Shown piece by piece: positions 1-64,000 of a DNA stretch of 64,000 nt (position 1 is its first letter; each line of letters starts with the position of its first letter). The position numbers and the translations under genes were made by a program. Origin of the DNA: Burkholderia sp. BCC0506 (GTDB lineage Bacteria; Pseudomonadota; Gammaproteobacteria; Burkholderiales; Burkholderiaceae); contig NZ_CADFEN010000006.1 of assembly GCF_902833145.1 (NCBI RefSeq), positions 248,001-312,000 of the forward strand. The letters run 5' to 3'. The notes under the pieces are model-generated. The model was not told the DNA's origin. It made no database searches and saw only the letters and a list, made by a program, of their open reading frames with translations.

Positions 1-3000
1 GGCGTCATCGCGGCGAACGCGCGCGTGAGCGTGGTCTCGTAGTCGTCGGCGAGCGCACGCTCCATCTTGCGCTCGACCGTGCGGCCGAACGGATCGAGCC
101 ACGTGCCGCGCAGGCTGCGCACGCGCGCCAGCATGCCGAGCACCGGCCACATCCACTGGCCGAACACGCGCTTCTTCGGCGTGCCGCCGTCGCGGCCGGC
201 CTTCGCGACCGTCGGCGGCGCCAGGTTGAACTTCACGCGGTACGCCTGCCCCGGCACGCCTTCGAACTGCGCTTCGAGCGCGGTGCGGAACGCGTCGTCC
301 GTGTACAGCCGCGCGACTTCGTATTCGTCCTTCACCGCGAGCAGCCGGTAGAACGTCGTCGCGACCGCGCGCGTCAGCGTATCGTCGCCCTTCGCGCGCG
401 CCGCACTCACCAGCGCCCGGTAGCGCTCGACGTAGCGCGCGCCGCCGTATGCGTCGAGACGCGCTTCGCGATCGGCGATCAGCTCGGCGAGCGTCTCCGG
501 CGCGGCGTGCGCGGCCACCGCATGACGCGCGTTCCACAACGCGTCGAGGCCCGCCGCGTCGCCGGCCGCCATCCGGCCGATCGAGAACGCGAGCTTGTTC
601 ATCGGCACCGCGACGTTGTTCAGTTCGATCGCGCGCATCATCGCGGCGAGCGACACCGGCACGAGGCCGAGCTGCCACGCGTAGCCGAGCATCAGGATGT
701 TCGCGCCGATCGAATCGCCGAGGAACTTCGCGGCGAGCGCCTGCGCGTCGCAGCTCGACAGGTAGCCGTCGCCGGCCGCGTGATGCATCTTCTCGAGCAA
801 TGCGTCCGCATGCAGGTTCGCGTCGGGGTTCTGCACGAACGACGCGTTCGGGATCCGGTGCGTGTTGACGACGATCCGCGTGCGCGCGTGACGCACCGTC
901 TGCAGCGCTTCGGCGCTCGCCCCGACGACCATGTCGCACGCGAGCAGCACGTCGGCCTGCTGCGTGTCGATGCGCACCTGGTTCAGCCAGCGGTCGCTCG
1001 ACGCGATCCGCACGAACGACAGCACGGAGCCGCCCTTCTGCGCGAAGCCCATGAAGTCGAGCACCGACGCGCTCTTGCCTTCGAGGTGCGCGGCCATGCT
1101 GATCAGCGCGCCGACCGTCACGACGCCGGTGCCGCCGACGCCCGTCACGAGCAGGTCGAACGGCGCCGCGTCCAGGTGCGTCGCCGGCACCGGCAGCGCG
1201 TCGACGCGCGCGGCGAGCGCCGCTTCGTCGAATGCCGCGCCGGCCGCCTTCTTCAGCGCCGCGCCTTCGACCGTCACGAAGCTCGGGCAGAAGCCGTTCA
1301 CGCACGAATAATCCTTGTTGCACGACGACTGATCGATGCGGCGCTTGCGGCCGAGCGGCGTCTCGAGCGGCTCGACCGACAGGCAGTTCGACTGCACGCC
1401 GCAGTCGCCGCAGCCTTCGCACACCGCGTCGTTGATGAACAGGCGCTTGTCCGGGTCGGGGAATTCGCCTTTCTTGCGGCGGCGGCGCTTCTCGGCCGCG
1501 CAGGTCTGGTCGTAGATCAGCACGGTGACGCCCGGCGTCTCGCGCAATTCGCGCTGCACCGTGTCGAGTTCGCTGCGGTGATGGAACGTCGTGCCGGTCG
1601 GGAACTGGCCGTGGTGACCGTCGTACTTCTCCGGCTCGTCGGACACGACGACGAAGCGCGACACGCCCTCCGCCTCGACCTGCCGCGCGATCTGCGGCAC
1701 CGAGATGCTGCCGTCGACCGGCTGGCCGCCCGTCATCGCGACCGCGTCGTTGTAGAGGATCTTGTACGTGATGTTCGCTTTCGCGGCGACCGCCTGGCGG
1801 ATCGCGAGGATGCCCGAGTGGAAGTAGGTGCCGTCGCCGAGGTTCTGGAACACGTGCTTCGTGTTCGTGAACATCGCGTGCGCGGCCCAGTCGACGCCCT
1901 CGCCGCCCATCTGGATCAGCCCGGTGGTGTCGCGCTCCATCCACGACGCCATGAAGTGGCAACCGATGCCGGCCTGCGCGATCGAGCCTTCCGGCACCTT
2001 CGTCGACGTGTTGTGCGGGCAGCCCGAGCAGAAATACGGCGTGCGCTTCACGCCGTCCGCTTCGTTCGACAGGATCTGCGGCGCGACGAGATCGACGACG
2101 CGCTCGCGCCGGTCGAGCGCCGGCTTGTGGCGCGCGAGCCAGTCGGCGAACACCGGCAGGATGCGCGACGGACGCAATTCGCCGAGCTCCGACAGCAGGC
2201 ACGCGCCGGCCGCGTCGTGCTTGCCGAGCACGCGCGGGCGCGCGCCTTCGGTGCGGTTGTACAGGTAGTCCTTGATCTGCTGCTCGATGACGGGGCCCTT
2301 CTCCTCGATCACCAGCACTTCGGCGAGCCCGTCGACGAAGGTTTCGATGCGCGTCATTTCGAGCGGATACGACAGGCCGACCTTGTAGATCCGCACGCCG
2401 GCCGCGTCGAGGTCGGCGACCGTCAGGTCGAGGCGGCGCAGCGCTTCCATCAGGTCGAGGTGCGCCTTGCCGCAGGTCACGATGCCGACGTTCGCGTGCG
2501 TGCTCGGCGCGATCCACTTGTCGATGCTGTTGGTGCGCGCGAAATGGCGCACCGCGTCGAGTTTCGCCGCGAGGCGCGCCTCGATCGTGAGGCTCGGCAG
2601 GTCGGGCCAGCGGTTGTGCAGGCCGCCCGCCGGCGGCGTGAAGCCTGCCGGCGCGGGCCAGCGCGTCTGCAATGCGTCGAGGTCGACGGTCGAGCCCGAC
2701 TCGACCGTTTCCGAGATCGCCTTGAAGCCGACCCACGCGCCCGAGTAGCGCGACAGCGCCCAGCCGTACAGGCCGAATTCGAGCATGTCGGCGATGTTCG
2801 ACGGGTTCACGACCGGCATGTGCCACGCGATCATCGCGAAGTCGCTCTGGTGCGGCATCGACGACGACACGCAGCCGTGGTCGTCGCCGGCTACCACCAG
2901 CACGCCGCCGTGCGGCGACGAGCCGTATGCATTGCCGTGCTTCAGCGCGTCGCCCGCGCGATCGACGCCCGGGCCCTTGCCGTACCACATCGCATACACA

Positions 3001-3350
3001 CCCTCGACCGTGCGCTCGGGGTCGGCTTCGACGCGCTGCGTGCCGAGCACGGCCGTGCCGCCCAGTTCCTCGTTGATCGCGGGCAGGAAGCGCACGCCAC
3101 TCGCGTCGAGCAGTTTCTTCGCCTTCCACAGCTGCTGGTCGACCATGCCGAGCGGCGAGCCGCGATAGCCGCTGACGAAGCCGGCCGTGTCGAGCCCCTG
3201 TTCGGTATCGACCATGCGCTGCATCAGCAGCAGGCGGATCAGCGCCTGCGTGCCGGTCAGGAAGATCCGGCCGCGCGTCGCGGTCAGGTTGTCGGTCAGG
3301 CGGTAGTCGGACAGGGTGGGCGTGCCGTCGACGGGCAGGCGGGCGGTCAT
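1..3350 (-). CDS. Indolepyruvate:ferredoxin oxidoreductase, fused alpha/beta-type protein (3' end beyond window)
   Basis: Reading the minus strand from ATG at 3350 gives MTARLPVDGTPTLSDYRL and an open frame of about 1116 codons that leaves the window at base 1. The family oxidatively decarboxylates aryl-pyruvates from amino acid transamination to acyl-CoA with ferredoxin, in the cytoplasm. The N-terminal half resembles the pyruvate-ferredoxin oxidoreductase core (GFVSGYRGSPLG near residue 60). A thiamine-diphosphate domain follows with YFCSGCPHNTST, then MGGEGVDWAAHA. A cysteine-rich stretch (CEGCGDCGVQSNC, then SCNKDYSC, GFCPSF) should bind Fe-S. The last third contains TGVGGTGVVTVGALI, typical of the gamma/IorB part, so the two subunits of archaeal enzymes are fused here. 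The upstream side is the 2-kb repeat tract, so its promoter must lie near 3351-3680. The family is clear; the exact substrate is not. Confidence 0.9.
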   Translation of the reverse strand, partial: MTARLPVDGTPTLSDYRLTDNLTATRGRIFLTGTQALIRLLLMQRMVDTEQGLDTAGFVSGYRGSPLGMVDQQLWKAKKLLDASGVRFLPAINEELGGTAVLGTQRVEADPERTVEGVYAMWYGKGPGVDRAGDALKHGNAYGSSPHGGVLVVAGDDHGCVSSSMPHQSDFAMIAWHMPVVNPSNIADMLEFGLYGWALSRYSGAWVGFKAISETVESGSTVDLDALQTRWPAPAGFTPPAGGLHNRWPDLPSLTIEARLAAKLDAVRHFARTNSIDKWIAPSTHANVGIVTCGKAHLDLMEALRRLDLTVADLDAAGVRIYKVGLSYPLEMTRIETFVDGLAEVLVIEEKGPVIEQQIKDYLYNRTEGARPRVLGKHDAAGACLLSELGELRPSRILPVFADWLARHKPALDRRERVVDLVAPQILSNEADGVKRTPYFCSGCPHNTSTKVPEGSIAQAGIGCHFMASWMERDTTGLIQMGGEGVDWAAHAMFTNTKHVFQNLGDGTYFHSGILAIRQAVAAKANITYKILYNDAVAMTGGQPVDGSISVPQIARQVEAEGVSRFVVVSDEPEKYDGHHGQFPTGTTFHHRSELDTVQRELRETPGVTVLIYDQTCAAEKRRRRKKGEFPDPDKRLFINDAVCEGCGDCGVQSNCLSVEPLETPLGRKRRIDQSSCNKDYSCVNGFCPSFVTVEGAALKKAAGAAFDEAALAARVDALPVPATHLDAAPFDLLVTGVGGTGVVTVGALISMAAHLEGKSASVLDFMGFAQKGGSVLSFVRIASSDRWLNQVRIDTQQADVLLACDMVVGASAEALQTVRHARTRIVVNTHRIPNASFVQNPDANLHADALLEKMHHAAGDGYLSSCDAQALAAKFLGDSIGANILMLGYAWQLGLVPVSLAAMMRAIELNNVAVPMNKLAFSIGRMAAGDAAGLDALWNARHAVAAHAAPETLAELIADREARLDAYGGARYVERYRALVSAARAKGDDTLTRAVATTFYRLLAVKDEYEVARLYTDDAFRTALEAQFEGVPGQAYRVKFNLAPPTVAKAGRDGGTPKKRVFGQWMWPVLGMLARVRSLRGTWLDPFGRTVERKMERALADDYETTLTRAFAAMT

Positions 3351-3689
3351 GAGGGGATGTCTCCGGATTGTGCTGTTCTGGGCCCTGCGCGGCGGGGCGT
3401 CGGATGACGCGCGGTGCCGGCAGCGAATGGCTCTATTTTTTCGCGCGGGGCCGAGAATGTTTTTTCTCATCTTGCTGGGACAGGCCTATGGCGAGAAAAA
3501 CTGCGCAGCTTTTGGTCGGGATTTGAGAGAGTTTTCGCGCGGGCGGCGGGAGTGCGATGGGTGGCGGCGTTGGGACGGTCGGCTGGTCGTGGTGGAAAAG
3601 CCGGTGTGCGCGGCCAGGCTCGCGATCTGCCCGGCGAATGGCACCTGAACCCCGTGCGGGAAGGGTTTCGGCGGCATCGGGGCGTCACC

Positions 3690-5398
3690 CTCACCGTCGA
3701 AATGCACAGGGTTCCGATTGGTCGGCGGCGCCGGATGTCCACGATGCGGCCCCCTTCGGCCGATCGGGCTCGCAGGCTCACCGTTCGATTGCACAGCGTT
3801 TCGAGTGGCGCCGGGGCCGGGATGTCCACATCCGGAATCGGCATGCGGGGCGCTCGGATCGCGACCCTCACCGGTGAAATTCACAGCGCGGCGAGTGGGT
3901 TTCGACGGCGAATATCCACATCGGAAATCGCGCGTTTCGTCGGGTCGCCTTTCGCGCGCACCGTTCGGATACACAGGGCTTCGACTGGCTGCTTGGGGTA
4001 GTTGTCCACGTCCGGACTCGCATTCTCTTCCCGCCGTGCGCGCACCCTCACCATTCAAAAGCACAGTGCTTCGAGTGATTGGGCGGGCCGGATATCCACA
4101 TGCACGCGCGTTCTCCAATCGATAGCTGACGCACGTTTCGAAGGGCAACGGCGAGGGGCGATCGAGGCCGGAAGCGGCTCGTCACTCGATCGAGCGCGGA
4201 CGCTCACCATCGAAATACACAGTGTCACGAGTCGTTTCGACGAATCGATATCCACACGAAGGGGGCGCTCTCGATCGATAGCAGAGGTCCGTTTCGAAGG
4301 GGAACGGCGAGGAGACAATCCATACCGGAAGCGGCTCACCCCCGATCAGGCACCGATGCTCACCGTCGAAATACACAGTGCCGCGAGTCGTTTCGACGGA
4401 CCGATATCCACACGAAGGGAGCGCTCTCGATCGATAGCAAAGGTCCGTTTCGAAGGAGAATGGCGAGCGGGCAATCCATACCGGAAGCGGCTCACGCCCA
4501 ACCCGGCACTGACGCTCACCATCGAAATACACAGTGCCGCGAGTCATTTCGATGGACGGATATCCACACTGGCAAGCGCTCGCGATCGATAGCAGCGTTA
4601 CGTTGCTAAGGGGAACGTCGGAGGCGGCAATCCATACCGGAAGCGGCTCATTACCCGATCGGGCACCGACGCTCACCGTCGAAATACACAGTGCCGCGAG
4701 TCGTTTCGACGGACCGATATCCACACGGCGAGCGCGCTGCCGTTGCTCGCCACCTTGCGCCCGCGCGTGACAGGAGTTCTCTTTCGCATAGCATCGGCGA
4801 TCGAACGGACAGGCTATGCGCCGATCGCGGGCTCACGCTCACCATTGAATTGCACAGCGCGCCGAGTCGCAGGAGAAGCCCGACGGGCGCGTCGAAATCC
4901 GCATGTCACGAACCACGCGTCGGCGCTCACCGTTAGAATGCACAGCCCTTCGATTGGGGCCGGAGCGTCGCGGGGCCCACATGCCATCGTCACGCAGCCG
5001 CGCCAGCGCCAGTCGGCTAGAATGCGCGTCGCGTCGCGCCGAGCCGCGGCAACGGCCGGAAACCCACGCCAGCGCAGGCGCGCGGCCGGATCGGGCGCGA
5101 CACTCACCGTTGAATTGCACAGCATTTCGCTTCGTCTTGCCGCGAGTTGTCCACACCCGCTTCATGTATCGCGCGGCATCCGGTCACCCTCACCTGTGAA
5201 AACCACAGGGTGCCGAGTCGTTCCGAGGCACGGATATCCACAACCGGACGCGCGACCGGATTTTCATCTGCCAATCGACGGACACCTCGGCACGCGACAG
5301 CCGGGGAAGCAGGAAAGGCTTGTCCGGCCGGCCTCGGCGGCACACTCACCATTCAAATGCACAGCGTTCCGAGTGGTCGCGGCGACGGGTTGTCCACA
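3690..5398. repeat. Array of about 14 degenerate 54-bp modules with quantised spacing
   Basis: Modules begin with CTCACC (once CGCACC) at 3690, 3777, 3867, 3957, 4047, 4203, 4359, 4515, 4672, 4838, 4926, 5103, 5189 and 5345. Most end exactly 54 bases later in TCCACA. Fixed points inside are CACAG near position 17 and CGAGT near position 27. Start-to-start distances fall in two classes, about 86-90 and 156-157, with two exceptions (166 and 177). The modules at 4359, 4515 and 4672 carry perfect 9-bp inverted repeats (CCGTCGAAA/TTTCGACGG or CCATCGAAA/TTTCGATGG). The final box is ATATCCACA or TTGTCCACA in nine modules, 8 of 9 bases of the DnaA box TTATCCACA. The 4838 module lacks that box and the 4926 module has a diverged one. 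Function unknown. Confidence 0.85.
4047..4725. repeat. Higher-order 156-bp tandem repeat inside the array
   Basis: Between the modules at 4047, 4203, 4359, 4515 and 4672 the 102-103 base spacers are themselves related. Each carries a block with ATCGATAGC, then CGTTTCGAAGG (diverged in the last), then CCGGAAGCGGCTC, in the same order. The unit here is therefore 156 bp and looks like four recent tandem duplications of module plus spacer. Spacers elsewhere in the array are 33-36 bases and do not share this sequence. Confidence 0.85.
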
Positions 5399-5444
5399 TC
5401 CCTCCGGCGCGGCTTCATCGCGCCGACGCACCGCCTGGGCGACG

Positions 5445-6002
5445 TCATTCGGCGATCGACCGGATGATCCTGGCCGGATTGCCGCCGACCAGCGTGTTCG
5501 GCGGAACGTCCCGCGTGACGACGGCCGCGGCCGCGACGACCGCGTTCTCGCCGATCGTCACGCCGCCGACGATCGTCGCGCCCGCGCCGATCCACACGTT
5601 CCGCTCGATCACGATCGGCTCCGCGACCACGCAGTCGCGCCGCCGCGAAGGCTCGACCGGATGACCGGAGGTAATCAGGCTGACGTTCGGGCCGATCATC
5701 ACGTCGTCGCCGATCTCGAGCCCGCCCAGATCGTAGAACGTGCAGTTCTGGTTGACGAACACGTTGCGCCCGAGCTTCATGCCGGTGCCGCCCGTCGCAT
5801 GAAACGGCGGGATCAGCACGAAGCCGTCGTCCACTTGCGTGCCGATCAGTTCACCGAACAATGCGCGGACGTCCGCCGCGTCGTCGAATGTCAGGCGGTT
5901 CAGGCGCGCGGTGATCGCCATCGCCCGTTTGACTTCGGCCACCATGGCCGCCGATTCGGGCGTTCTGCGCGGAATGATCGTGGTGCGATCGTCGTTTGCC
6001 AT
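5445..6002 (-). CDS. Sugar O-acetyltransferase, hexapeptide-repeat (maltose/NodL acetyltransferase family)
   Basis: A 185-residue protein starting MANDDRTTIIPRRTPE. The ATG at 6002 has GGAGA about 8 bases before it; an upstream in-frame ATG at 6140 exists but would add 46 residues with no family similarity. The C-terminal two thirds are a left-handed beta-helix with isoleucine/valine hexapeptide periodicity (IGDDVMIGPNVSLIT, VWIGAGATIVGGVTIG). The GHPV motif near residue 110 and the ending PARIIRSI match LacA/Maa/NodL enzymes, which transfer acetyl from acetyl-CoA to sugars or sugar-like acceptors as cytoplasmic trimers. The N-terminal mac-type cap is present but diverged. The acceptor cannot be told from sequence. 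It stands alone, with the repeat array just downstream. Confidence 0.85.
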   Translation of the reverse strand: MANDDRTTIIPRRTPESAAMVAEVKRAMAITARLNRLTFDDAADVRALFGELIGTQVDDGFVLIPPFHATGGTGMKLGRNVFVNQNCTFYDLGGLEIGDDVMIGPNVSLITSGHPVEPSRRRDCVVAEPIVIERNVWIGAGATIVGGVTIGENAVVAAAAVVTRDVPPNTLVGGNPARIIRSIAE

Positions 6003-6360
6003 GCGTGAATGGTCTCCGGTGAGTGCGCGGTGCGTGATGCGTCCCGACCGCGGCCGAGCGAATGCGGTGCCGTATGCGGGGTACTGGGCGATGAGCCGGG
6101 CGCAGTGTAGCAATGCCGGTTTGCGCCAAGGATTGTCCAAATTTTCATAACTAGTAAAAATATAACTAGTTATTTATTGAATTCCCGTCGCACAAGGCTT
6201 CGCGGGCATTTGGCGCGATTCACCGCTGTTGCGCGCGCCGAATCCAATACTCGCAGCGGAACCGGGCGCCCCTGGCTGCGTCCCTCTGTCCGATCCTCCT
6301 GCGCTCGGGTACGCTTGAGCATCCACTGGATCGACGGCAGCACCCAAACGCGGAGGCGCG
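6003..6360. other. Intergenic region between divergent acetyltransferase and GST genes
   Basis: No gene seen. The stretch 6140-6182 is strikingly AT-rich for this genome and holds the ATAACTAGT repeats described separately. The remainder up to the GST start at 6361 shows no recognisable site. Confidence 0.6.
6147..6172. promoter_or_regulatory. Twin ATAACTAGT repeats, candidate operator
   Basis: ATAACTAGT occurs at 6147-6155 and again at 6162-6170, 15 bases apart. The second lies in the perfect 10-bp palindrome TAACTAGTTA (6163-6172). The AT-rich setting between divergent genes suggests a regulator-controlled promoter. The binding protein is unknown; MarR/TetR-type factors use sites of this kind. 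Confidence 0.5.
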
Positions 6361-6975
6361 ATGAAGCTCTACTACTGGCCGAAGACCCGGGCATTCCGGG
6401 CGCTGTGGATGCTCGAGGAAACCGGCGTGGTGTACGAACTCGTGCCGATCGACCTGCGCTCGCACGAACAGGGCAGCGATGCGTTCGTGCAGGTCAACCC
6501 GATGGCCAAGCTGCCCGCGCTCGACGACGGCAGCGCGCCGTTCGCGGAATCGGGCGCCGTGCTGCTCTATCTCGCCGACCGTTGCCCGGGCGCGGGGCTC
6601 GGCATCGCGCCCGACGATCCGCTGCGCGGCCGCTTCCTCCAGTGGATGTTCTTCACGCCGACCTGCCTCGAACCGGCGATGGCCGAGAAATTCACCGGCG
6701 CATCGGGCAACCCCGTCGCGTTCGGCTGGGGCAACATCGCGCGCGTGCAGCGCGCGCTCGCGCAGGCGCTCGCCCACAGCCGCTGGCTGGTCGGCGAGCG
6801 CTTCACCGCGGCCGACCTGCTGCTCGCGAGCACGCTGAAGATCGCGTTCGACGCGCATCTGCTGCCGCACGAAGGCGTGCTCGGCGACTACGTCGCGCGT
6901 GCCGAGGACCGCGACGCGTTCCGCCGCGCGGTCGCGATCGAGCAGCGCGAAGCGGCGCGTCTGCTGCACGCGTGA
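6361..6975 (+). CDS. Glutathione S-transferase family protein
   Basis: A 204-residue two-domain GST. The N-terminal thioredoxin-like domain begins MKLYYWPKTRAFRALWMLEE, with the conserved cis-proline motif MAKLPAL near residue 45 and the glutathione gamma-glutamyl contact ESGAVLLYLAD near residue 65. The C-terminal helical domain includes FTAADLLLASTL, the N-capping box of the family. Such enzymes conjugate or reduce electrophiles with glutathione in the cytoplasm, or act as isomerases. The likely catalytic residue is the Tyr/Ser around residues 4-10. It starts about 190 bases after the AT-rich ATAACTAGT site and ends 29 bases from the convergent KirBac gene. The physiological substrate is unknown. 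Confidence 0.9.
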   Translation: MKLYYWPKTRAFRALWMLEETGVVYELVPIDLRSHEQGSDAFVQVNPMAKLPALDDGSAPFAESGAVLLYLADRCPGAGLGIAPDDPLRGRFLQWMFFTPTCLEPAMAEKFTGASGNPVAFGWGNIARVQRALAQALAHSRWLVGERFTAADLLLASTLKIAFDAHLLPHEGVLGDYVARAEDRDAFRRAVAIEQREAARLLHA

Positions 6976-7004
6976 CGCGCAACGCAACGGCGCGCCGACG
7001 TTGA

Positions 7005-7973
7005 TCACGCCTGCGCGGCCGGCCCCGGCGCCGACGCGCCCGCGTCGATCACCACGCCCGGCGAACCGCGCTCGTCGGTATCGACGTCGATCGGCACGAC
7101 TTCATGAAAATGCGTGTAATCGATGTGCGTGATGCCGTCCTCGTCGTGCATCAGGTCGACATAGCGGTGGCGCCAGCGGATCTCGTCATGCGCCCACGCA
7201 TAACGCGCCTGCATGACCTGCGCGGTGGTCTCGTCCGAGCCCTCGATCGTGATCAGCAATTGCGCGTCGCGCGCGGCGAGCGATTCGGGCGTCTCGCCGA
7301 ACAGTGCGCTCGATTCGTCGATCACGTGCATCAGGTTCCAGCCGAGCAGAAAGATCGGATGCTCGTTGCGCACGAGCGGCAGGTCGTGAATCTTGCGCAG
7401 CGAGTAGCCCTCGTGCGTGCCTTCGACGCGCAGCAGCCGCAGTTTCGCCTGCGCCTCGGCAATCACGTTCTGGCGCGCATTCGCGGCGCGCACCATCAGC
7501 GTCATCCGGCCGTTCAGCGGCCGCACGATCGCGTAGCGCGCGAACAGGATCTTCGCCTGCGGCCGCGAAAACCGCGCGAACACGAGCCCCGTGGCCAGCG
7601 CGATGCCGGACATCCCGACGAAGATCTCGAACGTCGCGACGAGGTGCGCGTAGACCGTCTGCGGATGCATGTCGCCGTAGCCGACGGTCGCGAGCGTCTC
7701 GACGCTGAAGAAGAACGCGCCGCCGAAGCCGGCCGGCGACTGGTTCGCGATCGGCGCATGGCCGAGCAGGTAGAGCATCGCGAAGCCGCCGTTGAGCAGC
7801 AGGAACAGCACCGCGAGCGACAGGAAGAACACGGGCCAGCTCACCGTCAGCGCGCGGTGATAGAAGTCGCGCCAGCCGAGCGGCGGCATCCCGTACGCGA
7901 TCACCGGGCGCGTGCCCGACCAGATCTTGCGGCCACGGCCGCGGGAGGCTGGGGAGGACGAATCGACGTTCAT
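7005..7973 (-). CDS. Inward-rectifier potassium channel, KirBac1.1 type
   Basis: A 322-residue membrane protein, close to the length of Burkholderia pseudomallei KirBac1.1. The chosen start at 7973 (MNVDSSSPASRG) leaves a short polar N-terminus and an amphipathic slide helix (GWRDFYHRAL). Helix M1 spans about residues 45-70. The pore loop has the selectivity filter TVGYGD at 96-101, and M2 spans about 108-134. The rest is the cytoplasmic immunoglobulin-like Kir domain, including GMTLMVRAAN-like strands and HPIFLLGWNLMHVID. It conducts K+ across the inner membrane as a tetramer. The gene stands alone, convergent with the GST gene. An upstream ATG in frame at 8087 would add an arginine-rich tail that looks untranslated. 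Confidence 0.93.
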   Translation of the reverse strand: MNVDSSSPASRGRGRKIWSGTRPVIAYGMPPLGWRDFYHRALTVSWPVFFLSLAVLFLLLNGGFAMLYLLGHAPIANQSPAGFGGAFFFSVETLATVGYGDMHPQTVYAHLVATFEIFVGMSGIALATGLVFARFSRPQAKILFARYAIVRPLNGRMTLMVRAANARQNVIAEAQAKLRLLRVEGTHEGYSLRKIHDLPLVRNEHPIFLLGWNLMHVIDESSALFGETPESLAARDAQLLITIEGSDETTAQVMQARYAWAHDEIRWRHRYVDLMHDEDGITHIDYTHFHEVVPIDVDTDERGSPGVVIDAGASAPGPAAQA

Positions 7974-8070
7974 CGCGAGGCGCCGGTTGCGGGGAGGCGA
8001 TGAGCGTAGCACGCGCGGCGGCGGCCGGGAATGCGGGCCGGTTCGAACGGAAAGCCGCCGCGTAGCCCGT

Positions 8071-8097
8071 AAAAAAACCGGCCGCACGAGCGGCCGG
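8071..8097 (-). terminator. Rho-independent terminator of the sulfate-binding protein gene
   Basis: An 8-bp perfect stem CCGGCCGC/GCGGCCGG with loop ACGA (8078-8097) is followed on the minus strand by a run of seven U (AAAAAAA at 8071-8077 on the plus strand). It lies 41 bases after the stop of the leftward gene at 8138. Confidence 0.9.
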
Positions 8098-8137
8098 CTG
8101 CGTCGTCATGCGCGCCCGCGCGGGGCGCGCGCCGCGA

Positions 8138-9157
8138 TCACTTGCGGTCGACGATCACCTGGTCGAACGTGCCGCCATCGGCGAAATGGGTCTTCTGCGC
8201 ATTCGCCCAGCTGCCGAAAACCTGCTCGACGCTGAATGTCTTCAGCGCCTTGAACTCGGCCGCATGCTTCTTCAGCACGGCCGCGTCGCGCGGGCGCAGA
8301 TGGTGCTGCGCGATGATTTCCTGCGCTGGCGGCGTGTACAGGTAGTCGAGATACGCCTGCGCGACCTTGCGCGTGCCTTTCTTGTCGACCACCTTGTCGA
8401 CGACGGCGACGGGCGGCTCCGCGAGGATGCTCGCCGACGGATACACGGCGTCGAACTGCGCGCCCGATGCGCCCGTGTCCATCAGCGCGACTTCGTTCTC
8501 GAACGTGACGAGCACGTCGCCGATGCCGCGCTGCGTGAACGTGGTCGTCGCGCCGCGGCCGCCCGAATCGAGCACCGGCACGTTGCGGAAGATCGCCTTC
8601 TCGAAGTCGAGCGCCTGCTGGTCGGTCGCGCCCTTCTGCTTCTGGAAGCCCCAGGCGGCCAGATACGCATAACGGCCGTTGCCCGACGTCTTCGGGTTCG
8701 CGATGATCACCTGGACGCCCGGCTTCGCGAGATCGCTCCAGTCCTTGATCGCCTTCGGGTTGCCCTTGCGCACGAGGAACACCATCGTCGTCGAGTACGG
8801 CGAGCTGTTGTCCGGGAAGCGCGCGCGCCAGTCCTTCGGCAGCAACTGGCCGCGCTCGGCGAGCAGGTCGATGTCGTTCGGCTGGTTCATCGTCACGACG
8901 TCGGCCTGCAGCCCCTGCAGCACCGACAGCGCCTGCGCGCTCGACGCGCCGTGCGACTGCTTGATCGTGACCGTCTCGCCGGTCTGCTGCTTGTAGGCGG
9001 CGGCAAAGCTCGCGTTGATGTCCTTGTACAGTTCGCGCGTCACGTCGTACGACACGTTCAGGATCGACGTGTCCGCGTGCGCGGCCGTCGCCGCCACGAC
9101 CAGCGCCGCCGCCGCGCCCGTGTGCAGCCAGCGGCCGATCCCCTTGATGCTTGCCAT
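8138..9157 (-). CDS. sbp: Sulfate/thiosulfate ABC transporter substrate-binding protein
   Basis: A 339-residue periplasmic protein. The signal peptide has a hydrophobic AAAALVVAATAAHA core with cleavage expected near residue 28, and the mature part begins ADTSILNVSYDVTRELYKD, the signature of Sbp/CysP. Further family blocks are IKQSHGASSAQA, DVVTMNQPNDID and ANPKTSGNGRYAYLAAW. It should capture sulfate for the CysTWA permease, but no cysT, cysW or cysA is adjacent, so it works with a transporter encoded elsewhere. A terminator follows immediately. A CysB-regulated promoter would be expected upstream; I could not identify a convincing site. Confidence 0.93.
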   Translation of the reverse strand: MASIKGIGRWLHTGAAAALVVAATAAHADTSILNVSYDVTRELYKDINASFAAAYKQQTGETVTIKQSHGASSAQALSVLQGLQADVVTMNQPNDIDLLAERGQLLPKDWRARFPDNSSPYSTTMVFLVRKGNPKAIKDWSDLAKPGVQVIIANPKTSGNGRYAYLAAWGFQKQKGATDQQALDFEKAIFRNVPVLDSGGRGATTTFTQRGIGDVLVTFENEVALMDTGASGAQFDAVYPSASILAEPPVAVVDKVVDKKGTRKVAQAYLDYLYTPPAQEIIAQHHLRPRDAAVLKKHAAEFKALKTFSVEQVFGSWANAQKTHFADGGTFDQVIVDRK

Positions 9158-9373
9158 CGTGATATGCCCCGTTTCCAGTGGTGGTGAATGTGCGTGACCG
9201 TGCGCGTACGCGCTGTCATCGAAACGTAAGCGGGCATTCTAGCGGCCGGGTGCGCCGTGCCTTCCAATCAGTGGTGGAAAGCAAATCTCGAATTCTGCTA
9301 AGCGGCGGCCGGGGCTCGCACGCGCCGCCGCCCCGGTGTTAAGATCGCCGCTCAGCCCACTCACGGTTCATCC

Positions 9374-9469
9374 ATGTCCGCTCTCCCGCGCTCGCCCTCG
9401 ATCCTCGCCGCCGTCGCGGCAGGTGCGCGCGCGGCCGGGCTGAAACTGAAAAAACGACTCCTCGACTGA
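9374..9469 (+). CDS. Possible 31-residue leader peptide
   Basis: The frame starts ATG at 9374 (MSALPRSPSILAAV) and ends GLKLKKRLLD with TGA at 9467-9469. Three lysine codons (AAA at 9443, 9449 and 9452) sit within the last nine codons, and the stop codon lies inside the left arm of a strong hairpin. That arrangement resembles amino-acid attenuator leaders. No clear Shine-Dalgarno sequence precedes it, so translation is unproven. It could also be a chance frame. Confidence 0.35.
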   Translation: MSALPRSPSILAAVAAGARAAGLKLKKRLLD

Positions 9470-9520
9470 CGGGGACGTCGCGTCCCGTCAGGCGAATGCC
9501 GGACGGGATGCCCGCAGGTC
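9466..9520 (+). promoter_or_regulatory. Candidate attenuator with mutually exclusive hairpins
   Basis: Segment 1 CTGACGGG(G)ACG (9466-9477) pairs with segment 2 CGTCCCGTCAG (9481-9491): 11 base pairs with one bulged G and loop TCG. Segment 2 can instead pair through CCCGTC (9484-9489) with segment 3 GACGGG (9502-9507). Segment 3 can pair through CGGG with CCCG at 9511-9514, ahead of a T-rich stretch GTTTCTTTC (9521-9529). The last hairpin is short, so terminator strength is doubtful. Confidence 0.4.
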
Positions 9521-9608
9521 GTTTCTTTCTCCTTGCACGCACGCCTCGCTCCGGCACCCCGCCGGCGGAACGGTTCCTTCCCACTCCGTTTCCACCATGA
9601 GGCTTTGC

Positions 9609-10502
9609 ATGAACACACGTTTCGAAGGTATCTGGCTGCCGATCATCACGCCGTTCCACCACGGCGAGGTCGACCATGCGGCGCTCGCGCGACTCGCGCG
9701 CCACTATGCGGCCGCGAGCATCGCGGGCTTCGTCGCGGGCGCGACGACCGGTGAAGGCGTGCTGCTCGACGCGCGCGAACAGGATGCGGTGTTCGCGACG
9801 CTGCGCGACGCGGCGCCCGCGCTGCCGATCGTCGTCGGGCTGACCGCGAGCGCGACGCACTTCGCGGCCGCGCGTGCACGCGAACTCGCGGCGCTGCGCC
9901 CGGACGGGCTGCTCGTCACGCCGCCCGTCTACGTGCGGCCGACGCAGGACGGCATCCGCCGCCATGTCGAGGCGATCGTCGACGCGGCCGACCTGCCGGT
10001 GCTCGTCTACAACATCCCGTACCGCACCGGCGTGAACGTCGAACTGGAGACGCTGCAGGCGCTTGCGCGCGATGCGCGCGTCGCCGGCATCAAGGAATGC
10101 GGCGGCACGCTCGAGCGGATGAGCCGGCTCGTGCACGACACGCCGCTCGCGATCCTGTCCGGCGACGACAACCAGAACTTCGCGGCGATGTGCGCGGGCG
10201 CGCACGGCGCGATCGCGAGCAGCGCGCACGTGCTGCCCGAGTGGCATGTGCGGATTCATGCGTGGCTGCGCGACGGGCGGCTCGCCGACGCGCGGCGCCT
10301 GTCGGTCGCGCTGCAGCCGCTCGTCGCGGCGCTGTTCGCGGAACCGAACCCGGCGCCGGTGAAGGCCGTGCTGGCCGCGCAAGGATGGTGCGAGGACGGG
10401 TTGCGGCTGCCGTTCGTGCCGGCGAGCGACGGGTTGCGAGAGCGGTTAGCTGCGATTTGCGCGGCGCTCGAAGCGTCCGCGCGAACGACAGCAGCGGCAT
10501 AG
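9609..10502 (+). CDS. DapA-family aldolase (4-hydroxy-tetrahydrodipicolinate synthase-like)
   Basis: A 297-residue TIM-barrel enzyme of the DHDPS/N-acetylneuraminate lyase superfamily. Hallmarks are IWLPIITPF at the start, GATTGEG (the GxxGE motif) near residue 43, the catalytic tyrosine in LVYNIPYRTGVN near residue 137, and the Schiff-base lysine in GIKECGG near residue 165. The ATG at 9609 has GAGG seven bases upstream and is preferred over ATG 9597. DapA condenses pyruvate with aspartate semialdehyde for lysine; this gene is not among other lysine genes, and Burkholderia carry several paralogues, so a sugar-acid or hydroxyproline-type aldolase role is equally possible. The leader with lysine codons would favour a lysine link if real. 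Confidence 0.82.
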   Translation: MNTRFEGIWLPIITPFHHGEVDHAALARLARHYAAASIAGFVAGATTGEGVLLDAREQDAVFATLRDAAPALPIVVGLTASATHFAAARARELAALRPDGLLVTPPVYVRPTQDGIRRHVEAIVDAADLPVLVYNIPYRTGVNVELETLQALARDARVAGIKECGGTLERMSRLVHDTPLAILSGDDNQNFAAMCAGAHGAIASSAHVLPEWHVRIHAWLRDGRLADARRLSVALQPLVAALFAEPNPAPVKAVLAAQGWCEDGLRLPFVPASDGLRERLAAICAALEASARTTAAA

Positions 10503-10522
10503 GGTTCCACACCAAAACGGTT

Positions 10523-10903
10523 TCAGACCGTCAAAATCCGGGAAGCACCATACTGCGAAAGAAGGCCGTCCGCGGTAACAAGCAACAGCGGTTCGTACCA
10601 TGCCTGTGCGACGAGCAGCCGGTCGAACGGATCGAGATGGTAGTGGGGGAGATGGCGCACGGCCGCGCCGTGCGCCATTCGAACCGGCAGTTCGCGGTAC
10701 TCGCTCGGGTTGATCTTGTCGACCAAACGATCCACATCGACATCCAGCTTTCCCTTCCCGGCCTTGATCGCCACTTCCCAGATGCTCGCGCTGCTAACGA
10801 ACACTTCATCGGCAGCGGTAATCAGACTGCGCGCGCGAGCGCTCAGCTTCGGATCGTTCGCCACCGCCCAGAGAAAGATGTGCGTATCGAACAGCAGCCG
10901 CAT
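10523..10903 (-). CDS. Type II toxin, PIN-domain ribonuclease (VapC-like)
   Basis: A 126-residue protein starting MRLLFDTHIFLWAVAND. Acidic residues of the PIN active site are visible: Asp in LLFDTH (residue 6), Glu in SIWEVAIK (about 43), Asp in HLDPFDRLLVAQA (about 93) and Asp in LVTADG (about 113). PIN toxins cleave RNA, often tRNA, using magnesium. Its ATG shares one base with the TAA of the upstream antitoxin, a translational-coupling arrangement typical of these operons. The gene is convergent with the DapA-like gene, 20 bases apart. Confidence 0.9.
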   Translation of the reverse strand: MRLLFDTHIFLWAVANDPKLSARARSLITAADEVFVSSASIWEVAIKAGKGKLDVDVDRLVDKINPSEYRELPVRMAHGAAVRHLPHYHLDPFDRLLVAQAWYEPLLLVTADGLLSQYGASRILTV

Positions 10904-11130
10904 TACTTCCCCATGAATGCGGCCAGTTCTTCGACGGAAAGCGGTGCATCGAAATCGTGGGCGATCCACATTTGTCCCTCAAGGGCACCGAATGGGTGAA
11001 TCGGCCTGAGCGGCACGAGCCGGACCGACTGCTTGCCGGCCTGTGTAATCACGACACGTTCGCCGGCAATTGCGGCATCGAGAAGCCGCTGCAGATCGAG
11101 CGCGGCTTCGGGCACCGTGGCAACTTGCAT
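10903..11130 (-). CDS. Type II antitoxin, Phd/YefM family
   Basis: A 75-residue protein, MQVATVPEAALDLQRLLDA, followed by GERVVITQAGKQSVRLVPL. This is the N-terminal fold of Phd/YefM DNA-binding antitoxins; the C-terminal WIAHDFDAPLSVEELAAFMG would wrap the PIN toxin. Start 11130 is chosen because GGAG lies six bases before it; in-frame ATGs at 11142 and 11157 are alternatives. The family represses its own operon by binding DNA as a dimer, so an operator should lie in 11131-11170. Confidence 0.88.
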   Translation of the reverse strand: MQVATVPEAALDLQRLLDAAIAGERVVITQAGKQSVRLVPLRPIHPFGALEGQMWIAHDFDAPLSVEELAAFMGK

Positions 11131-11236
11131 GATGGGCTCCATTGGTTGACCCACCATTGTTACGACATTCGCGTCATTGCTCCAATAGGCCAAACGTCCA
11201 GCCGCCCGGACACTGGCGGGCTCGCGCCCCCGGGAA

Positions 11237-12289
11237 TCACGCCGCAAGTGCCCCCTGCGTCGCATCCCGCACCGCCTGCGTCACGATCCGTGCAAGCCGC
11301 TCGACCGTCGGCGTCGCCGACGACGTGCGCCGCAGCAGGATCAGCGGCAGGCTCGGCAGCGCGGGCAGCCCGAACGACGCGGCATCGAGCACGCGCACCG
11401 ACGCGGGCAGCCCGTAATGCGAGCGCACCGTGAGCCCGAGGCCGGCTGCCGCCGCCGCCCATAGCCCGGCCAGGCTCGGCGTCGTGAACGCGACGCGCCA
11501 CGGCACGCCGGCACGGTCGAGCGCATCGGTCGCCGCGCCGAAGAACCGGCACGGCCGGTCGAACACGACGAGCGGCAACGGCTCGCCCGTCGCCCGCGCG
11601 GTACGACCGCCGGTGTCACCGACCCCGCCCTCCACTGCCGCATTCCCGCCCCGATCCGGCACGCCGGCCCCCTCGCCCGCCACCGCGCCGATCCATTGCA
11701 TCGGCACCTGCGCGATCGCTTCGCTGTCGATCCCCGCCCGCGACACGAGCGCCGCCGACGCCGGATCGCCCCACACGAGCGCCAGATCGAGCTGGTTCGC
11801 ATCGAGCCGGTCGAGCAGGTCGGCATTGCGCGCCACGCGCGCCTCGATCTTCACCTTCGGATGCGCGCGCGCGAACCGCCCGAGCACGTCGGGCAGGATC
11901 GCCTCGCCGAAATCCTCCTGCAGCCCGACGCGTACCCAGCCGTCGAGATTCACGCCGCGCACGGCCGCGGCCGCCTCGTCGTTCAGCTCGATCATCCGCC
12001 GCGCGTAGCGCAGCATCGCGTCGCCGGCGTCGGTCAGCGCGAGCCCGCGCCCGACCTTCACGAACAGCGGCGTGCCGGCCTGCTCCTCGAGCTTGCGGAT
12101 CTGCGCGCTCACCGCCGACGACGAGCGCGCGACGCGGTCGGCCGCCTTCGCGAAACTGCCGAGATCCACGCCCGCGACGAGGCTGCGCAACGCCGCGACA
12201 TCGAAGTTGGGCCGCGCCAGCGCGGCATCGGCCCCTGCGAGCGGCGCGCCGCCGTCGCGCGGAATGTCTTGTCGGGGCATCTCAATCAT
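11237..12289 (-). CDS. LysR-family transcriptional regulator, divergent from MFS transporter
   Basis: A 350-residue regulator, slightly longer than usual because of a 28-residue N-terminal extension before the helix-turn-helix (VDLGSFAKAADRVARSSSAVSAQIRKLE). The effector domain begins near residue 115 (VRVGLQEDFGEAILPDVL). An unusual glycine-rich insert (residues 205-230, GEGAGVPDRGGNAAVEG) interrupts the effector domain. It is transcribed away from the MFS gene across a 97-base gap, the classic LysR arrangement for controlling the neighbour. The ligand is unknown. Confidence 0.9.
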   Translation of the reverse strand: MIEMPRQDIPRDGGAPLAGADAALARPNFDVAALRSLVAGVDLGSFAKAADRVARSSSAVSAQIRKLEEQAGTPLFVKVGRGLALTDAGDAMLRYARRMIELNDEAAAAVRGVNLDGWVRVGLQEDFGEAILPDVLGRFARAHPKVKIEARVARNADLLDRLDANQLDLALVWGDPASAALVSRAGIDSEAIAQVPMQWIGAVAGEGAGVPDRGGNAAVEGGVGDTGGRTARATGEPLPLVVFDRPCRFFGAATDALDRAGVPWRVAFTTPSLAGLWAAAAAGLGLTVRSHYGLPASVRVLDAASFGLPALPSLPLILLRRTSSATPTVERLARIVTQAVRDATQGALAA

Positions 12290-12386
12290 CCTGTTTTATC
12301 GAACGATTCATTAAAAACTTTCCGATTTTCAGGATGAATGTAGGCCGCCAGACTATGGACGTCAACGTCGAACCAGGCCTGCCGTC
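12290..12386. promoter_or_regulatory. Divergent LysR/MFS promoter region
   Basis: This 97-base AT-richer gap contains ATTCAT (12306-12311) and ATGAAT (12334-12339), inverted arms separated by 22 bases, around an A-rich centre. It is the natural place for the LysR binding site and both promoters. Exact elements are not resolved. Confidence 0.45.
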
Positions 12387-13670
12387 ATGGATACCTCCTG
12401 CATCGCTTCCCCCTCTTCGCCTGCCCGCGGCGTGCGCGGGCCCGCCCACCGCTGGCGCGTGCTGGCCGCCGGCGTCGCCGCAAACATGAGCTTTTCGGCC
12501 GCCGCGGCCGGCATCCCGACCACGGCCGTGTGGATGCGCACCGCCTATCAGCTCGACAACGGCGCGCTCGGCCTCGTGGTGGGCGCGCTCGGCTTCGGCG
12601 TCGCGCTGTCCGAACTGCCGTGGGGCATCGCCGCCGACCGCTTCGGCGACCGCCGCGTGCTGCTGACCGGGCTCGTCGCGACGGCCGCGATGCTCGCGCT
12701 GATGATGTACACGACCGTCCCGAGCGCGCACGCGGTGCCGCCGCTGATGCGCGTCGTCGCGGCGATGTGCTGCGTCGGCCTGCTCGGCGGCAGCGTGAAC
12801 GGCTCGAGCGGGCGCGCGGTGATGCGCTGGTTCGGCGAGCGCGAGCGCGGGCTCGCGATGAGCATCCGCCAGACGGCCGTGCCGCTTGGCGGCGGCCTCG
12901 GCGCGGCGCTGCTGCCGTCGCTTGCCTCGCATGCCGGTTTCGCCGCGGTGTTCGGGGCGCTGATGCTGCTGTGCGCGGGATCGGCCGCGCTCACCTGGCG
13001 CTGGCTGCACGAGCCGCCCGCCGGGCCGGCCGCGGCGCACGTCGCGACGCCTCGTGTCGCATCTCCGGCCACGCGACGTCCGCCGGCCGCCGGCCAGGCG
13101 CGCAACCCGCTCGCGCGCGGCCCCGTGTGGCGCATCGTGCTCGGCATCGGCCTGTTGTGCGCGCCGCAGTTCGCGGTACTCACGTTCGCGACGGTATTCC
13201 TGCACGACTTCGGCCGGCTGGGCCTTGCCGGCATCAGCGCGGCGATGGTCGCACTGCAGCTCGGCGCGATGGTGATGCGCGTCTGGAGCGGCCGCCACAC
13301 CGACCGGCACGGCAACCGGCGCGCGTACCTGCGCGGTTCCGTGATCGTCGCGGCCGGGTCGTTCGCGCTGCTCGCGGCGGCGACGGCCGGCAGCCCGCCT
13401 GTGCCGGTCGCCGCGATCGTCGCGATTCTCGTGTTCGCCGGCATCTGCGTGTCGGCATGGCACGGCGTCGCGTACACCGAGCTCGCGACGCTCGCGGGCG
13501 CGGACCACGCGGGCACCGCGCTCGGGATGGCAAACACGATCGTCTACCTCGGGCTGTTCGCGACGCCGCTCGCGATCGCGCCGCTGCTCGCGGCAAGTTC
13601 GTGGAGCGTCGTGTGGCTCGCGGCGGCGCTGGTCGCGGGCGCGACCTATCCGCTGTTCGCGGCGAAATAG
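12387..13670 (+). CDS. Major facilitator superfamily transporter
   Basis: A 427-residue inner-membrane protein with about twelve hydrophobic segments. The loop 2-3 motif of the superfamily appears as GIAADRFGDRRVLLTG near residue 80, and a half-repeat version as WSGRHTDRHGNRRAYLRG near residue 300. The first segment contains GVAANMSFSAAAAGIP. Substrate cannot be assigned; similarity in layout is to the CynX/NimT and YbfB-like exporters and importers. Expression is probably controlled by the divergent LysR gene. A long overlapping frame on the opposite strand is a GC-bias shadow. Confidence 0.88.
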   Translation: MDTSCIASPSSPARGVRGPAHRWRVLAAGVAANMSFSAAAAGIPTTAVWMRTAYQLDNGALGLVVGALGFGVALSELPWGIAADRFGDRRVLLTGLVATAAMLALMMYTTVPSAHAVPPLMRVVAAMCCVGLLGGSVNGSSGRAVMRWFGERERGLAMSIRQTAVPLGGGLGAALLPSLASHAGFAAVFGALMLLCAGSAALTWRWLHEPPAGPAAAHVATPRVASPATRRPPAAGQARNPLARGPVWRIVLGIGLLCAPQFAVLTFATVFLHDFGRLGLAGISAAMVALQLGAMVMRVWSGRHTDRHGNRRAYLRGSVIVAAGSFALLAAATAGSPPVPVAAIVAILVFAGICVSAWHGVAYTELATLAGADHAGTALGMANTIVYLGLFATPLAIAPLLAASSWSVVWLAAALVAGATYPLFAAK

Positions 13671-13724
13671 CCGCCGCCGTTCCACGCGGGCGTCACGGCA
13701 CCGGCCCCGACACCCGCGCGCTCG

Positions 13725-14363
13725 TCAGGCCGCCTCGCGCGCCAGCGCGCGTCGTGCGGCCGGTCGCTCGGCCTCGCGCTGCGCATGAGCCGTCCAGGCG
13801 GGGTGCCGCGTCATGTCGAACCCGATCGCGACGCCCCAGCGATACAGCACGAGCAGGAACGGATCGACGATCGAATGCGCGCCGGGCTCGGCCCACGTGC
13901 GGCCGTCGGCGAGCGCGGTTTCGATCGACGCGTTCGCCGCGTCGATCGTGCTGCGCCCGTGCGCGCTGACCGCGCCGTGCAGGGCCGGATCGCCGATGAA
14001 GCGGCCCGGCCGCCACAGCGCGCCGTAGCCGACGCCGTGCACCCAGCCGACCAGCCAGGCGAGCCATTCGTGACACCGCGCCTCGCGCAGCGGATCGCCG
14101 AGCGGCAGCAATTGCGCATCCGGATAACGGCGCGCGAGGTACGTGAGGATCGCCGGCGTTTCGGTCAGCACGCGCGGCTCGCCCGGAATCGCGAGCACGG
14201 GTACGCGCGCTTTCGGATTGATCGCGAGATAGCGCGCTTCGAGGTTCTGCCGCTCGCGCACGGACACGATCTCGACGTCGAACGGCGCGCCGGTTTCCTC
14301 CAGCGCGATGTGGGCGGCGAGCGAGCAGGCGCCCGGCGAAAGATAGAGACGATAGGCGTTCAT
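13725..14363 (-). CDS. Glutathione S-transferase family protein
   Basis: A 212-residue protein starting MNAYRLYLSPGACSLAAHIALEE. The SPGACS motif near residue 9 carries the serine or cysteine typical of beta-class bacterial GSTs. KARVPVLAI (cis-Pro) and LTETPAILTYLARRYP follow. The helical domain contains HSIVDPFLLVLYRW. The open frame extends far upstream, but the ATG at 14363 matches the family start. It is divergent from the LysR gene at 14475 with a perfect ATTAGT/ACTAAT dyad between them, so the regulator very likely controls it. Substrate unknown. Confidence 0.9.
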   Translation of the reverse strand: MNAYRLYLSPGACSLAAHIALEETGAPFDVEIVSVRERQNLEARYLAINPKARVPVLAIPGEPRVLTETPAILTYLARRYPDAQLLPLGDPLREARCHEWLAWLVGWVHGVGYGALWRPGRFIGDPALHGAVSAHGRSTIDAANASIETALADGRTWAEPGAHSIVDPFLLVLYRWGVAIGFDMTRHPAWTAHAQREAERPAARRALAREAA

Positions 14364-14453
14364 GGCGGTGTGGCCCGACGGGTAGTGGAAAACGGAACCG
14401 AGTGTAGGAACGCACACCGATGCGCGACAAACGATGAATTGTCGTGCTCGGAC

Positions 14454-14468
14454 ATTAGTGTTACTAAT
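14454..14468. promoter_or_regulatory. LysR-type operator ATTAGT-N3-ACTAAT
   Basis: The 15 bases from 14454 form a perfect inverted repeat of six bases around GTT and fit the T-N11-A LysR consensus. The site is just upstream of the LysR start (14475) and 91 bases from the divergent GST start. Confidence 0.65.
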
Positions 14469-14474
14469 ACCCGC

Positions 14475-15395
14475 ATGCGACGCATCCACCTCCCCCCGCT
14501 CCAGACGCTGCGCGCGTTCGAGGCCGCCGTGCGGCTGCAGAGCTTCACGCGCGCGGCCGACGAACTCGCGCTCACGCAAGGCGCGGTCAGCCAGCACATC
14601 CGCGCGCTCGAGGCGCAGCTCGGCTATCCGCTGTTCACGCGCGAACGCAACGGCGCGACGCCGACGCACGCCGCGCATGCGCTCGCGCTGCAGGTGCGCC
14701 AGGGCCTCAGCGTGCTCGAACGCGCGTTCGAGCCGGCGCTGCCGGTGCGCCGCCGCCCACGCACCTGCGACGCGACGCTGAACGTGAGCGTGCTGCCGAG
14801 CGTCGCCGAGCGCTGGCTCGCGCCGCGCCTGCCGCGCTTCTCGGCCGCGCATCCGCACATCGCGATCGCACTGCATCCGGACGTGGCGCTCGCGCCGCTG
14901 CGCAAGCGCGACCGCATCGACGTCGCGCTGCGCTACGGGCCGGGCACGTGGCCCGGTGTCGTCGCCGAGAAGCTGATGAACGAGACGATCTTTCCGGTTG
15001 CGAGCCCCGCGTACCGCAATCGCGACGGCGTCGCGCCGCGCACGCCGGCCGATCTCGTGCGCGCGACGCTGCTGCGCCATCCCGCGCAGCCGTGGGAACC
15101 GTGGTTCCAGGCCGCGCGGCTCGACCTCACCGAATCCGCGCGCGCGCCGCGCTTCACCGACGTGAACGCGCTGATCGACGCGGCGCGGCAAGGCCGCGGC
15201 GTCGCGCTCGCGCGCCGCTCGCTGATCGAGCCCGAGCTCGCGGACGGCACGCTCGTGCGCGTGTCGAGCGTGCGCATCGCCGACGTATATGCGCACTACG
15301 TCGTGTGGCGCCCCGGCCATCCGCGCGAAGCGGCGATCCGCACGTGGCTCGACTGGCTGCGCAGCGAAGTGCGGCGCAAGACGCCGCGCCGCTGA
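14475..15395 (+). CDS. LysR-family transcriptional regulator (GcvA-like)
   Basis: A 306-residue protein, MRRIHLPPLQTLRAFEAAVRL, with the helix-turn-helix SFTRAADELALTQGAVSQHIRALE at residues 21-44. The effector-binding domain follows from about residue 92 (LNVSVLPSVAERWLAPRLPRF), with RIDVALRYGPGTWPG as in GcvA/AmpR-type members. The open frame continues far upstream, but this ATG fits the family exactly. It probably autoregulates and controls the divergent GST gene through the dyad at 14454. Confidence 0.92.
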   Translation: MRRIHLPPLQTLRAFEAAVRLQSFTRAADELALTQGAVSQHIRALEAQLGYPLFTRERNGATPTHAAHALALQVRQGLSVLERAFEPALPVRRRPRTCDATLNVSVLPSVAERWLAPRLPRFSAAHPHIAIALHPDVALAPLRKRDRIDVALRYGPGTWPGVVAEKLMNETIFPVASPAYRNRDGVAPRTPADLVRATLLRHPAQPWEPWFQAARLDLTESARAPRFTDVNALIDAARQGRGVALARRSLIEPELADGTLVRVSSVRIADVYAHYVVWRPGHPREAAIRTWLDWLRSEVRRKTPRR

Positions 15396-15404
15396 CGCCG
15401 ACGC

Positions 15405-17630
15405 TCACGCGCGCACCGGCATCGCCACCTTGTCGAGCGTGATCGGCAGGTCGCGCACGCGCACGCCGGTCGCGTGATAGACCGCATTGGCGATCGCGGC
15501 CGGCACGCCGGTGATGCCGATCTCGCCGATGCCGCGGATGCCGAGCGGGTTGAAATGCGTGTCGCTTTCGTCGACGAAACTCACGTCGAGCTCGCCGATG
15601 TCCGCGTTCACGGGCACGTGATATTCGGCAAGGTTCGCGTTCGTGAAGCGGCCGTGCCGCACGTCGAGATGCGAGCCTTCCTCGAGCGCGGTGCCGAGCC
15701 CCCACACCATCCCGCCGATCAGCTGGCTGCGTGCCGTCTTCGCGTTGAGCAGGCGGCCGACGCTGTAGACGCCGACGATGCGCGGCACGCGAATCGTGCC
15801 GAGCTCGGCGTCCACGTGCACTTCGGCAAACACCGCGCCGAACGAATGGGACGCATAGCGCGCCTTCTCGTCGCCGGGCTTCGCCGTCGCCTGCGCGTCG
15901 ATCGGCTGGCCGCCCGCACGCGCGATCACCGCCGCGGCCGGATCGCGCCGCGATGGGTCGCCGCGATGCACGACCCAGCCGTCGTCGACCGTCACGTCGT
16001 CGGCCGCGGTGCCGTGCAGCGGCGATCCGGAGTCGGCGATCGCCAGCGCGATCAGCTTCGCGCGCGCCTGCAGCGCGGCCTCGCGCACGGCCGGCGCCAC
16101 GCTCGCCGCCGACTGCGAGCCGCCCGACACCGGCGCGCGCGGCAGGCTGGAATCGCCGAGCGCGAAGCGCACGTTGCGCGGCGCGAAACCGAGCGCATCG
16201 GCCGCGACCTGCGTCATCACCGTGTAGGTGCCGGTGCCGATGTCCTGCGTGCCCGACGCGACCTCCGCCGTGCCGTCCGGCAGGATGCGCGCCCGCGCCG
16301 ACGCTTCGCTGCGGTTCGCCGGGTACGTGGCGGCCGCCATCCCGAGGCCGATCAGCGTGTCGCCCTCGCGCATCGTGCGCGGCGCGCCGGTGCGGCGCGA
16401 CCAGCCGAAGCGCCGCGCGCCGGCCTCGTAGCACTCGCGCAGCTTGTTGCTCGACCACGGCTTGCCGTCCTGCGGATCGACCTCGGCGTAATTCGCGAGC
16501 CGCAGCGCGACCGGGTCCATGCCGAGCCGCCATGCGAGCTCGTCCATCGCCGATTCCAGCGCGAACGAGCCCGACGCCTCGCCCGGCGCGCGCATGAACG
16601 TCGGCGTGCCGACGTTCAGCGACACGATCCGGTGCGTGGTCGCGTGGTTCGGCACCGCATACATGATGCGCGACGGCATCCCGCACATCTCCATCCAGTC
16701 CTCGAACGTCGACGTGGTGGCGATCGTGTCGTGGCGCATCGCGGTCAGCGTGCCGTCCTGGCGGGCGGCCAGCACGACGCGCTGTTCGGTGAACGGCCGC
16801 CCGCCGACCGGGCCGAACATCTGCGGCCGCGTCAGCGCAAGGCGAACCGGGCGCCCCACCTGCTTCGCGGCCATCGCGCACAACGACACGTGCGACCACG
16901 ATGAACCCTTGCAGCCGAAGCCGCCGCCGAGGAACGGCGACATCACGCGCACGTGTTCCGGCGCGATGCCGAACACGGCGGCCACGGCCGCGCTCGTGCC
17001 CGACACACCCTGCGTCGCGTCGTGCAGCGTGAGCGTCGGGCCGTCCCAGCGCGCCATCGTCGCGTGCGGTTCGATCGGGTTGTGGTGCTGCATCGGCGTC
17101 GTGTAGGTGGCGTCGATGCGCACCGCGCCTTCGCGCAGGCCGGCCTCGACGTCGCCGCGCTGCGTGTCCATCGCGCGCCCCTGCTGCTTCGGCGGCACGC
17201 GCGCGCCGCGCTTCGCCTGCGCGAAATCCACCACGGGATCGCTCGCGCGATAGCGCACCTGCACCGCATGCGCGGCGTCGGTCGCCTGCTCGAGGGTTTC
17301 GGCGACGACGATCGCGACGGGTTCGTTGCTGTAGCGCACCGTATCGTCCTGCAGCAACGTGAGCCGGCGCCCGGCGGGCGGCGACAGCGGCGGCCGGCCG
17401 CCGTTGGGCAGCCGCATCGCGTTCTCGTGCGTGATCACGATCAGCACGCCCGGCATCGCGCGGGCGCGCGCCGCATCGATCGACTCGATGCGCCCCGATG
17501 CGATCGTGCTCGTCACGAGTACCGCGTGCGCGAGCCGCGCATCGGGAAACTCGGCCGCGTAATGCGCGCCGCCCGTCACCTTGAGTACGCCGTCGACACG
17601 GTCGAGCGGCTGTCCGGTCGACGTGTTCAT
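15405..17630 (-). CDS. paoC: Molybdopterin-binding subunit of a xanthine dehydrogenase-family aldehyde oxidase (PaoC-like)
   Basis: A 741-residue protein, close to E. coli PaoC (about 732). It starts MNTSTGQPLDRVDGVLKVTGGAHY, the common start of the large subunit. Cofactor-binding blocks include GGGFGCKG near residue 240, RAPGEASGSFALESAMDELA near 355, and GTQDIGTGTYTVMTQ near 465. GIRGIGEIGITG near residue 695 should hold the catalytic glutamate. The enzyme oxidises aromatic aldehydes in the periplasm using a molybdenum cytosine-dinucleotide cofactor. Its ATG overlaps the stop of the FAD subunit by four bases. The PaoD-type maturation chaperone gene is not adjacent. Confidence 0.9.
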   Translation of the reverse strand: MNTSTGQPLDRVDGVLKVTGGAHYAAEFPDARLAHAVLVTSTIASGRIESIDAARARAMPGVLIVITHENAMRLPNGGRPPLSPPAGRRLTLLQDDTVRYSNEPVAIVVAETLEQATDAAHAVQVRYRASDPVVDFAQAKRGARVPPKQQGRAMDTQRGDVEAGLREGAVRIDATYTTPMQHHNPIEPHATMARWDGPTLTLHDATQGVSGTSAAVAAVFGIAPEHVRVMSPFLGGGFGCKGSSWSHVSLCAMAAKQVGRPVRLALTRPQMFGPVGGRPFTEQRVVLAARQDGTLTAMRHDTIATTSTFEDWMEMCGMPSRIMYAVPNHATTHRIVSLNVGTPTFMRAPGEASGSFALESAMDELAWRLGMDPVALRLANYAEVDPQDGKPWSSNKLRECYEAGARRFGWSRRTGAPRTMREGDTLIGLGMAAATYPANRSEASARARILPDGTAEVASGTQDIGTGTYTVMTQVAADALGFAPRNVRFALGDSSLPRAPVSGGSQSAASVAPAVREAALQARAKLIALAIADSGSPLHGTAADDVTVDDGWVVHRGDPSRRDPAAAVIARAGGQPIDAQATAKPGDEKARYASHSFGAVFAEVHVDAELGTIRVPRIVGVYSVGRLLNAKTARSQLIGGMVWGLGTALEEGSHLDVRHGRFTNANLAEYHVPVNADIGELDVSFVDESDTHFNPLGIRGIGEIGITGVPAAIANAVYHATGVRVRDLPITLDKVAMPVRA

Positions 17631-18628
17631 GCGACACCTCCCGTCCCGGCGGCTGCCGTTTCGACCGCACGGACGATCGCCCGCTGCGCAAGCGCGACCT
17701 TGAAGCCGTTGCCGTCGAGCGGCCGTGCATCGCGCAGCGCGAGCGCGGCCGCTTCATTCAGCGCGGCATCGCTCAACGCGCGGCCGGCAAGATGCCGCTC
17801 CGCGTCCGTCGCGCGCAGCGGCTTGTGCGCGACCCCGCCGAGCGCGATCCGCGCATCGGCGACACGCGCGCCGTCCATCCGCAATGCGGCGGCCACCGAT
17901 ACCAGCGCGAACGCGTAGCTCGCACGGTCGCGCACCTTCAGGTAATGCGCATGGTCCGCGAAGCGCGGCGGCGGCAGATCGACCGCGGTGATCAGTTCAC
18001 CGGGCTCGAGCGTCGTGTCGAGATCGGGCCGGTCGCCCGGCAGCCGGTGAAACGACGCGAACGGAATCTGTCGCGCGCCGCGCGGGCCGCTCACCTGCAC
18101 GATCGCATCGAGCGCGGCGAGCGCGACGCTCATGTCCGACGGATTCACCGCCACGCACTGCGCGCTCGCGCCGAGGATCGCGTGCATCCGGTTGTGGCCG
18201 CCGATTGCCGCGCAGCCGCTGCCCGGCTCGCGCTTGTTGCATTGCGCGAACGCGGGATCGTAGAAGTACGGGCAGCGCGTGCGCTGCATCAGGTTGCCGC
18301 CGACGGTCGCCATGTTGCGCAATTGCGCGGACGCGCCCGCGAGCAGCGCCTGCGACAGCAGCGGATAGTCGGCGCGAAGGCGCGGATGGTCGGCCGCATC
18401 GCTGTTGCGCACGAGCGCGCCGATGCGCACGCCGCCGCCGGGCAGCGCGTCGACCGTCTCGAGGCCCGCGATGCGCGTGATGTCGATGAGCGCGACGGGC
18501 CGCGCGACGCCGCCCTTCATCAGGTCGAGCAGGTTCGTGCCGCCGCCGATGAACGCGGCGCCGGGCCGCTGCGCCGCGCGCACGGCGCCGGCGACGTCGG
18601 TCGCGCGTTCGTAGGAGATCGCTTCCAT
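17627..18628 (-). CDS. paoB: FAD-binding subunit of the aldehyde oxidase (PaoB-like)
   Basis: A 333-residue protein of the CO dehydrogenase flavoprotein medium-chain family. The FAD pyrophosphate contact appears as FIGGGTNLLDLMKGG near residue 30. ATVGGNLMQRTRCPYFYD near residue 107 is followed by the cysteines that bind an extra 4Fe-4S cluster in PaoB (CPYFYDPAFAQCNKREPGSGC). It passes electrons from the Fe-S subunit side of the complex. The gene lies between the other two subunits, with ATGA overlap to the large subunit. Confidence 0.92.
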   Translation of the reverse strand: MEAISYERATDVAGAVRAAQRPGAAFIGGGTNLLDLMKGGVARPVALIDITRIAGLETVDALPGGGVRIGALVRNSDAADHPRLRADYPLLSQALLAGASAQLRNMATVGGNLMQRTRCPYFYDPAFAQCNKREPGSGCAAIGGHNRMHAILGASAQCVAVNPSDMSVALAALDAIVQVSGPRGARQIPFASFHRLPGDRPDLDTTLEPGELITAVDLPPPRFADHAHYLKVRDRASYAFALVSVAAALRMDGARVADARIALGGVAHKPLRATDAERHLAGRALSDAALNEAAALALRDARPLDGNGFKVALAQRAIVRAVETAAAGTGGVA

Positions 18629-18646
18629 TGCGGTGCCCTCCGTCGG

Positions 18647-19402
18647 CTAGCCGCGCGCCGCATGCGCGGCGCGCACGGCGGCGACGATGTTCGGGTACGC
18701 GCCGCAGCGGCACAGGTTGCCGCTCATGCGCTCGCGGATCTCGTCGTCGGACAGTTGCGCGGGGCGCCGCCGCACGTCGGCGGTGGCGGCGCTCCCGGCC
18801 CCCGCCGAAAACTCGTCGAGCAGCGCGGTCGCCGAGCACAGCTGGCCGGACGTGCAGTAGCCGCACTGGAACGCATCGCATTCGACGAACGCGCGCTGCA
18901 CCGGGCTCAGCTCGCCGCCGCGCGCCAGCCCTTCGACGGTCGTGATCCGCTCGCCTTCGTGCATCACCGCGAGCGTCAGGCACGCGTTGATGCGCCGTCC
19001 GTCGACGAGCACCGTGCACGCGCCGCACTGCCCGCGGTCGCAGCCCTTCTTCGTGCCCGTGAGGCCCGCATATTCGCGCAGTGCGTCGAGCAGCGTGACG
19101 CGCGGTTCGAGCTGCAGCGTGTATGCGCGCCCGTTGATGTCGAGGTGCACGGGCCGCGCCGGTGCCGTCTCGCGGCGCGGCGCGGCCGGTGCGGATGCCG
19201 CGCGCGGCGGCTGCGGATGAGCGTGCGACGTGGCGCCGACGGTCGCGGCAGCCGCCGCGGATTGCAGGAAGCGGCGTCGCGCCGCGCTGGACGGCGTATC
19301 GTGCGGCGACGGCGGCGGCGCCGAATGGCCGGGCCCGAGCGGCGACGGGGCGGCATCGCGCGCCGGTTCGGCAGAGAGAGAATCGGATCGATCGCTGGAC
19401 AT
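18647..19402 (-). CDS. paoA: 2Fe-2S subunit of the aldehyde oxidase with Tat signal (PaoA-like)
   Basis: A 251-residue protein from the ATG at 19402. A twin-arginine signal (ARRRFLQSAAAAATVG, residues 41-56) follows a long proline-rich leader, so the folded complex is exported to the periplasm. The first 2Fe-2S site is GCDRGQCGACTVLVDGR with a later cysteine in INACLTL. The second is QCGYCTSGQ plus NLCRCGAYPNI near the C-terminus. This is the order found in PaoA and other small subunits. It is the first gene of the three-gene operon, so the promoter should lie in 19403-19500. In-frame ATG 19420 is an alternative start. Confidence 0.92.
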   Translation of the reverse strand: MSSDRSDSLSAEPARDAAPSPLGPGHSAPPPSPHDTPSSAARRRFLQSAAAAATVGATSHAHPQPPRAASAPAAPRRETAPARPVHLDINGRAYTLQLEPRVTLLDALREYAGLTGTKKGCDRGQCGACTVLVDGRRINACLTLAVMHEGERITTVEGLARGGELSPVQRAFVECDAFQCGYCTSGQLCSATALLDEFSAGAGSAATADVRRRPAQLSDDEIRERMSGNLCRCGAYPNIVAAVRAAHAARG

Positions 19403-19957
19403 GACTTCTGCTCGCTCCATGGTTGATGGACGCAGATGTGCCGCCCGTGCCCGGATGGCGGCGCGGTCGGCACGCGCATCGGCCAAGAGCAATTCCGGTG
19501 CCGCGAAACCGCGAGGCAGCGCTCATGTGAGGGACCGGCCACTCGCGCGCGGCGCGCACCGAGCGGCGGACGGATCGGGTCGCAACGGGAGCGCCCCTCC
19601 ATGACGCCACGCTGGCGCGCGGCTGGCCGTTCGCTGACGAAGCGGCAATAACGCCCGGTTTTTGGGCGTGACCGGCCGCATATCGGTCGCAAGTTCCCGC
19701 GCGCACCTGCCATGGCGTGGATGGCGCCCGCCCGCGCCGTGGCGGGGTCGCGGTGCTGCGCGTCGTGTAAATGCGCGCAGCATCCGCGTCTGCTGGAAAA
19801 TTCCGCCATGCGCGCCGGCGGATCGCCGCGAAGGGATTCGGTCGGCCTGCCGAACAGATGTCGCGATCACGCACCGATCGCAAACGATTCACCGAAACGT
19901 CGCATCGGAACGGCATACTCGAAAACGTTTCCCGCCCAGCCTGCCAGGAGAGAAGTC
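19403..19957. other. Intergenic region between paoA and the lipoprotein gene
   Basis: These 555 bases contain no credible gene. A small hairpin ACGCCC/GGGCGT with a T-rich loop lies at 19651-19669 but has no T tail. The promoter of the leftward pao operon should be near its left end and that of the rightward lipoprotein gene near 19850-19940. Confidence 0.55.
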
Positions 19958-20242
19958 ATGCGTCGCGTTTCCGTCGCCGTCGTTCTGTGTGCCGCCGTGT
20001 TCGTCGCCGCCTGCAGCGACGACGCACCGCACGACGCCAACGCGACCGACGCCGCGCCGCCGGCCGGCGCATCGAGCGGCGCGGCCAGCGCGTTCAACAG
20101 CGACGCGAGCGCGAACACCGCCGCGTCCGATGCCGCGCCGCTCGCGCCGCCCGTCGTGCACTACCCGCCCGATGACGACGACGATGCGAAACCCGCCGCG
20201 AATGCAGCCGCATCGAGCGTTGCCGCGTCGTCGCCGGGCTGA
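19958..20242 (+). CDS. Small secreted lipoprotein
   Basis: A 94-residue protein with a short basic start MRRVSVAVVL and a lipobox FVAAC, so the mature protein begins at Cys19 with a lipid anchor. The rest is low complexity: alanine, serine and aspartate, with a PPDDDDDAK block near residue 70. No domain is recognisable. A good AGGAGAGA ribosome binding site precedes the ATG. Function unknown; lipoproteins of this disordered type are common in Burkholderia. Confidence 0.75.
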   Translation: MRRVSVAVVLCAAVFVAACSDDAPHDANATDAAPPAGASSGAASAFNSDASANTAASDAAPLAPPVVHYPPDDDDDAKPAANAAASSVAASSPG

Positions 20243-20496
20243 TCCCGCTGCCACCTGATGTGAGTCGGATCCGCCAGGAAACAGCGGCGGGCGTTCGCGT
20301 CGAGCCGCTACTGGCATGACGACACGGTCGGCGACCGCGCGAACGGCGCGGTGTCGTGTCGCGTCACGTCGCGCATGGCCGGCCGAGCGATTCGCCCCCC
20401 GGGCGCCGTCAGGCCCCATCCGCGCGCGCCGCAAGCGCGACGACGCACACCCAGCCGCGACAGTCGCCGCGCAGCCTGCGCCGCGCCGCCCGCCCG

Positions 20497-21120
20497 TCAG
20501 ACCGCGTGCGCGAGCGCGCGATCGACGAGCGCGGCCTCGAAGCCGTCGTCCGTGTCGCGAAAGCGCAGCGGCGCCGCGCAATGCACCAGCGTGTCGATGA
20601 AGTATTTCGCGCGCGGCCACGGCCCGAAGCCGGCCGCCGTGTTGATGTGCCCGGCGTCGCCGAGGTTCACGAACGCGCTGCCGAGGCGCTGCGCGAGCGT
20701 GCGCGCATCGGCGAGCGGCATCCACGGATCGGTCTCGCTGCCGATCACGATCGACGGCACCGCGAGCCGGCGCGCGTCGAACGGCCCGGCGAACGTGAAC
20801 TTCTTCGGGCTGGCCGGCGCGACGAACAGCACGCCCGCCACATCGCCCACGTGCGGCCACTGCGCGAGCGCATGCGCGGCCGCGAGGCAGCCGAAGCTGT
20901 GCGCGGCGAGCACGAACGGGCCGCGCTCGCGCTCCAGCAGCGCGCGCACCGACTGCGCCCAGCCCGCGAGATCGGGCGCGTCCCAGTCGTGCTGCTCGAC
21001 GCGCAACGAGCGCGGGAACTGTCGCTCGAGCCACGTTTGCCAGTGAGCGCCTTCGCTGCCGTGCAGGCCCGGAACGGTGACGAGCCGCGGCGGCCACGCC
21101 GATTTGCTGCATGCGCGCAT
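20497..21120 (-). CDS. RBBP9/YdeN-family alpha/beta hydrolase
   Basis: A 207-residue hydrolase. The family start is LVTVPGLHGSEGAHWQTWLE, with the oxyanion region at PGLHGS. The nucleophile elbow is AHSFGC (Ser near residue 75). The acid is in GSETDPWMPLADA (Asp near 130), and the histidine in GDAGHINTAAGFGPWP (near 158), which is the RBBP9/YdeN signature. These are serine hydrolases of unsettled physiological substrate. It is convergent with nothing and divergent from ghrA, with about 330 bases between starts. Confidence 0.9.
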   Translation of the reverse strand: MRACSKSAWPPRLVTVPGLHGSEGAHWQTWLERQFPRSLRVEQHDWDAPDLAGWAQSVRALLERERGPFVLAAHSFGCLAAAHALAQWPHVGDVAGVLFVAPASPKKFTFAGPFDARRLAVPSIVIGSETDPWMPLADARTLAQRLGSAFVNLGDAGHINTAAGFGPWPRAKYFIDTLVHCAAPLRFRDTDDGFEAALVDRALAHAV

Positions 21121-21452
21121 GATTGCCCTCGCTTGCTTGAAGACGAGGTTCGATTGTGGCGTCGGGTACGCGGCGGCCGAACCAATATTTTGTGCTTTGC
21201 TTTTGCGCGACCGCGACGCCGCAGCCGCGTGACGGCGCCCCGCGCCGGCCGCCCGCCCCGCGCGGCGGCGCGATGCGCCGCGAAACCGTAGAATGTGGGC
21301 TTCCCGTCAGCTTCACACGGAACCGGTCTGGCGCCGACGCGCCGGCCGGTCGTCAGGAGACGCCCGATGTCCGCTACGCCCGCCGGTGCGCCGCACCCGG
21401 CTCCGCTCGCCATCCCCGCGACGCGCCTCGCCGGCGCGCGCACCCTCATGCA

Positions 21453-22394
21453 ATGAAGATCCTGTTCTATTCGCCGCATCAGGAAGCCGGCGCATGGCGC
21501 GACGAGATCGCGCGTGCGCTGCCGGAAGCCGAACTGCGCGCGTGGCAGCCGGGCGATACGGCCGCCGCCGACTACGCGCTCGTGTGGCGCGCGCCGCGCG
21601 AGTTCTTCGCGCCGCGCGACGGCCTGCGCGCGATCTTCAACCTGGGCGCGGGCGTCGATGCGCTGCTCGCGCTCGATCGCGCGCATCCGGGCACGCTGCC
21701 CGCGCACGTGCCGCTCGTTCGGCTCGAAGATTCGGGCATGGCGCAGCAGATGGTCGAATACGTGACGCACGCGGTGCTGCGCTACCTGCGCCGCTTCGAC
21801 GAATACGATCTGCAACAGCGCGAACGCCGCTGGCAGCCGCTCGAACCGCATGCGCGCGCAAGCTTCACCGTCGCGGTGCTCGGGCTCGGCGTGCTCGGCG
21901 CCGCGGTCGCCCGCGCGCTTGCCGCGCTCGGCCTGCCGGTGCGCGGCTACAGCCGCAGCGCGAAGCAGCTCGACGGCGTCACGACCTTCGCCGGCGACGG
22001 CGCGTTCGACGCGTGCCTCGACGGCGCGAAGGTGCTCGTCAACCTGCTGCCGAGCACGCGCGACACCGACGGCATCCTGTCGTCGCGCGCATTCGCGCGG
22101 CTCGCGCCCGGCGCGTACGTGGTGAACGTCGCGCGCGGCGCGCATCTCGTCGAGGCCGACCTGCTCGATGCGCTCGCGAGCGGCCAGGTCGCCGCGGCCA
22201 CGCTCGACGTGTTCCAGCACGAGCCGCTGCCGGTCGACCATCCGTTCTGGCACGCGCCGCGCATCACGATCACGCCGCACAGCTCGGCCGAGACGCTGCG
22301 CGCGGAGGCCGTCGAGCAGATCGCCGGCAAGATCCGCGCGTTCGAGCGCGGCGCGCCCGTCACCGGCATCGTCGACTACGCGCGCGGCTACTGA
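21453..22394 (+). CDS. ghrA: Glyoxylate/hydroxypyruvate reductase A (D-2-hydroxyacid dehydrogenase)
   Basis: A 313-residue enzyme that reduces glyoxylate and hydroxypyruvate with NADPH in the cytoplasm. The Rossmann motif is VLGLGVLGAAVARALAALG near residue 137. The substrate-binding block is FNLGAGVDALL (residue 65), LLPSTRDTDG (195) and VNVARGAHLVE with the catalytic arginine (about 225). HEPLPVDHPFW carries the catalytic glutamate and TPHSSAET the histidine (about 275). The start at 21453 matches the family, although the frame is open upstream. It is followed 32 bases later by the HMG-CoA lyase gene, likely co-transcribed. Confidence 0.9.
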   Translation: MKILFYSPHQEAGAWRDEIARALPEAELRAWQPGDTAAADYALVWRAPREFFAPRDGLRAIFNLGAGVDALLALDRAHPGTLPAHVPLVRLEDSGMAQQMVEYVTHAVLRYLRRFDEYDLQQRERRWQPLEPHARASFTVAVLGLGVLGAAVARALAALGLPVRGYSRSAKQLDGVTTFAGDGAFDACLDGAKVLVNLLPSTRDTDGILSSRAFARLAPGAYVVNVARGAHLVEADLLDALASGQVAAATLDVFQHEPLPVDHPFWHAPRITITPHSSAETLRAEAVEQIAGKIRAFERGAPVTGIVDYARGY

Positions 22395-22426
22395 ATTCCG
22401 CTACGAAGAGAAACCAGGAGACAACC

Positions 22427-23359
22427 ATGACGTTCCCCACCGCCGTCAAGATCGTCGAAGTCGGCCCGCGCGACGGGCTGCAGAACGAGAAGACCTTCGT
22501 ACCGACCGACGTGAAGATCGCGCTCGTCGATCGTCTGTCGCGCGCCGGCTTCCGCAATGTCGAGGCCGCATCGTTCGTGTCGCCGAAGTGGGTGCCGCAG
22601 ATGGCCGACGGCGCCGACGTGATGGCCGGCATCGCGCGCCGCGCGGGCACCGTGTATTCGGTGCTCACGCCGAACCTGAAGGGCTTCGAAAATGCGCTCG
22701 CCGCCCGCGCGGACGAAGTCGTGATCTTCGGCGCGGCGAGCGAAGCGTTCTCGCAGCGGAACATCAACTGCAGCATCGCCGAGAGCATCGCGCGCTTCGA
22801 GCCCGTCGCGAAGGCCGCGAAGGATGCGGGCCTGCGGCTGCGCGGCAGCGTGTCGTGCGCGCTCGGCTGCCCGTACCAGGGCGAGGTGCCGGTCGCGTCG
22901 GTCGTCGACGTCGTCGAACGGTTCGCCGCGCTCGGTTGCGACGAGATCGACATCGCCGACACGATCGGCGTCGGCACGCCGAAGCGCACGCGCGAAGTCC
23001 TCGCGGCCGTCACGCGCGTGTTCCCGCGCGAACGCCTGTCGGGCCACTTCCACGATACCTACGGCCAGGCGCTCGCGAACATCTACGCGGCGCTGTTCGA
23101 AGGGATCGAGATCTTTCACGCGTCGGTCGCGGGCCTCGGCGGCTGCCCGTACGCGAAGGGCGCGACCGGCAACGTCGCGACCGAAGACGTGCTGTACCTG
23201 ATGCAGGGCCTCGGCATCGACACCGGCATCGATCTCGCGCAGGTCGTCGCCGCCGGCGATTTCATCTCGAACGCGATCGGCCGCGCGAACGTGTCGCGCG
23301 CCGGTCGTGCACTGCTCGCCAAGGCGCAGAGCGCGGCCGACGCCGCGAACTGCGTCTGA
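22427..23359 (+). CDS. Hydroxymethylglutaryl-CoA lyase
   Basis: A 310-residue TIM-barrel enzyme that cleaves HMG-CoA to acetyl-CoA and acetoacetate, the last step of leucine breakdown. GPRDGLQNEK (residues 13-22) is the conserved start, with the catalytic arginine in PRDG. HFHDTYGQALAN near residue 206 supplies metal-binding histidines. GGCPYAKGATGNVATED near 238 holds the active-site cysteine. AGGAG lies six bases before the ATG. The other leucine genes are not here. The HMGL name is firm from motifs; gene names mvaB or hmgL are used for it. Confidence 0.93.
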   Translation: MTFPTAVKIVEVGPRDGLQNEKTFVPTDVKIALVDRLSRAGFRNVEAASFVSPKWVPQMADGADVMAGIARRAGTVYSVLTPNLKGFENALAARADEVVIFGAASEAFSQRNINCSIAESIARFEPVAKAAKDAGLRLRGSVSCALGCPYQGEVPVASVVDVVERFAALGCDEIDIADTIGVGTPKRTREVLAAVTRVFPRERLSGHFHDTYGQALANIYAALFEGIEIFHASVAGLGGCPYAKGATGNVATEDVLYLMQGLGIDTGIDLAQVVAAGDFISNAIGRANVSRAGRALLAKAQSAADAANCV

Positions 23360-23385
23360 TCACCTCGTTCCACGGATTTCTCGAC

Positions 23386-23892
23386 ATGACGACACCCGCT
23401 TCATTCGACTCCCTCCCCGATTCCGCGCGACGCGTCGCGCTGCTGCTGCGCGAGCGCGGCCATGCGAAAGGCATCGTGATGCTCGCCGAAACCGGCAAGA
23501 CCTCGGCCGAGGCCGCGGCCGGGCTCGGCTGCTCGGTCGCGCAGATCGCGAAATCGATCCTGTTTCGCCGGCAGGCCGACGGCGCGCCCGTGCTGGTGAT
23601 CGCGAGCGGCGTGAACCGCGTCGACGAGCAGAAGGTCGCCGCGCAAGTCGGCCCGGTCGGCCGTGCGGACGCGAAGTTCGTGCGCGACAACACCGGCTAT
23701 GCGATCGGCGGCGTCTGCCCGATCGGCCATCTGGTCGAACCGGTCACGCTGATCGACGCCGACCTGCTCGCGCTCGACAGCCTGTGGGCCGCCGCCGGCC
23801 ATCCGCACGCGGTGTTCAACCTGTCGCCGCACGAATTGGTGTCGCTGACCGGCGCGCCGGTCGCGGACGTCGCGTTGCGGGAGTCCGCATGA
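23386..23892 (+). CDS. YbaK/ProX-type aminoacyl-tRNA deacylase-like protein
   Basis: A 168-residue protein of the YbaK/aaRS-associated domain family, which hydrolyses mischarged aminoacyl-tRNA. Visible blocks are VAQIAKSILFRRQ, where the lysine corresponds to the conserved catalytic-site lysine, then GVNRVDEQKVA and TGYAIGGVCPIGH near residue 104, the family signature. HPHAVFNLSPHELVSLTGA closes the fold. It starts 27 bases after the HMG-CoA lyase and overlaps the next gene by four bases. Confidence 0.9.
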   Translation: MTTPASFDSLPDSARRVALLLRERGHAKGIVMLAETGKTSAEAAAGLGCSVAQIAKSILFRRQADGAPVLVIASGVNRVDEQKVAAQVGPVGRADAKFVRDNTGYAIGGVCPIGHLVEPVTLIDADLLALDSLWAAAGHPHAVFNLSPHELVSLTGAPVADVALRESA

Positions 23893-24095
23893 GCGACGTG
23901 ACGATGCCGGTCGCCACGGTCGCGTCGCCGTGCACCGACGTCTGCCGGATCGACCCGCGCACCGGCTGGTGCGCGGGCTGCCTGCGCACGCGCGGCGAGA
24001 TCAAGGGATGGCGTGAGTCGGACGACGACGCGAGGCGCGCGCTGCTCGCGCGGCTCGACGCGCGGCGGCGCCTGATCGCGGGCAGCGAGACATAA
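23889..24095 (+). CDS. DUF1289 domain protein
   Basis: A 68-residue protein with the DUF1289 cysteine pattern CTDVCRIDPRTGWCAGCLRTR (four cysteines, residues 15-34), probably a small metal-binding site. Next comes the conserved IKGWRESDDDARRALL. Start ATG overlaps the stop of the YbaK-like gene (ATGA), so it is translationally coupled. Function of the family is not established. Confidence 0.88.
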   Translation: MSDVTMPVATVASPCTDVCRIDPRTGWCAGCLRTRGEIKGWRESDDDARRALLARLDARRRLIAGSET

Positions 24096-24127
24096 AAAAA
24101 AGCCGTTCAGCCTCACGGGCGAACGGC
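24094..24127 (-). terminator. Probable terminator of the leftward EamA gene
   Basis: The stem GCCGTTC (24102-24108) / GAACGGC (24121-24127) is followed on the minus strand by eight U (A run 24094-24101). It lies about 210 bases after the EamA stop and touches the end of the convergent DUF1289 gene. Confidence 0.7.
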
Positions 24128-24338
24128 ATCGAGATCGGAATCCTGTGAACGTGATCAACGTCACAGCCCGCATCATACGAGCGACGCGGCCGCATCGCAT
24201 CGGGTGTTTCCCTACAACTTCTTACAGCGCTTTTCACGGCCGCGCGCGACGTCGTTCCGCACGCAACCTCCGTTCCCGACACGCGCATTCGACGGGCCGC
24301 GGCGCGACCGTGCCGCGACGCCGAATCGTCTGACCGTA

Positions 24339-25244
24339 TCAGTTGCCGACCGCCGTGCGACGCGCCGGCACGATGCGCCAGCCGAGGTTCACGCCGGCCG
24401 CCGCGAGCAGGATCAACAGCGCGCCGACCACCTGCGTCCACGCGAGCGTCTGCCCGAACGCGACGCGATCGACGACGATCGCGACGACCGGATAGACGAA
24501 CGACAGCGCGCCCGTCATCGCGGTCGGCAGCTTCTGGACCGCGCCGTACAGCAGCACGTACATCAGCCCCGTGTTGACGATGCCCAGCACGATCAGATCG
24601 GCCCATTGCCCGGCCGTCGCCGGCAAGGTGTCGAAGTGCGCGAACGGTGCGAGCAGCAGGACGCCGAGGCCGACCTGCAGCAGCGCGAGCAGATGCGGCG
24701 GCGTGCCCTTCAGGTGCTTCGTGATGATCGACGAGATCGCATACAGGAACGCCGCGCCGAGCGACAGCGCGACGCCTTCCAGATATTCGCCGGGCACCGC
24801 GAGCACGGCCGGCTCCACGCGCACCACGAACACGAGCCCCGCGAACGCGAGCACGAGCCACGCGAGCGTCGACGCGGTGATCCGCTCGCGGAACACGATC
24901 GCGCCGAGCGCGACGAGCATGAACGGCTGCGTGTTGTAGACGGCGGTCGCCATCGAGATCGACGCGCGCGAATAAGCGGCGAAGAGCAGCAGCCAGTTCG
25001 CGACGATCGCGAGGCTGCCGAGCGTCACGAGCACGAGCATCCGCGGCGAGAACAGCGAGCGGCGCAGGAAGCCGAGCACCGCGCAGACGATCGCGAGCGT
25101 CGCCGTGCCGAACACGCAGCGAAAGAACACGACGTTGGTCAGCGGCTGGTGCGACGACATCACGAGCCAGCCGATCGTGCCGGACATCAGCATCGCGACG
25201 ATCATCTCGGCGGCGCCGCGGCGAATTTCATTCGTGGCCATCAT
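24339..25244 (-). CDS. EamA/DMT-family transporter (RhaT-like drug/metabolite exporter)
   Basis: A 301-residue inner-membrane protein with ten predicted helices in two EamA repeats. The first repeat runs MIVAMLMSGTIGWLVM to FAGLVFVVRVEP, the second from LGAAFLYAISSIITK to GALLILLAAAGVNLGWR. The conserved FRCVFGTATL and TAVYNTQPFMLVALG segments are family hallmarks. Such proteins usually export amino acids or metabolites. It is divergent from an Lrp/AsnC-type regulator, which supports an amino-acid-linked role controlled by that regulator. Confidence 0.88.
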   Translation of the reverse strand: MMATNEIRRGAAEMIVAMLMSGTIGWLVMSSHQPLTNVVFFRCVFGTATLAIVCAVLGFLRRSLFSPRMLVLVTLGSLAIVANWLLLFAAYSRASISMATAVYNTQPFMLVALGAIVFRERITASTLAWLVLAFAGLVFVVRVEPAVLAVPGEYLEGVALSLGAAFLYAISSIITKHLKGTPPHLLALLQVGLGVLLLAPFAHFDTLPATAGQWADLIVLGIVNTGLMYVLLYGAVQKLPTAMTGALSFVYPVVAIVVDRVAFGQTLAWTQVVGALLILLAAAGVNLGWRIVPARRTAVGN

Positions 25245-25285
25245 GAATTCCGTTGAAGAGAGAAGACGACTTCGATTCTAGAAAC

Positions 25286-25346
25286 TTGCTTTCGCGTCAG
25301 CCACGGCTAAACTGAAGCGAATCCGCCGATTTACCTTCGAAAGCAA
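25286..25346. promoter_or_regulatory. Widely spaced inverted repeat TTGCTTTCG / CGAAAGCAA
   Basis: The 9-bp arms at 25286-25294 and 25338-25346 are perfect inverted copies, 52 bases centre to centre (about five helical turns). They lie in the divergent EamA/AsnC intergenic region, where Lrp/AsnC proteins commonly wrap DNA. A candidate regulator binding pair. Confidence 0.5.
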
Positions 25347-25353
25347 AGCGATC

Positions 25354-25845
25354 ATGCCGAAACGCCTTTCCCCGCCCGCCGTCGCGTCGCTCGACGCGAC
25401 CGACCGCGCGATCGTCGCCGCGCTGGCCGACGATGCACGCATCGCGACCAGCGAACTCGCCCGGCAGATCGGGCTGTCGGCGCCCGCCACCGCCGATCGC
25501 GTGCGGCGGCTCGAGGCGCAAGGCGTGATCGCCGCGTTCACCGTCGAGCTCGACCCGCGCGCGCTCGGCTACACGCTGCAGGCGATCGTCCGCGTGAAGC
25601 CGTTGCCGGGCCAGTTGCATCTGGTCGAGGAGTTGCTGCGGCGGATTCCCGAATTCGTCGAGTGCGACAAGGTCACCGGCGACGACTGCTTCATCTGCCG
25701 GCTCTACCTGCGCACGATCGAGCACCTCGACGACATCCTGTCGAAGGTGACGGAGCGCGCGGAGACGAGCACCGCGATCGTGAAATCGACGCCCGTGCCG
25801 CGCCGGCTGCCGCCGCTCGTCGAGGACGACCACGCGCATCGCTGA
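25354..25845 (+). CDS. Lrp/AsnC-family transcriptional regulator
   Basis: A 163-residue regulator. The winged helix-turn-helix covers LDATDRAIVAALADDARIATSELARQIGLS and RVRRLEAQGVIAAFTVELDP (residues 14-70). The RAM effector domain follows (GYTLQAIVRVKPLPGQL, ECDKVTGDDCFICRLYL). RAM domains bind amino acids and set the oligomeric state. It is divergent from the EamA transporter with a 109-base gap, strongly suggesting it regulates that exporter. Confidence 0.92.
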   Translation: MPKRLSPPAVASLDATDRAIVAALADDARIATSELARQIGLSAPATADRVRRLEAQGVIAAFTVELDPRALGYTLQAIVRVKPLPGQLHLVEELLRRIPEFVECDKVTGDDCFICRLYLRTIEHLDDILSKVTERAETSTAIVKSTPVPRRLPPLVEDDHAHR

Positions 25846-25901
25846 GCCGCGGCGGGCCGCGCATACCGCAGAGCCGCGGGCGGCACGCGCCGCACGCCCC
25901 G

Positions 25902-26798
25902 TCACGCGGCCGTGTCGCGTGCCTCGAAGAACGCGAGCAGTTCGTCGATCAACGCGGCCGGCGCCTCTTCCGGAATGTAGTGCCCGCAGTCGAGCGCGCG
26001 GCCGCTGACGTCGCGCGCGACGCGCCGCCATTCGTCGAGCGGATCGAAGCAGCGGCCGACGATCCCGTGCTCGCCCCACAGCACGCGCAGCGGGCACGCG
26101 ACCTTGTTGCCGCGCTCGAGATCCGCACGGTCGTGCTCGAGATCGATCGTCGCCGATGCGCGGTAGTCCTCGCACATCGCATGCACGGCGCCCGGCTGCG
26201 CGAGCGCCGCCCGGTACGCGTCGAGCGCCTCCGGCGCGAACGGCGCCAGCCCGGCCGAGCGGTTGCCCATCACGCGCTCGATATATGCATCGGTGTGCGC
26301 GCCGACCAGCGTCTCGGGCAGCGGCTCGGGCTGGATCAGGAAGAACCAGTGGAAATACGCGGTCGCGAACGCGCGATCGGTTTTCTCGTACATCGCGAGC
26401 GTGGGGGCAATGTCGAGCAGCATCATCCGCTCGACGGCATCCGCGTGATCGAGCGCGAGCCGGTGCGCGACCCGCGCGCCGCGATCGTGCGCGCACACAT
26501 GGAATTGCCCGAAGCCGAAATGCCGCATCACGGCGACCTGGTCCGCCGCCATCGCCCGTTTCGAATACGGCATGTGCCGTGCGTCGCTCGGCGGCCGGCC
26601 CGAGGCGCCGTAGCCGCGCAGGTCGGTGGCGATCACGGTGAAGTGATTCGCGAGCGTCGCGGCAACGCGATGCCAGATCATGTGGGTCTGCGGATGGCCG
26701 TGCAGCAACAGCAGCGGCGGCCCCGCGCCTCCTTTGACACCGAAAATGTCGGTGTCCTGCACCGTCACGCGAAACGGTGCAAACGCCTCAAACGACAT
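25902..26798 (-). CDS. Haloacetate (fluoroacetate) dehalogenase-like alpha/beta hydrolase
   Basis: A 298-residue hydrolase that keeps the characteristic residues of fluoroacetate dehalogenases. The nucleophile is Asp105 in AHDRGARV, with Arg106 and Arg109 for the carboxylate. Asp129 lies in LLDIAPT, the halide pocket pair His150-Trp151 in FHWFF, the tyrosine in CEDYRA, and the base His273 in CGHYIPEE. HGHPQTH and DLRGYGASG are the upstream family blocks. The reaction is hydrolytic removal of halide from haloacetates. Family members with epoxide-hydrolase activity exist, but the HW pair argues for dehalogenase. It is a single-gene unit, convergent with asnC-type gene. Confidence 0.85.
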   Translation of the reverse strand: MSFEAFAPFRVTVQDTDIFGVKGGAGPPLLLLHGHPQTHMIWHRVAATLANHFTVIATDLRGYGASGRPPSDARHMPYSKRAMAADQVAVMRHFGFGQFHVCAHDRGARVAHRLALDHADAVERMMLLDIAPTLAMYEKTDRAFATAYFHWFFLIQPEPLPETLVGAHTDAYIERVMGNRSAGLAPFAPEALDAYRAALAQPGAVHAMCEDYRASATIDLEHDRADLERGNKVACPLRVLWGEHGIVGRCFDPLDEWRRVARDVSGRALDCGHYIPEEAPAALIDELLAFFEARDTAA

Positions 26799-27036
26799 GG
26801 TTTGTTTCTCGTTGGTTTGTTATGGCGGCTATTTTAGGAGCGTCCGTGTGTCTTCACAGCGGGGTCGTCACCCGAAACCGTAGAAAGAGAACACTCACTC
26901 GATTGCCGGCACACCGCACGGTTTGTTAAGCTCGCATAGAACCGCACGATCGTTCGTATTAATATGAATGAGCGCATCGCGCCGCTACACTCGAATCACG
27001 TTCGACCGCCACGCCCCCGGAGACTGGAGACATCAC

Positions 27037-27996
27037 ATGGCATTGCCCACCGTCCTGCAGAACCTGACGCTGCCCGTCATCGCGTCGCCGATGTTCATCG
27101 TCAGCTACCCCGAACTCGTGCTCGCGCAATGCAAGGCGGGCATCGTCGGTTCGTTCCCCGCGCTCAACGCGCGCCCGGCCGAACTGCTCGACGAATGGCT
27201 CACGCAGATCCAGTCGGAACTCGCCAGCCACCAGGCAAAAAATCCCGACGCGGTGATCGGCCCGATCGCGGTCAACCAGATCGTCCACCAGTCGAATGCG
27301 CGGCTCGAGCACGACGTGCGCGTGTGCGTCGAGCACAAGGTGCCGATCTTCATCACGAGCCTGCGGGCGCCGGCGCGCGAGATCGTCGATGCGGTGCACG
27401 GCTACGGCGGCATCGTGCTGCACGACGTGATCAACCTGCGCCACGCGCAGAAGGCGCTCGAGGCCGGCGTCGACGGGCTGATCCTCGTCGCGGCCGGCGC
27501 CGGCGGCCACGCGGGCACGACGTCGCCGTTCGCGCTGGTCGGCGAAGTCCGCAAGATCTTCGACGGCCCGATCGTGCTGTCCGGCTCGATCGCGAACGGC
27601 GGCTCGATCCTCGCCGCGCAGGCGATGGGCGCCGACTTCGCGTACATGGGCACGCGCTTCATCGCGACGCAGGAAGCGCACGCGGTCGACGACTACAAGC
27701 GCGCGATCCTGAACGCGAAATCGTCGGACATCGTCTACACGAACCTCTTCACGGGCGTGCACGGCAACTACATCCGCGAGAGCATCGAGAAGGCCGGCCT
27801 CGATCCGGACGCGCTGCCGGAATCCGACAAGACCAAGATGAATTTCGGCAGCGACAAGACGAAGGCGTGGAAGGACATCTGGGGTGCCGGCCAGGGCGTC
27901 GGCCTGATGGACGACCTGCCGAGCGTCGGTGCGCTCGTCGAGCGACTGAAGCGCGAGTACGACGACGCGAAGGCGCGGCTCGGCATCCCGCGCTGA
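27037..27996 (+). CDS. NAD(P)H-dependent flavin oxidoreductase / nitronate monooxygenase
   Basis: A 319-residue FMN TIM-barrel protein of the 2-nitropropane dioxygenase family. It begins MALPTVLQNLTLPVIASPMFIVS, with the P-x-P-M-type start. Phosphate-binding motifs are AAGAGGHAG near residue 147 and SGSIANGGSILAAQAMGADFAYMGTRF (residues about 182-208). These enzymes oxidise alkyl nitronates such as propionate-3-nitronate. An upstream in-frame ATG at 26968 is less likely, since GGAGA sits seven bases before 27037. It ends in a strong bidirectional terminator. Confidence 0.88.
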   Translation: MALPTVLQNLTLPVIASPMFIVSYPELVLAQCKAGIVGSFPALNARPAELLDEWLTQIQSELASHQAKNPDAVIGPIAVNQIVHQSNARLEHDVRVCVEHKVPIFITSLRAPAREIVDAVHGYGGIVLHDVINLRHAQKALEAGVDGLILVAAGAGGHAGTTSPFALVGEVRKIFDGPIVLSGSIANGGSILAAQAMGADFAYMGTRFIATQEAHAVDDYKRAILNAKSSDIVYTNLFTGVHGNYIRESIEKAGLDPDALPESDKTKMNFGSDKTKAWKDIWGAGQGVGLMDDLPSVGALVERLKREYDDAKARLGIPR

Positions 27997-28049
27997 GCGA
28001 TGCGGCGGCCGTCGCGGCCGCCGTCGCGACAAGTTCGTCACACCAAACG

Positions 28050-28083
28050 AAAAGCGCGAACCGCAGCGGTTCGCGCTTTTTTA
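28050..28083. terminator. Bidirectional terminator
   Basis: AAAA followed by the stem GCGCGAACCG / CGGTTCGCGC and TTTTTT serves both the rightward nitronate monooxygenase gene (ends 27996) and the leftward LysR gene (ends 28119). Confidence 0.93.
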
Positions 28084-28118
28084 TTGCCCCGCCGCCGCGG
28101 GCGGGCCGACGATGCGGC

Positions 28119-29081
28119 TCAGACCGCGCGCTTCATTCGCGTAATCGGCAGCACGCGCAGCCGCGATTCGATCGACGGGCACAGCGACTGCCCGTCGAAA
28201 CGCGCGGCCAGGAAGTCGACGAACGAGCGCACCTTCGCGGAGACGTGGCGACGGCTCGCGTACACCGCATAGATCGGCGCCTCGTGCGGGGGCACGGCAT
28301 CGAGCAGCACCGGCACGAGCCGGCCCGATTCGATGTCGTCGCCGACCACTTCGGTACCGAGCAGCGCGATGCCCGCGCCGGCGAGCACGGCCGCGCGCAG
28401 CCCTTCGAGATGGTTCACGATCAGGTTGCCGTTCAGGTTCACGCGCGACGCGGCGGCCGCGTCGATCACCAGCGCATCGAGCATCGTCGAATTCGAATCG
28501 CGCCGCAGGTAGTTGTGGTTCGCGAGATCGGCGATCGTCTGCGGCGTGCCGTGCTTTTCGAGATAAGCGGGCGACGCAACCAGCAGGATGTGCGCGGTCG
28601 CGATCTGGCGCGCGACCAGCGACGACGATTTCAAGCCGTTCGGCGCCGCGCGCACCGCGACGTCGTAGCCTTCCTCGATCAGGTCGACCACGCGATCGGA
28701 CAGCGTCATGTCGACGGTCACGTCCGGGAACCGGCCCGCGTAATCGGTGACGGCCTGCATCACGTGCCGCAGCCCGAACGCGGACAGCGACGTCACGCGC
28801 AGCCGGCCCTGCGGCACCACGCTCGCGGCGCCGACGGCCTGCCCGGCTTCGTCGAGTTCGGACAGCGCCTGCACGAGGCGCTCGTAGTATTCGCGTCCCG
28901 CCTCGGTCGGCGCGACGCGTCGTGTCGTGCGATGCAGCAGCCGCGCGCCGAGCTGCTGCTCGAGGTGCATCACGTGCTTGCTCGCCATCGCCGCCGACAT
29001 CTGCATGCGCTCCGCCGCGCCGACGAAGCTACCCACTTCGACGACGTAGCGAAACACATTCATGCTGACGAGGGTATCCAT
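28119..29081 (-). CDS. LysR-family transcriptional regulator
   Basis: A 320-residue regulator starting MDTLVSMNVFRYVVEVGSF. The helix-turn-helix AAERMQMSAAMASKHVMHLEQQ and LHRTTRRVAPTEAGREYYE are typical of the CrgA/DsdC-type LysR subgroup. The effector domain (LRVTSLSAFGLRHVMQAV) follows. The start at 29081 removes 11 residues of the open frame that lack similarity. No divergent partner: upstream is the porin gene on the same strand with a terminator between, so the target is not obvious. Confidence 0.9.
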   Translation of the reverse strand: MDTLVSMNVFRYVVEVGSFVGAAERMQMSAAMASKHVMHLEQQLGARLLHRTTRRVAPTEAGREYYERLVQALSELDEAGQAVGAASVVPQGRLRVTSLSAFGLRHVMQAVTDYAGRFPDVTVDMTLSDRVVDLIEEGYDVAVRAAPNGLKSSSLVARQIATAHILLVASPAYLEKHGTPQTIADLANHNYLRRDSNSTMLDALVIDAAAASRVNLNGNLIVNHLEGLRAAVLAGAGIALLGTEVVGDDIESGRLVPVLLDAVPPHEAPIYAVYASRRHVSAKVRSFVDFLAARFDGQSLCPSIESRLRVLPITRMKRAV

Positions 29082-29164
29082 CGAACTAGCTCGCAATCCC
29101 GGGGAATCGACCAATTACGGGATAGGGTAACAAAGGCGAGGAAACAGAAAGGTCAAGAAAGGCA

Positions 29165-29193
29165 AAACGGCGCCGCGGGTGGCGGCGCCGTTT
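29165..29193 (-). terminator. Terminator of the porin gene
   Basis: A 12-bp stem AAACGGCGCCGC / GCGGCGCCGTTT with loop GGGTG, 71 bases after the porin stop, followed by U residues on the minus strand. The symmetry would also work on the plus strand, but no rightward gene ends here. Confidence 0.85.
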
Positions 29194-29263
29194 AGGACGG
29201 GAAAACATGCAGCCGGCACGCGCGATTGACGCGCGCGGCCGGCGCATCGATCGCGCGTGCGCG

Positions 29264-30340
29264 TCAGAACTTCGCGCGGATGCCTGCGCCGAACGTGTTG
29301 CCGTTCGACAGGCCGCTGATGTGGTCGTTCATGTAGGCCGCGTAGACGTCGGTGCGCTTGGACAGCGGATAGTCGTAGCCGACGGCCCAGGTCTGGCGCG
29401 TCTGGTCGAGGCCGCCCGCGTCGCGCGAATACGCATACGACGCCATCGCGTTGCCCACGCCGATCGGCACCGACACGCCGCCCTGCGCGGTGTTCACGTG
29501 CCAGCTGCCCGCGACCTGGTCGTTCTTCGTATACATGTACTGGCCGAACAGCTTGACGAGCTTCAGGTCGTAGGTGGCGCCGACCAGCGCGATGCCCTGG
29601 CTCTTCATGCCGGTCACGAGCGCGCTCAGGTCCTGCGGGCCGTTGTTGAAGTTCACGTACTGATACATCGCGGTCGCCGCGAACGGGCCGTTCGCATAGT
29701 TGAACTGCGCGCTCCACTTCTTCGAACGGTTGTCGCCGGCCTGGTTGCCGAGTGCGTACATCGCGCCGAAGTTCAGGCCACCGAACGAAGGCGACGTGTA
29801 CGACAGCGCGTTGTTCCAGCCCGAATCGCCGACCGCGCCCTGGTCGCTCGGATAGGTCGGGAACGTGCCGAGGCCGAGGAACACGTGATACACCATCGGC
29901 GAGAAGGTGTACGAGTCGTAGAACGGGTTGAACAGGATCGTCGACAGGAACAGGTGCGTCGTCAGGCGGCCTGCCGTCACCGTGCCGTACGGCGAGCTGA
30001 TGCCGACGTACGCGTTGCGCGCGAAGAACGTGTCGCCCTGGAAGCGGCCGTACTGGCCGTTCTGCGCGCGGAAGAAGCTCTCCAACGTGAAGATCGCCTT
30101 GTAGCCGCTGCCGAGATCCTCGGCGCCGTGCAGGCCCCAGTAGGACGTCGACATGCCGCCGCCCGACACGTTCCATGCACGATCGCTGCCCGGGAACTTG
30201 GTGGCGCCGACCCATTCGTCAACCTGCCCGTAGAGCGAGACGCTCGACTGCGCGTGGACGGGTGCGGCAGCCGCCACGCAGGCGGCTGCGGCGATCAGCT
30301 TGACGGACGTGCGCGACGCACGGCGGGCGAATGCTTTCAT
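29264..30340 (-). CDS. Gram-negative general porin (OmpC/Omp32-like trimeric porin)
   Basis: A 358-residue outer-membrane protein. The signal peptide MKAFARRASRTSVKLIAAAACVAAAAPVHA ends before QSSVSLYGQVDEW, the usual first beta strand of Burkholderia porins. Strands such as GTVTAGRLTTHLFL, QFNYANGPFAATAMYQY and WAVGYDYPLSKRTDVYAAYM alternate through the chain. It ends GAGIRAKF with the C-terminal phenylalanine needed for barrel insertion. It should form a 16-strand trimeric diffusion channel. The ATG at 30340 is chosen because the signal peptide starts there. GGAGATCCC precedes it. Confidence 0.94.
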   Translation of the reverse strand: MKAFARRASRTSVKLIAAAACVAAAAPVHAQSSVSLYGQVDEWVGATKFPGSDRAWNVSGGGMSTSYWGLHGAEDLGSGYKAIFTLESFFRAQNGQYGRFQGDTFFARNAYVGISSPYGTVTAGRLTTHLFLSTILFNPFYDSYTFSPMVYHVFLGLGTFPTYPSDQGAVGDSGWNNALSYTSPSFGGLNFGAMYALGNQAGDNRSKKWSAQFNYANGPFAATAMYQYVNFNNGPQDLSALVTGMKSQGIALVGATYDLKLVKLFGQYMYTKNDQVAGSWHVNTAQGGVSVPIGVGNAMASYAYSRDAGGLDQTRQTWAVGYDYPLSKRTDVYAAYMNDHISGLSNGNTFGAGIRAKF

Positions 30341-30682
30341 GGGATCTCCAGGGTTTGTCGAAGTCGATAAGCGGCGCGAGCGTTGTTGTATGGAGCCGAG
30401 TGCTTGCGTCGTATGGGGCGCAGCCATCTTTACGGATCATTCGTCCGTTCAAAATTGCGCACACTTATTGCGGGTATAGCGCCAGCATTAACTTCGCGGC
30501 GGCTATCCATGGCCGGATGCACGGCGGCGGCCCGGCGCGAACGCGGTCGCACGGCGGGCGGCGGCGCGGCATGCGCGTGCCGGGCGCGAAAGATAGCGCA
30601 ATGCGGCGGGAAAATCAGCGGAAATCTGCGCGCGACTGTGGCGAATTCGCATCAGCCGGCGGGGGGACGGGCGCCGGGGCGC
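30341..30682. other. Upstream region of the porin gene
   Basis: These 342 bases hold no gene. An AT-richer segment near 30425-30500 probably contains the leftward porin promoter; no element is certain. The right end touches the stop of the glycine-rich protein gene. Confidence 0.5.
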
Positions 30683-31162
30683 TCAGTTTCGGTAGAACGG
30701 GGAGAAAAACGGCGAGTGCGCAGGCTCTTCCTGCGAGCGTGGCGGCGGCATCGGCCGGCCACCGCGCTCCTCGTTGTAGCGGGCGACGTCGGCGCGGATC
30801 GAGCCGGCGCGCAGCGGGACGTTGCCGCCGCCCGGCGGGCGCGGCATCTGGCGGACTTCGGCGCTGATCGGCCGATACGGGCTTTGCGCGGCGTAATGAC
30901 CGTACGACGGGGTCGGGCGCAGCCCCCAGCGGGCGGCGCCGCTCACGCCGCCGGGACGCACGCCGGCGGCCGGCGAGCCGCGGCGCCAGACGGAGCCACC
31001 GGCCGCCGGCTGACCGTACGCGCGCATGTCGCCGCCGCCGAAACCGTGGCCGCCGAACCCGTGACCGCCATGGGGCGGCTGGGCGAGCGCGAGCGGCATC
31101 AGCAGCGTGCCGAGCACGCCTGCCACCCATCGTCCGATCTTCCGTTTCACCCGTTCCGTCAT
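30683..31162 (-). CDS. Exported glycine/proline-rich protein of unknown function
   Basis: A 159-residue protein with an N-terminal signal (MTERVKRKIGRWVAGVLGTLLMPLALA, cleavage near residue 27). The mature part begins QPPHGGHGFGGHGFGGGDM and continues rich in glycine, proline, arginine and serine (GGSVWRRGSPAAGVRPGG, RPPGGGNVPLRAGS). The C-terminal half includes RPISAEVRQMPRP and ADVARYNEERGG. No enzymatic domain is visible. Similar low-complexity exported proteins are annotated in Burkholderia without function. The N-terminal histidine-glycine repeats could bind metal, which is inference only. Confidence 0.75.
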   Translation of the reverse strand: MTERVKRKIGRWVAGVLGTLLMPLALAQPPHGGHGFGGHGFGGGDMRAYGQPAAGGSVWRRGSPAAGVRPGGVSGAARWGLRPTPSYGHYAAQSPYRPISAEVRQMPRPPGGGNVPLRAGSIRADVARYNEERGGRPMPPPRSQEEPAHSPFFSPFYRN

Positions 31163-31510
31163 CGTTCCGTGCCCATCGACGCCCGCCGTCGGCTCCTTTC
31201 GGCCGACCCAAGGCTTTCAGCAGTAATTTATGAGCGGGCGGAAAGTGTGTCGAGCCAAAAAGTGTTATGTCGCCGGCATCGGTGTAACACCATGTTACTG
31301 CTAGGTTTTTTCGCTTTGGGACGCGATCGCGACAGCACATTCTTCTGCTGTCTTGCCCCCCGGTCGCGATGCGCGCGGCAGCCGCTTTCGCATGCAATCG
31401 ATTCATCAATCGATTCACACAATGAATTTGTGTAGTGAATCGCCAACCGGGACAATAACGGCATCCGCGCGCGCGACGCGCGCCTTTGCCGTTTCCGAAC
31501 CGAGTTCCCG
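31163..31510. other. Intergenic region with nested inverted repeats
   Basis: A 348-base gap between divergent genes. It is unusually AT-rich around 31200-31330 and 31390-31450. The nested dyad at 31411-31442 is described separately. Confidence 0.55.
31411..31442. promoter_or_regulatory. Nested inverted repeat CGATTCAC ... GTGAATCG
   Basis: The outer arms CGATTCAC (31411-31418) and GTGAATCG (31435-31442) are perfect. Inner arms ACACAA (31417-31422) and TTGTGT (31428-31433) also pair. A partial direct copy CGATTCATCA precedes at 31399. The position 70-100 bases before the transporter start suggests an operator or 5' leader structure. Confidence 0.5.
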
Positions 31511-32542
31511 ATGGCCCGTCCCCGTTTTCTTCCCGACAACTTCACGCTCGCGCTCGTCGGCACCGTCGTGCTCGCGAGCCTGCTACCCTGCCGCGGCCCG
31601 GCCGCCCATGCGTTCAACTGGGCGACCAACATCGCGGTCGGCCTGCTGTTTTTCCTGCACGGCGCCAAACTGTCGCGCGAAGCCGTCGTCGCGGGCGCGA
31701 CGCACTGGCGGCTGCACGCGGTCGTGCTGCTCAGCACGTTCGCGCTGTTCCCGCTGCTCGGCCTCGCGCTGAAACCCGTGCTGCAGCCGCTCGTCACGCC
31801 GGCGCTGTATGCGGGCGTGCTGTTCCTGTGCACGCTGCCGTCGACGGTCCAGTCGTCGATCGCGTTCACGTCGATCGCGAAGGGCAACGTGCCGGCCGCC
31901 GTGTGCGCGGCATCCGCGTCGAGCCTGCTCGGCATCTTCGTTACGCCGGCGCTCGTCGGGCTGATGATCACGTCGCAGTCGGCCGCCGCCGCGTCGCCGT
32001 GGAGCACCGTCGGCAGCATCGTGATGCAGCTGCTCGTGCCGTTCATCGCCGGCCAGTTGCTGCGGCCCGTGATCGGCGGGTGGATCGACCGCCATCGCGG
32101 CGTGCTGCGCTTCGTCGACCAGGGCTCGATCCTGCTGGTCGTCTACGTCGCGTTCAGCGAAGCCGTCAACGAGGGGCTGTGGCACCAGATCCCGCCGCGC
32201 GCGCTCGGCGGCCTGCTCGTCGTCAACCTCGTGCTGCTCGCGATCGCGCTGCTGCTGACCGCGTTCGTCAGCAAGCGGCTCGGCTTCAATCGCGCCGACC
32301 AGATCACGATCATCTTCTGCGGGTCGAAGAAGAGCCTCGCGGCCGGCGTGCCGATGGCGAAGGTGATTTTCTCGGCGAACGCGGTCGGCGCGATCGTGCT
32401 GCCGCTGATGCTGTTCCACCAGATCCAGCTGATGGCGTGCGCGGCGCTCGCGCAGCGCTGGGGCGCACGCGACACCCGCGGCGAGCGCGACGAGGGCGAC
32501 GCGGCAGCCGCATCCGGCGCGCTGAGCCCGGGCAAGCGCTGA
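31511..32542 (+). CDS. Bile acid:sodium symporter family transporter (YfeH-like)
   Basis: A 343-residue inner-membrane protein with about ten helices of the SBF-like/BASS superfamily. NWATNIAVGLLFFLHGAKLS, LCTLPSTVQSSIAFTSIAKGN (the CTLPSTVQSS motif near residue 114) and TIIFCGSKKSLAAGVPMA near residue 275 match the YfeH branch. The hydrophilic C-terminus (GARDTRGERDEGD) is cytoplasmic. Members move organic anions with sodium, but the YfeH substrate is not established. It is divergent from the glycine-rich protein gene. Confidence 0.9.
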   Translation: MARPRFLPDNFTLALVGTVVLASLLPCRGPAAHAFNWATNIAVGLLFFLHGAKLSREAVVAGATHWRLHAVVLLSTFALFPLLGLALKPVLQPLVTPALYAGVLFLCTLPSTVQSSIAFTSIAKGNVPAAVCAASASSLLGIFVTPALVGLMITSQSAAAASPWSTVGSIVMQLLVPFIAGQLLRPVIGGWIDRHRGVLRFVDQGSILLVVYVAFSEAVNEGLWHQIPPRALGGLLVVNLVLLAIALLLTAFVSKRLGFNRADQITIIFCGSKKSLAAGVPMAKVIFSANAVGAIVLPLMLFHQIQLMACAALAQRWGARDTRGERDEGDAAAASGALSPGKR

Positions 32543-32729
32543 CGCGCAGGCCGGCGACGGCCGCCGCCGGCGGCTTTCAGCCTTTCGTTCACCGCCTCTT
32601 CCGGCCACGCCCGGAGACACGTGCGGTGCGATGCGCCGGCCACGCCCGTCGTGTCACGAAATCTTCATTCAATTCTCCGCGAGCGGTGCCGTTAAGCCGG
32701 ACGTCCCGTCGATTCGGCTGCCCTCGCCC

Positions 32730-34571
32730 ATGCCCGCGCCCCACACCGATTCCGCTGTCGCCCGCACCACGCGCCTGATCGCGGAGCGCGCGCTCGCCGC
32801 CGTTTTCCAGCCGATCGTCGACCTCGGGTCGGGAACGGTCGTCGGTTACGAGGGGCTGATCCGCGGCCCGCGCGGCACCGACCTCGAGCCGCCCGCCGCG
32901 CTGTTCGCGCAGGCCGCGCGCGAAGGCGAAACCATCGCGCTCGAACAGGCCGCCGCGCTCACCTGCCTGGACGCGTTCGCGGCGCTCGGCTGCGACGGCA
33001 AGCTGTTCCTCAATTTCAGCGCGGGCACCATCCTCACGCTCGCGACCGAACGCGAGCGCGCACGCCAGTTCCTCGGCCGCGCGCGGGTCGGCGCCGAGCG
33101 CATCGTGATCGAGCTCACCGAGCAGAACGCGATTCCCGATATCGCGGACATCGGGCCGGCGGTCGCGTCGCTGCGCGACGCCGGCATCCAGTTCGCGCTC
33201 GACGACTACGGCACCGCGAACGCGAGCATGAACCTGTGGCTGCGCCTGCACCCGGACGTCGTGAAGATCGACCGCTTCTTCATCCACGACATCGCGCGCG
33301 ACCCGCTCAAGTTCGAGGCCGTGAAGGCAATGCAGCACTTCGCGCAGGCGAGCGGCGCGAAGCTGATCGCGGAAGGGATCGAGAACGAATCCGACCTGAT
33401 CGTCGTGCGCGACATGGGCATCTGCTGCGTGCAGGGCTTCCTGCTCGGCCGGCCGAACGCGCAGCCGTCGCGCGTGGTCGCGCCGGCCGCGCGCGACGCG
33501 ATTCGCGCGCCGCATATCGCGGTGTTTCCCGGCGTGACGCGCACGGTGCGGCCGGCCGGCACGATCGCCGCCAAGATGCTCGTGCCCGCCCCGGCGCTGC
33601 CGCGCGACGCGACCAGCAACGACGTGCTCGAGCTGTTCAACCGGATGCCCGACCTGCACGCGGTCGCGCTCGTCGAGCGCGGGCGGCCCGTCGCGCTCGT
33701 GAATCGCCGCGGCTTCATCGACCGTTTCGCGCTGCCGTATCACCGCGAGGTGTTCGGGAAGAAGCCGTGCCTGCAGTTCGCGAACGATGCGCCGCTGATG
33801 ATCGACAACGCGACCACCTTCGAGCAGCTCGCGATGCTGCTCGCGAGCCACGACCAGCGCTATCTCGCGGACGGCTTCGTGATCACCGAGCACGGCCGCT
33901 ATGTCGGGCTCGGCACCGGCGAGAGCCTGGTACGCACGGTGACCGAGATGCGCATCGAGGCCGCGCGCTACGCGAATCCGCTCACCTTCCTGCCCGGCAA
34001 CATCCCGATCAGCGCGCACATCGACCGCCTGCTCCAGCGCGACGCCGGCTTTCACGCGTGCTACGTCGACCTGAACCAGTTCAAGCCGTTCAACGACCAG
34101 TACGGCTACTGGCAGGGCGACGAAGTGCTGAAGTTCGCGGCGACGGTGCTGGCCGGCGTGTGCGACCCGCAGCGCGACTTTCTCGGCCACGTCGGCGGCG
34201 ACGATTTCCTGGTGCTGTTCCAGCGCGACGACTGGCGCGAGCGCGCCGCCGACGCGATCGCGCGCTTCAACGACGGCGCGCAACTCTTCTACACGCAGGC
34301 CGACCGGCAGGCGGGCGGCCTGCGCGGCGAGGACCGCCACGGCAACCCGGCGTTCTTCGGCTTCGTGACGATGGCGATCGGCGCGGTCGGCGTGCCGGCC
34401 GGCGCACACGGCGCGAAACGCTACGGCAGCGACGAGATCGCGTCGGTCGCGGCGCTCGCGAAGCGGCGGGCGAAGCAGCAGCCCGACGGGCTCGCGGTCG
34501 TCGATCTCGATGCCGGCCGCGCCGCGCTGCGCGATCGCGGCGAACCGCCGACCGCGGCGGCGGTGGGCTGA
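32730..34571 (+). CDS. EAL-CBS-GGDEF cyclic-di-GMP protein
   Basis: A 613-residue cytoplasmic protein without membrane helices. The N-terminal EAL phosphodiesterase domain (about residues 15-245) keeps GYEGLIRGP (EGL for EAL), LNFSAG, ELTEQN, DDYGTANASM, KIDRFFI, AEGIE and QGFLLGRP, so metal and substrate ligands look intact. Two CBS-like halves follow (about 280-410: LHAVALVERGRPVALVNR, YLADGFVITEHGRYVGLG). The C-terminal GGDEF domain has YVDLNQFKPFNDQYGYWQGDEVL and HVGGDDF; the signature is GGDDF and a metal aspartate is Asn, so cyclase activity is doubtful. No RxxD inhibitory site is seen. Start is uncertain: ATG 32730 fits the domain best, 32631 is also open; neither has a good ribosome site. 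Confidence 0.88.
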   Translation: MPAPHTDSAVARTTRLIAERALAAVFQPIVDLGSGTVVGYEGLIRGPRGTDLEPPAALFAQAAREGETIALEQAAALTCLDAFAALGCDGKLFLNFSAGTILTLATERERARQFLGRARVGAERIVIELTEQNAIPDIADIGPAVASLRDAGIQFALDDYGTANASMNLWLRLHPDVVKIDRFFIHDIARDPLKFEAVKAMQHFAQASGAKLIAEGIENESDLIVVRDMGICCVQGFLLGRPNAQPSRVVAPAARDAIRAPHIAVFPGVTRTVRPAGTIAAKMLVPAPALPRDATSNDVLELFNRMPDLHAVALVERGRPVALVNRRGFIDRFALPYHREVFGKKPCLQFANDAPLMIDNATTFEQLAMLLASHDQRYLADGFVITEHGRYVGLGTGESLVRTVTEMRIEAARYANPLTFLPGNIPISAHIDRLLQRDAGFHACYVDLNQFKPFNDQYGYWQGDEVLKFAATVLAGVCDPQRDFLGHVGGDDFLVLFQRDDWRERAADAIARFNDGAQLFYTQADRQAGGLRGEDRHGNPAFFGFVTMAIGAVGVPAGAHGAKRYGSDEIASVAALAKRRAKQQPDGLAVVDLDAGRAALRDRGEPPTAAAVG

Positions 34572-34855
34572 GCGGCGCGCCGTCGCCGCGCGCGGCCACC
34601 ACGGGGCACCGCCCCTCGCACCGCCCCGCGGCCGTGCGCCGGCTGCCGCCGCTTTCCTGCGCGCCGTCCGCGCCACCGGACACATCCTCACCTTGCCTTT
34701 TTCGCGTTTTGTTTAGTATTTTTAGTAACGGCGTTTTCGCAGATTAGCGCTCAAAAACCCGCTATTCGCGGGTATTCCCCGGTTATCCGGCCCGAATTCC
34801 GCGATACGTTTTACTATACAATCGCCTCCACCCTAAACAAACCGGACCCCGAACG
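34572..34855. other. Upstream region of the lacI-type operon
   Basis: The 284 bases contain no gene. The AT-rich block at 34695-34850 includes an inverted repeat CCCGC-TATTC-GCGGG (34758-34772) and the stretch TTTACTATACAATCG before the lacI-type start, a plausible minus-10 region. An autoregulatory LacI operator is expected here. Confidence 0.45.
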
Positions 34856-35875
34856 ATGGGTACGACCATTCGCGATGTGGCGCGGGCGGCAGCGGTTTCG
34901 ATCGGCACCGTCTCGCGCGCGCTGAAAAACCAGCCCGGCCTGTCCGAAGCCACGCGTGCACGCATCGTCGGGATCGCGCAGCAGCTCGGCTACGATCCCG
35001 CGCAGCTGCGGCCGCGCATCCGCCGGCTCACCTTCCTGCTGCATCGCCAGCACAACCGCTTTCCCGCGAGCCCGTTCTTCTCGCACGTGCTGCACGGCGT
35101 CGAGGACGCCTGCCGCGAGCGCGGCATCGTGCCGACGCTGCTCACGGTCGGCCCGAACGACGACGTGCTGCGCCAGATGCGCCCGCACGCGCCCGACGCG
35201 ATCGCCGTGGCCGGCTTCATCGAGCCGGAGACGATCGAGGCGCTCGCCGCCACCGGCCGGCCGCTCGTGCTGATCGACCTGTGGGCGCCCGGGTTGCGCT
35301 CGGTCAACATCGACAACGCGACGGGCGCGGCGCTCGCGATGCGCCACCTGCTCGCCGCCGGTCGCTCGCGGATCGCGTTCATCGGCGGCTCGGCCGCGCA
35401 CTACAGCATCGCGCAGCGCGCGATCGGCTACCGGCGCGCGTTCTTCGAAGCCGGGCGGCTGTTCGACCCCGCGTACGAAGTGACGATCGACGCAGGGCTC
35501 GACCCCGATACCGGCGCCGCGCGTGCGATGGCGCAACTGCTCGACGCGCCGGGCCCGCGCCCGGACGCGGTGTTCGCGTACAACGACGCGGCCGCGCTGG
35601 CCGCGCAGCGCGTGTGCATCGCGCGCGGCGTGCGGATTCCGGACGACATCGCGATCGTCGGCTTCGACGACATCCCGGCCGCCGCGCACGCGAGCCCGCC
35701 GCTCACGACGCTCGCGGTCGACAAGGAAGCGCTCGGCCGCCGCGGCGTCGAGCTGCTGCTCGCCGAAGCGCCGGAGCGCACCGAGATTTCCCTGCCCGTC
35801 GAGCTGATCGTGCGGGCCAGCAGCCAGCCCGCCGGCTCCCCGGCACTCGATACCGCCACGGTCCACGAATCATGA
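34856..35875 (+). CDS. LacI-family transcriptional regulator
   Basis: A 339-residue repressor. The helix-turn-helix and hinge begin MGTTIRDVARAAAVSIGTVSRALKN at the first residue, with LSEATRARIVGIAQQLGYDP. The periplasmic-binding-protein-like core spans residues 60-320 (RRLTFLLHRQHNRFP, IAFIGGSAAHYSIAQRAIGYRRAF, FAYNDAAALAAQRVCIARG, IAIVGFDDIPAAAHASPPLTTLAVD). It overlaps the next gene by four bases, so it is the first gene of the sugar operon and probably its regulator. The inducer is likely the sugar handled by the two enzymes. Confidence 0.93.
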   Translation: MGTTIRDVARAAAVSIGTVSRALKNQPGLSEATRARIVGIAQQLGYDPAQLRPRIRRLTFLLHRQHNRFPASPFFSHVLHGVEDACRERGIVPTLLTVGPNDDVLRQMRPHAPDAIAVAGFIEPETIEALAATGRPLVLIDLWAPGLRSVNIDNATGAALAMRHLLAAGRSRIAFIGGSAAHYSIAQRAIGYRRAFFEAGRLFDPAYEVTIDAGLDPDTGAARAMAQLLDAPGPRPDAVFAYNDAAALAAQRVCIARGVRIPDDIAIVGFDDIPAAAHASPPLTTLAVDKEALGRRGVELLLAEAPERTEISLPVELIVRASSQPAGSPALDTATVHES

Positions 35876-37152
35876 ACATGCCCCCGGTCCACCCCCGCGC
35901 CGCCGCACCGGCCGGCCATGCGCCCGCCGCGCCGTTCGTCGCGAGCTTCCGCGATCCGTCATTCCTGCTGTCGCACATCGAAGACACGCTGCGCTTCTAC
36001 GCGACCCACGCATTCGACCCGACGGGCGGCTTCTACCACTACTTCCGCGACGACGGCAGCATCTACAACCGCACGTCGCGCCACCTCGTCAGCAGTTGCC
36101 GGTTCGTCTTCAACTACGCGATGGCGTACCGGCATTTCGGCGATCCGCGCCACCTGGAATACGCGCGCCACGGGCTGCGCTTCCTGCGCGACGCGCACTG
36201 GGACGACGCGCTGCAGGGCTACGACTGGGAGCTCGACTGGCGCGACGGCGCGAAGCGCGCGACGCTCGACGGCACGCGCCACTGCTACGGGCTCGCATTC
36301 GTGCTGCTCGCGGCCGCGCACGCGACGATGGCCGGCATCGACGAAGCGCGCCCGCTGATCGCCGCGACCTACGAGCTCGCCGAGCACCGCTTCTGGGATG
36401 CGGCCGCAGGCCTCTATGCGGACGACGCGACACCGAACTGGAACGTGTCGACGTATCGCGGCCAGAACGCGAACATGCACATGACGGAGGCGCTGCTCGC
36501 CGCGTACGAGGCGACCGGCCACCTCACCTACCTCGATCGCGCGGAAAAGCTCGCGACCCACATCACGCAGCGCCAGGCCGCGCTGTCGGGCGGGCTCGTG
36601 TGGGAGCACTACCATGCGGACTGGTCGGTCGACTGGGACTACAACAAGGAAGACAGCTCGAACATCTTCCGTCCGTGGGGCTTCCAGCCCGGGCACCAGA
36701 CCGAATGGGCGAAGCTGCTGCTGATCCTCGAGCGGCACCGCCCGCTCGACTGGCTCGCGCCGCGCGCGGCCGAGCTGTTCGACGCGGCGCTCACGCATGC
36801 GTGGGACGCCGATCACGGCGGCCTCTGCTACGGCTTCGGCCCCGACTTCACGATCTGCGACCACAACAAGTATTTCTGGGTGCAGGCGGAAACCTTCGCG
36901 GCGGCCGCGATGCTCGGCGCGCGCACGGGCAGCGAGCGCTTCTGGGACTGGTACGACGAGATCTGGCGCTACAGCTGGGCGCATTTCGTCGATCACCGCT
37001 ACGGCGCGTGGTACCGGATCCTCACCTGCGACAACCGCAAGTACAGCGACGAGAAGAGCCCGGCCGGCAAGACCGACTATCACACGATGGGCGCCTGCTA
37101 CGACGTGCTCGCGACCCTCGCGCGGATGCAACGCAGCGAGCCGACGCAATGA
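35872..37152 (+). CDS. AGE-family epimerase/isomerase (mannose isomerase-like)
   Basis: A 426-residue (alpha/alpha)6-barrel protein of the N-acylglucosamine 2-epimerase family. Characteristic segments are GGFYHYFRDDGSIYN, TSRHLVSSCRFVFNYAMAYR (residues 62-81), GQNANMHMTEALLAAYEATG (about 200), RPWGFQPGHQTEWAKLLL (about 268) and KYFWVQAETFAAAAML. The histidines in these blocks are the catalytic pair in YihS and mannose isomerase, which interconvert mannose and fructose or glucose. The context (repressor before, PfkB kinase after) fits an aldose-to-ketose step feeding the kinase. ATGA overlaps at both ends. Confidence 0.9.
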   Translation: MNMPPVHPRAAAPAGHAPAAPFVASFRDPSFLLSHIEDTLRFYATHAFDPTGGFYHYFRDDGSIYNRTSRHLVSSCRFVFNYAMAYRHFGDPRHLEYARHGLRFLRDAHWDDALQGYDWELDWRDGAKRATLDGTRHCYGLAFVLLAAAHATMAGIDEARPLIAATYELAEHRFWDAAAGLYADDATPNWNVSTYRGQNANMHMTEALLAAYEATGHLTYLDRAEKLATHITQRQAALSGGLVWEHYHADWSVDWDYNKEDSSNIFRPWGFQPGHQTEWAKLLLILERHRPLDWLAPRAAELFDAALTHAWDADHGGLCYGFGPDFTICDHNKYFWVQAETFAAAAMLGARTGSERFWDWYDEIWRYSWAHFVDHRYGAWYRILTCDNRKYSDEKSPAGKTDYHTMGACYDVLATLARMQRSEPTQ

Positions 37153-38057
37153 GCGGCCGCACGTTTCCGGCTTTCGTGTCGGCGGGCGACATCCTGACCG
37201 ACATGGTGCGCGCGGGCGACGCGCAGTGGACGTCGGTGCCGGGCGGCGCCGGCTGGAACGTCGCGCGCGCGGTCGCGCGGCTCGGCGTGCCGAGCGCGCT
37301 CGCCGGTTCGATCGGCGAAGACTGCTTTTCCGACGTGCTGTGGCACGCGAGCGAAGCGGCCGGGCTCGACCTGCGCTTCCTGCAGCGCGTCGCGCGGCCG
37401 CCGCTGCTCGCGATCGTCCACGAGACGCGCCCGCCCGCGTACTTCTTCATCGGCGAGGCGAGCGCCGATCTCGCGTTCGATCCCGCGCGGCTGCCGGCCG
37501 GCTGGACCGATCACGTGAAGTGGGCGCATTTCGGCTGCATCAGCCTCGTGCGCGAACCGCTCGCGGGCACGCTCGTCGCGCTCGCGGCCGATCTGCATGC
37601 GCGCGGCGTGAAGATCAGCTTCGACCCGAACTGCCGGAACCTGATGACGGCCGCGTACCGGCCGACGCTCGAGAAGATGGCCGCCCTCGCCGACCTGATC
37701 AAGGTGTCCGACGAGGACTTGCGCCACCTGTTCGGCGGCGACGGCCCCGACGCGATCGCGGCGGTGCGCGCGCTGAACCCGCGCGCGGCCGTGCTCGTCA
37801 CGCGCGGCGCGCAGGCGGCGACGCTCCACGCGGACGGCGACGTGCACGAAGCCAGCCCGCCGCGCGTCGAGGTGGTCGACACCGTCGGCGCGGGCGACGC
37901 GTCGATCGGCGGCCTGCTGTTCAGCCTGATGGCCGCGCCACAGCGCTCGTGGCGCGACCATCTCGCGTTCGCGCTCGCGGCCGGCGCCGCCGCGTGCCGG
38001 CACACGGGCGCGCACGCGCCGACGCTCGACGAGGTCGTCGCGCTGCTGGAGGGGTGA
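37149..38057 (+). CDS. PfkB-family carbohydrate kinase (fructokinase-like)
   Basis: A 302-residue ribokinase-fold kinase. The N-terminal signature is PGGAGWNVARAVARLGVPSALAGSIGED (residues 31-58), and the C-terminal signature VDTVGAGDASIGGLLFSLM (about residue 245) contains the catalytic aspartate in GAGDA. SFDPNCR near residue 158 is the substrate-domain motif. It phosphorylates a sugar, probably the ketose made by the preceding isomerase, with ATP. Translation is coupled by the ATGA overlap with the isomerase. No transporter gene is in the operon. Confidence 0.9.
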   Translation: MSGRTFPAFVSAGDILTDMVRAGDAQWTSVPGGAGWNVARAVARLGVPSALAGSIGEDCFSDVLWHASEAAGLDLRFLQRVARPPLLAIVHETRPPAYFFIGEASADLAFDPARLPAGWTDHVKWAHFGCISLVREPLAGTLVALAADLHARGVKISFDPNCRNLMTAAYRPTLEKMAALADLIKVSDEDLRHLFGGDGPDAIAAVRALNPRAAVLVTRGAQAATLHADGDVHEASPPRVEVVDTVGAGDASIGGLLFSLMAAPQRSWRDHLAFALAAGAAACRHTGAHAPTLDEVVALLEG

Positions 38058-38085
38058 AGGGACGTTGAAGGAACGACGTGGGCGC

Positions 38086-38133
38086 GGTGACCGGTACGAT
38101 GACCGATACGATGACCGATACGATGACCGGTCG
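38086..38133. repeat. Four tandem 12-bp repeats
   Basis: GGTGACCGGTAC, then GATGACCGATAC twice, then GATGACCGGTCG, head to tail just after the kinase stop. Confidence 0.9.
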
Positions 38134-38144
38134 CCGATCGGTCA
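38124..38144. other. Hairpin at the end of the sugar operon
   Basis: TGACCGGT (38124-38131) pairs with ATCGGTCA (38137-38144) around loop CGCCG, formed from the last 12-bp repeat. No T tail follows, so it is more likely an mRNA-end or processing structure than a classic terminator. Confidence 0.4.
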
Positions 38145-38213
38145 CCGATAAACCGCACTCACCATGCTGCGCCGCAGTGCTACGATGAAGTGTCCTATTG
38201 CGGGAGAGGCACG

Positions 38214-38435
38214 ATGGACACGAACACGTTCACCAAAGGCATCTACACGGCCAAGGCGCATACGCACCGCGCGGACAACGGCGAGTTTCAGGGCTACGTG
38301 ATCCTCGCGCGGGACGACGGCGACGAGACGGAGAACATGCGCTACGACGTCCACACGACGAGTTCGAGCGAGGAAGAAGCGTTCGAGGAAGCGAAGGCGC
38401 TTGCGCACCGGATCCTCGGCGAAATCGAGCTGTGA
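38214..38435 (+). CDS. Conserved hypothetical protein, 73 residues
   Basis: MDTNTFTKGIYTAKAHTHRA starts a small acidic protein after a good GGGAGAGG ribosome site. The middle has a beta-like GYVILARDDGDETENMRYDVHTT and the end a helix-like SEEEAFEEAKALAHRIL. No named domain is recognised. The helix-ending layout resembles the other 72-residue protein at 46646. Function unknown. Confidence 0.75.
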   Translation: MDTNTFTKGIYTAKAHTHRADNGEFQGYVILARDDGDETENMRYDVHTTSSSEEEAFEEAKALAHRILGEIEL

Positions 38436-38459
38436 TGCGCGCCCCTTTTTCGGCGCGGC

Positions 38460-38654
38460 TCAAAGCAGCCGCGCCACCATCGATACCAGCATCGTCAGCA
38501 CCAGCGTCGACATGAACGGGAACGGGTAGCGTCGCCCGCCGAGCGTCAGCGTGACGTCGCCCGGCATCCGCCCGATGCCGAGCTTGCCGAGCCACGGCCA
38601 GCAGCGCGTCAGGATCATCACCGCGACGAACGACGCCATCAGCCAGCGCAGCAT
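38460..38654 (-). CDS. DUF2905 small membrane protein
   Basis: A 64-residue protein with two membrane segments: MLRWLMASFVAVMILTRCWP and FMSTLVLTMLVSMVARLL. LGKLGIGRMPGDVTL between them is the DUF2905 signature. It is co-directional with and 12 bases downstream of the methyltransferase gene, so likely co-transcribed. Function of the family is unknown. Confidence 0.88.
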   Translation of the reverse strand: MLRWLMASFVAVMILTRCWPWLGKLGIGRMPGDVTLTLGGRRYPFPFMSTLVLTMLVSMVARLL

Positions 38655-38666
38655 CCCCGGCTCCCG

Positions 38667-39857
38667 TCAGAGCGCGTGCGAGCGGTCGCCGCGCGCGAAC
38701 GCGTCGAGCGTGCCGTCGATGCCGCGCGAAAACGCGATCACCTTGAACAGCTCGCCCATCTCGGCTTCCGAGATCAGCTTCTGCACCGCGTTCGCGGCCG
38801 GCAGGAACTGATGGATGTCGGACGGATCGATCGCGGCGAGCGCGTCGGTGATGCCCGCGTTCAACAGGAAGCGCGCCTGCGACGTGTAGCCGAGCAGGTC
38901 GACGCCGGTGGCGATCGCGGCCTCGTAGATGCCGGTGAATTCGACGTGCGAGGTGATGTCCTGCAGGCCCGGGTACACGAACGGATCGTCGTGCGCGTGG
39001 TGGCGGTAGTGGCACATCAGCGTGCCGCGATCGCGCTGCGGGTGGTAGTACTCGTGCGCGGGAAAACCGTAGTCGACCAGCAGCACCGCGCCGCGCGCGA
39101 GCATCGTGCACACGGTGCGCGTGAACGCGAGCGCGGCCTCGTGCGTTTCGGTCACGTAGCCGTCGCCGACGTCGAGCCCCGCGAGCCCTGTCGGCAGGCC
39201 GGCGGCGCCGACCGGCCGGTCGTCGAACACGAACGCCTGCCGCGCGTCGAGCGCGACGCCGCGCTCGCGCCACGCGCCGTCCGTCTTCGCGAAGAGGCGC
39301 ACCGGCATCGCGTCGAGCACCTCGTTGCCGACCACGACACCCTCGAACCGCTCCGGCAACGCGTCGAGCCAGCGCACCTTCGCGGCCAGCGCCGGCACCG
39401 CGGCTTCGATCGTGCCGCGTTGCCGTTCGCGCAGCTCGCCGGACAGGTCGACGATCAGGTATTCGTCGAGTTCGACACCCGGCGCATCGAGCGCCGCGAG
39501 CAGCCCGGCCGCGAGCTTGCCCGTGCCGGCGCCGAATTCCATCACGCGGCGCGTGCCGCTCGCCGCGAGCGCGTCGGCCACCGGTTGGGCGAGCGTCTGC
39601 GCAAACAGCGGCGACAGCTCCGGCGCGGTGACGAAGTCGCTGCCGTCGTCGGCCCGGCGCCCGAACTTGCGCGCGCCGCCGCTGTAATAGCCGAGCCCCG
39701 GCGCATACAGCGCGCGCTCCATGAAGCGGTCGAACGGCAGCCAGCCGCCGGCCGCCGCGATCTCGTCGCGCAGTTGCGCGGCAAGGGTTTCGGACTGCGC
39801 GAGCGCGTCAGGGCCGGGAGCAGGTAAACTAGCGGGTTCGTGAGCTTTCGGGTTCAT
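38667..39857 (-). CDS. MidA/NDUFAF7-like SAM-dependent methyltransferase
   Basis: A 396-residue protein with ALYAPGLGYYSGGARKFGRRADDGSDFVTAPELSPLFAQ, split across residues 51-93, and the SAM-binding MEFGAGTGKLAAGLLAAL near residue 105. VVGNEVLDAMPVRLF near 175 and LVDYGFPAHEYYHPQRDRGTLMCH near 265 are typical of the DUF185 family. The human member NDUFAF7 dimethylates an arginine of complex I; in bacteria the target is not settled. Start at 39857 (MNPKAHEP) sits 13 bases from the divergent SDR start, so promoters overlap. Confidence 0.9.
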   Translation of the reverse strand: MNPKAHEPASLPAPGPDALAQSETLAAQLRDEIAAAGGWLPFDRFMERALYAPGLGYYSGGARKFGRRADDGSDFVTAPELSPLFAQTLAQPVADALAASGTRRVMEFGAGTGKLAAGLLAALDAPGVELDEYLIVDLSGELRERQRGTIEAAVPALAAKVRWLDALPERFEGVVVGNEVLDAMPVRLFAKTDGAWRERGVALDARQAFVFDDRPVGAAGLPTGLAGLDVGDGYVTETHEAALAFTRTVCTMLARGAVLLVDYGFPAHEYYHPQRDRGTLMCHYRHHAHDDPFVYPGLQDITSHVEFTGIYEAAIATGVDLLGYTSQARFLLNAGITDALAAIDPSDIHQFLPAANAVQKLISEAEMGELFKVIAFSRGIDGTLDAFARGDRSHAL

Positions 39858-39870
39858 CCCGGCATTGTAA

Positions 39871-40443
39871 ATGACCGTTTCAGCCGATACGTCGACCCCA
39901 CGCGTGGTGCTCGTCACGGGCGCCCTGGGCAGCGCGGCCGACGCCGCGTCGATCGGCCGCGCGCTCGCGACGGGCTTCGCACGCCGCGGCTGGGACGTCG
40001 CGCTGCAGCGCAGTCACGGCGCGCCGCGCGCGGCCGCCGATGCACTCGTCGCCGAAGTCGCGGCGCTGGGCCGCCGCGCGGCCGTGCTCGACGCCGATCC
40101 GGCCCTCGAAGCCGATGCGGCTGCGCTCGTCGCCGCGCGCGATAACGAAGCGCTGCGCGCGTGCGCGATCCACGTGCTGGATCAGGCCCTGTTTCATCCG
40201 GCGCCGGCGCAGCTGTCGCACGCGCTGATGCAGGCCGCGCTGAACCGCGCGACGTCGGCGCTCGCGCTGGCGCTCGCACCGAAGGTGCGGGTCGCGGCGC
40301 TCGTGCGCGGCCACGCGCCGCACGCGGACGACATCGCGGCGGCCGCCTGCTATCTCGCGAGCGCGCCCGGCGTGACGGGCGCGACGCTGACCGTCGACGG
40401 CGGCGAGCACCTGGTGCCGCCCGCCGCCGGCCCGAATGAATGA
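39871..40443 (+). CDS. Degenerate short-chain dehydrogenase (SDR fold, catalytic pair lost)
   Basis: A 190-residue protein, shorter than the usual 240-260. The Rossmann glycines are present (VTGALGSAADAASIGRALATG) and the C-terminal SDR motif is intact (YLASAPGVTGATLTVDGGEHL). Where family members have YxxxK, this one reads HALMQ (residues 117-121). About 50 residues around the NNAG and catalytic serine strands are missing. It resembles FolM/PTR1-type pterin reductases by context only, since folB and ttcA follow. It may be a structural or regulatory remnant. The frame is intact, so it is probably still expressed. Confidence 0.75.
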   Translation: MTVSADTSTPRVVLVTGALGSAADAASIGRALATGFARRGWDVALQRSHGAPRAAADALVAEVAALGRRAAVLDADPALEADAAALVAARDNEALRACAIHVLDQALFHPAPAQLSHALMQAALNRATSALALALAPKVRVAALVRGHAPHADDIAAAACYLASAPGVTGATLTVDGGEHLVPPAAGPNE

Positions 40444-40518
40444 ACCGCGCGGGCGCGGCCTGAGCGCCGCCGCCCGCGCCGCTTTGCGTGCGCGCACGCC
40501 AATTTGACTGGGACGACC

Positions 40519-40923
40519 ATGTTTTCCGCTCTCCTGCACCCCCGCCTCGCGGATTGCCGCAGGCTCTACCTGCGCGACTACGAGGTGCACATCAACATCG
40601 GGGCCTTCGAACACGAGAAGCGCGGCGAGCAGCGCGTCGTCATCAACGTCGACCTGTTCGTGCCGCTCGCGCAGTCCACTCCCGTCGACGACCGGCTGCA
40701 TGAAGTCGTCGACTACGATCTGATGAAGCAGAGCGTCGCGCAGAGCCTGGCGCGCGGCCACATCCACCTGCAGGAAACGCTGTGCGATTCGATCGCCGCG
40801 CACCTGCTGGCGCACGACGCCGTGCGCGCGGTACGTGTCCGTACCGAGAAACCGGACGCCTATCCGGACTGCGACGCCGTCGGCGTCGAGGTCTTTCGCA
40901 TCAAGGACGAGGAGCGCGCATGA
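40519..40923 (+). CDS. folB: Dihydroneopterin aldolase family protein (FolB)
   Basis: A 134-residue protein. The FolB core is [35 protein letters not shown], split across residues 15-49, with the catalytic glutamate in [18 protein letters not shown] and [17 protein letters not shown] (active-site Glu in QETL) follow, then the catalytic lysine in [10 protein letters not shown]. It converts dihydroneopterin to 6-hydroxymethyl-dihydropterin for folate, as an octamer. The ATG at 40519 is preferred over TTG 40504. Its stop overlaps the ttcA start (ATGA). Confidence 0.9.
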
Positions 40924-41915
40924 ACGCCCCCCACATGAACGACACGGCGGCCGACGCCGCCACGCTGGATGAAACCGCCGCCCCGGGCGGCCGCCCCGCG
41001 CTCACGCGCCGCGAGCAGAAGGAAGCGTACGAGAACAACAAGCTGTTCAAGCGGATCGTGCGCCAGGTCGGCCAGGCGATCGGCGACTACAACATGATCG
41101 AGGACGGCGACAAGGTGATGGTGTGCCTGTCGGGCGGCAAGGATAGCTACGCGATGCTCGACGTGCTGCTGCGCCTGCGCGAGCGTGCGCCGATCGATTT
41201 CGACATCGTCGCGGTGAACCTCGACCAGAAGCAGCCGGGCTTCCCCGAGCACGTGCTGCCCGAATACCTGAAGCAGGTCGGCGTGCCGTTCCACATCGAG
41301 AACCAGGACACCTACAGCATCGTCAAGCGGCTCGTGCCGGAAGGCAAGACGACCTGCTCGCTGTGCTCGCGGCTGCGCCGCGGGATCCTGTACCGCGTGG
41401 CCGGCGAGCTCGGCGCGACCAAGATCGCGCTCGGCCATCACCGCGACGACATCGTGCAGACGCTGCTGCTGAACATGTTCTACGGCGGCAAGCTGAAGGG
41501 AATGCCGCCGAAGCTGCAGTCGGACGACGGCAAGAACATCGTGATCCGCCCGCTCGCGTACGTGAAGGAAACCGATCTCGAGAAATACGCGGAGCTGCGC
41601 GAATTCCCGATCATCCCGTGCAACCTGTGCGGCAGCCAGCCGAACCTGAAGCGCGCGGAAATGAAGGCGCTGATCCGCGAATGGGACAAGCGCTTCCCGG
41701 GCCGCGTCGATAACATGTTCAACGCGCTCGCGAAGGTCGTGCCGTCGCACCTGATGGACACGACGCTGTACCCGTTCCAGTCGCTGCGCGCGACGGGCGA
41801 GGCCGATCCGCAAGGCGACATCGCGTTCGACGAGGAGCCGTGCGCGTCGGGCGACGACCCGGCCGTGCCGGGCGCCGCCCAGCCGATCTCGATCGTCCAG
41901 TTCGACGACCTGTAA
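40920..41915 (+). CDS. ttcA: tRNA 2-thiocytidine(32) synthetase
   Basis: A 331-residue enzyme that thiolates C32 of several tRNAs. The PP-loop [13 protein letters not shown] near residue 68 binds ATP. The iron-sulfur cluster cysteines are in [12 protein letters not shown] (about 142) and [14 protein letters not shown] (about 235). [26 protein letters not shown] is the family block. The acidic C-terminal tail ([11 protein letters not shown]) is typical of beta-proteobacterial TtcA. It overlaps folB by four bases. Confidence 0.95.
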
Positions 41916-42049
41916 GCAGGGCCCGAGCGCCGCCGGAACGGGGCCCGCGGGCCCTGTTCCCGCGCTGTCGCCCCGCCGCGACAGGCCAGGAACGCCAGGG
42001 GCCGCATGCTAAAATGGACGGCTTCGAACTCCCTGACCAAGCGCGCGCC

Positions 42050-43411
42050 ATGAATATCGTGATTTTGGCGGCAGGCACCGGCAAGCGCATGCGTTCCGCG
42101 CTGCCGAAAGTGCTTCACCCCCTGGCCGGCAGGCCGCTCCTCTCCCACGTCATCGACACCGCGCGCACGCTGCAGCCGTCCCGGCTCGTGGTCGTCGTCG
42201 GCCACGGCGCCGAGCAGGTCCAGGCCGCCGTCGCCGCGCCCGATGTCCAGTTCGCGGTGCAGGCCGAGCAGCTCGGCACCGGCCATGCGGTCCGCCAGGC
42301 GCTGCCGCTCCTCGATCCCGCGCAACCGACGCTCGTGCTGTACGGCGACGTGCCGCTCACGCGCGCGTCGACGCTGCGGCGTCTCGTCGATGCCGCGCGC
42401 GAGGGCCGCTACGGGATCCTGACCGTCACGCTCGACGACCCGACCGGCTACGGCCGCATCGTGCGCGACGCGGCCGGCTTCGTCACGCGCATCGTCGAGC
42501 AGAAGGATGCGTCGCCGGAGGAACTGAAGATCGCCGAGATCAACACCGGCATCATCGTCACGCCCACGGCCCAGCTGTCGATGTGGCTCGGCGCGCTGAA
42601 GAACGAGAACGCGCAGGGCGAGTACTACCTGACCGACGTCGTCGAGCTCGCGATCGAGGCCGGCTTCGAGGTCGTCACGTCGCAGCCCGACGAGGAATGG
42701 GAAACGCTCGGCGTGAACAGCAAGGCGCAGCTCGCGGAGCTCGAACGCATTCATCAGCGCAACGTGGCGGACGCGCTGCTCGCCGACGGCGTCACGCTCG
42801 CCGATCCGGCGCGCCTCGACGTGCGCGGCGCGCTGCGCTGCGGCCGCGACGTGTCGATCGACGTGAACTGCGTGTTCGAAGGCAACGTGACGCTCGCCGA
42901 CGACGTGACGATCGGCGCGAACTGCGTGATCCGCAACGCGTCGGTCGGCGCCGGCACGCGCATCGACGCGTTCACGCACATCGACGGCGCCGAACTCGGC
43001 GCGCACACCGTGATCGGCCCGTACGCGCGGCTGCGCCCCGGCGCGCAGCTCGCGGACGAAGCACACGTCGGCAACTTCGTCGAGGTAAAGAACGCGGTGA
43101 TCGGCCACGGCTCGAAGGCGAACCACCTCACGTACATCGGCGACGCCGACATCGGCGCGCGCGTGAACATCGGCGCGGGCACGATCACCTGCAACTACGA
43201 CGGCGCGAACAAGTTCCGCACCGTGATCGAGGACGACGTGTTCGTCGGTTCCGACACGCAGCTCGTCGCGCCCGTGCGCGTCGGCCGCGGCGTGACGATC
43301 GCCGCCGGCACGACGATCTGGAAGGACGTCGCCGAAGGCGTCCTCGCGTTGAACGAGAAGACGCAGACCGCGAAGAGCGGCTACGTCCGCCCGGTCAAGA
43401 AGAAGAGCTGA
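42050..43411 (+). CDS. glmU: Bifunctional N-acetylglucosamine-1-phosphate uridyltransferase / glucosamine-1-phosphate acetyltransferase
   Basis: A 453-residue cytoplasmic enzyme that makes UDP-GlcNAc for peptidoglycan and LPS. The N-terminal uridyltransferase starts [24 protein letters not shown], with [10 protein letters not shown] and EINTGIIV. The C-terminal half is a left-handed beta-helix ([35 protein letters not shown]) with the acetyltransferase signature [19 protein letters not shown] near residue 378. An ideal-looking TGCTAAAAT sits about 40 bases before the start. glmS follows 54 bases later, so the pair forms the aminosugar unit. Confidence 0.96.
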
Positions 43412-43465
43412 ACCTTTTGCGGGCGCCCGCGCGGCGTCCGCTTCGACTGACAGGATTGACCATTC

Positions 43466-45283
43466 ATGTGCGGCATTGTCGGCGCAGTTGCGCAACGTAA
43501 TATCGTCCCGGTGCTGATCGAAGGATTGCGGCGCCTCGAATACCGCGGCTACGACTCGTGCGGCGTCGCCGTGCTCGAGCCCGGCGCGCCGAAGCGCGCG
43601 CGCAGCGTCGCGCGCGTCGCCGATCTCGATGCGCAGGTGCGCGAGACGCACCTCGAAGGCACGACCGGCGTCGCGCACACGCGCTGGGCCACGCACGGCG
43701 CGCCCGTCACGCACAACGCGCACCCGATCTTCTCGTCGGACGCGCTCGCGCTCGTGCACAACGGCATCATCGAGAACTTCGAGCCGCTGCGCGACGCGCT
43801 GCGCGCGAAGGGCTACGAATTCGTGTCGCAGACCGACACCGAAGTGATCGCGCACCTCGTGCACAGCCTGTACCGCGGCAACCTGTTCGACGCGGTGCGC
43901 GAAGCCGTGCACCAGTTGCACGGCGCATACGCGATCGCCGTGATCCACAAGGACCAGCCGCACACCGTCGTCGGCGCGCGCCAGGGTTCGCCGCTCGTCG
44001 TCGGCCACGGCGACGGCGAGAACTTCCTCGCGTCCGACGCGCTCGCGCTGGCCGGCAGCACCGACCGCTTCACGTTCCTCGAGGAAGGCGACGTGTGCGA
44101 GCTGTCGCTCGACGGCGTGACGATCGTCGACCGTCACGGCGCCGCCGTGCAGCGTGAAATCCGCGTGGTCAGCGCATACGGCGGCGCGGTCGAGCTCGGG
44201 CCCTATCGCCACTTCATGCAGAAGGAAATCTTCGAGCAGCCGCGCGCGATCGGCGACACCGTGCCGCAGACGGAAGCCTTCGACGCGACGCTGTTCGGCG
44301 ACGCGGCGCCCGCTGCGTTCGCGGAGATCGACAGCCTGCTGATCCTCGCGTGCGGCACGAGCTACTACTCGGGCCTCACCGCGAAATACTGGCTCGAATC
44401 GATCGCGAAGATCCCGACCCAGGTCGAGATCGCGAGCGAATACCGCTACCGCGAGTCGGTGCCGAACCCGCGCCAGCTCGTGCTCGTGATCTCGCAGTCG
44501 GGCGAGACGGCCGACACGCTCGCGGCGCTCAAGCACGCGCAGTCGCTCGGCCACACGCATACGCTCGCGGTGTGCAACGTCGCGACGAGCGCGATGGTGC
44601 GCCTGACCGAAATGCAGTTCCTCACGCACGCGGGCACCGAGATCGGCGTCGCGTCGACGAAGGCGTTCACGACGCAGCTCGTCGCGCTGTTCGTGCTGGC
44701 CGCGACGCTCGGCAAGCTGCGCGGGCACGTCGATGCCGCGCAGGAAGCACAATTCCTGAAGGAGCTGCGCCACCTGCCGGCCGCGCTGAACAGCGTGCTC
44801 GCGCTCGAGCCGCAGATCATCGCGTGGTCGGAGGAATTCGCGCGCAAGGAAAACGCGCTGTTCCTCGGCCGCGGGCTGCACTACCCGATCGCGCTCGAGG
44901 GCGCGCTGAAGCTGAAGGAAATCTCGTACATCCACGCCGAGGCCTATCCGGCCGGCGAACTGAAGCACGGGCCGCTCGCGCTCGTCACGGAAGCGATGCC
45001 GGTCGTCACGGTCGCGCCGAACGACACGCTGCTCGAGAAGCTGAAGTCGAACATGCAGGAAGTGCGCGCGCGCGGCGGCGAACTGTACGTGTTCGCCGAT
45101 GCCGACACGCAGATCGTCAACGACGACGGCCTGCACGTGATCCGGATGCCGGAACACTACGGCCAGTTGTCGCCGATCCTGCACGTCGTGCCGCTGCAAC
45201 TGCTCGCGTATCACACCGCATGCGCGCGCGGCACCGACGTCGACAAGCCGCGCAACCTCGCGAAATCGGTGACGGTGGAGTAA
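43466..45283 (+). CDS. glmS: Glutamine--fructose-6-phosphate aminotransferase (isomerizing)
   Basis: A 605-residue enzyme that makes glucosamine-6-phosphate from fructose-6-phosphate and glutamine. The N-terminal Ntn-amidotransferase exposes Cys2 ([12 protein letters not shown]), with [11 protein letters not shown] and [12 protein letters not shown]. Two SIS domains follow ([19 protein letters not shown] near residue 293; [22 protein letters not shown] near 465). The C-terminus [12 protein letters not shown] is invariant in the family. No glmS riboswitch is expected in this group and none is apparent. A long antisense open frame across glmU-glmS is a GC shadow. Confidence 0.97.
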
Positions 45284-45368
45284 TACCGGGCGACGGGATC
45301 GGCCCCCGCGGGGACCGTCCCAACCGCGTACGGACGCGAGACAGGCCATTCGGCCAGGTCGAAATATG

Positions 45369-45389
45369 TACCACGTAGTGGTATATAAT
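45369..45389 (+). promoter_or_regulatory. Toxin-antitoxin promoter with operator overlapping the -10 box
   Basis: The perfect dyad TACCAC-GTA-GTGGTA (45369-45383) abuts TATAAT (45384-45389), 26 bases before the toxin ATG. Binding of the antitoxin here would block RNA polymerase, the usual autoregulation of such pairs. Confidence 0.7.
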
Positions 45390-45414
45390 CCTGTGCTAAC
45401 TCGACCGGCTCGAC

Positions 45415-45780
45415 ATGTCCGCTTCCGTACGACGCGTCTTCAAGACGAAGTGGTTTCACAAGGCAGCCGGAAAAGCGGGGATCACCGATGGCGAACTCTG
45501 CCGCGCGGTGCGGGAACTGGCCCGCGGCCAGGGCGTCGATCTCGGCGGCAATGTCTGGAAGAAGCGTCTGGACGGGAATCGGCAGCGCGGGATCGTACTG
45601 GGCAAGGTCGGGCACACGTGGGTGTTCGTGTTCCTGTTCGCGCAATGCGACCGCGACAACATCGACGCACGCGAATTGCGCGCCTTCAGAAAGCTCGCCG
45701 CGGATGTGGGCCGACACACCGACAGCGACATCGCGACGCTGGTCGCACTGAAAGAGCTTGTGGAGATTTGCAATGGCTAA
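45415..45780 (+). CDS. Type II toxin, RelE/HigB-like
   Basis: A 121-residue protein. The RelE-type core includes FKTKWFHKAAGKAGI, then DLGGNVWKKRLDGNRQRGIVLGK, split here, and VFVFLFAQCDRDNID. The family cleaves mRNA on the ribosome or inhibits growth in other ways. Toxin precedes antitoxin, as in higBA-type pairs, and the two frames overlap by eight bases. The operator overlapping the -10 box is just upstream. It sits right after glmS in an otherwise core region. Confidence 0.88.
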   Translation: MSASVRRVFKTKWFHKAAGKAGITDGELCRAVRELARGQGVDLGGNVWKKRLDGNRQRGIVLGKVGHTWVFVFLFAQCDRDNIDARELRAFRKLAADVGRHTDSDIATLVALKELVEICNG

Positions 45781-46093
45781 GGGTCGGTTCAAGAGCGACG
45801 CAACGGAGGCGATCCACAGCGCCGCGTCGGGGCTTTATCGCGCCAGCCTGATCGACAAGAAGACGATGCGGGAATACGACGAGCTCTGCATCGAGGCCGC
45901 CCCGCAATTCGATCCGGAAGCGATCGCCCGCATCCGCAAGTCCGTCAACGTCAGCCAGAGCGTGTTCGCGCTCTACCTGAACACGACGACGTCGACGATC
46001 CGCCAATGGGAACAGGGCGACAAGCGGCCCAGCGGCATCGCGGCGCGCATGCTCCAGATCGTCGAGAAACACGGGCTCGAGGTGTTCTCCTGA
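45773..46093 (+). CDS. Helix-turn-helix antitoxin of the RelE-like pair
   Basis: A 106-residue protein, MAKGRFKSDATEAIHSAASGL. The XRE-type helix-turn-helix is IRKSVNVSQSVFALYLNTTTSTIRQWEQGDKRPSG (residues about 60-92), similar to the NadS/HigA type. It should bind the toxin and repress the promoter at 45369. The N-terminal half probably holds the toxin. ATG at 45773 overlaps the last codons of the toxin gene. Confidence 0.88.
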   Translation: MAKGRFKSDATEAIHSAASGLYRASLIDKKTMREYDELCIEAAPQFDPEAIARIRKSVNVSQSVFALYLNTTTSTIRQWEQGDKRPSGIAARMLQIVEKHGLEVFS

Positions 46094-46163
46094 GCCGGTA
46101 TCCCCGAATGCACATGCACGGCCCCGGCCGGACGCGCGCCGCAATGAATATGACGGAGAGACA

Positions 46164-46646
46164 ATGGTAAGACTGTTTGGATGCGGATTGCTGGCGCTGA
46201 CGTTCGCGTCGACGGGCTGGGCCGCCGAGCACTATGTCGAGGTCTGGAACCCGCCCGAGGCGCGGCAACCTGCGGCCCGTACGCCGGGTACGCGTACGCC
46301 GGATGCCCGTACGCCGACCACCCACTCGGGCGCCGACGCGCGCACCGGCAAGAACGCGGAGAAGCACGCGAGCGCCACACCGAAAGCCGCCGCGAAACCG
46401 CACAAGCGCCGCGTCGCGCAGGCCGTGAAAGCCGACTCGCACCGCCCGGCCGCCGCCGCGACCGCCACCCCGGCTGCCCCGCGCCCCGTTGCGCAGCCCA
46501 CGCCGGGGCGTCTCACGGTGATGCAGCCCGCCGCACCGGACGCGACGCACGCGCTCTCCTTCTCCGACATCCCGCGTCAATACACGCCGGACGGCAACGT
46601 GCTGCAGGTCGGCACGCACGGCCGCGCCGCGGAGGTGACTCGATAA
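46164..46646 (+). CDS. Exported low-complexity protein of unknown function
   Basis: A 160-residue protein with signal peptide MVRLFGCGLLALTFASTGWAA, then EHYVEVWNPPEAR. A threonine-proline repeat (RTPGT, RTPDA, RTPTT) follows, then a lysine/alanine-rich linker and a C-terminal HALSFSDIPRQYTPDGNVLQVG. The DNA under the repeat is three 15-bp units. Its stop codon overlaps the start of the next gene by one base. Function unknown; the repeat resembles a cell-envelope spacer. Confidence 0.7.
   Translation: MVRLFGCGLLALTFASTGWAAEHYVEVWNPPEARQPAARTPGTRTPDARTPTTHSGADARTGKNAEKHASATPKAAAKPHKRRVAQAVKADSHRPAAAATATPAAPRPVAQPTPGRLTVMQPAAPDATHALSFSDIPRQYTPDGNVLQVGTHGRAAEVTR
46278..46322. repeat. Three tandem 15-bp repeats inside the exported protein gene
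   Basis: Units start CGTACGCCG at 46278, 46293 and 46308 and encode RTP-type peptide repeats. Confidence 0.85.
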
Positions 46647-46864
46647 TGGAAGCGCAGACCTACCACGGCTACCAGATCTGGGGCCACGCGATCCTGCAGC
46701 AGGACGAGATCATGCAGCCCGAGCGCTTCGCGGCGAGCGGCACGATCACGCAGAACAACCGGCTCGTCGAGGCGTCGGGCGTGCTCGGCGTGTTCGATAC
46801 CGAAGACGAAGCGCGCGACGCCGGACTCGAATGGGCGCGTGCGTGGATCGACAACCACAGCTGA
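46646..46864 (+). CDS. Conserved hypothetical protein, 72 residues
   Basis: MEAQTYHGYQIWGHAILQQD starts a small protein with a beta-like N-terminal part, SGVLGVFDTEDEARDAGLEWARAW, and a C-terminal helix. No named domain is recognised, but small YxGYxI...EEA proteins of this size are widespread in Burkholderia. ATG overlaps the TAA of the preceding gene by one base (TAATG), so translation is coupled. Confidence 0.75.
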   Translation: MEAQTYHGYQIWGHAILQQDEIMQPERFAASGTITQNNRLVEASGVLGVFDTEDEARDAGLEWARAWIDNHS

Positions 46865-46891
46865 TCGAAGCCGGCAGCATGCATCACCAAT

Positions 46892-46924
46892 GAAAGAAGG
46901 GGCGTCCATGACGCCCCTTCTTTC
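46892..46924. terminator. Bidirectional terminator
   Basis: A perfect 15-bp stem from GAAAGAAGGGGCGTC to its complement, loop CAT, separates the rightward hypothetical gene (ends 46864) from the leftward FTR1 gene (ends 46942). Confidence 0.9.
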
Positions 46925-46941
46925 GTTCGAACCCCGCGCAC

Positions 46942-47778
46942 TCACGCAGCGGCATGCGGCGGCCTCACCGTCTCCCGCGGCCGGCCGACGAGGCGGGCCA
47001 GCACGAGGATCGCCGCCAGCGTCGCGACGTACGCGGCGATCTGGATCCCCGCCGGACGCGCGGTATAGCCGATCAGCGTATGCAGCGCCTTGCCGACGAT
47101 GCTCGTTTCCTTGAGCAGCCACGACGTATCCCACACCGCATCGCCCCACGACGGCACGAGGCCGGCCGCCAGCAGGAAGCCGACGCACTGGCTCGCCATG
47201 CCCGCGGCGAGCAGCACGATCAGCCCGTTGGTGACGGAGAACAGGCGCTTCAACGGAATCTGCAGCAAGCCCGCATACATCGCGTAGCCGAGACCCGCAC
47301 CGCCGAGCACGCCGAGCAGCCCGCCGGCGATCATCTGCGGCGTCTGTCCCGGATCGCCCGCCGCGATCCCGTACAGGAACAGCACGGCCTCGGAACCCTC
47401 GCGCAGCACCGCGACGCCGACCACGATCGCGAGCCCCGTCAGCGGCCGGCTGCCGGCCGCGACCGCCCGGCCGACTTCGCCCATGTGCAGCGCCATTTCG
47501 CGGCCGTGCCGGCTCATCCAGATGCAGTGCCACGCGAGCATCAGCGTCGCGACGAACATCACGCCCGCGTTGAAGACTTCCTGCCCCATGCCGGACGCCC
47601 ATTGCGAGATCACGTCGGCGAACGCCGCGATCAGGCCGGCGCCGACCACGCCGCCCACCAGCCCGCCGCTCACCCACCAGCCGCGCCGCGGCACGCCCTT
47701 CGTGGCGGCCATCACGATCGAGACCACCAGCGCGGCCTCGAGCACTTCACGAAAGACGATCAGGGCAGTAGACAGCAT
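46942..47778 (-). CDS. FTR1-family iron permease
   Basis: A 278-residue inner-membrane protein with seven helices. The two iron-binding REXXE motifs of FTR1/EfeU appear as REVLEA (residues 10-15) and REGSEA (about 127-132), and WHCIWMSRHGREM lies between them. It should carry iron across the membrane, with the cupredoxin encoded 12 bases upstream as periplasmic partner. No EfeO/EfeB, P19 or ferredoxin gene is adjacent. It ends at a shared terminator. Confidence 0.92.
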   Translation of the reverse strand: MLSTALIVFREVLEAALVVSIVMAATKGVPRRGWWVSGGLVGGVVGAGLIAAFADVISQWASGMGQEVFNAGVMFVATLMLAWHCIWMSRHGREMALHMGEVGRAVAAGSRPLTGLAIVVGVAVLREGSEAVLFLYGIAAGDPGQTPQMIAGGLLGVLGGAGLGYAMYAGLLQIPLKRLFSVTNGLIVLLAAGMASQCVGFLLAAGLVPSWGDAVWDTSWLLKETSIVGKALHTLIGYTARPAGIQIAAYVATLAAILVLARLVGRPRETVRPPHAAA

Positions 47779-47790
47779 GTCGGTATCGGC

Positions 47791-48123
47791 TTACTTGACG
47801 GTCAGGTGCGTCTTCGACTGCGCTTCGTGATACTCGTCGTGGAACTCGTAGGTCCCGGCCTTCAGCGGCCCGACCAGGATCTCGACCGACTTGCCGGCCG
47901 GCACGACCTTCTCCGCCTTGAAATCGTCGCTCTCGAATTCGGCGGGCGTCGCATCGAGGTTCTTCACGACGAATTTCACCTTCTTGCCGGCAGGGATCGT
48001 CACGCCATCGGGCGAAAACTTGTGGTCCTTCAGCGTCAGGTTGACGACGTCGTCGGCCGCGAAGGCGGACGTTGCCGAGGCGCCCAGCAGGGCCAGTGCG
48101 AAACCGATAGCGAAACGGGTCAT
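47791..48123 (-). CDS. Periplasmic cupredoxin-like protein, partner of FTR1
   Basis: A 110-residue protein with signal peptide (MTRFAIGFALALLGASATSAFA, mature ADDVVNLTLKDHKFSP). The cupredoxin fold shows PAGKKVKFVVKNLDATPAEFES and GPLKAGTYEFHDEYHEAQSKT. In the FtrABCD ferrous iron systems of Bordetella and Burkholderia, FtrB is a cupredoxin acting with FtrC (the FTR1 permease). Typical cupredoxin copper ligands are only partly visible. It is first in a two-gene operon with a Fur-like site upstream. Confidence 0.85.
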   Translation of the reverse strand: MTRFAIGFALALLGASATSAFAADDVVNLTLKDHKFSPDGVTIPAGKKVKFVVKNLDATPAEFESDDFKAEKVVPAGKSVEILVGPLKAGTYEFHDEYHEAQSKTHLTVK

Positions 48124-48161
48124 GTGCGTAATGGTTTGAAATAGGGAAGGGAATCGATACT

Positions 48162-48180
48162 AAGATCGATTCGCATTTTC
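48162..48180 (-). promoter_or_regulatory. Candidate Fur box
   Basis: Read on the minus strand, GAAAATGCGAATCGATCTT matches 12 of 19 bases of GATAATGATAATCATTATC. It lies 39-57 bases before the cupredoxin start, a suitable place for iron repression. Confidence 0.45.
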
Positions 48181-48386
48181 ATCGCAAAGTATCCTTACTT
48201 CGATCATGGACATCGCGCACCATCGATCGCGTGCGCGCGTTGCCCCGCAAGGCTGCGCCGGATTTCGCCGATAATGGGCGGCCGTCAATCGGGAAAAATT
48301 CGGACTGACGCGCGCACGCGAATGTCCATTCGTCAGACCTCAGCATTACAAATGGCTGATGCGATGCGCGTCGCCGCATGCGGCGC

Positions 48387-48417
48387 TTGACCTTCCCACC
48401 ATGGCAAGCTTCATGCT
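48387..48417 (+). promoter_or_regulatory. CueR-like promoter of the copper chaperone
   Basis: TTGACC (48387-48392) and CATGCT (48412-48417) are 19 bases apart, the long spacer typical of MerR/CueR promoters. The spacer contains the dyad ACCTTCCCA-CCA-TGGCAAGCT (48390-48410), close to the CueR consensus. Confidence 0.7.
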
Positions 48418-48453
48418 GAGCATACTCGTCAACCATCCACCCCGGAGAACACG

Positions 48454-48654
48454 ATGGAATTCGAAGTCCAGGACATGACCTGCGGCGGCTGCGCCAACGC
48501 GATCACGCGCGCGGTGACGGCCGCCGACCCGGCCGCGAAGCTCGACATCGACGTCGCGGCGAAGATCGTCAAGGTCGACTCGGCGCAAGGCGTCGAGCGC
48601 GTGCAGGCGATCATCGAAGCCGCCGGCTTCCATCCCGCGCTGCGCACCGCGTAA
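48454..48654 (+). CDS. Copper chaperone, HMA-domain protein (CopZ-like)
   Basis: A 66-residue ferredoxin-like HMA domain. The metal site is MTCGGCANAI (residues 8-17), with two cysteines for copper(I). KIVKVDSAQGVERVQAIIEAAGF is the usual C-terminal part. It should hand copper to a CopA ATPase, not encoded nearby. A GGAG ribosome site lies ten bases before ATG. Upstream is a CueR-type promoter, indicating copper induction. Confidence 0.92.
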   Translation: MEFEVQDMTCGGCANAITRAVTAADPAAKLDIDVAAKIVKVDSAQGVERVQAIIEAAGFHPALRTA

Positions 48655-48714
48655 CGCACGCCGGAGGCGGCGGGCGCCGCGCCGGACGGCGACGCGCCCG
48701 CGCGCGGCGGCGCG

Positions 48715-50205
48715 TCAGCGCAGCCGGATCAGCGTCGACTTCAGTTCGGTGTACTTCTCGAGCGCGTGCAGCGACTTGTCGCGGCCGTTGCCCGACTGCT
48801 TGTAGCCGCCGAACGGGAAGTTCATGTCGCCGCCCTCGTCATAGCAGTTCACCCACACGGTGCCCGCACGCAGCCGGCGCGACACGTCGTGCGCGGTCGT
48901 CAGGTTCGACGTCCACACGGCCGCGGCGAGCCCGTATTCGGTGTCGTTCGCGATCCGCACGGCCTCGTCGACGTCGTCGAACACGATCACCGACAGCACG
49001 GGCCCGAAGATCTCCTCGCGCGCGATCTTCGCATCGGGCTTCACCTCGAACACCGTCGGCTCGACATAGAAGCCGCCCGTTTCCGCGTTCACGCGCGCAC
49101 CGCCCGTGACGAGCCGGCCTTCGCCGCGCCCCGCTTCGATGTAACCCAGCACGCGTTCGAGCTGGATGCCGTCGACGATCGCGCCCATCGATACCGACGG
49201 ATCGAGCGGATTGCCCGGCACGTACGCGCGGGCGGCCGCGACGAGCTTCTCGATGAACGCATCCTTGATGTCGCGATGCACGAGCAGCCGCGAGCCGGCC
49301 GTGCACATCTCGCCCATGTTGTAGAAGATCGCGCCTGCCGCCGTCCGCGCCGCGCGGTCGAGATCGGGGCAATCGGGCAGTACGATGTTCGGCGACTTGC
49401 CGCCGAGCTCGAGCCACGCACGCTTCAGGTTCGACTGCGCCGCGTACTGCATGATCAGCTTGCCGACCGCCGTCGAGCCCGTGAACGCGATGCAGTCGAC
49501 GTCGCGATGCAGCGCGAGCAGCTTGCCCGGTTCGCCCGCGCCCGGCACGACGTTGAATACGCCGGCCGGGATGCCGGCTTCGAACGCGAGCTGCGCGACG
49601 CGAATCGCGGTCAGCGGCGATTTCTCCGACGGCTTGAGCACGACGCTGTTGCCGGCCGCGAGCGCGGGGCCGAATTTCCATGCGGCCATCAGGATCGGGA
49701 AGTTCCACGGCACGACGGCGGCCACCACGCCGACCGGCTCGCGCGTGACGAGGCCGACGAGATGGTGATCGGCCGGCGCGACCTCGCCGCCGACCTTGTC
49801 GATCGCCTCGGCGAACCATTCGACGCAGTACGCGGCGCCCGGCACGTCGACCGTCGTCGTGTCGCCGATCGGCTTGCCCGCGTCGAGCGTCTCGAGCAGC
49901 GACAGTTCGTCGAGATGCTCGCGCATCAGCGCGGCCCAGCGCAGCAGCACGGCCTTGCGCGCGCGCGGGTTCAGGCCGGCCCATACCCCGGCGTCGAATG
50001 CGCGCCGTGCCGCCGCGACGGCCGCGTTCACGTCCGCTTCGCCGCAGTCGGCGACCTTCGCCAGCACGCGGCCGTCGATCGGGCTCACGCAGTCGAACGT
50101 CCTGCCGCCGTGTGCGTCGCGCGACGCGCCGTCGATGAATGCGCGTCCTTCGATCTCGAGCGACGCCGCCTTGTGTTGCCAGTCAGCCAAAGTCAACTTG
50201 TTCAT
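48715..50205 (-). CDS. puuC: Gamma-glutamyl-gamma-aminobutyraldehyde dehydrogenase
   Basis: A 496-residue aldehyde dehydrogenase. VVPWNFPILMAAWKFGPALAAG near residue 165, the catalytic glutamate in LELGGKSPNIV (about 268), the nucleophile in GEMCTAGSR (Cys about 302), and EEIFGPVLSV (about 398) are all present. In the puu pathway it oxidises gamma-glutamyl-gamma-aminobutyraldehyde to gamma-glutamyl-GABA with NAD(P)+. The neighbouring puuR on the same strand and puuD/puuA across the divergent region support this role over other ALDH types. The gap to puuR is 88 bases. Confidence 0.93.
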   Translation of the reverse strand: MNKLTLADWQHKAASLEIEGRAFIDGASRDAHGGRTFDCVSPIDGRVLAKVADCGEADVNAAVAAARRAFDAGVWAGLNPRARKAVLLRWAALMREHLDELSLLETLDAGKPIGDTTTVDVPGAAYCVEWFAEAIDKVGGEVAPADHHLVGLVTREPVGVVAAVVPWNFPILMAAWKFGPALAAGNSVVLKPSEKSPLTAIRVAQLAFEAGIPAGVFNVVPGAGEPGKLLALHRDVDCIAFTGSTAVGKLIMQYAAQSNLKRAWLELGGKSPNIVLPDCPDLDRAARTAAGAIFYNMGEMCTAGSRLLVHRDIKDAFIEKLVAAARAYVPGNPLDPSVSMGAIVDGIQLERVLGYIEAGRGEGRLVTGGARVNAETGGFYVEPTVFEVKPDAKIAREEIFGPVLSVIVFDDVDEAVRIANDTEYGLAAAVWTSNLTTAHDVSRRLRAGTVWVNCYDEGGDMNFPFGGYKQSGNGRDKSLHALEKYTELKSTLIRLR

Positions 50206-50293
50206 CAGGATGCCTCAATGTAGTGGCATTCGCGTGGCGGCACGCCGTGCGCGAGGTACGCAGCCGGCCTGCAGCGAATGCGGTGACGCGCGG

Positions 50294-50863
50294 TCAGAAG
50301 GTCGCCGGCGAATTGGCCGACACGACCTCGCAGATCAGTTCCGCGCTGGGATTGCGAAAACGATGCGGCAAACGGCTTTCGAAGTAGTAGCCGTCTCCGG
50401 GGTCGAGCAGCCACGTCGCACCGTCGACGGTCAGCTCGAGCCGGCCCGACACGACGACGCCGCCCTCGTGCCCCGCGTGCACCAGCATCTCGGGCCCCGT
50501 GTCGGCCAGCGGCTGGTACGTCTCGCGCAGGATGCACATGTTGCGATCCTTCACGTTCGCGCCGACGAGCTGAAACGCGAGCGACGCGTTGCCGAGGTTC
50601 GGCATCTCGTCGCGGCGCGACACGACCGCGCGCGATTCGACGAGCTCGAACGTGAAGAACTCCGCGAGACTCATCGGGATGCATTCGAGCAGTTTCTTCA
50701 GCGAGCCGACCGACGGGCTCACGCGACCCTGTTCGATCAGCGAGATCGTGCCGTTGGTGACGCCGGCGCGTTTCGCGAGTTCGCGCTGCGACAGGCCATG
50801 CTTGTTGCGCACGAAACGCAGGCGCTCGGCGACTTCGGTGGACATCGATTCGGTTTCGGACAC
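50294..50863 (-). CDS. puuR: Polyamine-responsive repressor (XRE plus cupin)
   Basis: A 189-residue regulator. The helix-turn-helix is LRFVRNKHGLSQRELAKRAGVTNGTIS, split from residues 15-41, then LIEQGRVSPSVGSLKKLLE. The C-terminal cupin holds EMLVHAGHEGGVVVSGRLELTVDG and GDGYYFESRLPHRFRNP. This matches PuuR, the putrescine-released repressor of the puu genes. It is divergent from puuD across a 903-base gap and upstream of puuC on its own strand. Likely autoregulated through the palindrome at 50969. Confidence 0.93.
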   Translation of the reverse strand: MSETESMSTEVAERLRFVRNKHGLSQRELAKRAGVTNGTISLIEQGRVSPSVGSLKKLLECIPMSLAEFFTFELVESRAVVSRRDEMPNLGNASLAFQLVGANVKDRNMCILRETYQPLADTGPEMLVHAGHEGGVVVSGRLELTVDGATWLLDPGDGYYFESRLPHRFRNPSAELICEVVSANSPATF

Positions 50864-50968
50864 GATAAGTGCGATGACAAAGTGAAACGACGCATGGGAC
50901 AGCCGTTGAATATTCTAATCACTTTATGCCGCACATCAGCGGGGAAAACCCTGAAAGGCGTTCGAAAT

Positions 50969-50990
50969 AATGAACGGCGCGCCGTTCATT
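50969..50990. promoter_or_regulatory. Candidate PuuR operator, perfect 22-bp palindrome
   Basis: Left arm AATGAACGGC (50969-50978), centre GC, right arm GCCGTTCATT (50981-50990), all perfectly symmetric. The flank ATAATGAAC (50967-50975) matches the core of the E. coli PuuR site as I recall it (AAAATATAATGAACA). The site is about 106 bases before puuR. Confidence 0.7.
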
Positions 50991-51054
50991 CCTTTTACGA
51001 ATCTTTTGTTCGCACTGCTCGGGAAAGCCCTGATGCAGGACCATTAAAAAACAT

Positions 51055-51082
51055 TTGACGCCGTTATTGGCTCGTATATGCT
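51055..51082 (+). promoter_or_regulatory. Sigma-70-like promoter pointing towards puuD
   Basis: TTGACG (51055-51060) and TATGCT (51077-51082) with a 16-base spacer. It lies 65 bases beyond the candidate PuuR operator and about 685 bases before puuD. Confidence 0.5.
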
Positions 51083-51766
51083 GGCTCTCAGGTCAGTGTC
51101 ATCAGCATTTCACAGGCATCGAAAAGCGTGATCGCAATGCAACAATCGATGCCCGTCAATGTAAATGACGCCGGACCGGCGCCTCGATTATTTTAAACGC
51201 CCCGCGCGTCGAAACGATCAGGTGTTCAATACTTTCAACAAACCAGTCGAGTGTAATCGTGAGAGTCCGTGGCCCTCTGGTGAGGTGGGATCGAGGCGAT
51301 GTGCGAAGTTTGCGCAGCGCCGTTCCCGCTTCCGACGGCAGTTGCGGCTGGCATAGTCCTCGCCTGCTTCACCTGTCGATCTACACCATCCTGTCCCGTC
51401 GTTCCGTTCGGCGCCACAACGCCGTTTCCGCACGCGCATTCGTCGCCGTCGATACCGACGAAGTGGCGTCGCTGCTGCCGTAGCGCCTCTCCTTTCTTTA
51501 CGTCGTTCGTTTCATCCGCCGATTCGCCAACCGCATCGTCCGTGCGGTGACGGAACGCGTTCGCGCATTCGCTGCCGCGTCGCGTGTCGCGATGAATCGA
51601 ACGACGGCCTGACCGTCACGCGCAGCGCGGATCGCCACGCCATCCCGCTGCGCCCATTCACCAGCGGCCGTGCGCCCGGCGCCCGGCTGCGGGGTCGTGT
51701 CGCGCCCGCGTTTTGCCGCATCCGGCTCGGCGTGCGTCACGTCCCTACGGATTACTGATTGACGTC

Positions 51767-52552
51767 ATGGAAAGGAAACCTCTCGTCGGCATCACCGCCG
51801 ACCTCACCCAGATCGGCGCCCACCCGTCGCATACGGTCGGCGACAAGTACGTCGCCGCGATCGTCGACGGCGCACATGCGCTCGCGATGGTGCTGCCGGC
51901 CCTCGGCGAGCGCCAGTCGACTGACGACGTGCTCGACGCGGTCGACGGGCTGCTGTTTACCGGCAGCTACTCGAACGTCGAGCCGCACCGTTACGGCGGC
52001 GAACCGAGCGCACCGGGCACGAAGCACGACCCCGCACGCGACGCGACGACGCTGCCGCTGCTGCGCGCGGCAATCGTCGCCGGCGTGCCCGTGCTGGCCC
52101 TGTGCCGCGGCTTCCAGGAGCTGAACGTCGTCTGCGGCGGCACGCTGCACCAGCGCGTGCACGAAGTGCCCGGCCTCGCCGATCACCGCGAGGACGACGA
52201 CGCGCCGATGGACACGCAATACGGCCCCGCGCACGTCGTGCACCTGACGCCCGGCGGCAAGCTGCAGGCGCTCGCCGGCGGCCGCGACGAAGTGCACGTG
52301 AACTCGCTGCACAAGCAGGGTATCGCGCAGCTCGGCTCGGGCCTCGCGGTCGAGGCCGTCGCGCCGGATGGCCTGATCGAGGCCGTGAGCGTCGTCGACG
52401 CGCCGGCTTTCGCGCTGGCCGTGCAGTGGCATCCGGAATGGCGGCATGCGCAGGACCCGCTGTCGAGCGCGATCTTCCGCGCGTTCGGCGACGCCTGCCG
52501 CGCCCGCCGCGCTGCGCGCACGCGCGCCATGGCCGCCGCCGCGCTCGCCTGA
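51767..52552 (+). CDS. puuD: Gamma-glutamyl-GABA hydrolase
   Basis: A 261-residue class I glutamine amidotransferase-like hydrolase. MERKPLVGITADLTQI is the start. The catalytic triad is Cys in VLALCRGFQELNVVCGG (about residue 113), His in VQWHPEWR (about 220) and Glu two residues later. It frees GABA and glutamate from gamma-glutamyl-GABA. The ATG at 51767 is chosen by similarity; the frame is open 18 codons upstream. It starts the rightward polyamine operon. Confidence 0.93.
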   Translation: MERKPLVGITADLTQIGAHPSHTVGDKYVAAIVDGAHALAMVLPALGERQSTDDVLDAVDGLLFTGSYSNVEPHRYGGEPSAPGTKHDPARDATTLPLLRAAIVAGVPVLALCRGFQELNVVCGGTLHQRVHEVPGLADHREDDDAPMDTQYGPAHVVHLTPGGKLQALAGGRDEVHVNSLHKQGIAQLGSGLAVEAVAPDGLIEAVSVVDAPAFALAVQWHPEWRHAQDPLSSAIFRAFGDACRARRAARTRAMAAAALA

Positions 52553-52581
52553 GCGCGCCCCACCAGACAACGAGAACAGAC

Positions 52582-53919
52582 ATGCAAGACATCGAAGACT
52601 TTCTGAAGCAGCACCGGATCACCGAGATCGAAGCGATCATTCCCGACATGGCCGGCATCGCGCGCGGCAAGATCACGCCGCGCAACAAGTTCACGTCCGG
52701 CGAATCGATGCGCCTGCCGCAGGCCGTGATGGTGCAGACCGTCACCGGCGACTATCCGGAAGACGGCTCGCTGACCGGCGTGACCGACCCCGACATGGTG
52801 TGCGTGCCCGACACGTCGACGATCCGCCTGATCCCGTGGGCCGTCGATCCGACCGCGCAGGTGATCCACGACTGCGTGCATTTCGACGGCTCGCCGGTGG
52901 AAATCTCGCCGCGCTACGTGCTGCGCCGCGTGCTCGACCTGTACAAGGCGAAGGGCTGGAAGCCGGTCGTGGCGCCCGAACTCGAGTTCTACCTGGTCGA
53001 CATGAACAAGGACCCCGACCTGCCGCTGCGCCCGCCGGTCGGCCGCACGGGCCGCCCCGAAACCGGCCGCCAGTCGTATTCGATCGAGGCCGTCAACGAG
53101 TTCGACCCGCTGTTCGAGGACATCTACGAATACTGCGAAGCACAGAACCTCGACATCGATACGCTGATCCACGAAGTCGGCGCCGCGCAGATGGAGATCA
53201 ACTTCATGCACGGCGACGCGCTGTCGCTGGCCGACCAGGTGTTCCTGTTCAAGCGTACGGTGCGCGAGGCCGCGCTGCGTCACAACATGTACGCGACGTT
53301 CATGGCCAAGCCGATGGAGGACGAACCGGGTTCGGCGATGCACGTGCACCAGAGCATCGTCGACGAGGAAACGGGCCAGAACCTGTTCACGTCGCCCGAA
53401 ACCGGCGGCGCGACGTCGATGTTCTACAACTATCTCGCCGGGCTGCAGAAGTACACGCCCGCGCTGATGCCGATCTTCGCGCCGTACATCAACTCGTACC
53501 GCCGCCTGTCGCGCTTCATGGCCGCGCCGATCAACGTGCAGTGGGGCTACGACAACCGCACGGTGGGCTTCCGCATCCCGCATTCGGGCCCGGCGGCACG
53601 CCGCATCGAGAACCGCATTCCGGGCGTCGACTGCAACCCGTACCTCGCGCTCGCCGCGACGCTCGCGGCCGGCTATCTCGGCATGACGCAGCGCCTGGAG
53701 CCGACCGAGCCGCTCGTCAGCGACGGCTACAGCCTGCCGTACCAGCTGCCGCGCAACCTCGAGGAAGGGCTCACGCTGATGGCCGCGTGCGAGCCGCTCG
53801 GCGAGATCCTCGGGCCCAAGTTCCTGAAAGCGTACTTCGCGCTGAAGGAAACCGAATACGAAGCGTTCTTCCGCGTGATCAGCTCGTGGGAACGCCGCCA
53901 TCTGCTGCTGCACGTGTAA
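52582..53919 (+). CDS. puuA: Gamma-glutamylputrescine synthetase (glutamine synthetase family)
   Basis: A 445-residue protein of the GS-I fold. MQDIEDFLKQHRITEIEAIIPDMAG opens, and ELEFYLVDMNKD holds metal ligands. MEINFMHGDAL, GSAMHVHQSI (about residue 250) and NRTVGFRIPHSGPAARRIENRIPG (about 313, here cut) form the ATP and substrate sites. It ligates glutamate to putrescine in the first step of the puu route. 29 bases after puuD. Other GS-like amine ligases exist (spermine, ethanolamine), but context favours putrescine. Confidence 0.92.
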   Translation: MQDIEDFLKQHRITEIEAIIPDMAGIARGKITPRNKFTSGESMRLPQAVMVQTVTGDYPEDGSLTGVTDPDMVCVPDTSTIRLIPWAVDPTAQVIHDCVHFDGSPVEISPRYVLRRVLDLYKAKGWKPVVAPELEFYLVDMNKDPDLPLRPPVGRTGRPETGRQSYSIEAVNEFDPLFEDIYEYCEAQNLDIDTLIHEVGAAQMEINFMHGDALSLADQVFLFKRTVREAALRHNMYATFMAKPMEDEPGSAMHVHQSIVDEETGQNLFTSPETGGATSMFYNYLAGLQKYTPALMPIFAPYINSYRRLSRFMAAPINVQWGYDNRTVGFRIPHSGPAARRIENRIPGVDCNPYLALAATLAAGYLGMTQRLEPTEPLVSDGYSLPYQLPRNLEEGLTLMAACEPLGEILGPKFLKAYFALKETEYEAFFRVISSWERRHLLLHV

Positions 53920-53953
53920 GCGTGCCAACCGCATACGGAATCACGGAGGAAAC

Positions 53954-55396
53954 ATGACTTACCGCAACGAATCTGCCTGGGTCCAGCCGGCCGCGCCGAG
54001 CGCCGCGGCCGCCGCGCCGCGCGCGACGCAGGCACGCTCGACCGCCGAATACCGCGCGCTCGACGCCGCGCACCACATTCACCCGTTCTCGGACATGGGC
54101 GCGCTCAACCGCGCCGGCAGCCGCGTGATCGTGAAGGCCGACGGCGTCTACCTGTGGGACTCCGACGGCAACAAGGTGATCGACGGGATGGCCGGCCTCT
54201 GGTGCGTGAACGTCGGCTACGGCCGCAAGGAGCTCGCCGACGCCGCCTATCGCCAGATCCAGGAACTGCCGTTCTACAACACGTTCTTCAAGACCACGCA
54301 CCCGCCGGTGATCGAGCTGTCCGCGATGCTCGCGGAAGTGACGCCCGCCGGCTTCAACCATTTCTTCTACTGCAACAGCGGCTCGGAAGGCAACGACACC
54401 GTGCTGCGGCTCGTGCATCAGTATTGGCGCGTGCAGGGCAAACCGCAGAAGAAGTATGTGATCTCGCGCAAGAACGGCTATCACGGCTCCACGATCGCGG
54501 GCGGCACGCTCGGCGGGATGGGCTACATGCACGAGCAGATGCCGTCGAAGGTCGAGCACATCGTGCACATCGACCAGCCGTATTTCTTCGGTGAAGCGCA
54601 GCCGGGCGAGACGCCGGAGGCTTTCGGCCTCGCGCGTGCGCAGCAGCTCGAAGCGAAGATTCTCGAGCTCGGCGCGGAGAACGTCGCCGCGTTCATCGGC
54701 GAGCCGTTCCAGGGCGCGGGCGGCGTGATCTTCCCGCCGTCGACGTACTGGCCGGAGATCCAGCGGATCTGCCGCAAGTACGACATCCTGCTGGTCGCCG
54801 ACGAGGTGATCGGCGGGTTCGGGCGCACCGGCGAATGGTTCGCGCACCAGCACTTCGGCTTCGAGCCCGACCTGATCACGATGGCCAAGGGCCTCACGTC
54901 GGGCTACGTGCCGATGGGCGCGGTCGGCATTCACGAGCGCGTCGCGCGGCCGATCATCGACAACGGCGAATTCAATCACGGCCTCACGTATTCGGGCCAT
55001 CCGGTGGCGGCGGCCGTCGCGGTCGCGAACCTGAAGCTGCTGCGCGACGAAGGGATCGTCGAGCGCGTGAAGCACGATACGGGCCCGTACTTCCAGGCGC
55101 TGATGCGCGAGACCTTCGCGCGCCATCCGATCGTCGGCGAAGTGCACGGCCACGGGATGGTCGCGAGCCTGCAGCTGGCCGAAGCGCCGGCCGAACGCCG
55201 CCGCTTCGCGAACGGCGGCGACGTCGGCACGATCTGCCGCGACTTCTGCTTCAACGGCAACCTGATCATGCGCGCGACCGGCGACCGGATGCTGCTGTCG
55301 CCGCCGCTCGTGATCTCGCGCCAGGAAATCGATGAACTCGTGTCGAAGGCGAAGAAGGCCGTCGACGCTACCGCCCAGCAACTGGGCGTTTCGTAA
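53954..55396 (+). CDS. Class III aminotransferase, polyamine:pyruvate type (SpuC-like)
   Basis: A 480-residue PLP enzyme. HIHPFSDMGALNRAGSRVIVKADG, WDSDGNKVIDGMAGLWCVNVGYGR and ELPFYNTFFKTTHPPVIEL are close to P. aeruginosa SpuC. NSGSEGNDTVLRLVHQYW binds the PLP phosphate. VADEVIGGFGRTGEWF holds the Asp for the pyridine nitrogen. MAKGLTSGYVPMGA supplies the Schiff-base lysine. It may transaminate putrescine with pyruvate, or GABA in place of PuuE. The operon position allows either. GGAGGAAAC precedes the ATG. Confidence 0.88.
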   Translation: MTYRNESAWVQPAAPSAAAAAPRATQARSTAEYRALDAAHHIHPFSDMGALNRAGSRVIVKADGVYLWDSDGNKVIDGMAGLWCVNVGYGRKELADAAYRQIQELPFYNTFFKTTHPPVIELSAMLAEVTPAGFNHFFYCNSGSEGNDTVLRLVHQYWRVQGKPQKKYVISRKNGYHGSTIAGGTLGGMGYMHEQMPSKVEHIVHIDQPYFFGEAQPGETPEAFGLARAQQLEAKILELGAENVAAFIGEPFQGAGGVIFPPSTYWPEIQRICRKYDILLVADEVIGGFGRTGEWFAHQHFGFEPDLITMAKGLTSGYVPMGAVGIHERVARPIIDNGEFNHGLTYSGHPVAAAVAVANLKLLRDEGIVERVKHDTGPYFQALMRETFARHPIVGEVHGHGMVASLQLAEAPAERRRFANGGDVGTICRDFCFNGNLIMRATGDRMLLSPPLVISRQEIDELVSKAKKAVDATAQQLGVS

Positions 55397-55409
55397 CGGT
55401 TTGCCTACA

Positions 55410-55433
55410 GGCGTGCGGCGGGCGCCGCACGCC
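55410..55433 (+). other. Intercistronic hairpin before potF
   Basis: GGCGTGCGGC pairs perfectly with GCCGCACGCC around loop GGGC, 13 bases after the aminotransferase stop. There is no T tail. Such structures often protect or raise the level of the downstream binding-protein message. Confidence 0.55.
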
Positions 55434-55457
55434 GCCATAACCCAGGGGAATTCCACC

Positions 55458-56573
55458 ATGCGTGCCTGCTTACTTCGCCAAGCCTGTTCCATTGCCGCCC
55501 TTGCCGCCGCGGCCGCGTTCACGTCGGTCGCCAGCCCGTCGGCGCATGCCGAGGACCTGAACGTCTACAACTGGTCCGACTACATCGCGCCGGACACGAT
55601 CCCGAACTTCCAGAAGCAGACGGGTATTCACGTCAAGTACGACAACTACGACAGCGACGACACGCTGCAGGCGAAGCTGCTGGCCGGCAGTTCGGGCTAC
55701 GACATCGTCGTGCCGACGTCGAACTACATGGCCAAGCAGATCCAGGCCGGCGTATACCAGAAGCTCGACAAGTCGAAGATTCCGAACCTCGCGAACCTCG
55801 ACCCGCTCTTGATGAAAATGATCGCCGACGCCGATCCGGGCAACCAGTACGGCGTGCCCTGGGCGTACGGCACGGACGGCATCGGCTACAACGCGCAGGC
55901 GGTGAAGAAGGCGCTCGGCGACAAGGCGCCGGTCGACAGCTGGGCGCTGGTGTTCGACCCGGCCAACATGGAGAAGCTGAAGAGCTGCGGCGTGTCGTTC
56001 CTCGACCAGGCCGTCGACGTGTTCGCCGCCACGCTGCAGTACATGGGCAAGGATCCGAACAGCAAGAACCCCGGCGATTACCAGGCGGCGTTCGAAGTGC
56101 TGAAGAAAGTCCGCCCGTACATCACCCAGTTCAATTCGTCCGGCTACATCAACGATCTCGCGAACAACGACGTGTGCGTCGCGCTCGGCTGGTCGGGCGA
56201 CGTCGGCATCGCGCATCGCCGCTCGTCGGAAGCGAAGCGTTCGTACGACATCAAGTTCGCGAACCCGAAGGAAGGCGGCCTGCTGTGGTTCGACGTGATG
56301 GTGATCCCGAAAGACGCGCCGCACCCCGAGGCCGCGCTGAAGTGGATCAACTACGTGTCGGACCCGAAGGTCAACGCCGCGATCACCAACACGGTGTTCT
56401 ACCCGACCGCGAACAAGGCCGCGCATCAGTTCGTCACGCCGGCCGTCGCGCAGGACCCGACCGTCTACCCGCCTGAAGACGTGCTGAAGAAGATGGTGCT
56501 GATGAAGCCGATGCCGGCCGACATCCTGCGCCTCGAGAACCGTCTGTGGGCGCAGTTGAAGACGGGCCACTGA
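55458..56573 (+). CDS. potF: Polyamine ABC transporter substrate-binding protein
   Basis: A 371-residue periplasmic protein. The signal peptide ends AHA before EDLNVYNWSDYIAPDTIPNF, the PotD/PotF start. YDIVVPTSNYMAKQIQAG, VPWAYGTDGIGYN and LGWSGDVGIAHRR contain the aspartates and tryptophans that cradle diamine substrate. It is followed by ATPase and two permeases. PotF-type (putrescine) is preferred over PotD-type (spermidine) from similarity and context. The open frame extends upstream, but the signal peptide fixes the start at 55458. Confidence 0.92.
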   Translation: MRACLLRQACSIAALAAAAAFTSVASPSAHAEDLNVYNWSDYIAPDTIPNFQKQTGIHVKYDNYDSDDTLQAKLLAGSSGYDIVVPTSNYMAKQIQAGVYQKLDKSKIPNLANLDPLLMKMIADADPGNQYGVPWAYGTDGIGYNAQAVKKALGDKAPVDSWALVFDPANMEKLKSCGVSFLDQAVDVFAATLQYMGKDPNSKNPGDYQAAFEVLKKVRPYITQFNSSGYINDLANNDVCVALGWSGDVGIAHRRSSEAKRSYDIKFANPKEGGLLWFDVMVIPKDAPHPEAALKWINYVSDPKVNAAITNTVFYPTANKAAHQFVTPAVAQDPTVYPPEDVLKKMVLMKPMPADILRLENRLWAQLKTGH

Positions 56574-56748
56574 CGATCATGCATCACGGCGGCGCAGGCA
56601 TCGCTGCAAGCCTCGCCGCCCGAGATTCGCGGACCTCCGTCCGCCCGCGCGCACCGCGCGCCTGTTCCATCCGGCACGAGCCGCCTTCCGCGAGTCGCGT
56701 TGCACGCCTCGCGCGGGGACGCTCACGCCTGCAATCCGTGAAGAACGA

Positions 56749-57915
56749 ATGGTGACTCCCATGCAATCGATACCCTCTTCCGCTGCTGCACGACAGACCC
56801 AACCGGCCACGGCGCCCCGTACGCAGAACGACGCATTCGTGCGCATCGAAAACGTCGTGAAGAAATTCGGCGACAGCACGGCCGTCGACAACGTGAACCT
56901 GACGATCGCGAAGAACGAGCTGTTCGCGCTGCTCGGCAGCTCGGGCTGCGGCAAGTCGACGCTGCTGCGCATGCTCGCCGGGCTGGAGACGGCCACCTCC
57001 GGCAAGATCTTCGTCGACGGCGAGGACCTCGCGTCGCTGCCGCCGTACCGCCGCCCGGTCAACATGATGTTCCAGTCGTACGCGCTGTTTCCGCACATGA
57101 CGGTCGAGTCGAACGTCGCGTTCGGCCTGAAGCAGGAAGGCACGCCGAAGCACGAGATCAGGGAACGCGTGGCCGACGCGCTCGCGCTCGTGCAGATGGG
57201 CAAGTACGCGAAGCGCAAGCCGCATCAGCTGTCGGGCGGCCAGCAGCAGCGCGTCGCGCTGGCCCGCTCGCTGGTGAAGCGCCCGAAGCTGCTGCTGCTC
57301 GACGAGCCGATGTCCGCGCTCGACAAGAAGATCCGGCAGAAGACCCAGCTCGAACTCGTGAACATCATCGAGAAGGTCGACGTGACCTGCGTGATGGTCA
57401 CGCACGACCAGGAAGAGGCGATGACGATGGCGAGCCGCCTCGCGGTGATGAGCGAAGGCAAGATCGTGCAGATCGGCTCGCCCGGCGAAGTCTACGAATA
57501 CCCGAACAGCCGTTTCTCGGCCGAATTCATCGGCTCGACCAACCTGTTCGAGGGCCGCGTGGTCGAGGACGAGCCCGATCACATCTTCGTCGAGAGCGAC
57601 GACCTCGAAGCCCGCATGTACGTGAGCCACGGCGTGACCGGCCCGCTCGGCATGCCGGTCGGCATCTCGGTGCGCCCGGAGCGCATCCACGTGTCGCGCG
57701 AGAAGCCGGGCTCGAAGCACAACTGGGCGCGCGGCGTCGTCACCGACATCGCGTACATGGGCAGCTACTCGCTGTACCACGTGCGCCTGCCGAGCGGCAA
57801 GACGGTGGTGTCGAACCTGTCGAGCTCGCACCTGATGAGCGACGGCGCACCGTCGTGGAACGACGACGTGTTCGTGTCGTGGTCGCCGGCGAGCGGCGTC
57901 GTGCTGACGCAGTGA
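56749..57915 (+). CDS. potG: Polyamine ABC transporter ATP-binding protein
   Basis: A 388-residue ATPase. Walker A GSSGCGKSTLL (about residue 63), the Q loop in FQSYALFPHM, signature LSGGQQQRVALARSL (about 160), Walker B LLLLDEPMSALD, and switch MVTHDQEEAM are intact. The C-terminal TOBE-like domain (VGISVRPERIHVSR, GSYSLYHVRLPSGKTVV) is the regulatory part of the PotA/PotG group. ATG 56749 is used; ATG 56761 is possible. The 175-base gap after potF contains no gene. Confidence 0.92.
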   Translation: MVTPMQSIPSSAAARQTQPATAPRTQNDAFVRIENVVKKFGDSTAVDNVNLTIAKNELFALLGSSGCGKSTLLRMLAGLETATSGKIFVDGEDLASLPPYRRPVNMMFQSYALFPHMTVESNVAFGLKQEGTPKHEIRERVADALALVQMGKYAKRKPHQLSGGQQQRVALARSLVKRPKLLLLDEPMSALDKKIRQKTQLELVNIIEKVDVTCVMVTHDQEEAMTMASRLAVMSEGKIVQIGSPGEVYEYPNSRFSAEFIGSTNLFEGRVVEDEPDHIFVESDDLEARMYVSHGVTGPLGMPVGISVRPERIHVSREKPGSKHNWARGVVTDIAYMGSYSLYHVRLPSGKTVVSNLSSSHLMSDGAPSWNDDVFVSWSPASGVVLTQ

Positions 57916-57925
57916 GGACGCCACG

Positions 57926-58912
57926 ATGAGAACCTCCGCTTCCACGCCTTCCGCGCCGGTGCCGGCCGGCGCCGCGCGCACCGGCGCGGGCCGCGCCCGT
58001 CCGGGCCGCTTCGCCGCGCTGTCGCGCTTCCTGCCGTCGGGCCGCAGCGTCGCGATCGGCGTGCCGTTCCTGTGGCTCGCCGTGTTCTTCGCGCTGCCGT
58101 TCGTGCTGGTGCTGAAGATCAGCTTCGCCGACCAGGTGATGGGCATTCCGCCGTACACGTCGCTCGTCGAGATCAAGGACGGCGTCGTGCACTTCGCGCT
58201 GCAGCTGTCGCACTACGCGTTCCTGCTGCAGGACGACCTGTACATCGCGACCTATCTCAGCTCGCTGAAGATGGCCGCCGTGTCGACGGTGCTGTGCCTG
58301 CTGATCGGCTATCCGATGGCGTACTACATCGCGCGCTCGGAGCCGAACCGCCGCAACGTGCTGATGATGGCCGTGATGCTGCCGTTCTGGACGTCGTTCC
58401 TGATCCGCGTGTACGCCTGGATCGGCATCCTGAAGGACGACGGCCTGCTGAACCACACGCTGATCGCGCTCGGCATCATTCACACGCCGCTGCGGCTCTA
58501 TCACAGCGACGCGGGCGTCTATATCGGCATGGTCTATTCGTACCTGCCGTTCATGGTGATGCCGCTGTACGCGCACCTCGTGAAGATGGACCTGACGCTG
58601 CTCGAAGCCGCGTACGACCTCGGAGCCAAGCCGTGGGTCGCGTTCACGCGCATCACGCTGCCGCTGTCGAAGAACGGGATCATCGCCGGCAGCCTGCTGG
58701 TGTTCATCCCGGCGGTGGGCGAGTACGTGATCCCGGAGCTGCTCGGCGGCGCCGACACGCTGATGATCGGCCGCGTGATGTGGGATGAATTCTTCAACAA
58801 CATGGACTGGCCGATGGCGTCCGCGGTGACGGTCGCGATGGTGCTGCTGTTGCTGGTGCCGATGGCGTTGTTCCAGTACTACCAGGTCAAGGAACTGGAG
58901 GACGCGAAATGA
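57926..58912 (+). CDS. potH: Polyamine ABC transporter permease (PotH/PotB type)
   Basis: A 328-residue inner-membrane protein. After a proline/alanine-rich cytoplasmic tail come six helices (VAIGVPFLWLAVFFALPFVLVL, AAVSTVLCLLIGYPMAYYIA, RNVLMMAVMLPFWTSFLIRVY and others). The EAA loop is LLEAAYDLGAKPWVAFTRITLPLS near residue 232. It pairs with the PotI-like permease. The start follows the ATPase by ten bases and the stop overlaps potI by four. Confidence 0.93.
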   Translation: MRTSASTPSAPVPAGAARTGAGRARPGRFAALSRFLPSGRSVAIGVPFLWLAVFFALPFVLVLKISFADQVMGIPPYTSLVEIKDGVVHFALQLSHYAFLLQDDLYIATYLSSLKMAAVSTVLCLLIGYPMAYYIARSEPNRRNVLMMAVMLPFWTSFLIRVYAWIGILKDDGLLNHTLIALGIIHTPLRLYHSDAGVYIGMVYSYLPFMVMPLYAHLVKMDLTLLEAAYDLGAKPWVAFTRITLPLSKNGIIAGSLLVFIPAVGEYVIPELLGGADTLMIGRVMWDEFFNNMDWPMASAVTVAMVLLLLVPMALFQYYQVKELEDAK

Positions 58913-59748
58913 TCAAGCCGAGCAAACCGCTGTCGACGGGCGTTCTCGCCTTCGGCTTCCTGTTCCTGTACATCCCGATCATCAGTCTCGTCGTGTACTC
59001 GTTCAACGAATCGAAGCTGGTGACGGTGTGGTCGGGCTTCTCGCTGAAGTGGTACGCGGCGCTGCTGGACGACGACGAGCTGCTGGGCGCCGCCTGGCTG
59101 TCGCTGAAGATCGGCCTGCTGACGGCCACCGCGTCGGTCGTGATCGGCACGTGGGCGGGCTTCGTGCTCGCCCGCTTCGGCCGCTTCAAGGGCTTCACGC
59201 TGTACACGGGGATGATCAACGCGCCGCTGGTGATTCCGGAAGTGATCCAGGGGATCTCGCTGCTGCTGCTGTTCGTCGCGCTGGAGCAGATGTTCGGCTG
59301 GCCGAAGGGGCGCGGGATGGTGACGATCTGGATCGGTCACGTGATGTTGTGCGTGTCGTACGTGGCGATCATCGTGCAGTCGCGCGTGAAGGAGATGAAC
59401 AAGTCGCTCGAGGAGGCCGCGCTCGACCTCGGTGCGACGCCGCTGAAGGTGTTCTTCGTGGTGACGTTGCCGCTGATCTCGCAGGCGCTGCTGTCGGGCT
59501 GGCTGCTGTCGTTCACGCTGTCGATCGACGACCTGGTGCTGTCGGCGTTCCTGTCCGGGCCCGGCTCGACGACGCTGCCGCTCGTGGTGTTCTCGCGCGT
59601 ACGGCTGGGGCTGAACCCGGAGATGAATGCGCTGGCGACGCTGTTCATCACGGCCGTGACGATCGGCGTGATCGTCGTGAACCGGATGATGATCGCGCGC
59701 GAGCGGCGCCGGATGGCCGACCTGAAGGCGGCGTTCGCCGCGGCGTGA
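58909..59748 (+). CDS. potI: Polyamine ABC transporter permease (PotI/PotC type)
   Basis: A 279-residue inner-membrane protein with six helices. It starts MIKPSKPLSTGVLAFGFLFLYIPIISLVVYSFNESKL, split by the family motif PII.LVVYSFN. The EAA loop is SLEEAALDLGATPLKVFFVVTLPL near residue 165. TLSIDDLVLSAFLSGPGSTTLPL is typical of the PotI group. It completes the PotFGHI transporter. Confidence 0.93.
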   Translation: MIKPSKPLSTGVLAFGFLFLYIPIISLVVYSFNESKLVTVWSGFSLKWYAALLDDDELLGAAWLSLKIGLLTATASVVIGTWAGFVLARFGRFKGFTLYTGMINAPLVIPEVIQGISLLLLFVALEQMFGWPKGRGMVTIWIGHVMLCVSYVAIIVQSRVKEMNKSLEEAALDLGATPLKVFFVVTLPLISQALLSGWLLSFTLSIDDLVLSAFLSGPGSTTLPLVVFSRVRLGLNPEMNALATLFITAVTIGVIVVNRMMIARERRRMADLKAAFAAA

Positions 59749-59863
59749 CGCCCGCCTCCCGCTTCAAAGATCAGCCGTACTGCAGACAAGCATGACGCGC
59801 TGCCCCAGGGGGGGCGCGCGATTCGATCCCGATTTGACAGGCGCACGACTAGGAGAATCCGCA

Positions 59864-61453
59864 ATGAAGAAGAAACTGATCTGCCTGCTGGTGGCCGGCG
59901 CGTTGCCGGGCATCGCGCTGGCCGGTTCCACCTCCGCCGAGATCAAGGCGCTGCAGGCGCAGGTCGCGGCGCTGCAGAAACAGATGAAGGCGATGCAGGC
60001 GCAGCTCGCCGCGAAGCCGGGCGGCACGGCGGTCGCGACGTCCGGCGCGAGCGCCGGGGCAGCGGGCGGCGGCAAGGTCGTCGCGGTGGCCGCCGATCCG
60101 GGCTCGCCGGACTACGGCAAGGCGCAGGCGACGCTGACCAACGACGAGGTCAGCGAAATGAAGCAGCAGATCGCGAACCAGCAGCTGAAGGTCGACTCGC
60201 TGACCGACGCGGCCAACACGGGCCCGCTCGCCGGCCTGTCGGTCACCGGCTACATCGATCCGACCTACATCTACAATCGCGCGGCCGGCACGTCGTCGTT
60301 CCTGTTCGCGAACCACGAGAACGCGTACAACTACTTCAACAGCACGTTCGGCGATCTCTACCTCGACATCAAGAAGACGTTCGGCGTCGGCCCGATGGCG
60401 CCGTCGGCCGAAATCACGCTGATGCCGAACCGCGGCAACGGCATCACGCTGCTGCAGAACTCGCGCGGCTCGATCACCGACAACCTGCTGAACACCGCGG
60501 TCATCAACGTGCCGATCACCGCGGAAACGACGCTGGTGGCCGGCCTGATCCCGAGCTTCGGCGGCTACGAGGTGCAGCAGTCGAACCAGATGCTCACGCT
60601 CACGCACAACCTGCTGTACGATTTCTCCGATCCGGGCAGCTACGTCGGCATCGGCGCGAACTACACGAAGGGCGCCTGGGCGTGGAAGTTCTTCCTCGGC
60701 AACGAGCAGTACCGCACGTACGGTTCGGTCACGCAGACGGGCACCAACGCGCTCGGCGACCCGATCACCACCAGCAACAAGGTGCCGACCTTCACCGCAC
60801 GCGCGGACTACACGTGGTCGAGCGCGCTGGATATCGGTGGATCGTTCAACATCGGGCGGCAGACGCTGGCGAGCGCGATCGACCCAACCACTGGCGCCGT
60901 CAGCTACGGCCCGGGGGGCGCGGCGCCAAGCGCGTACGGCTCGTTCTTCTTCGGCGAACTCGACGCGACCTACACGCTCGCCGACATTCAGTACAACGCC
61001 GAAGTCGACTACGGCCGGCAGCAGCATGCGGCGTTCAACGGCGGGCTCGCGCAGTGGTACGGGCTGTCGCTGCTCGCGCACCGCAAGTTCAACGCGCCGG
61101 TGGTCGGCCGCATGGGCGTGACGCTGCGCTACGACCTGCTCGCGAACTCGAAGAACGGCGGCGGCGGCGGCGGCATCGCACTGAACGGCAACGGGATGGA
61201 CCCGAGCAACGGCTTCGGCGTCGATGCGGACTGCCTCGCGCAGTCGAAGGCCGGCGGCGGCCTGGGCTTCGAGTGCAAGGGCGCGGTGCGACAGGACGTC
61301 GCGCTCGACCTGCTGTTCTATCCGACCCAGCAGATCACCGTGAAGGTCGAATACCGGCACGACTGGGCGAACAACAAGGTGTTCCTGCGCAACGACGGGT
61401 CGTACGGCAAGTCCAACGACCTGCTCGCGACGCAGTTCATCTATTCGTTCTGA
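59864..61453 (+). CDS. DUF3138 outer-membrane protein, probable polyamine-locus porin
   Basis: A 529-residue protein with signal peptide MKKKLICLLVAGALPGIALA. A heptad-like coiled coil follows (EIKALQAQVAALQKQMKAMQ, residues about 26-45), as in DcaP-type porins. The rest alternates aromatic strands (GYIDPTYIYNRAAG, FGDLYLDIKKTFGVG, ADYTWSSALDIGGSFNIGRQ, VKVEYRHDWANNKVFLRND), ending FIYSF with C-terminal Phe. This is the DUF3138 family, known mainly from Burkholderia and relatives. AGGAGAA precedes ATG 59864. Its place right after potFGHI suggests it is the outer-membrane entry route for polyamines. That function is inference. Confidence 0.85.
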   Translation: MKKKLICLLVAGALPGIALAGSTSAEIKALQAQVAALQKQMKAMQAQLAAKPGGTAVATSGASAGAAGGGKVVAVAADPGSPDYGKAQATLTNDEVSEMKQQIANQQLKVDSLTDAANTGPLAGLSVTGYIDPTYIYNRAAGTSSFLFANHENAYNYFNSTFGDLYLDIKKTFGVGPMAPSAEITLMPNRGNGITLLQNSRGSITDNLLNTAVINVPITAETTLVAGLIPSFGGYEVQQSNQMLTLTHNLLYDFSDPGSYVGIGANYTKGAWAWKFFLGNEQYRTYGSVTQTGTNALGDPITTSNKVPTFTARADYTWSSALDIGGSFNIGRQTLASAIDPTTGAVSYGPGGAAPSAYGSFFFGELDATYTLADIQYNAEVDYGRQQHAAFNGGLAQWYGLSLLAHRKFNAPVVGRMGVTLRYDLLANSKNGGGGGGIALNGNGMDPSNGFGVDADCLAQSKAGGGLGFECKGAVRQDVALDLLFYPTQQITVKVEYRHDWANNKVFLRNDGSYGKSNDLLATQFIYSF

Positions 61454-61465
61454 TGCCGGATGCGC

Positions 61466-61505
61466 GGGGCGCCGTGCCGCACGCACGGCGTCCCGCGTCG
61501 TTTTT
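61466..61505 (+). terminator. Terminator after the DUF3138 gene
   Basis: Left arm GGGGCGCCGTGC (61466-61477) pairs with GCACGGCGTCCC (61483-61494), 12 pairs with one G-U, loop CGCAC, followed by TTTTT at 61501-61505. It separates the pot/DUF3138 operon from the PuuB-like genes. Confidence 0.8.
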
Positions 61506-61551
61506 GGAGTGGCTGCGCGCACGGTGCGGCCTTGTCGAGGGAGCCGGTTTC

Positions 61552-62856
61552 ATGACGCAGTCTTTCACTCGCCGCGCCGACGCGCTCGCGCGCGACTCGT
61601 ACTACGAAGCAACCGTCACGCGACCGTTGGCCGACGATCCCGTGCTCGATGACGCGATCGACGTCGATGTGTGCGTGATCGGCGCCGGCTTCGCGGGCCT
61701 GTCGACGGCGCTCGACTGCCGCGCGCGCGGGCTGTCCGTCGCGGTGATCGATGCGCACCGGCCCGGCTGGGGCGCATCGGGCCGCAACGGCGGCCAGGCG
61801 ATCACGGGCTTCGCGAAGGACGAGGTGATCGAGAAGCAGCTCGGCGCCGACGGCGCGCGCGCCGCGTGGTCGCTGTCGCTCGACGGCGTCGCGCTGATCG
61901 CCGAGCGCATCGCGCGCTACGGGCTCGACTGCGACTTCACGCGCGGCTACCTGACGGTCGCGACGAAGCCGCGCCGCATCGACGACCTGCGCGCATGGAT
62001 GAATGCCGCGACGTCGCGCTGGGGCCATCCGTCGCTCGCGTGGCTCGATACCGGCGAGATCCAGGCGCGCATCGCATCGACGCGCTATCTGGCCGGCGTG
62101 CACGATCCGCTGTCGGGCCATCTGCATCCGCTCAAGTACTGCCTCGGCCTCGCCGATGCCGCGCGCCGCGAGGGCGTCGCGCTGTACGCCCACTCGCCCG
62201 CGCTCGACGTCGTGCGCGGTGCGCGGCCCGTCGTGCGCACGCCGTCGGGCGAAGTGCGCTGCCGCTTCGTCGTGTCGTGCTGCAACGCGGGCCCCGGCGG
62301 CGTGCTGCCGGCCGCGACCGCCGCACGCATCGCGCCGGTCGCGTCCTACATCATCGCGACCGAACCGCTCGGCCGCGCGCGCGCCGACGCGCTGATCGCG
62401 CGGCGCGAAGCCGTGTGCGACAACAATTTCTTCCTCGACTACTTCCGGCTGTCGGCCGACCACCGGATGCTGTTCGGCGGCCGCGCGAATTCGGCCGGCG
62501 CGTCGCCCGCCGCGCTTGCCGAAGCGATCCGGCAGCGCATGGTCGGCGTGTTTCCTCAGCTCGGCGACGTGCGCGTCGACCACGCGTGGGGCGGCTTCGT
62601 CGACGTCACGCGCAACCGCGCGCCGGACTTCGGCGCGCTCGATCCGAACTTCTTCTACGTCCAGGGTTTCAGCGGGCACGGCGTCGCGCTCACCGGCATC
62701 GCCGGGCGCGCGGTCGCCGGCGCGATCGCGGGCGACCCGCGCGCGTTCGACCTGTTCGCACGCGTGCGTCACCGGCGCTTTCCCGGCGGCGACGCCTGGC
62801 GGCAACCCGCGCTCGAGCTCGGGATGCTGTATCACCGCGTACGCGAGCTGTTCTGA
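61552..62856 (+). CDS. puuB: Gamma-glutamylputrescine oxidase-like FAD oxidoreductase (PuuB family), copy 1
   Basis: A 434-residue DAO-family flavoenzyme. The FAD-binding GxGxxG is VCVIGAGFAGLSTALDC near residue 40. RPGWGASGRNGGQAITGF (about 70) and HDPLSGHLHPLKYCLGLAD (about 183) are PuuB/ordL signatures. The C-terminal WGGFVDVTRNRAPDFG and FYVQGFSGHGVALTGIAG complete the site. It oxidises gamma-glutamylputrescine to the aldehyde with release of ammonia and H2O2. It is followed 25 bases later by a second gene of the same family. Confidence 0.9.
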   Translation: MTQSFTRRADALARDSYYEATVTRPLADDPVLDDAIDVDVCVIGAGFAGLSTALDCRARGLSVAVIDAHRPGWGASGRNGGQAITGFAKDEVIEKQLGADGARAAWSLSLDGVALIAERIARYGLDCDFTRGYLTVATKPRRIDDLRAWMNAATSRWGHPSLAWLDTGEIQARIASTRYLAGVHDPLSGHLHPLKYCLGLADAARREGVALYAHSPALDVVRGARPVVRTPSGEVRCRFVVSCCNAGPGGVLPAATAARIAPVASYIIATEPLGRARADALIARREAVCDNNFFLDYFRLSADHRMLFGGRANSAGASPAALAEAIRQRMVGVFPQLGDVRVDHAWGGFVDVTRNRAPDFGALDPNFFYVQGFSGHGVALTGIAGRAVAGAIAGDPRAFDLFARVRHRRFPGGDAWRQPALELGMLYHRVRELF

Positions 62857-62881
62857 GCCCTTTCACTCCGCTTTCCTCATC

Positions 62882-64000
62882 ATGCAGACATTCGCCAACC
62901 AACCGCACGTCGCGTCGTACTACGCGGCGACCGCCAACGACACGACCCGCCACGCGCCGCTCGCCGGCACGACCGACGCCGACGTGTGCGTGATCGGCGC
63001 GGGCCTCACGGGCCTGTCGGCCGCGCTCAATCTCGCCGAGCGCGGCCACTCGGTGACCGTGCTCGAAGCGTCGCGGGTCGGATGGGCGGCGAGCGGCCGC
63101 AACGGCGGCCAGCTGATCGGCGGCTTCGCGTGCGACATCGACACGTTCGCACGGTTCATGCCGGAAGGCGACGTGAAGCGCATCTGGGACATGGGGCTCG
63201 AAACGCTGTCGCTCGTGAAGTCGCGCATCGCGCGGCACGGCATCGACTGCGCGCTGGTGCCCGGCTACCTGACCGCGGCCAACACCGAACGCGACGCCGA
63301 TGCGCTGAAACGCTGGCGCGACGAAGCCGCGCGGCGCTTCGGCTACGACCGCTTCCACTTCGTCGAAGCCGACGAACTCGGCGACTACGTGCAGTCGGCC
63401 CGCTATTGCGGTGGCCTGTACGACCCCGACAGCGGTCACCTGCATCCGCTCAACTACACGCTCGGCCTCGCGCGGGCGGCGATCGAAGCGGGGGTGCGCA
63501 TCCACGAGGACAGCTGCGTGACGCGCGTGCGCGACGTGTCCGGCGGCCACGTCGTCGAGACGAGCGGCGGCGACGTGCGGGCGCGCTTCGTCGTGCTCGC
63601 GTGCAACACCTACGTCGGCACGCTCGCGCCCGCGCTGTCGAGGAAGATCATGCCGGTCGGCACCTACGTGATCGCGACCGAGCCGCTCGGCGACGCGCGC
63701 GCCGCCGCGCTGATGCCCGCGCGCGCGGCGATCTGCGACAGCCGCTTCGTGCTCGACTATTTCCGCCCGGCGCCCGACACGCGGCTCGTATGGGGCGGCA
63801 AGGTCAGCTATTCGACGCGCGAGCCGCGCGATCTCGCCGCGGCGATGCGCGCCGACATGCTGAAGACGTTCCCGCAGCTCGCGGACGTGAAGATCGACTA
63901 TGCGTGGGGCGGCTTCGTCGACATCACGATGAACCGCGCGCCGCATTTCGGCCGCCTCGCGCCGACGACGTATTTCGCGCAGGGGTTCTCGGGGCACGGC
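62882..64000 (+). CDS. PuuB-family FAD oxidoreductase, copy 2 (3' end beyond window)
   Basis: 373 codons are visible from ATG 62882 (MQTFANQPHVASYYAATAND), cut by the right edge at the FSGHG motif. Family blocks correspond one to one with copy 1: DVCVIGAGLTGLSAALNLAER, VGWAASGRNGGQLIGGFACD, YDPDSGHLHPLNYTLGLARA, YAWGGFVDITMNRAPHFG. The two proteins are clearly paralogues but diverged, so they may act on different gamma-glutamylated amines. Roughly 50 C-terminal residues are missing from the window. Confidence 0.9.
   Translation, partial: MQTFANQPHVASYYAATANDTTRHAPLAGTTDADVCVIGAGLTGLSAALNLAERGHSVTVLEASRVGWAASGRNGGQLIGGFACDIDTFARFMPEGDVKRIWDMGLETLSLVKSRIARHGIDCALVPGYLTAANTERDADALKRWRDEAARRFGYDRFHFVEADELGDYVQSARYCGGLYDPDSGHLHPLNYTLGLARAAIEAGVRIHEDSCVTRVRDVSGGHVVETSGGDVRARFVVLACNTYVGTLAPALSRKIMPVGTYVIATEPLGDARAAALMPARAAICDSRFVLDYFRPAPDTRLVWGGKVSYSTREPRDLAAAMRADMLKTFPQLADVKIDYAWGGFVDITMNRAPHFGRLAPTTYFAQGFSGHG

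Follow-up and report, generated by a model that had tools for sequence, protein, structure and literature searches.

Two arrays of a fixed 54-letter module flanking dnaA of the main chromosome hint at an undescribed way of replication timing in the Burkholderia cepacia group

In Escherichia coli, the datA locus titrates DnaA and hydrolyses DnaA-ATP. It consists of a handful of boxes together with an IHF site and is not known to have a 54-bp composite unit or a constant methylation word. The arrays described here resemble datA in being intergenic clusters of DnaA-box-like sites no more than a few hundred kb from the origin, but there are two of them, and their modules are candidate DnaA-binding sites. 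PMC6090056 speaks of datA as a locus for titration and likens to it the RctB titration locus of Vibrio cholerae chromosome 2. The likeness of our arrays to this locus and to V. cholerae crtS would lie in a cis site that ties the supply of an initiator to the replication of a locus, and V. cholerae provides a precedent in having two kinds of initiator site, 12-mers that contain the methylation word and 39-mers that lack it (PMC6090056). In contrast to crtS, the modules are DnaA-box-ended, repeated, and origin-proximal, and their position shows no correlation with the chromosome size difference. The timing of multi-chromosome replication is known mainly from Vibrio (crtS), and methylation-based control is cited for Agrobacterium. 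According to a 2026 survey, timers elsewhere would extend the field, and in B. cepacia much of chromosome 1 is contacted by the origin of chromosome 2 (PMC13342612).

For Burkholderia itself, PMC4948915 gives the chromosome-2 iteron as ctCCCGAAAAacCTCACCTtt, which contains CTCACC. Our modules share CTCACC with the chromosome-2 iterons, and CACAG, too, is abundant in the origins of chromosome 2; however, the iterons of chromosomes 2 and 3 measure 19–21 bp and on chromosome 2 carry CCCGAAAA (PMC4948915), whereas the modules lack that half and are located on chromosome 1. The origins of B. cenocepacia, with their CTGTGCA 7-mers and their DnaA boxes ending in CACAG (PMC4948915, PMC7364216), recall the commonest module centre, TGCACAG, but in the modules CACAG stands apart from the box, which itself avoids this word. 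Methylation of CACAG has been published for B. cenocepacia, where the word is present in almost every DnaA box of the origins. The same study reports that mutants of the CACAG methyltransferase had a larger relative nucleoid size, whereby their unchanged exponential-phase growth suggested a limited impact of methylation on replication (PMC7364216). A prior description of the array was not found in the open-access library searched; the maps in S1 Fig of PMC4948915 may show the boxes of array B.

The window, i.e., the whole stretch of 64,000 nucleotides that was analysed, comprises bases 248001–312000 of contig 6 of Burkholderia sp. BCC0506 (genome of 7.29 Mb in 45 contigs). A sequence-only reading of this window had reported at least 14 modules with a defined series of distances, and both were reproduced exactly: 14 modules were found (Table 1), with start-to-start steps of 87, 90, 90, 90, 156, 156, 156, 157, 166, 88, 177, 86, and 156 bp. 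Eleven of the 14 extend over 54 bases to TCCACA or TCCACG, the exceptions being the modules starting at 5103, 4926, and 4838. The nine module ends regarded as DnaA-box-like in that reading were likewise recovered, with ATATCCACA occurring seven times and TTGTCCACA twice. The median identity between the window modules is 0.63, in agreement with the earlier judgement that the array is not CRISPR-like because its repeats diverge; a CRISPR array with near-identical repeats and unique spacers of a single length does not fit this value or the several spacer lengths. Between 4203 and 4725, units about 156 bp apart carry near-identical modules, which resembles a recent tandem amplification within a divergent array, and the 9-bp arms in this section show one paired change (4515 versus 4359).

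Table 1. Location of the array A modules, the neighbouring genes, and the iteron-like sites of chromosome-3 origins
Feature	Position	Strand	Remarks
Array A	3690..5398	+	14 direct modules, CTCACC-N9-CACAG-...-TCCACA
Module 1	3690..3743	+	nearest to oxidoreductase gene; end ATGTCCACG; E 4.4e-12
Module 2	3777..3830	+	end ATGTCCACA
Module 3	3867..3920	+	end ATATCCACA
Module 4	3957..4010	+	CGCACC start; end TTGTCCACG
Module 5	4047..4100	+	end ATATCCACA
Module 6	4203..4256	+	end ATATCCACA
Module 7	4359..4412	+	end ATATCCACA
Module 8	4515..4568	+	end ATATCCACA
Module 9	4672..4725	+	end ATATCCACA
Module 10	4838..4895	+	intact left half, degenerate right end; E 3.2e-8, model positions 1-48
Module 11	4926..4981	+	56 bases; right end GCCCACA; E 3.8e-7
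Module 12	5103..5155	+	53 bases; end TTGTCCACA
Module 13	5189..5242	+	end ATATCCACA
Module 14	5345..5398	+	farthest from oxidoreductase gene; end TTGTCCACA; E 2.6e-13
Indolepyruvate/pyruvate ferredoxin oxidoreductase-like gene	3..3347	-	N-terminal part in window; POR, TPP, DUF6537 domains
Hexapeptide-repeat acyltransferase gene	5448..6002	-	flanks array A
Iteron-like CCCG...GCTCACC sites	L239 13957-14027, L245 6335-6406		chromosome-3 origins

A sequence-only profile (R1) was built from 18 modules, 14 from array A and four from contig 12. Its E-values are rough, and the counts derived from it are not independent, since the sequences are related and many of the genomes are drafts. The scan of the own genome returned 18 matches at E<=3.8e-7 (14 in the window and four on contig 12), which follow by construction from the training set, whereas the absence of further matches does not. 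As the next best match had only E=0.05, the modules of array A are not a chance occurrence. This extra match (C13) falls within a gene that by eye looks aminotransferase-like and was dismissed as chance; the copies of this genome are confined to two arrays, A and B. Within the genus, 52 of 65 genomes, the own genome included, gave 8–20 matches at E<=0.001, and modules were absent from the other 13. A scan of 249 genomes of the family matched 26, all of them from the same genus (1 of 25 genera, represented by 31 of the listed genomes), and no modules were detected in the 24 other genera sampled. An exact-pattern search of a named genome collection yielded 53 stretches, all from Burkholderia, under B. 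cepacia complex names and those of relatives such as B. ubonensis; the former we take to be members of the complex. In a tree of 59 flanking-gene sequences, 46 from stretches with and 13 from stretches without the array, one change explains its presence, but the branch concerned has a support of only 71/74. Weak matches (E 0.003) were observed near 0.97 Mb in G010 and G018.

Based on 707/708 module hits, the most constant words of the module are CTCACC, CACAG, CGA-N-T, and T(A/G)TCCACA. CACAG occupies columns 16–20 in 645 of 707 modules, and in these 645 the bases of CTCACC in columns 1–6 are conserved to 97–99% each. Columns 26–30 read CGA, any base, and T (83–100%), followed by a loose stretch and GG(A/T)T(A/G)TCCACA. 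A TCCAC end was present in 581 of 707 modules, whereby the module length was 54 (423 modules), 53 (142), 52 (11), 55 (4), or 47 (1) bases. Among 588 end nine-mers, ATATCCACA was found 299 times, TTGTCCACA 85 times, and ATGTCCACA 66 times; the commonest end is one base off the DnaA consensus, and the perfect box TTATCCACA is in the minority (46 of 588). The flanks of the modules contain far lower information than the modules themselves. A coding role on the minus strand, where each module reads roughly CGYP....TR.AV.F.GE in one frame, was not supported: the array A steps divided by three leave remainders of 0, 1, and 2 in 209, 146, and 194 cases, and inspection showed no more variation at third codon positions than at the other two.

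The location of the arrays was analysed in 22 near-complete genomes (G002, G008–G012, G018, G022, G024, G026, G030, G032–G035, G037, G040, G042, G055, G058, G063, and G064), with distances to dnaA taken between nearest edges. All matches at E<=0.001 are located on the dnaA contig in 22 of 22. Array A lies upstream of dnaA on the same side in all of them, at 214–301 kb (230 kb in the window genome), a distance that in 11 of the 22 crosses contig ends and treats the contig as a closed circle. Array B is found on the opposite side of dnaA, 12–60 kb away in 20 of 22; in the other two, G009 and G058, it is farther away (about 298 and about 634 kb, respectively) and has the opposite orientation, which suggests that it was rearranged there. 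In the window genome, a sigma-factor-like gene and its successor (named by eye) stand before array B and tRNA-Val after it; a tRNA-Val was present in 8 of the 17 array B stretches retrieved. In 400 kb of G055, the cumulative GC skew reaches its minimum at about +78 kb from the contig start, which is the position of dnaA, and perfect DnaA boxes are located nearby at +74.7 to +77.7 kb. Seven variants of the parS palindrome, including the GTTTCACGTGAAAC type, were scanned in the same 400 kb; only the GTTTCACGTGAAAC type was present, at +101 and +104 kb and outside the arrays. Judging from the skew minimum, the DnaA boxes, and the parS-type sites, both arrays of G055 lie to the left of the likely origin. 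The 400 kb contain 47 DnaA-box-like sites (<=1 mismatch to TTATCCACA), and the fullest 2-kb bins are those of array A (8) and array B (6), followed by bins with 4, 3, and 3 sites. As for datA, a cluster of DnaA-box-like sites is thus found near but outside the origin, in the G055 bins as well as in the positions in 22 of 22 genomes. The sequence-only reading had proposed such a genus-wide profile, copy-number, and origin-position check; it revealed a low and fairly even copy number, a main array at a similar distance from dnaA, a TCCACA end that is kept across species, and discrete spacings. Since this check favoured the datA-like idea, the idea has survived a test that it could have failed. 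Two separate oriC-like elements were also observed, one at about 4418–4837 of L203 (window genome, contig 12), adjoining tRNA-Val beside array B, and one at about 74.6–74.9 kb of contig 1 of G055, near the GC-skew minimum; they have in common the AT-rich stretch GTATATATACGTAGT...AGTTAAC, DnaA-like boxes, and CACAG words. The published uncertainty on the chromosome-1 origin may result from such a pair.

The base following T(A/G)TCCACA in the modules was T in 225, C in 161, A in 140, and G in 3 of 529 cases, so that the module box, in contrast to most boxes close to the origin, is almost never itself a CACAG site; after removal of near-copies, G followed in 1 of 120 modules. In 418 kb of non-module DNA, of which 58 kb come from the window and the remaining 360 kb from G055, G followed in 6 of 7 occurrences. 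In the 400 kb of G055, 6 of 8 TTATCCACA sites are followed by G, the exceptions being an array B module and a box whose surroundings resemble the oriC-like element beside tRNA-Val. In 46 arrays (73.7 kb), for which base composition alone predicts 158, CACAG stands in its place within the module 556 times and in any other place 35 times. This separation of the central CACAG from a box end without G is seen directly in the sequence and is the most telling new observation, and the module words look like a methylation code. It could also be that the base after the box reflects a recognition preference of the binding protein, without a tie to methylation.

From the composition, conservation, position, and fixed geometry of the modules and the lack of G after the box, we propose that array A may be a cis-acting replication-control site of chromosome 1, namely a methyl-marked DnaA sink and one of an origin-near pair with array B. 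We hold this reading tentatively, as plausible but with somewhat less than an even chance of being right; DnaA binding, titration, gating by methylation, and the presence of the methyltransferase in this genome are what we infer. Each 54-bp module would be a composite protein-binding site, in which the right end (A/T)T(A/G)TCCACA with no G after it would serve as a weak DnaA box beyond the reach of CACAG methylation, the central CACAG would be methylated on one strand only by the CACAG methyltransferase, and a second factor may bind the CTCACC of the left end. Neither the left nor the central word resembles a DnaA site, so that the module is not explained by DnaA alone. After fork passage, one sister would remain unmarked at all modules of a given orientation until the methyltransferase acts. 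Being close to the origin, the arrays would double early after initiation and soak up initiator in a datA-like manner, whereby the transient loss of methylation would gate the sink and methylation would serve as its clock. They might perhaps also act as a sink for the initiators of chromosomes 2 and 3. Modules in both orientations occur in 17 of 50 array A stretches (L138, L139, L140, L145, L148, L149, L153, L154, L164, L169, L170, L171, L179, L180, L183, L184, and L185), mostly as an inverted inner run with the two outermost modules unchanged, and a sister-specific strand mark would therefore not be uniform. Against the sink it must be considered that 13 of 65 genomes of the genus lack the arrays, that ATATCCACA, the commonest end, deviates from the DnaA consensus, and that the growth of the methyltransferase mutants points to a limited impact of methylation on replication (PMC7364216).

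Array A might instead serve to regulate the indolepyruvate ferredoxin oxidoreductase-like gene from upstream, since the nearest module lies 336–354 bp upstream of the start of that gene in 43 of 46 array stretches that contain it (exceptions: G037 with 405, G023 with 436, and G013 with 485 bp). However, the same modules form array B elsewhere, beside the sigma-factor-like gene pair and tRNA-Val; G010 has the array, but the gene was not found within its 7.5-kb stretch; the gene is kept in 13 of 13 array-less genomes (86–93% identity); and the sole sigma-70-like match in the region is on the other strand, so that we regard this regulatory role as improbable. In these 13 genomes, zero modules at E<=1 were found in the 3–6 kb upstream of the oxidoreductase gene. 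In one of them (G041) the next gene follows about 350 bp on, and a 9-bp tandem repeat (CGGCGTAGT/CGGCGTGCT) was observed at the corresponding position beside the gene in an array-less genome (L262, 884–991). The acyltransferase gene on the other side was not found beside some array-bearing relatives and is therefore not part of the element. Far less probable still, indeed very unlikely, is that the modules are repeats of a non-coding RNA or belong to a family of mobile repeats. The repeats do have partly palindromic arms, and of the hairpin arms noted in the sequence-only reading, perfect 9-bp versions are present in a few copies (4359, 4515, and 4672); over 37 diverse modules, however, the arms do no better than shuffled ones (56.9% paired versus 55.7%, with 121 of 500 shuffles as high). 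Arms 5–13 with 33–41 exceed slid versions (56.9% versus 36–49%), which reflects a consensus palindrome without covariation. Nine single folds were not better than shuffles (z -1.53 to 1.62), RNAalifold returned a consensus structure with 0 pairs, the covariation of two candidate helices was not above shuffles, and the window gave 0 Rfam matches at the gathering score; RNA structure in the array is thus not supported. The mobile repeat family that had been suggested earlier did not hold up either: the modules occupy two loci per genome in the 22 near-complete genomes, and zero matches occurred among 72,556 plasmid and 50,697 phage records, so that a phage or plasmid origin is not supported. A fixed length, a drifting sequence, and no RNA covariation together fit binding to duplex DNA.

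The protein bound could be an unknown architectural or segregation protein (nucleoid-associated, a condensin loader, or an anchor) that organises the origin domain, with the likeness to DnaA boxes being incidental. A 54-bp composite site with discrete spacings would suit a higher-order complex, as would the origin-proximal position. In array A, 503 of 542 steps of 61–300 bp fall into 86–91, 155–157, 165–169, 177–181, 189–191, or 264–267 bp. The last step of 46 arrays measures 165–169 in 30, 156–157 in 10, 89 in three, 218 in two, and 181 in one, whereby the main classes of the last spacer are about 11 bp apart. In the 165–169 class the last spacer has a length sd of 0.94 at a median pairwise identity of 0.63 (0.54 when shuffled), which bears out across species the earlier remark, made on the 102-base spacer at 5243–5344, that length is kept without likeness in sequence. 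The steps of array A fit a ladder with a period of about 11.15 bp (R 0.77), which is near the in vivo looping repeat reported for the DNA of bacteria. However, when each spacer family contributes a single step (203 in total, from both arrays), R at 11 drops to 0.45 and the best period is 18; with steps >100 alone, 11.0 (0.83) and 10.5 (0.74) are not separated; 178 equals 2 x 89, and remnants of a module are present in some 178-spacers (17 matches at E<=5 among 73 spacers). As the arrays are related and the reduced set is without signal, the helical phase is a hint only. Moreover, array B has steps of 73, 92–96, 163–169, and 215 bp, outside the classes of array A, and no known site was matched in a scan that covered a few parS variants. 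Overall, we consider an architectural protein unlikely. A similar degree of doubt applies to the possibility that CTCACC makes the modules binding sites for the RepA proteins, the plasmid-type initiators of chromosomes 2 and 3, and that replication of the array licenses or titrates these as a counterpart of Vibrio crtS. It would be in line with the CTCACC of the published chromosome-2 iteron and its near-invariance in the modules. The chromosome-2 origin of the own genome contains 23 CTCACC and 23 CACAG in 3.25 kb versus 7 and 11 in the remaining 16.75 kb; those of two relatives have 22/22 CTCACC versus 7/7 and 34/29 CACAG versus 9/9. CTCACC-N5-12-CACAG pairs number one in the own genome and five and four in the relatives, and 10, 12, and 12 exact copies of CCCGAAAAnnCTCACC were counted in three chromosome-2 origins. 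As a marker of the chromosome-2 initiator, family PF10134 failed, and ParB served in its place. Owing to the CCCG...GCTCACC sites in two chromosome-3 origins, CTCACC is common to the origins of both chromosomes. On the other hand, the other half of the iteron is missing from the modules, R1 reached a best E of only 0.46 on eight chromosome-2/-3 stretches, and chromosome-2 foci occasionally double ahead of chromosome-1 foci (PMC4948915). The distance from array A to dnaA shows no correlation with half the amount by which chromosomes 1 and 2 differ in size (Spearman 0.12, P 0.71, 13 genomes), so that a crtS-like position set for a joint finish was rejected. The common 6-mer itself might be chance (on the order of 1% by our estimate). 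As a link to the other chromosomes, the CTCACC common to modules and chromosome-2 iterons is suggestive, no more.

Returning to the DnaA sink, its widest form would be that the paired arrays constitute a methylation-read replication timer of the multi-chromosome B. cepacia complex, in which each module combines three words (a CTCACC iteron core, a CACAG mark, and an unmethylatable DnaA box) and the passage of the chromosome-1 fork releases or captures DnaA and RepA and thereby sets the order of chromosomes 1, 2, and 3. This is a speculative extension that we judge rather unlikely. Compared to the earlier view of a single window, the analysis adds array B, CACAG as a methylation word, a box that avoids CACAG, and the CTCACC common to chromosome-2 iterons. 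The two clusters flanking dnaA of the main chromosome in the B. cepacia group would give the CACAG methyltransferase a defined target beyond promoters and origins. Together they form a tangible cis element of two loci that occurs clade-wide close to the origin of chromosome 1; its sites follow a fixed grammar and carry an apparent methylation code, and since the arrays can be removed, counted, and bound, the question of multi-chromosome timing becomes directly testable.
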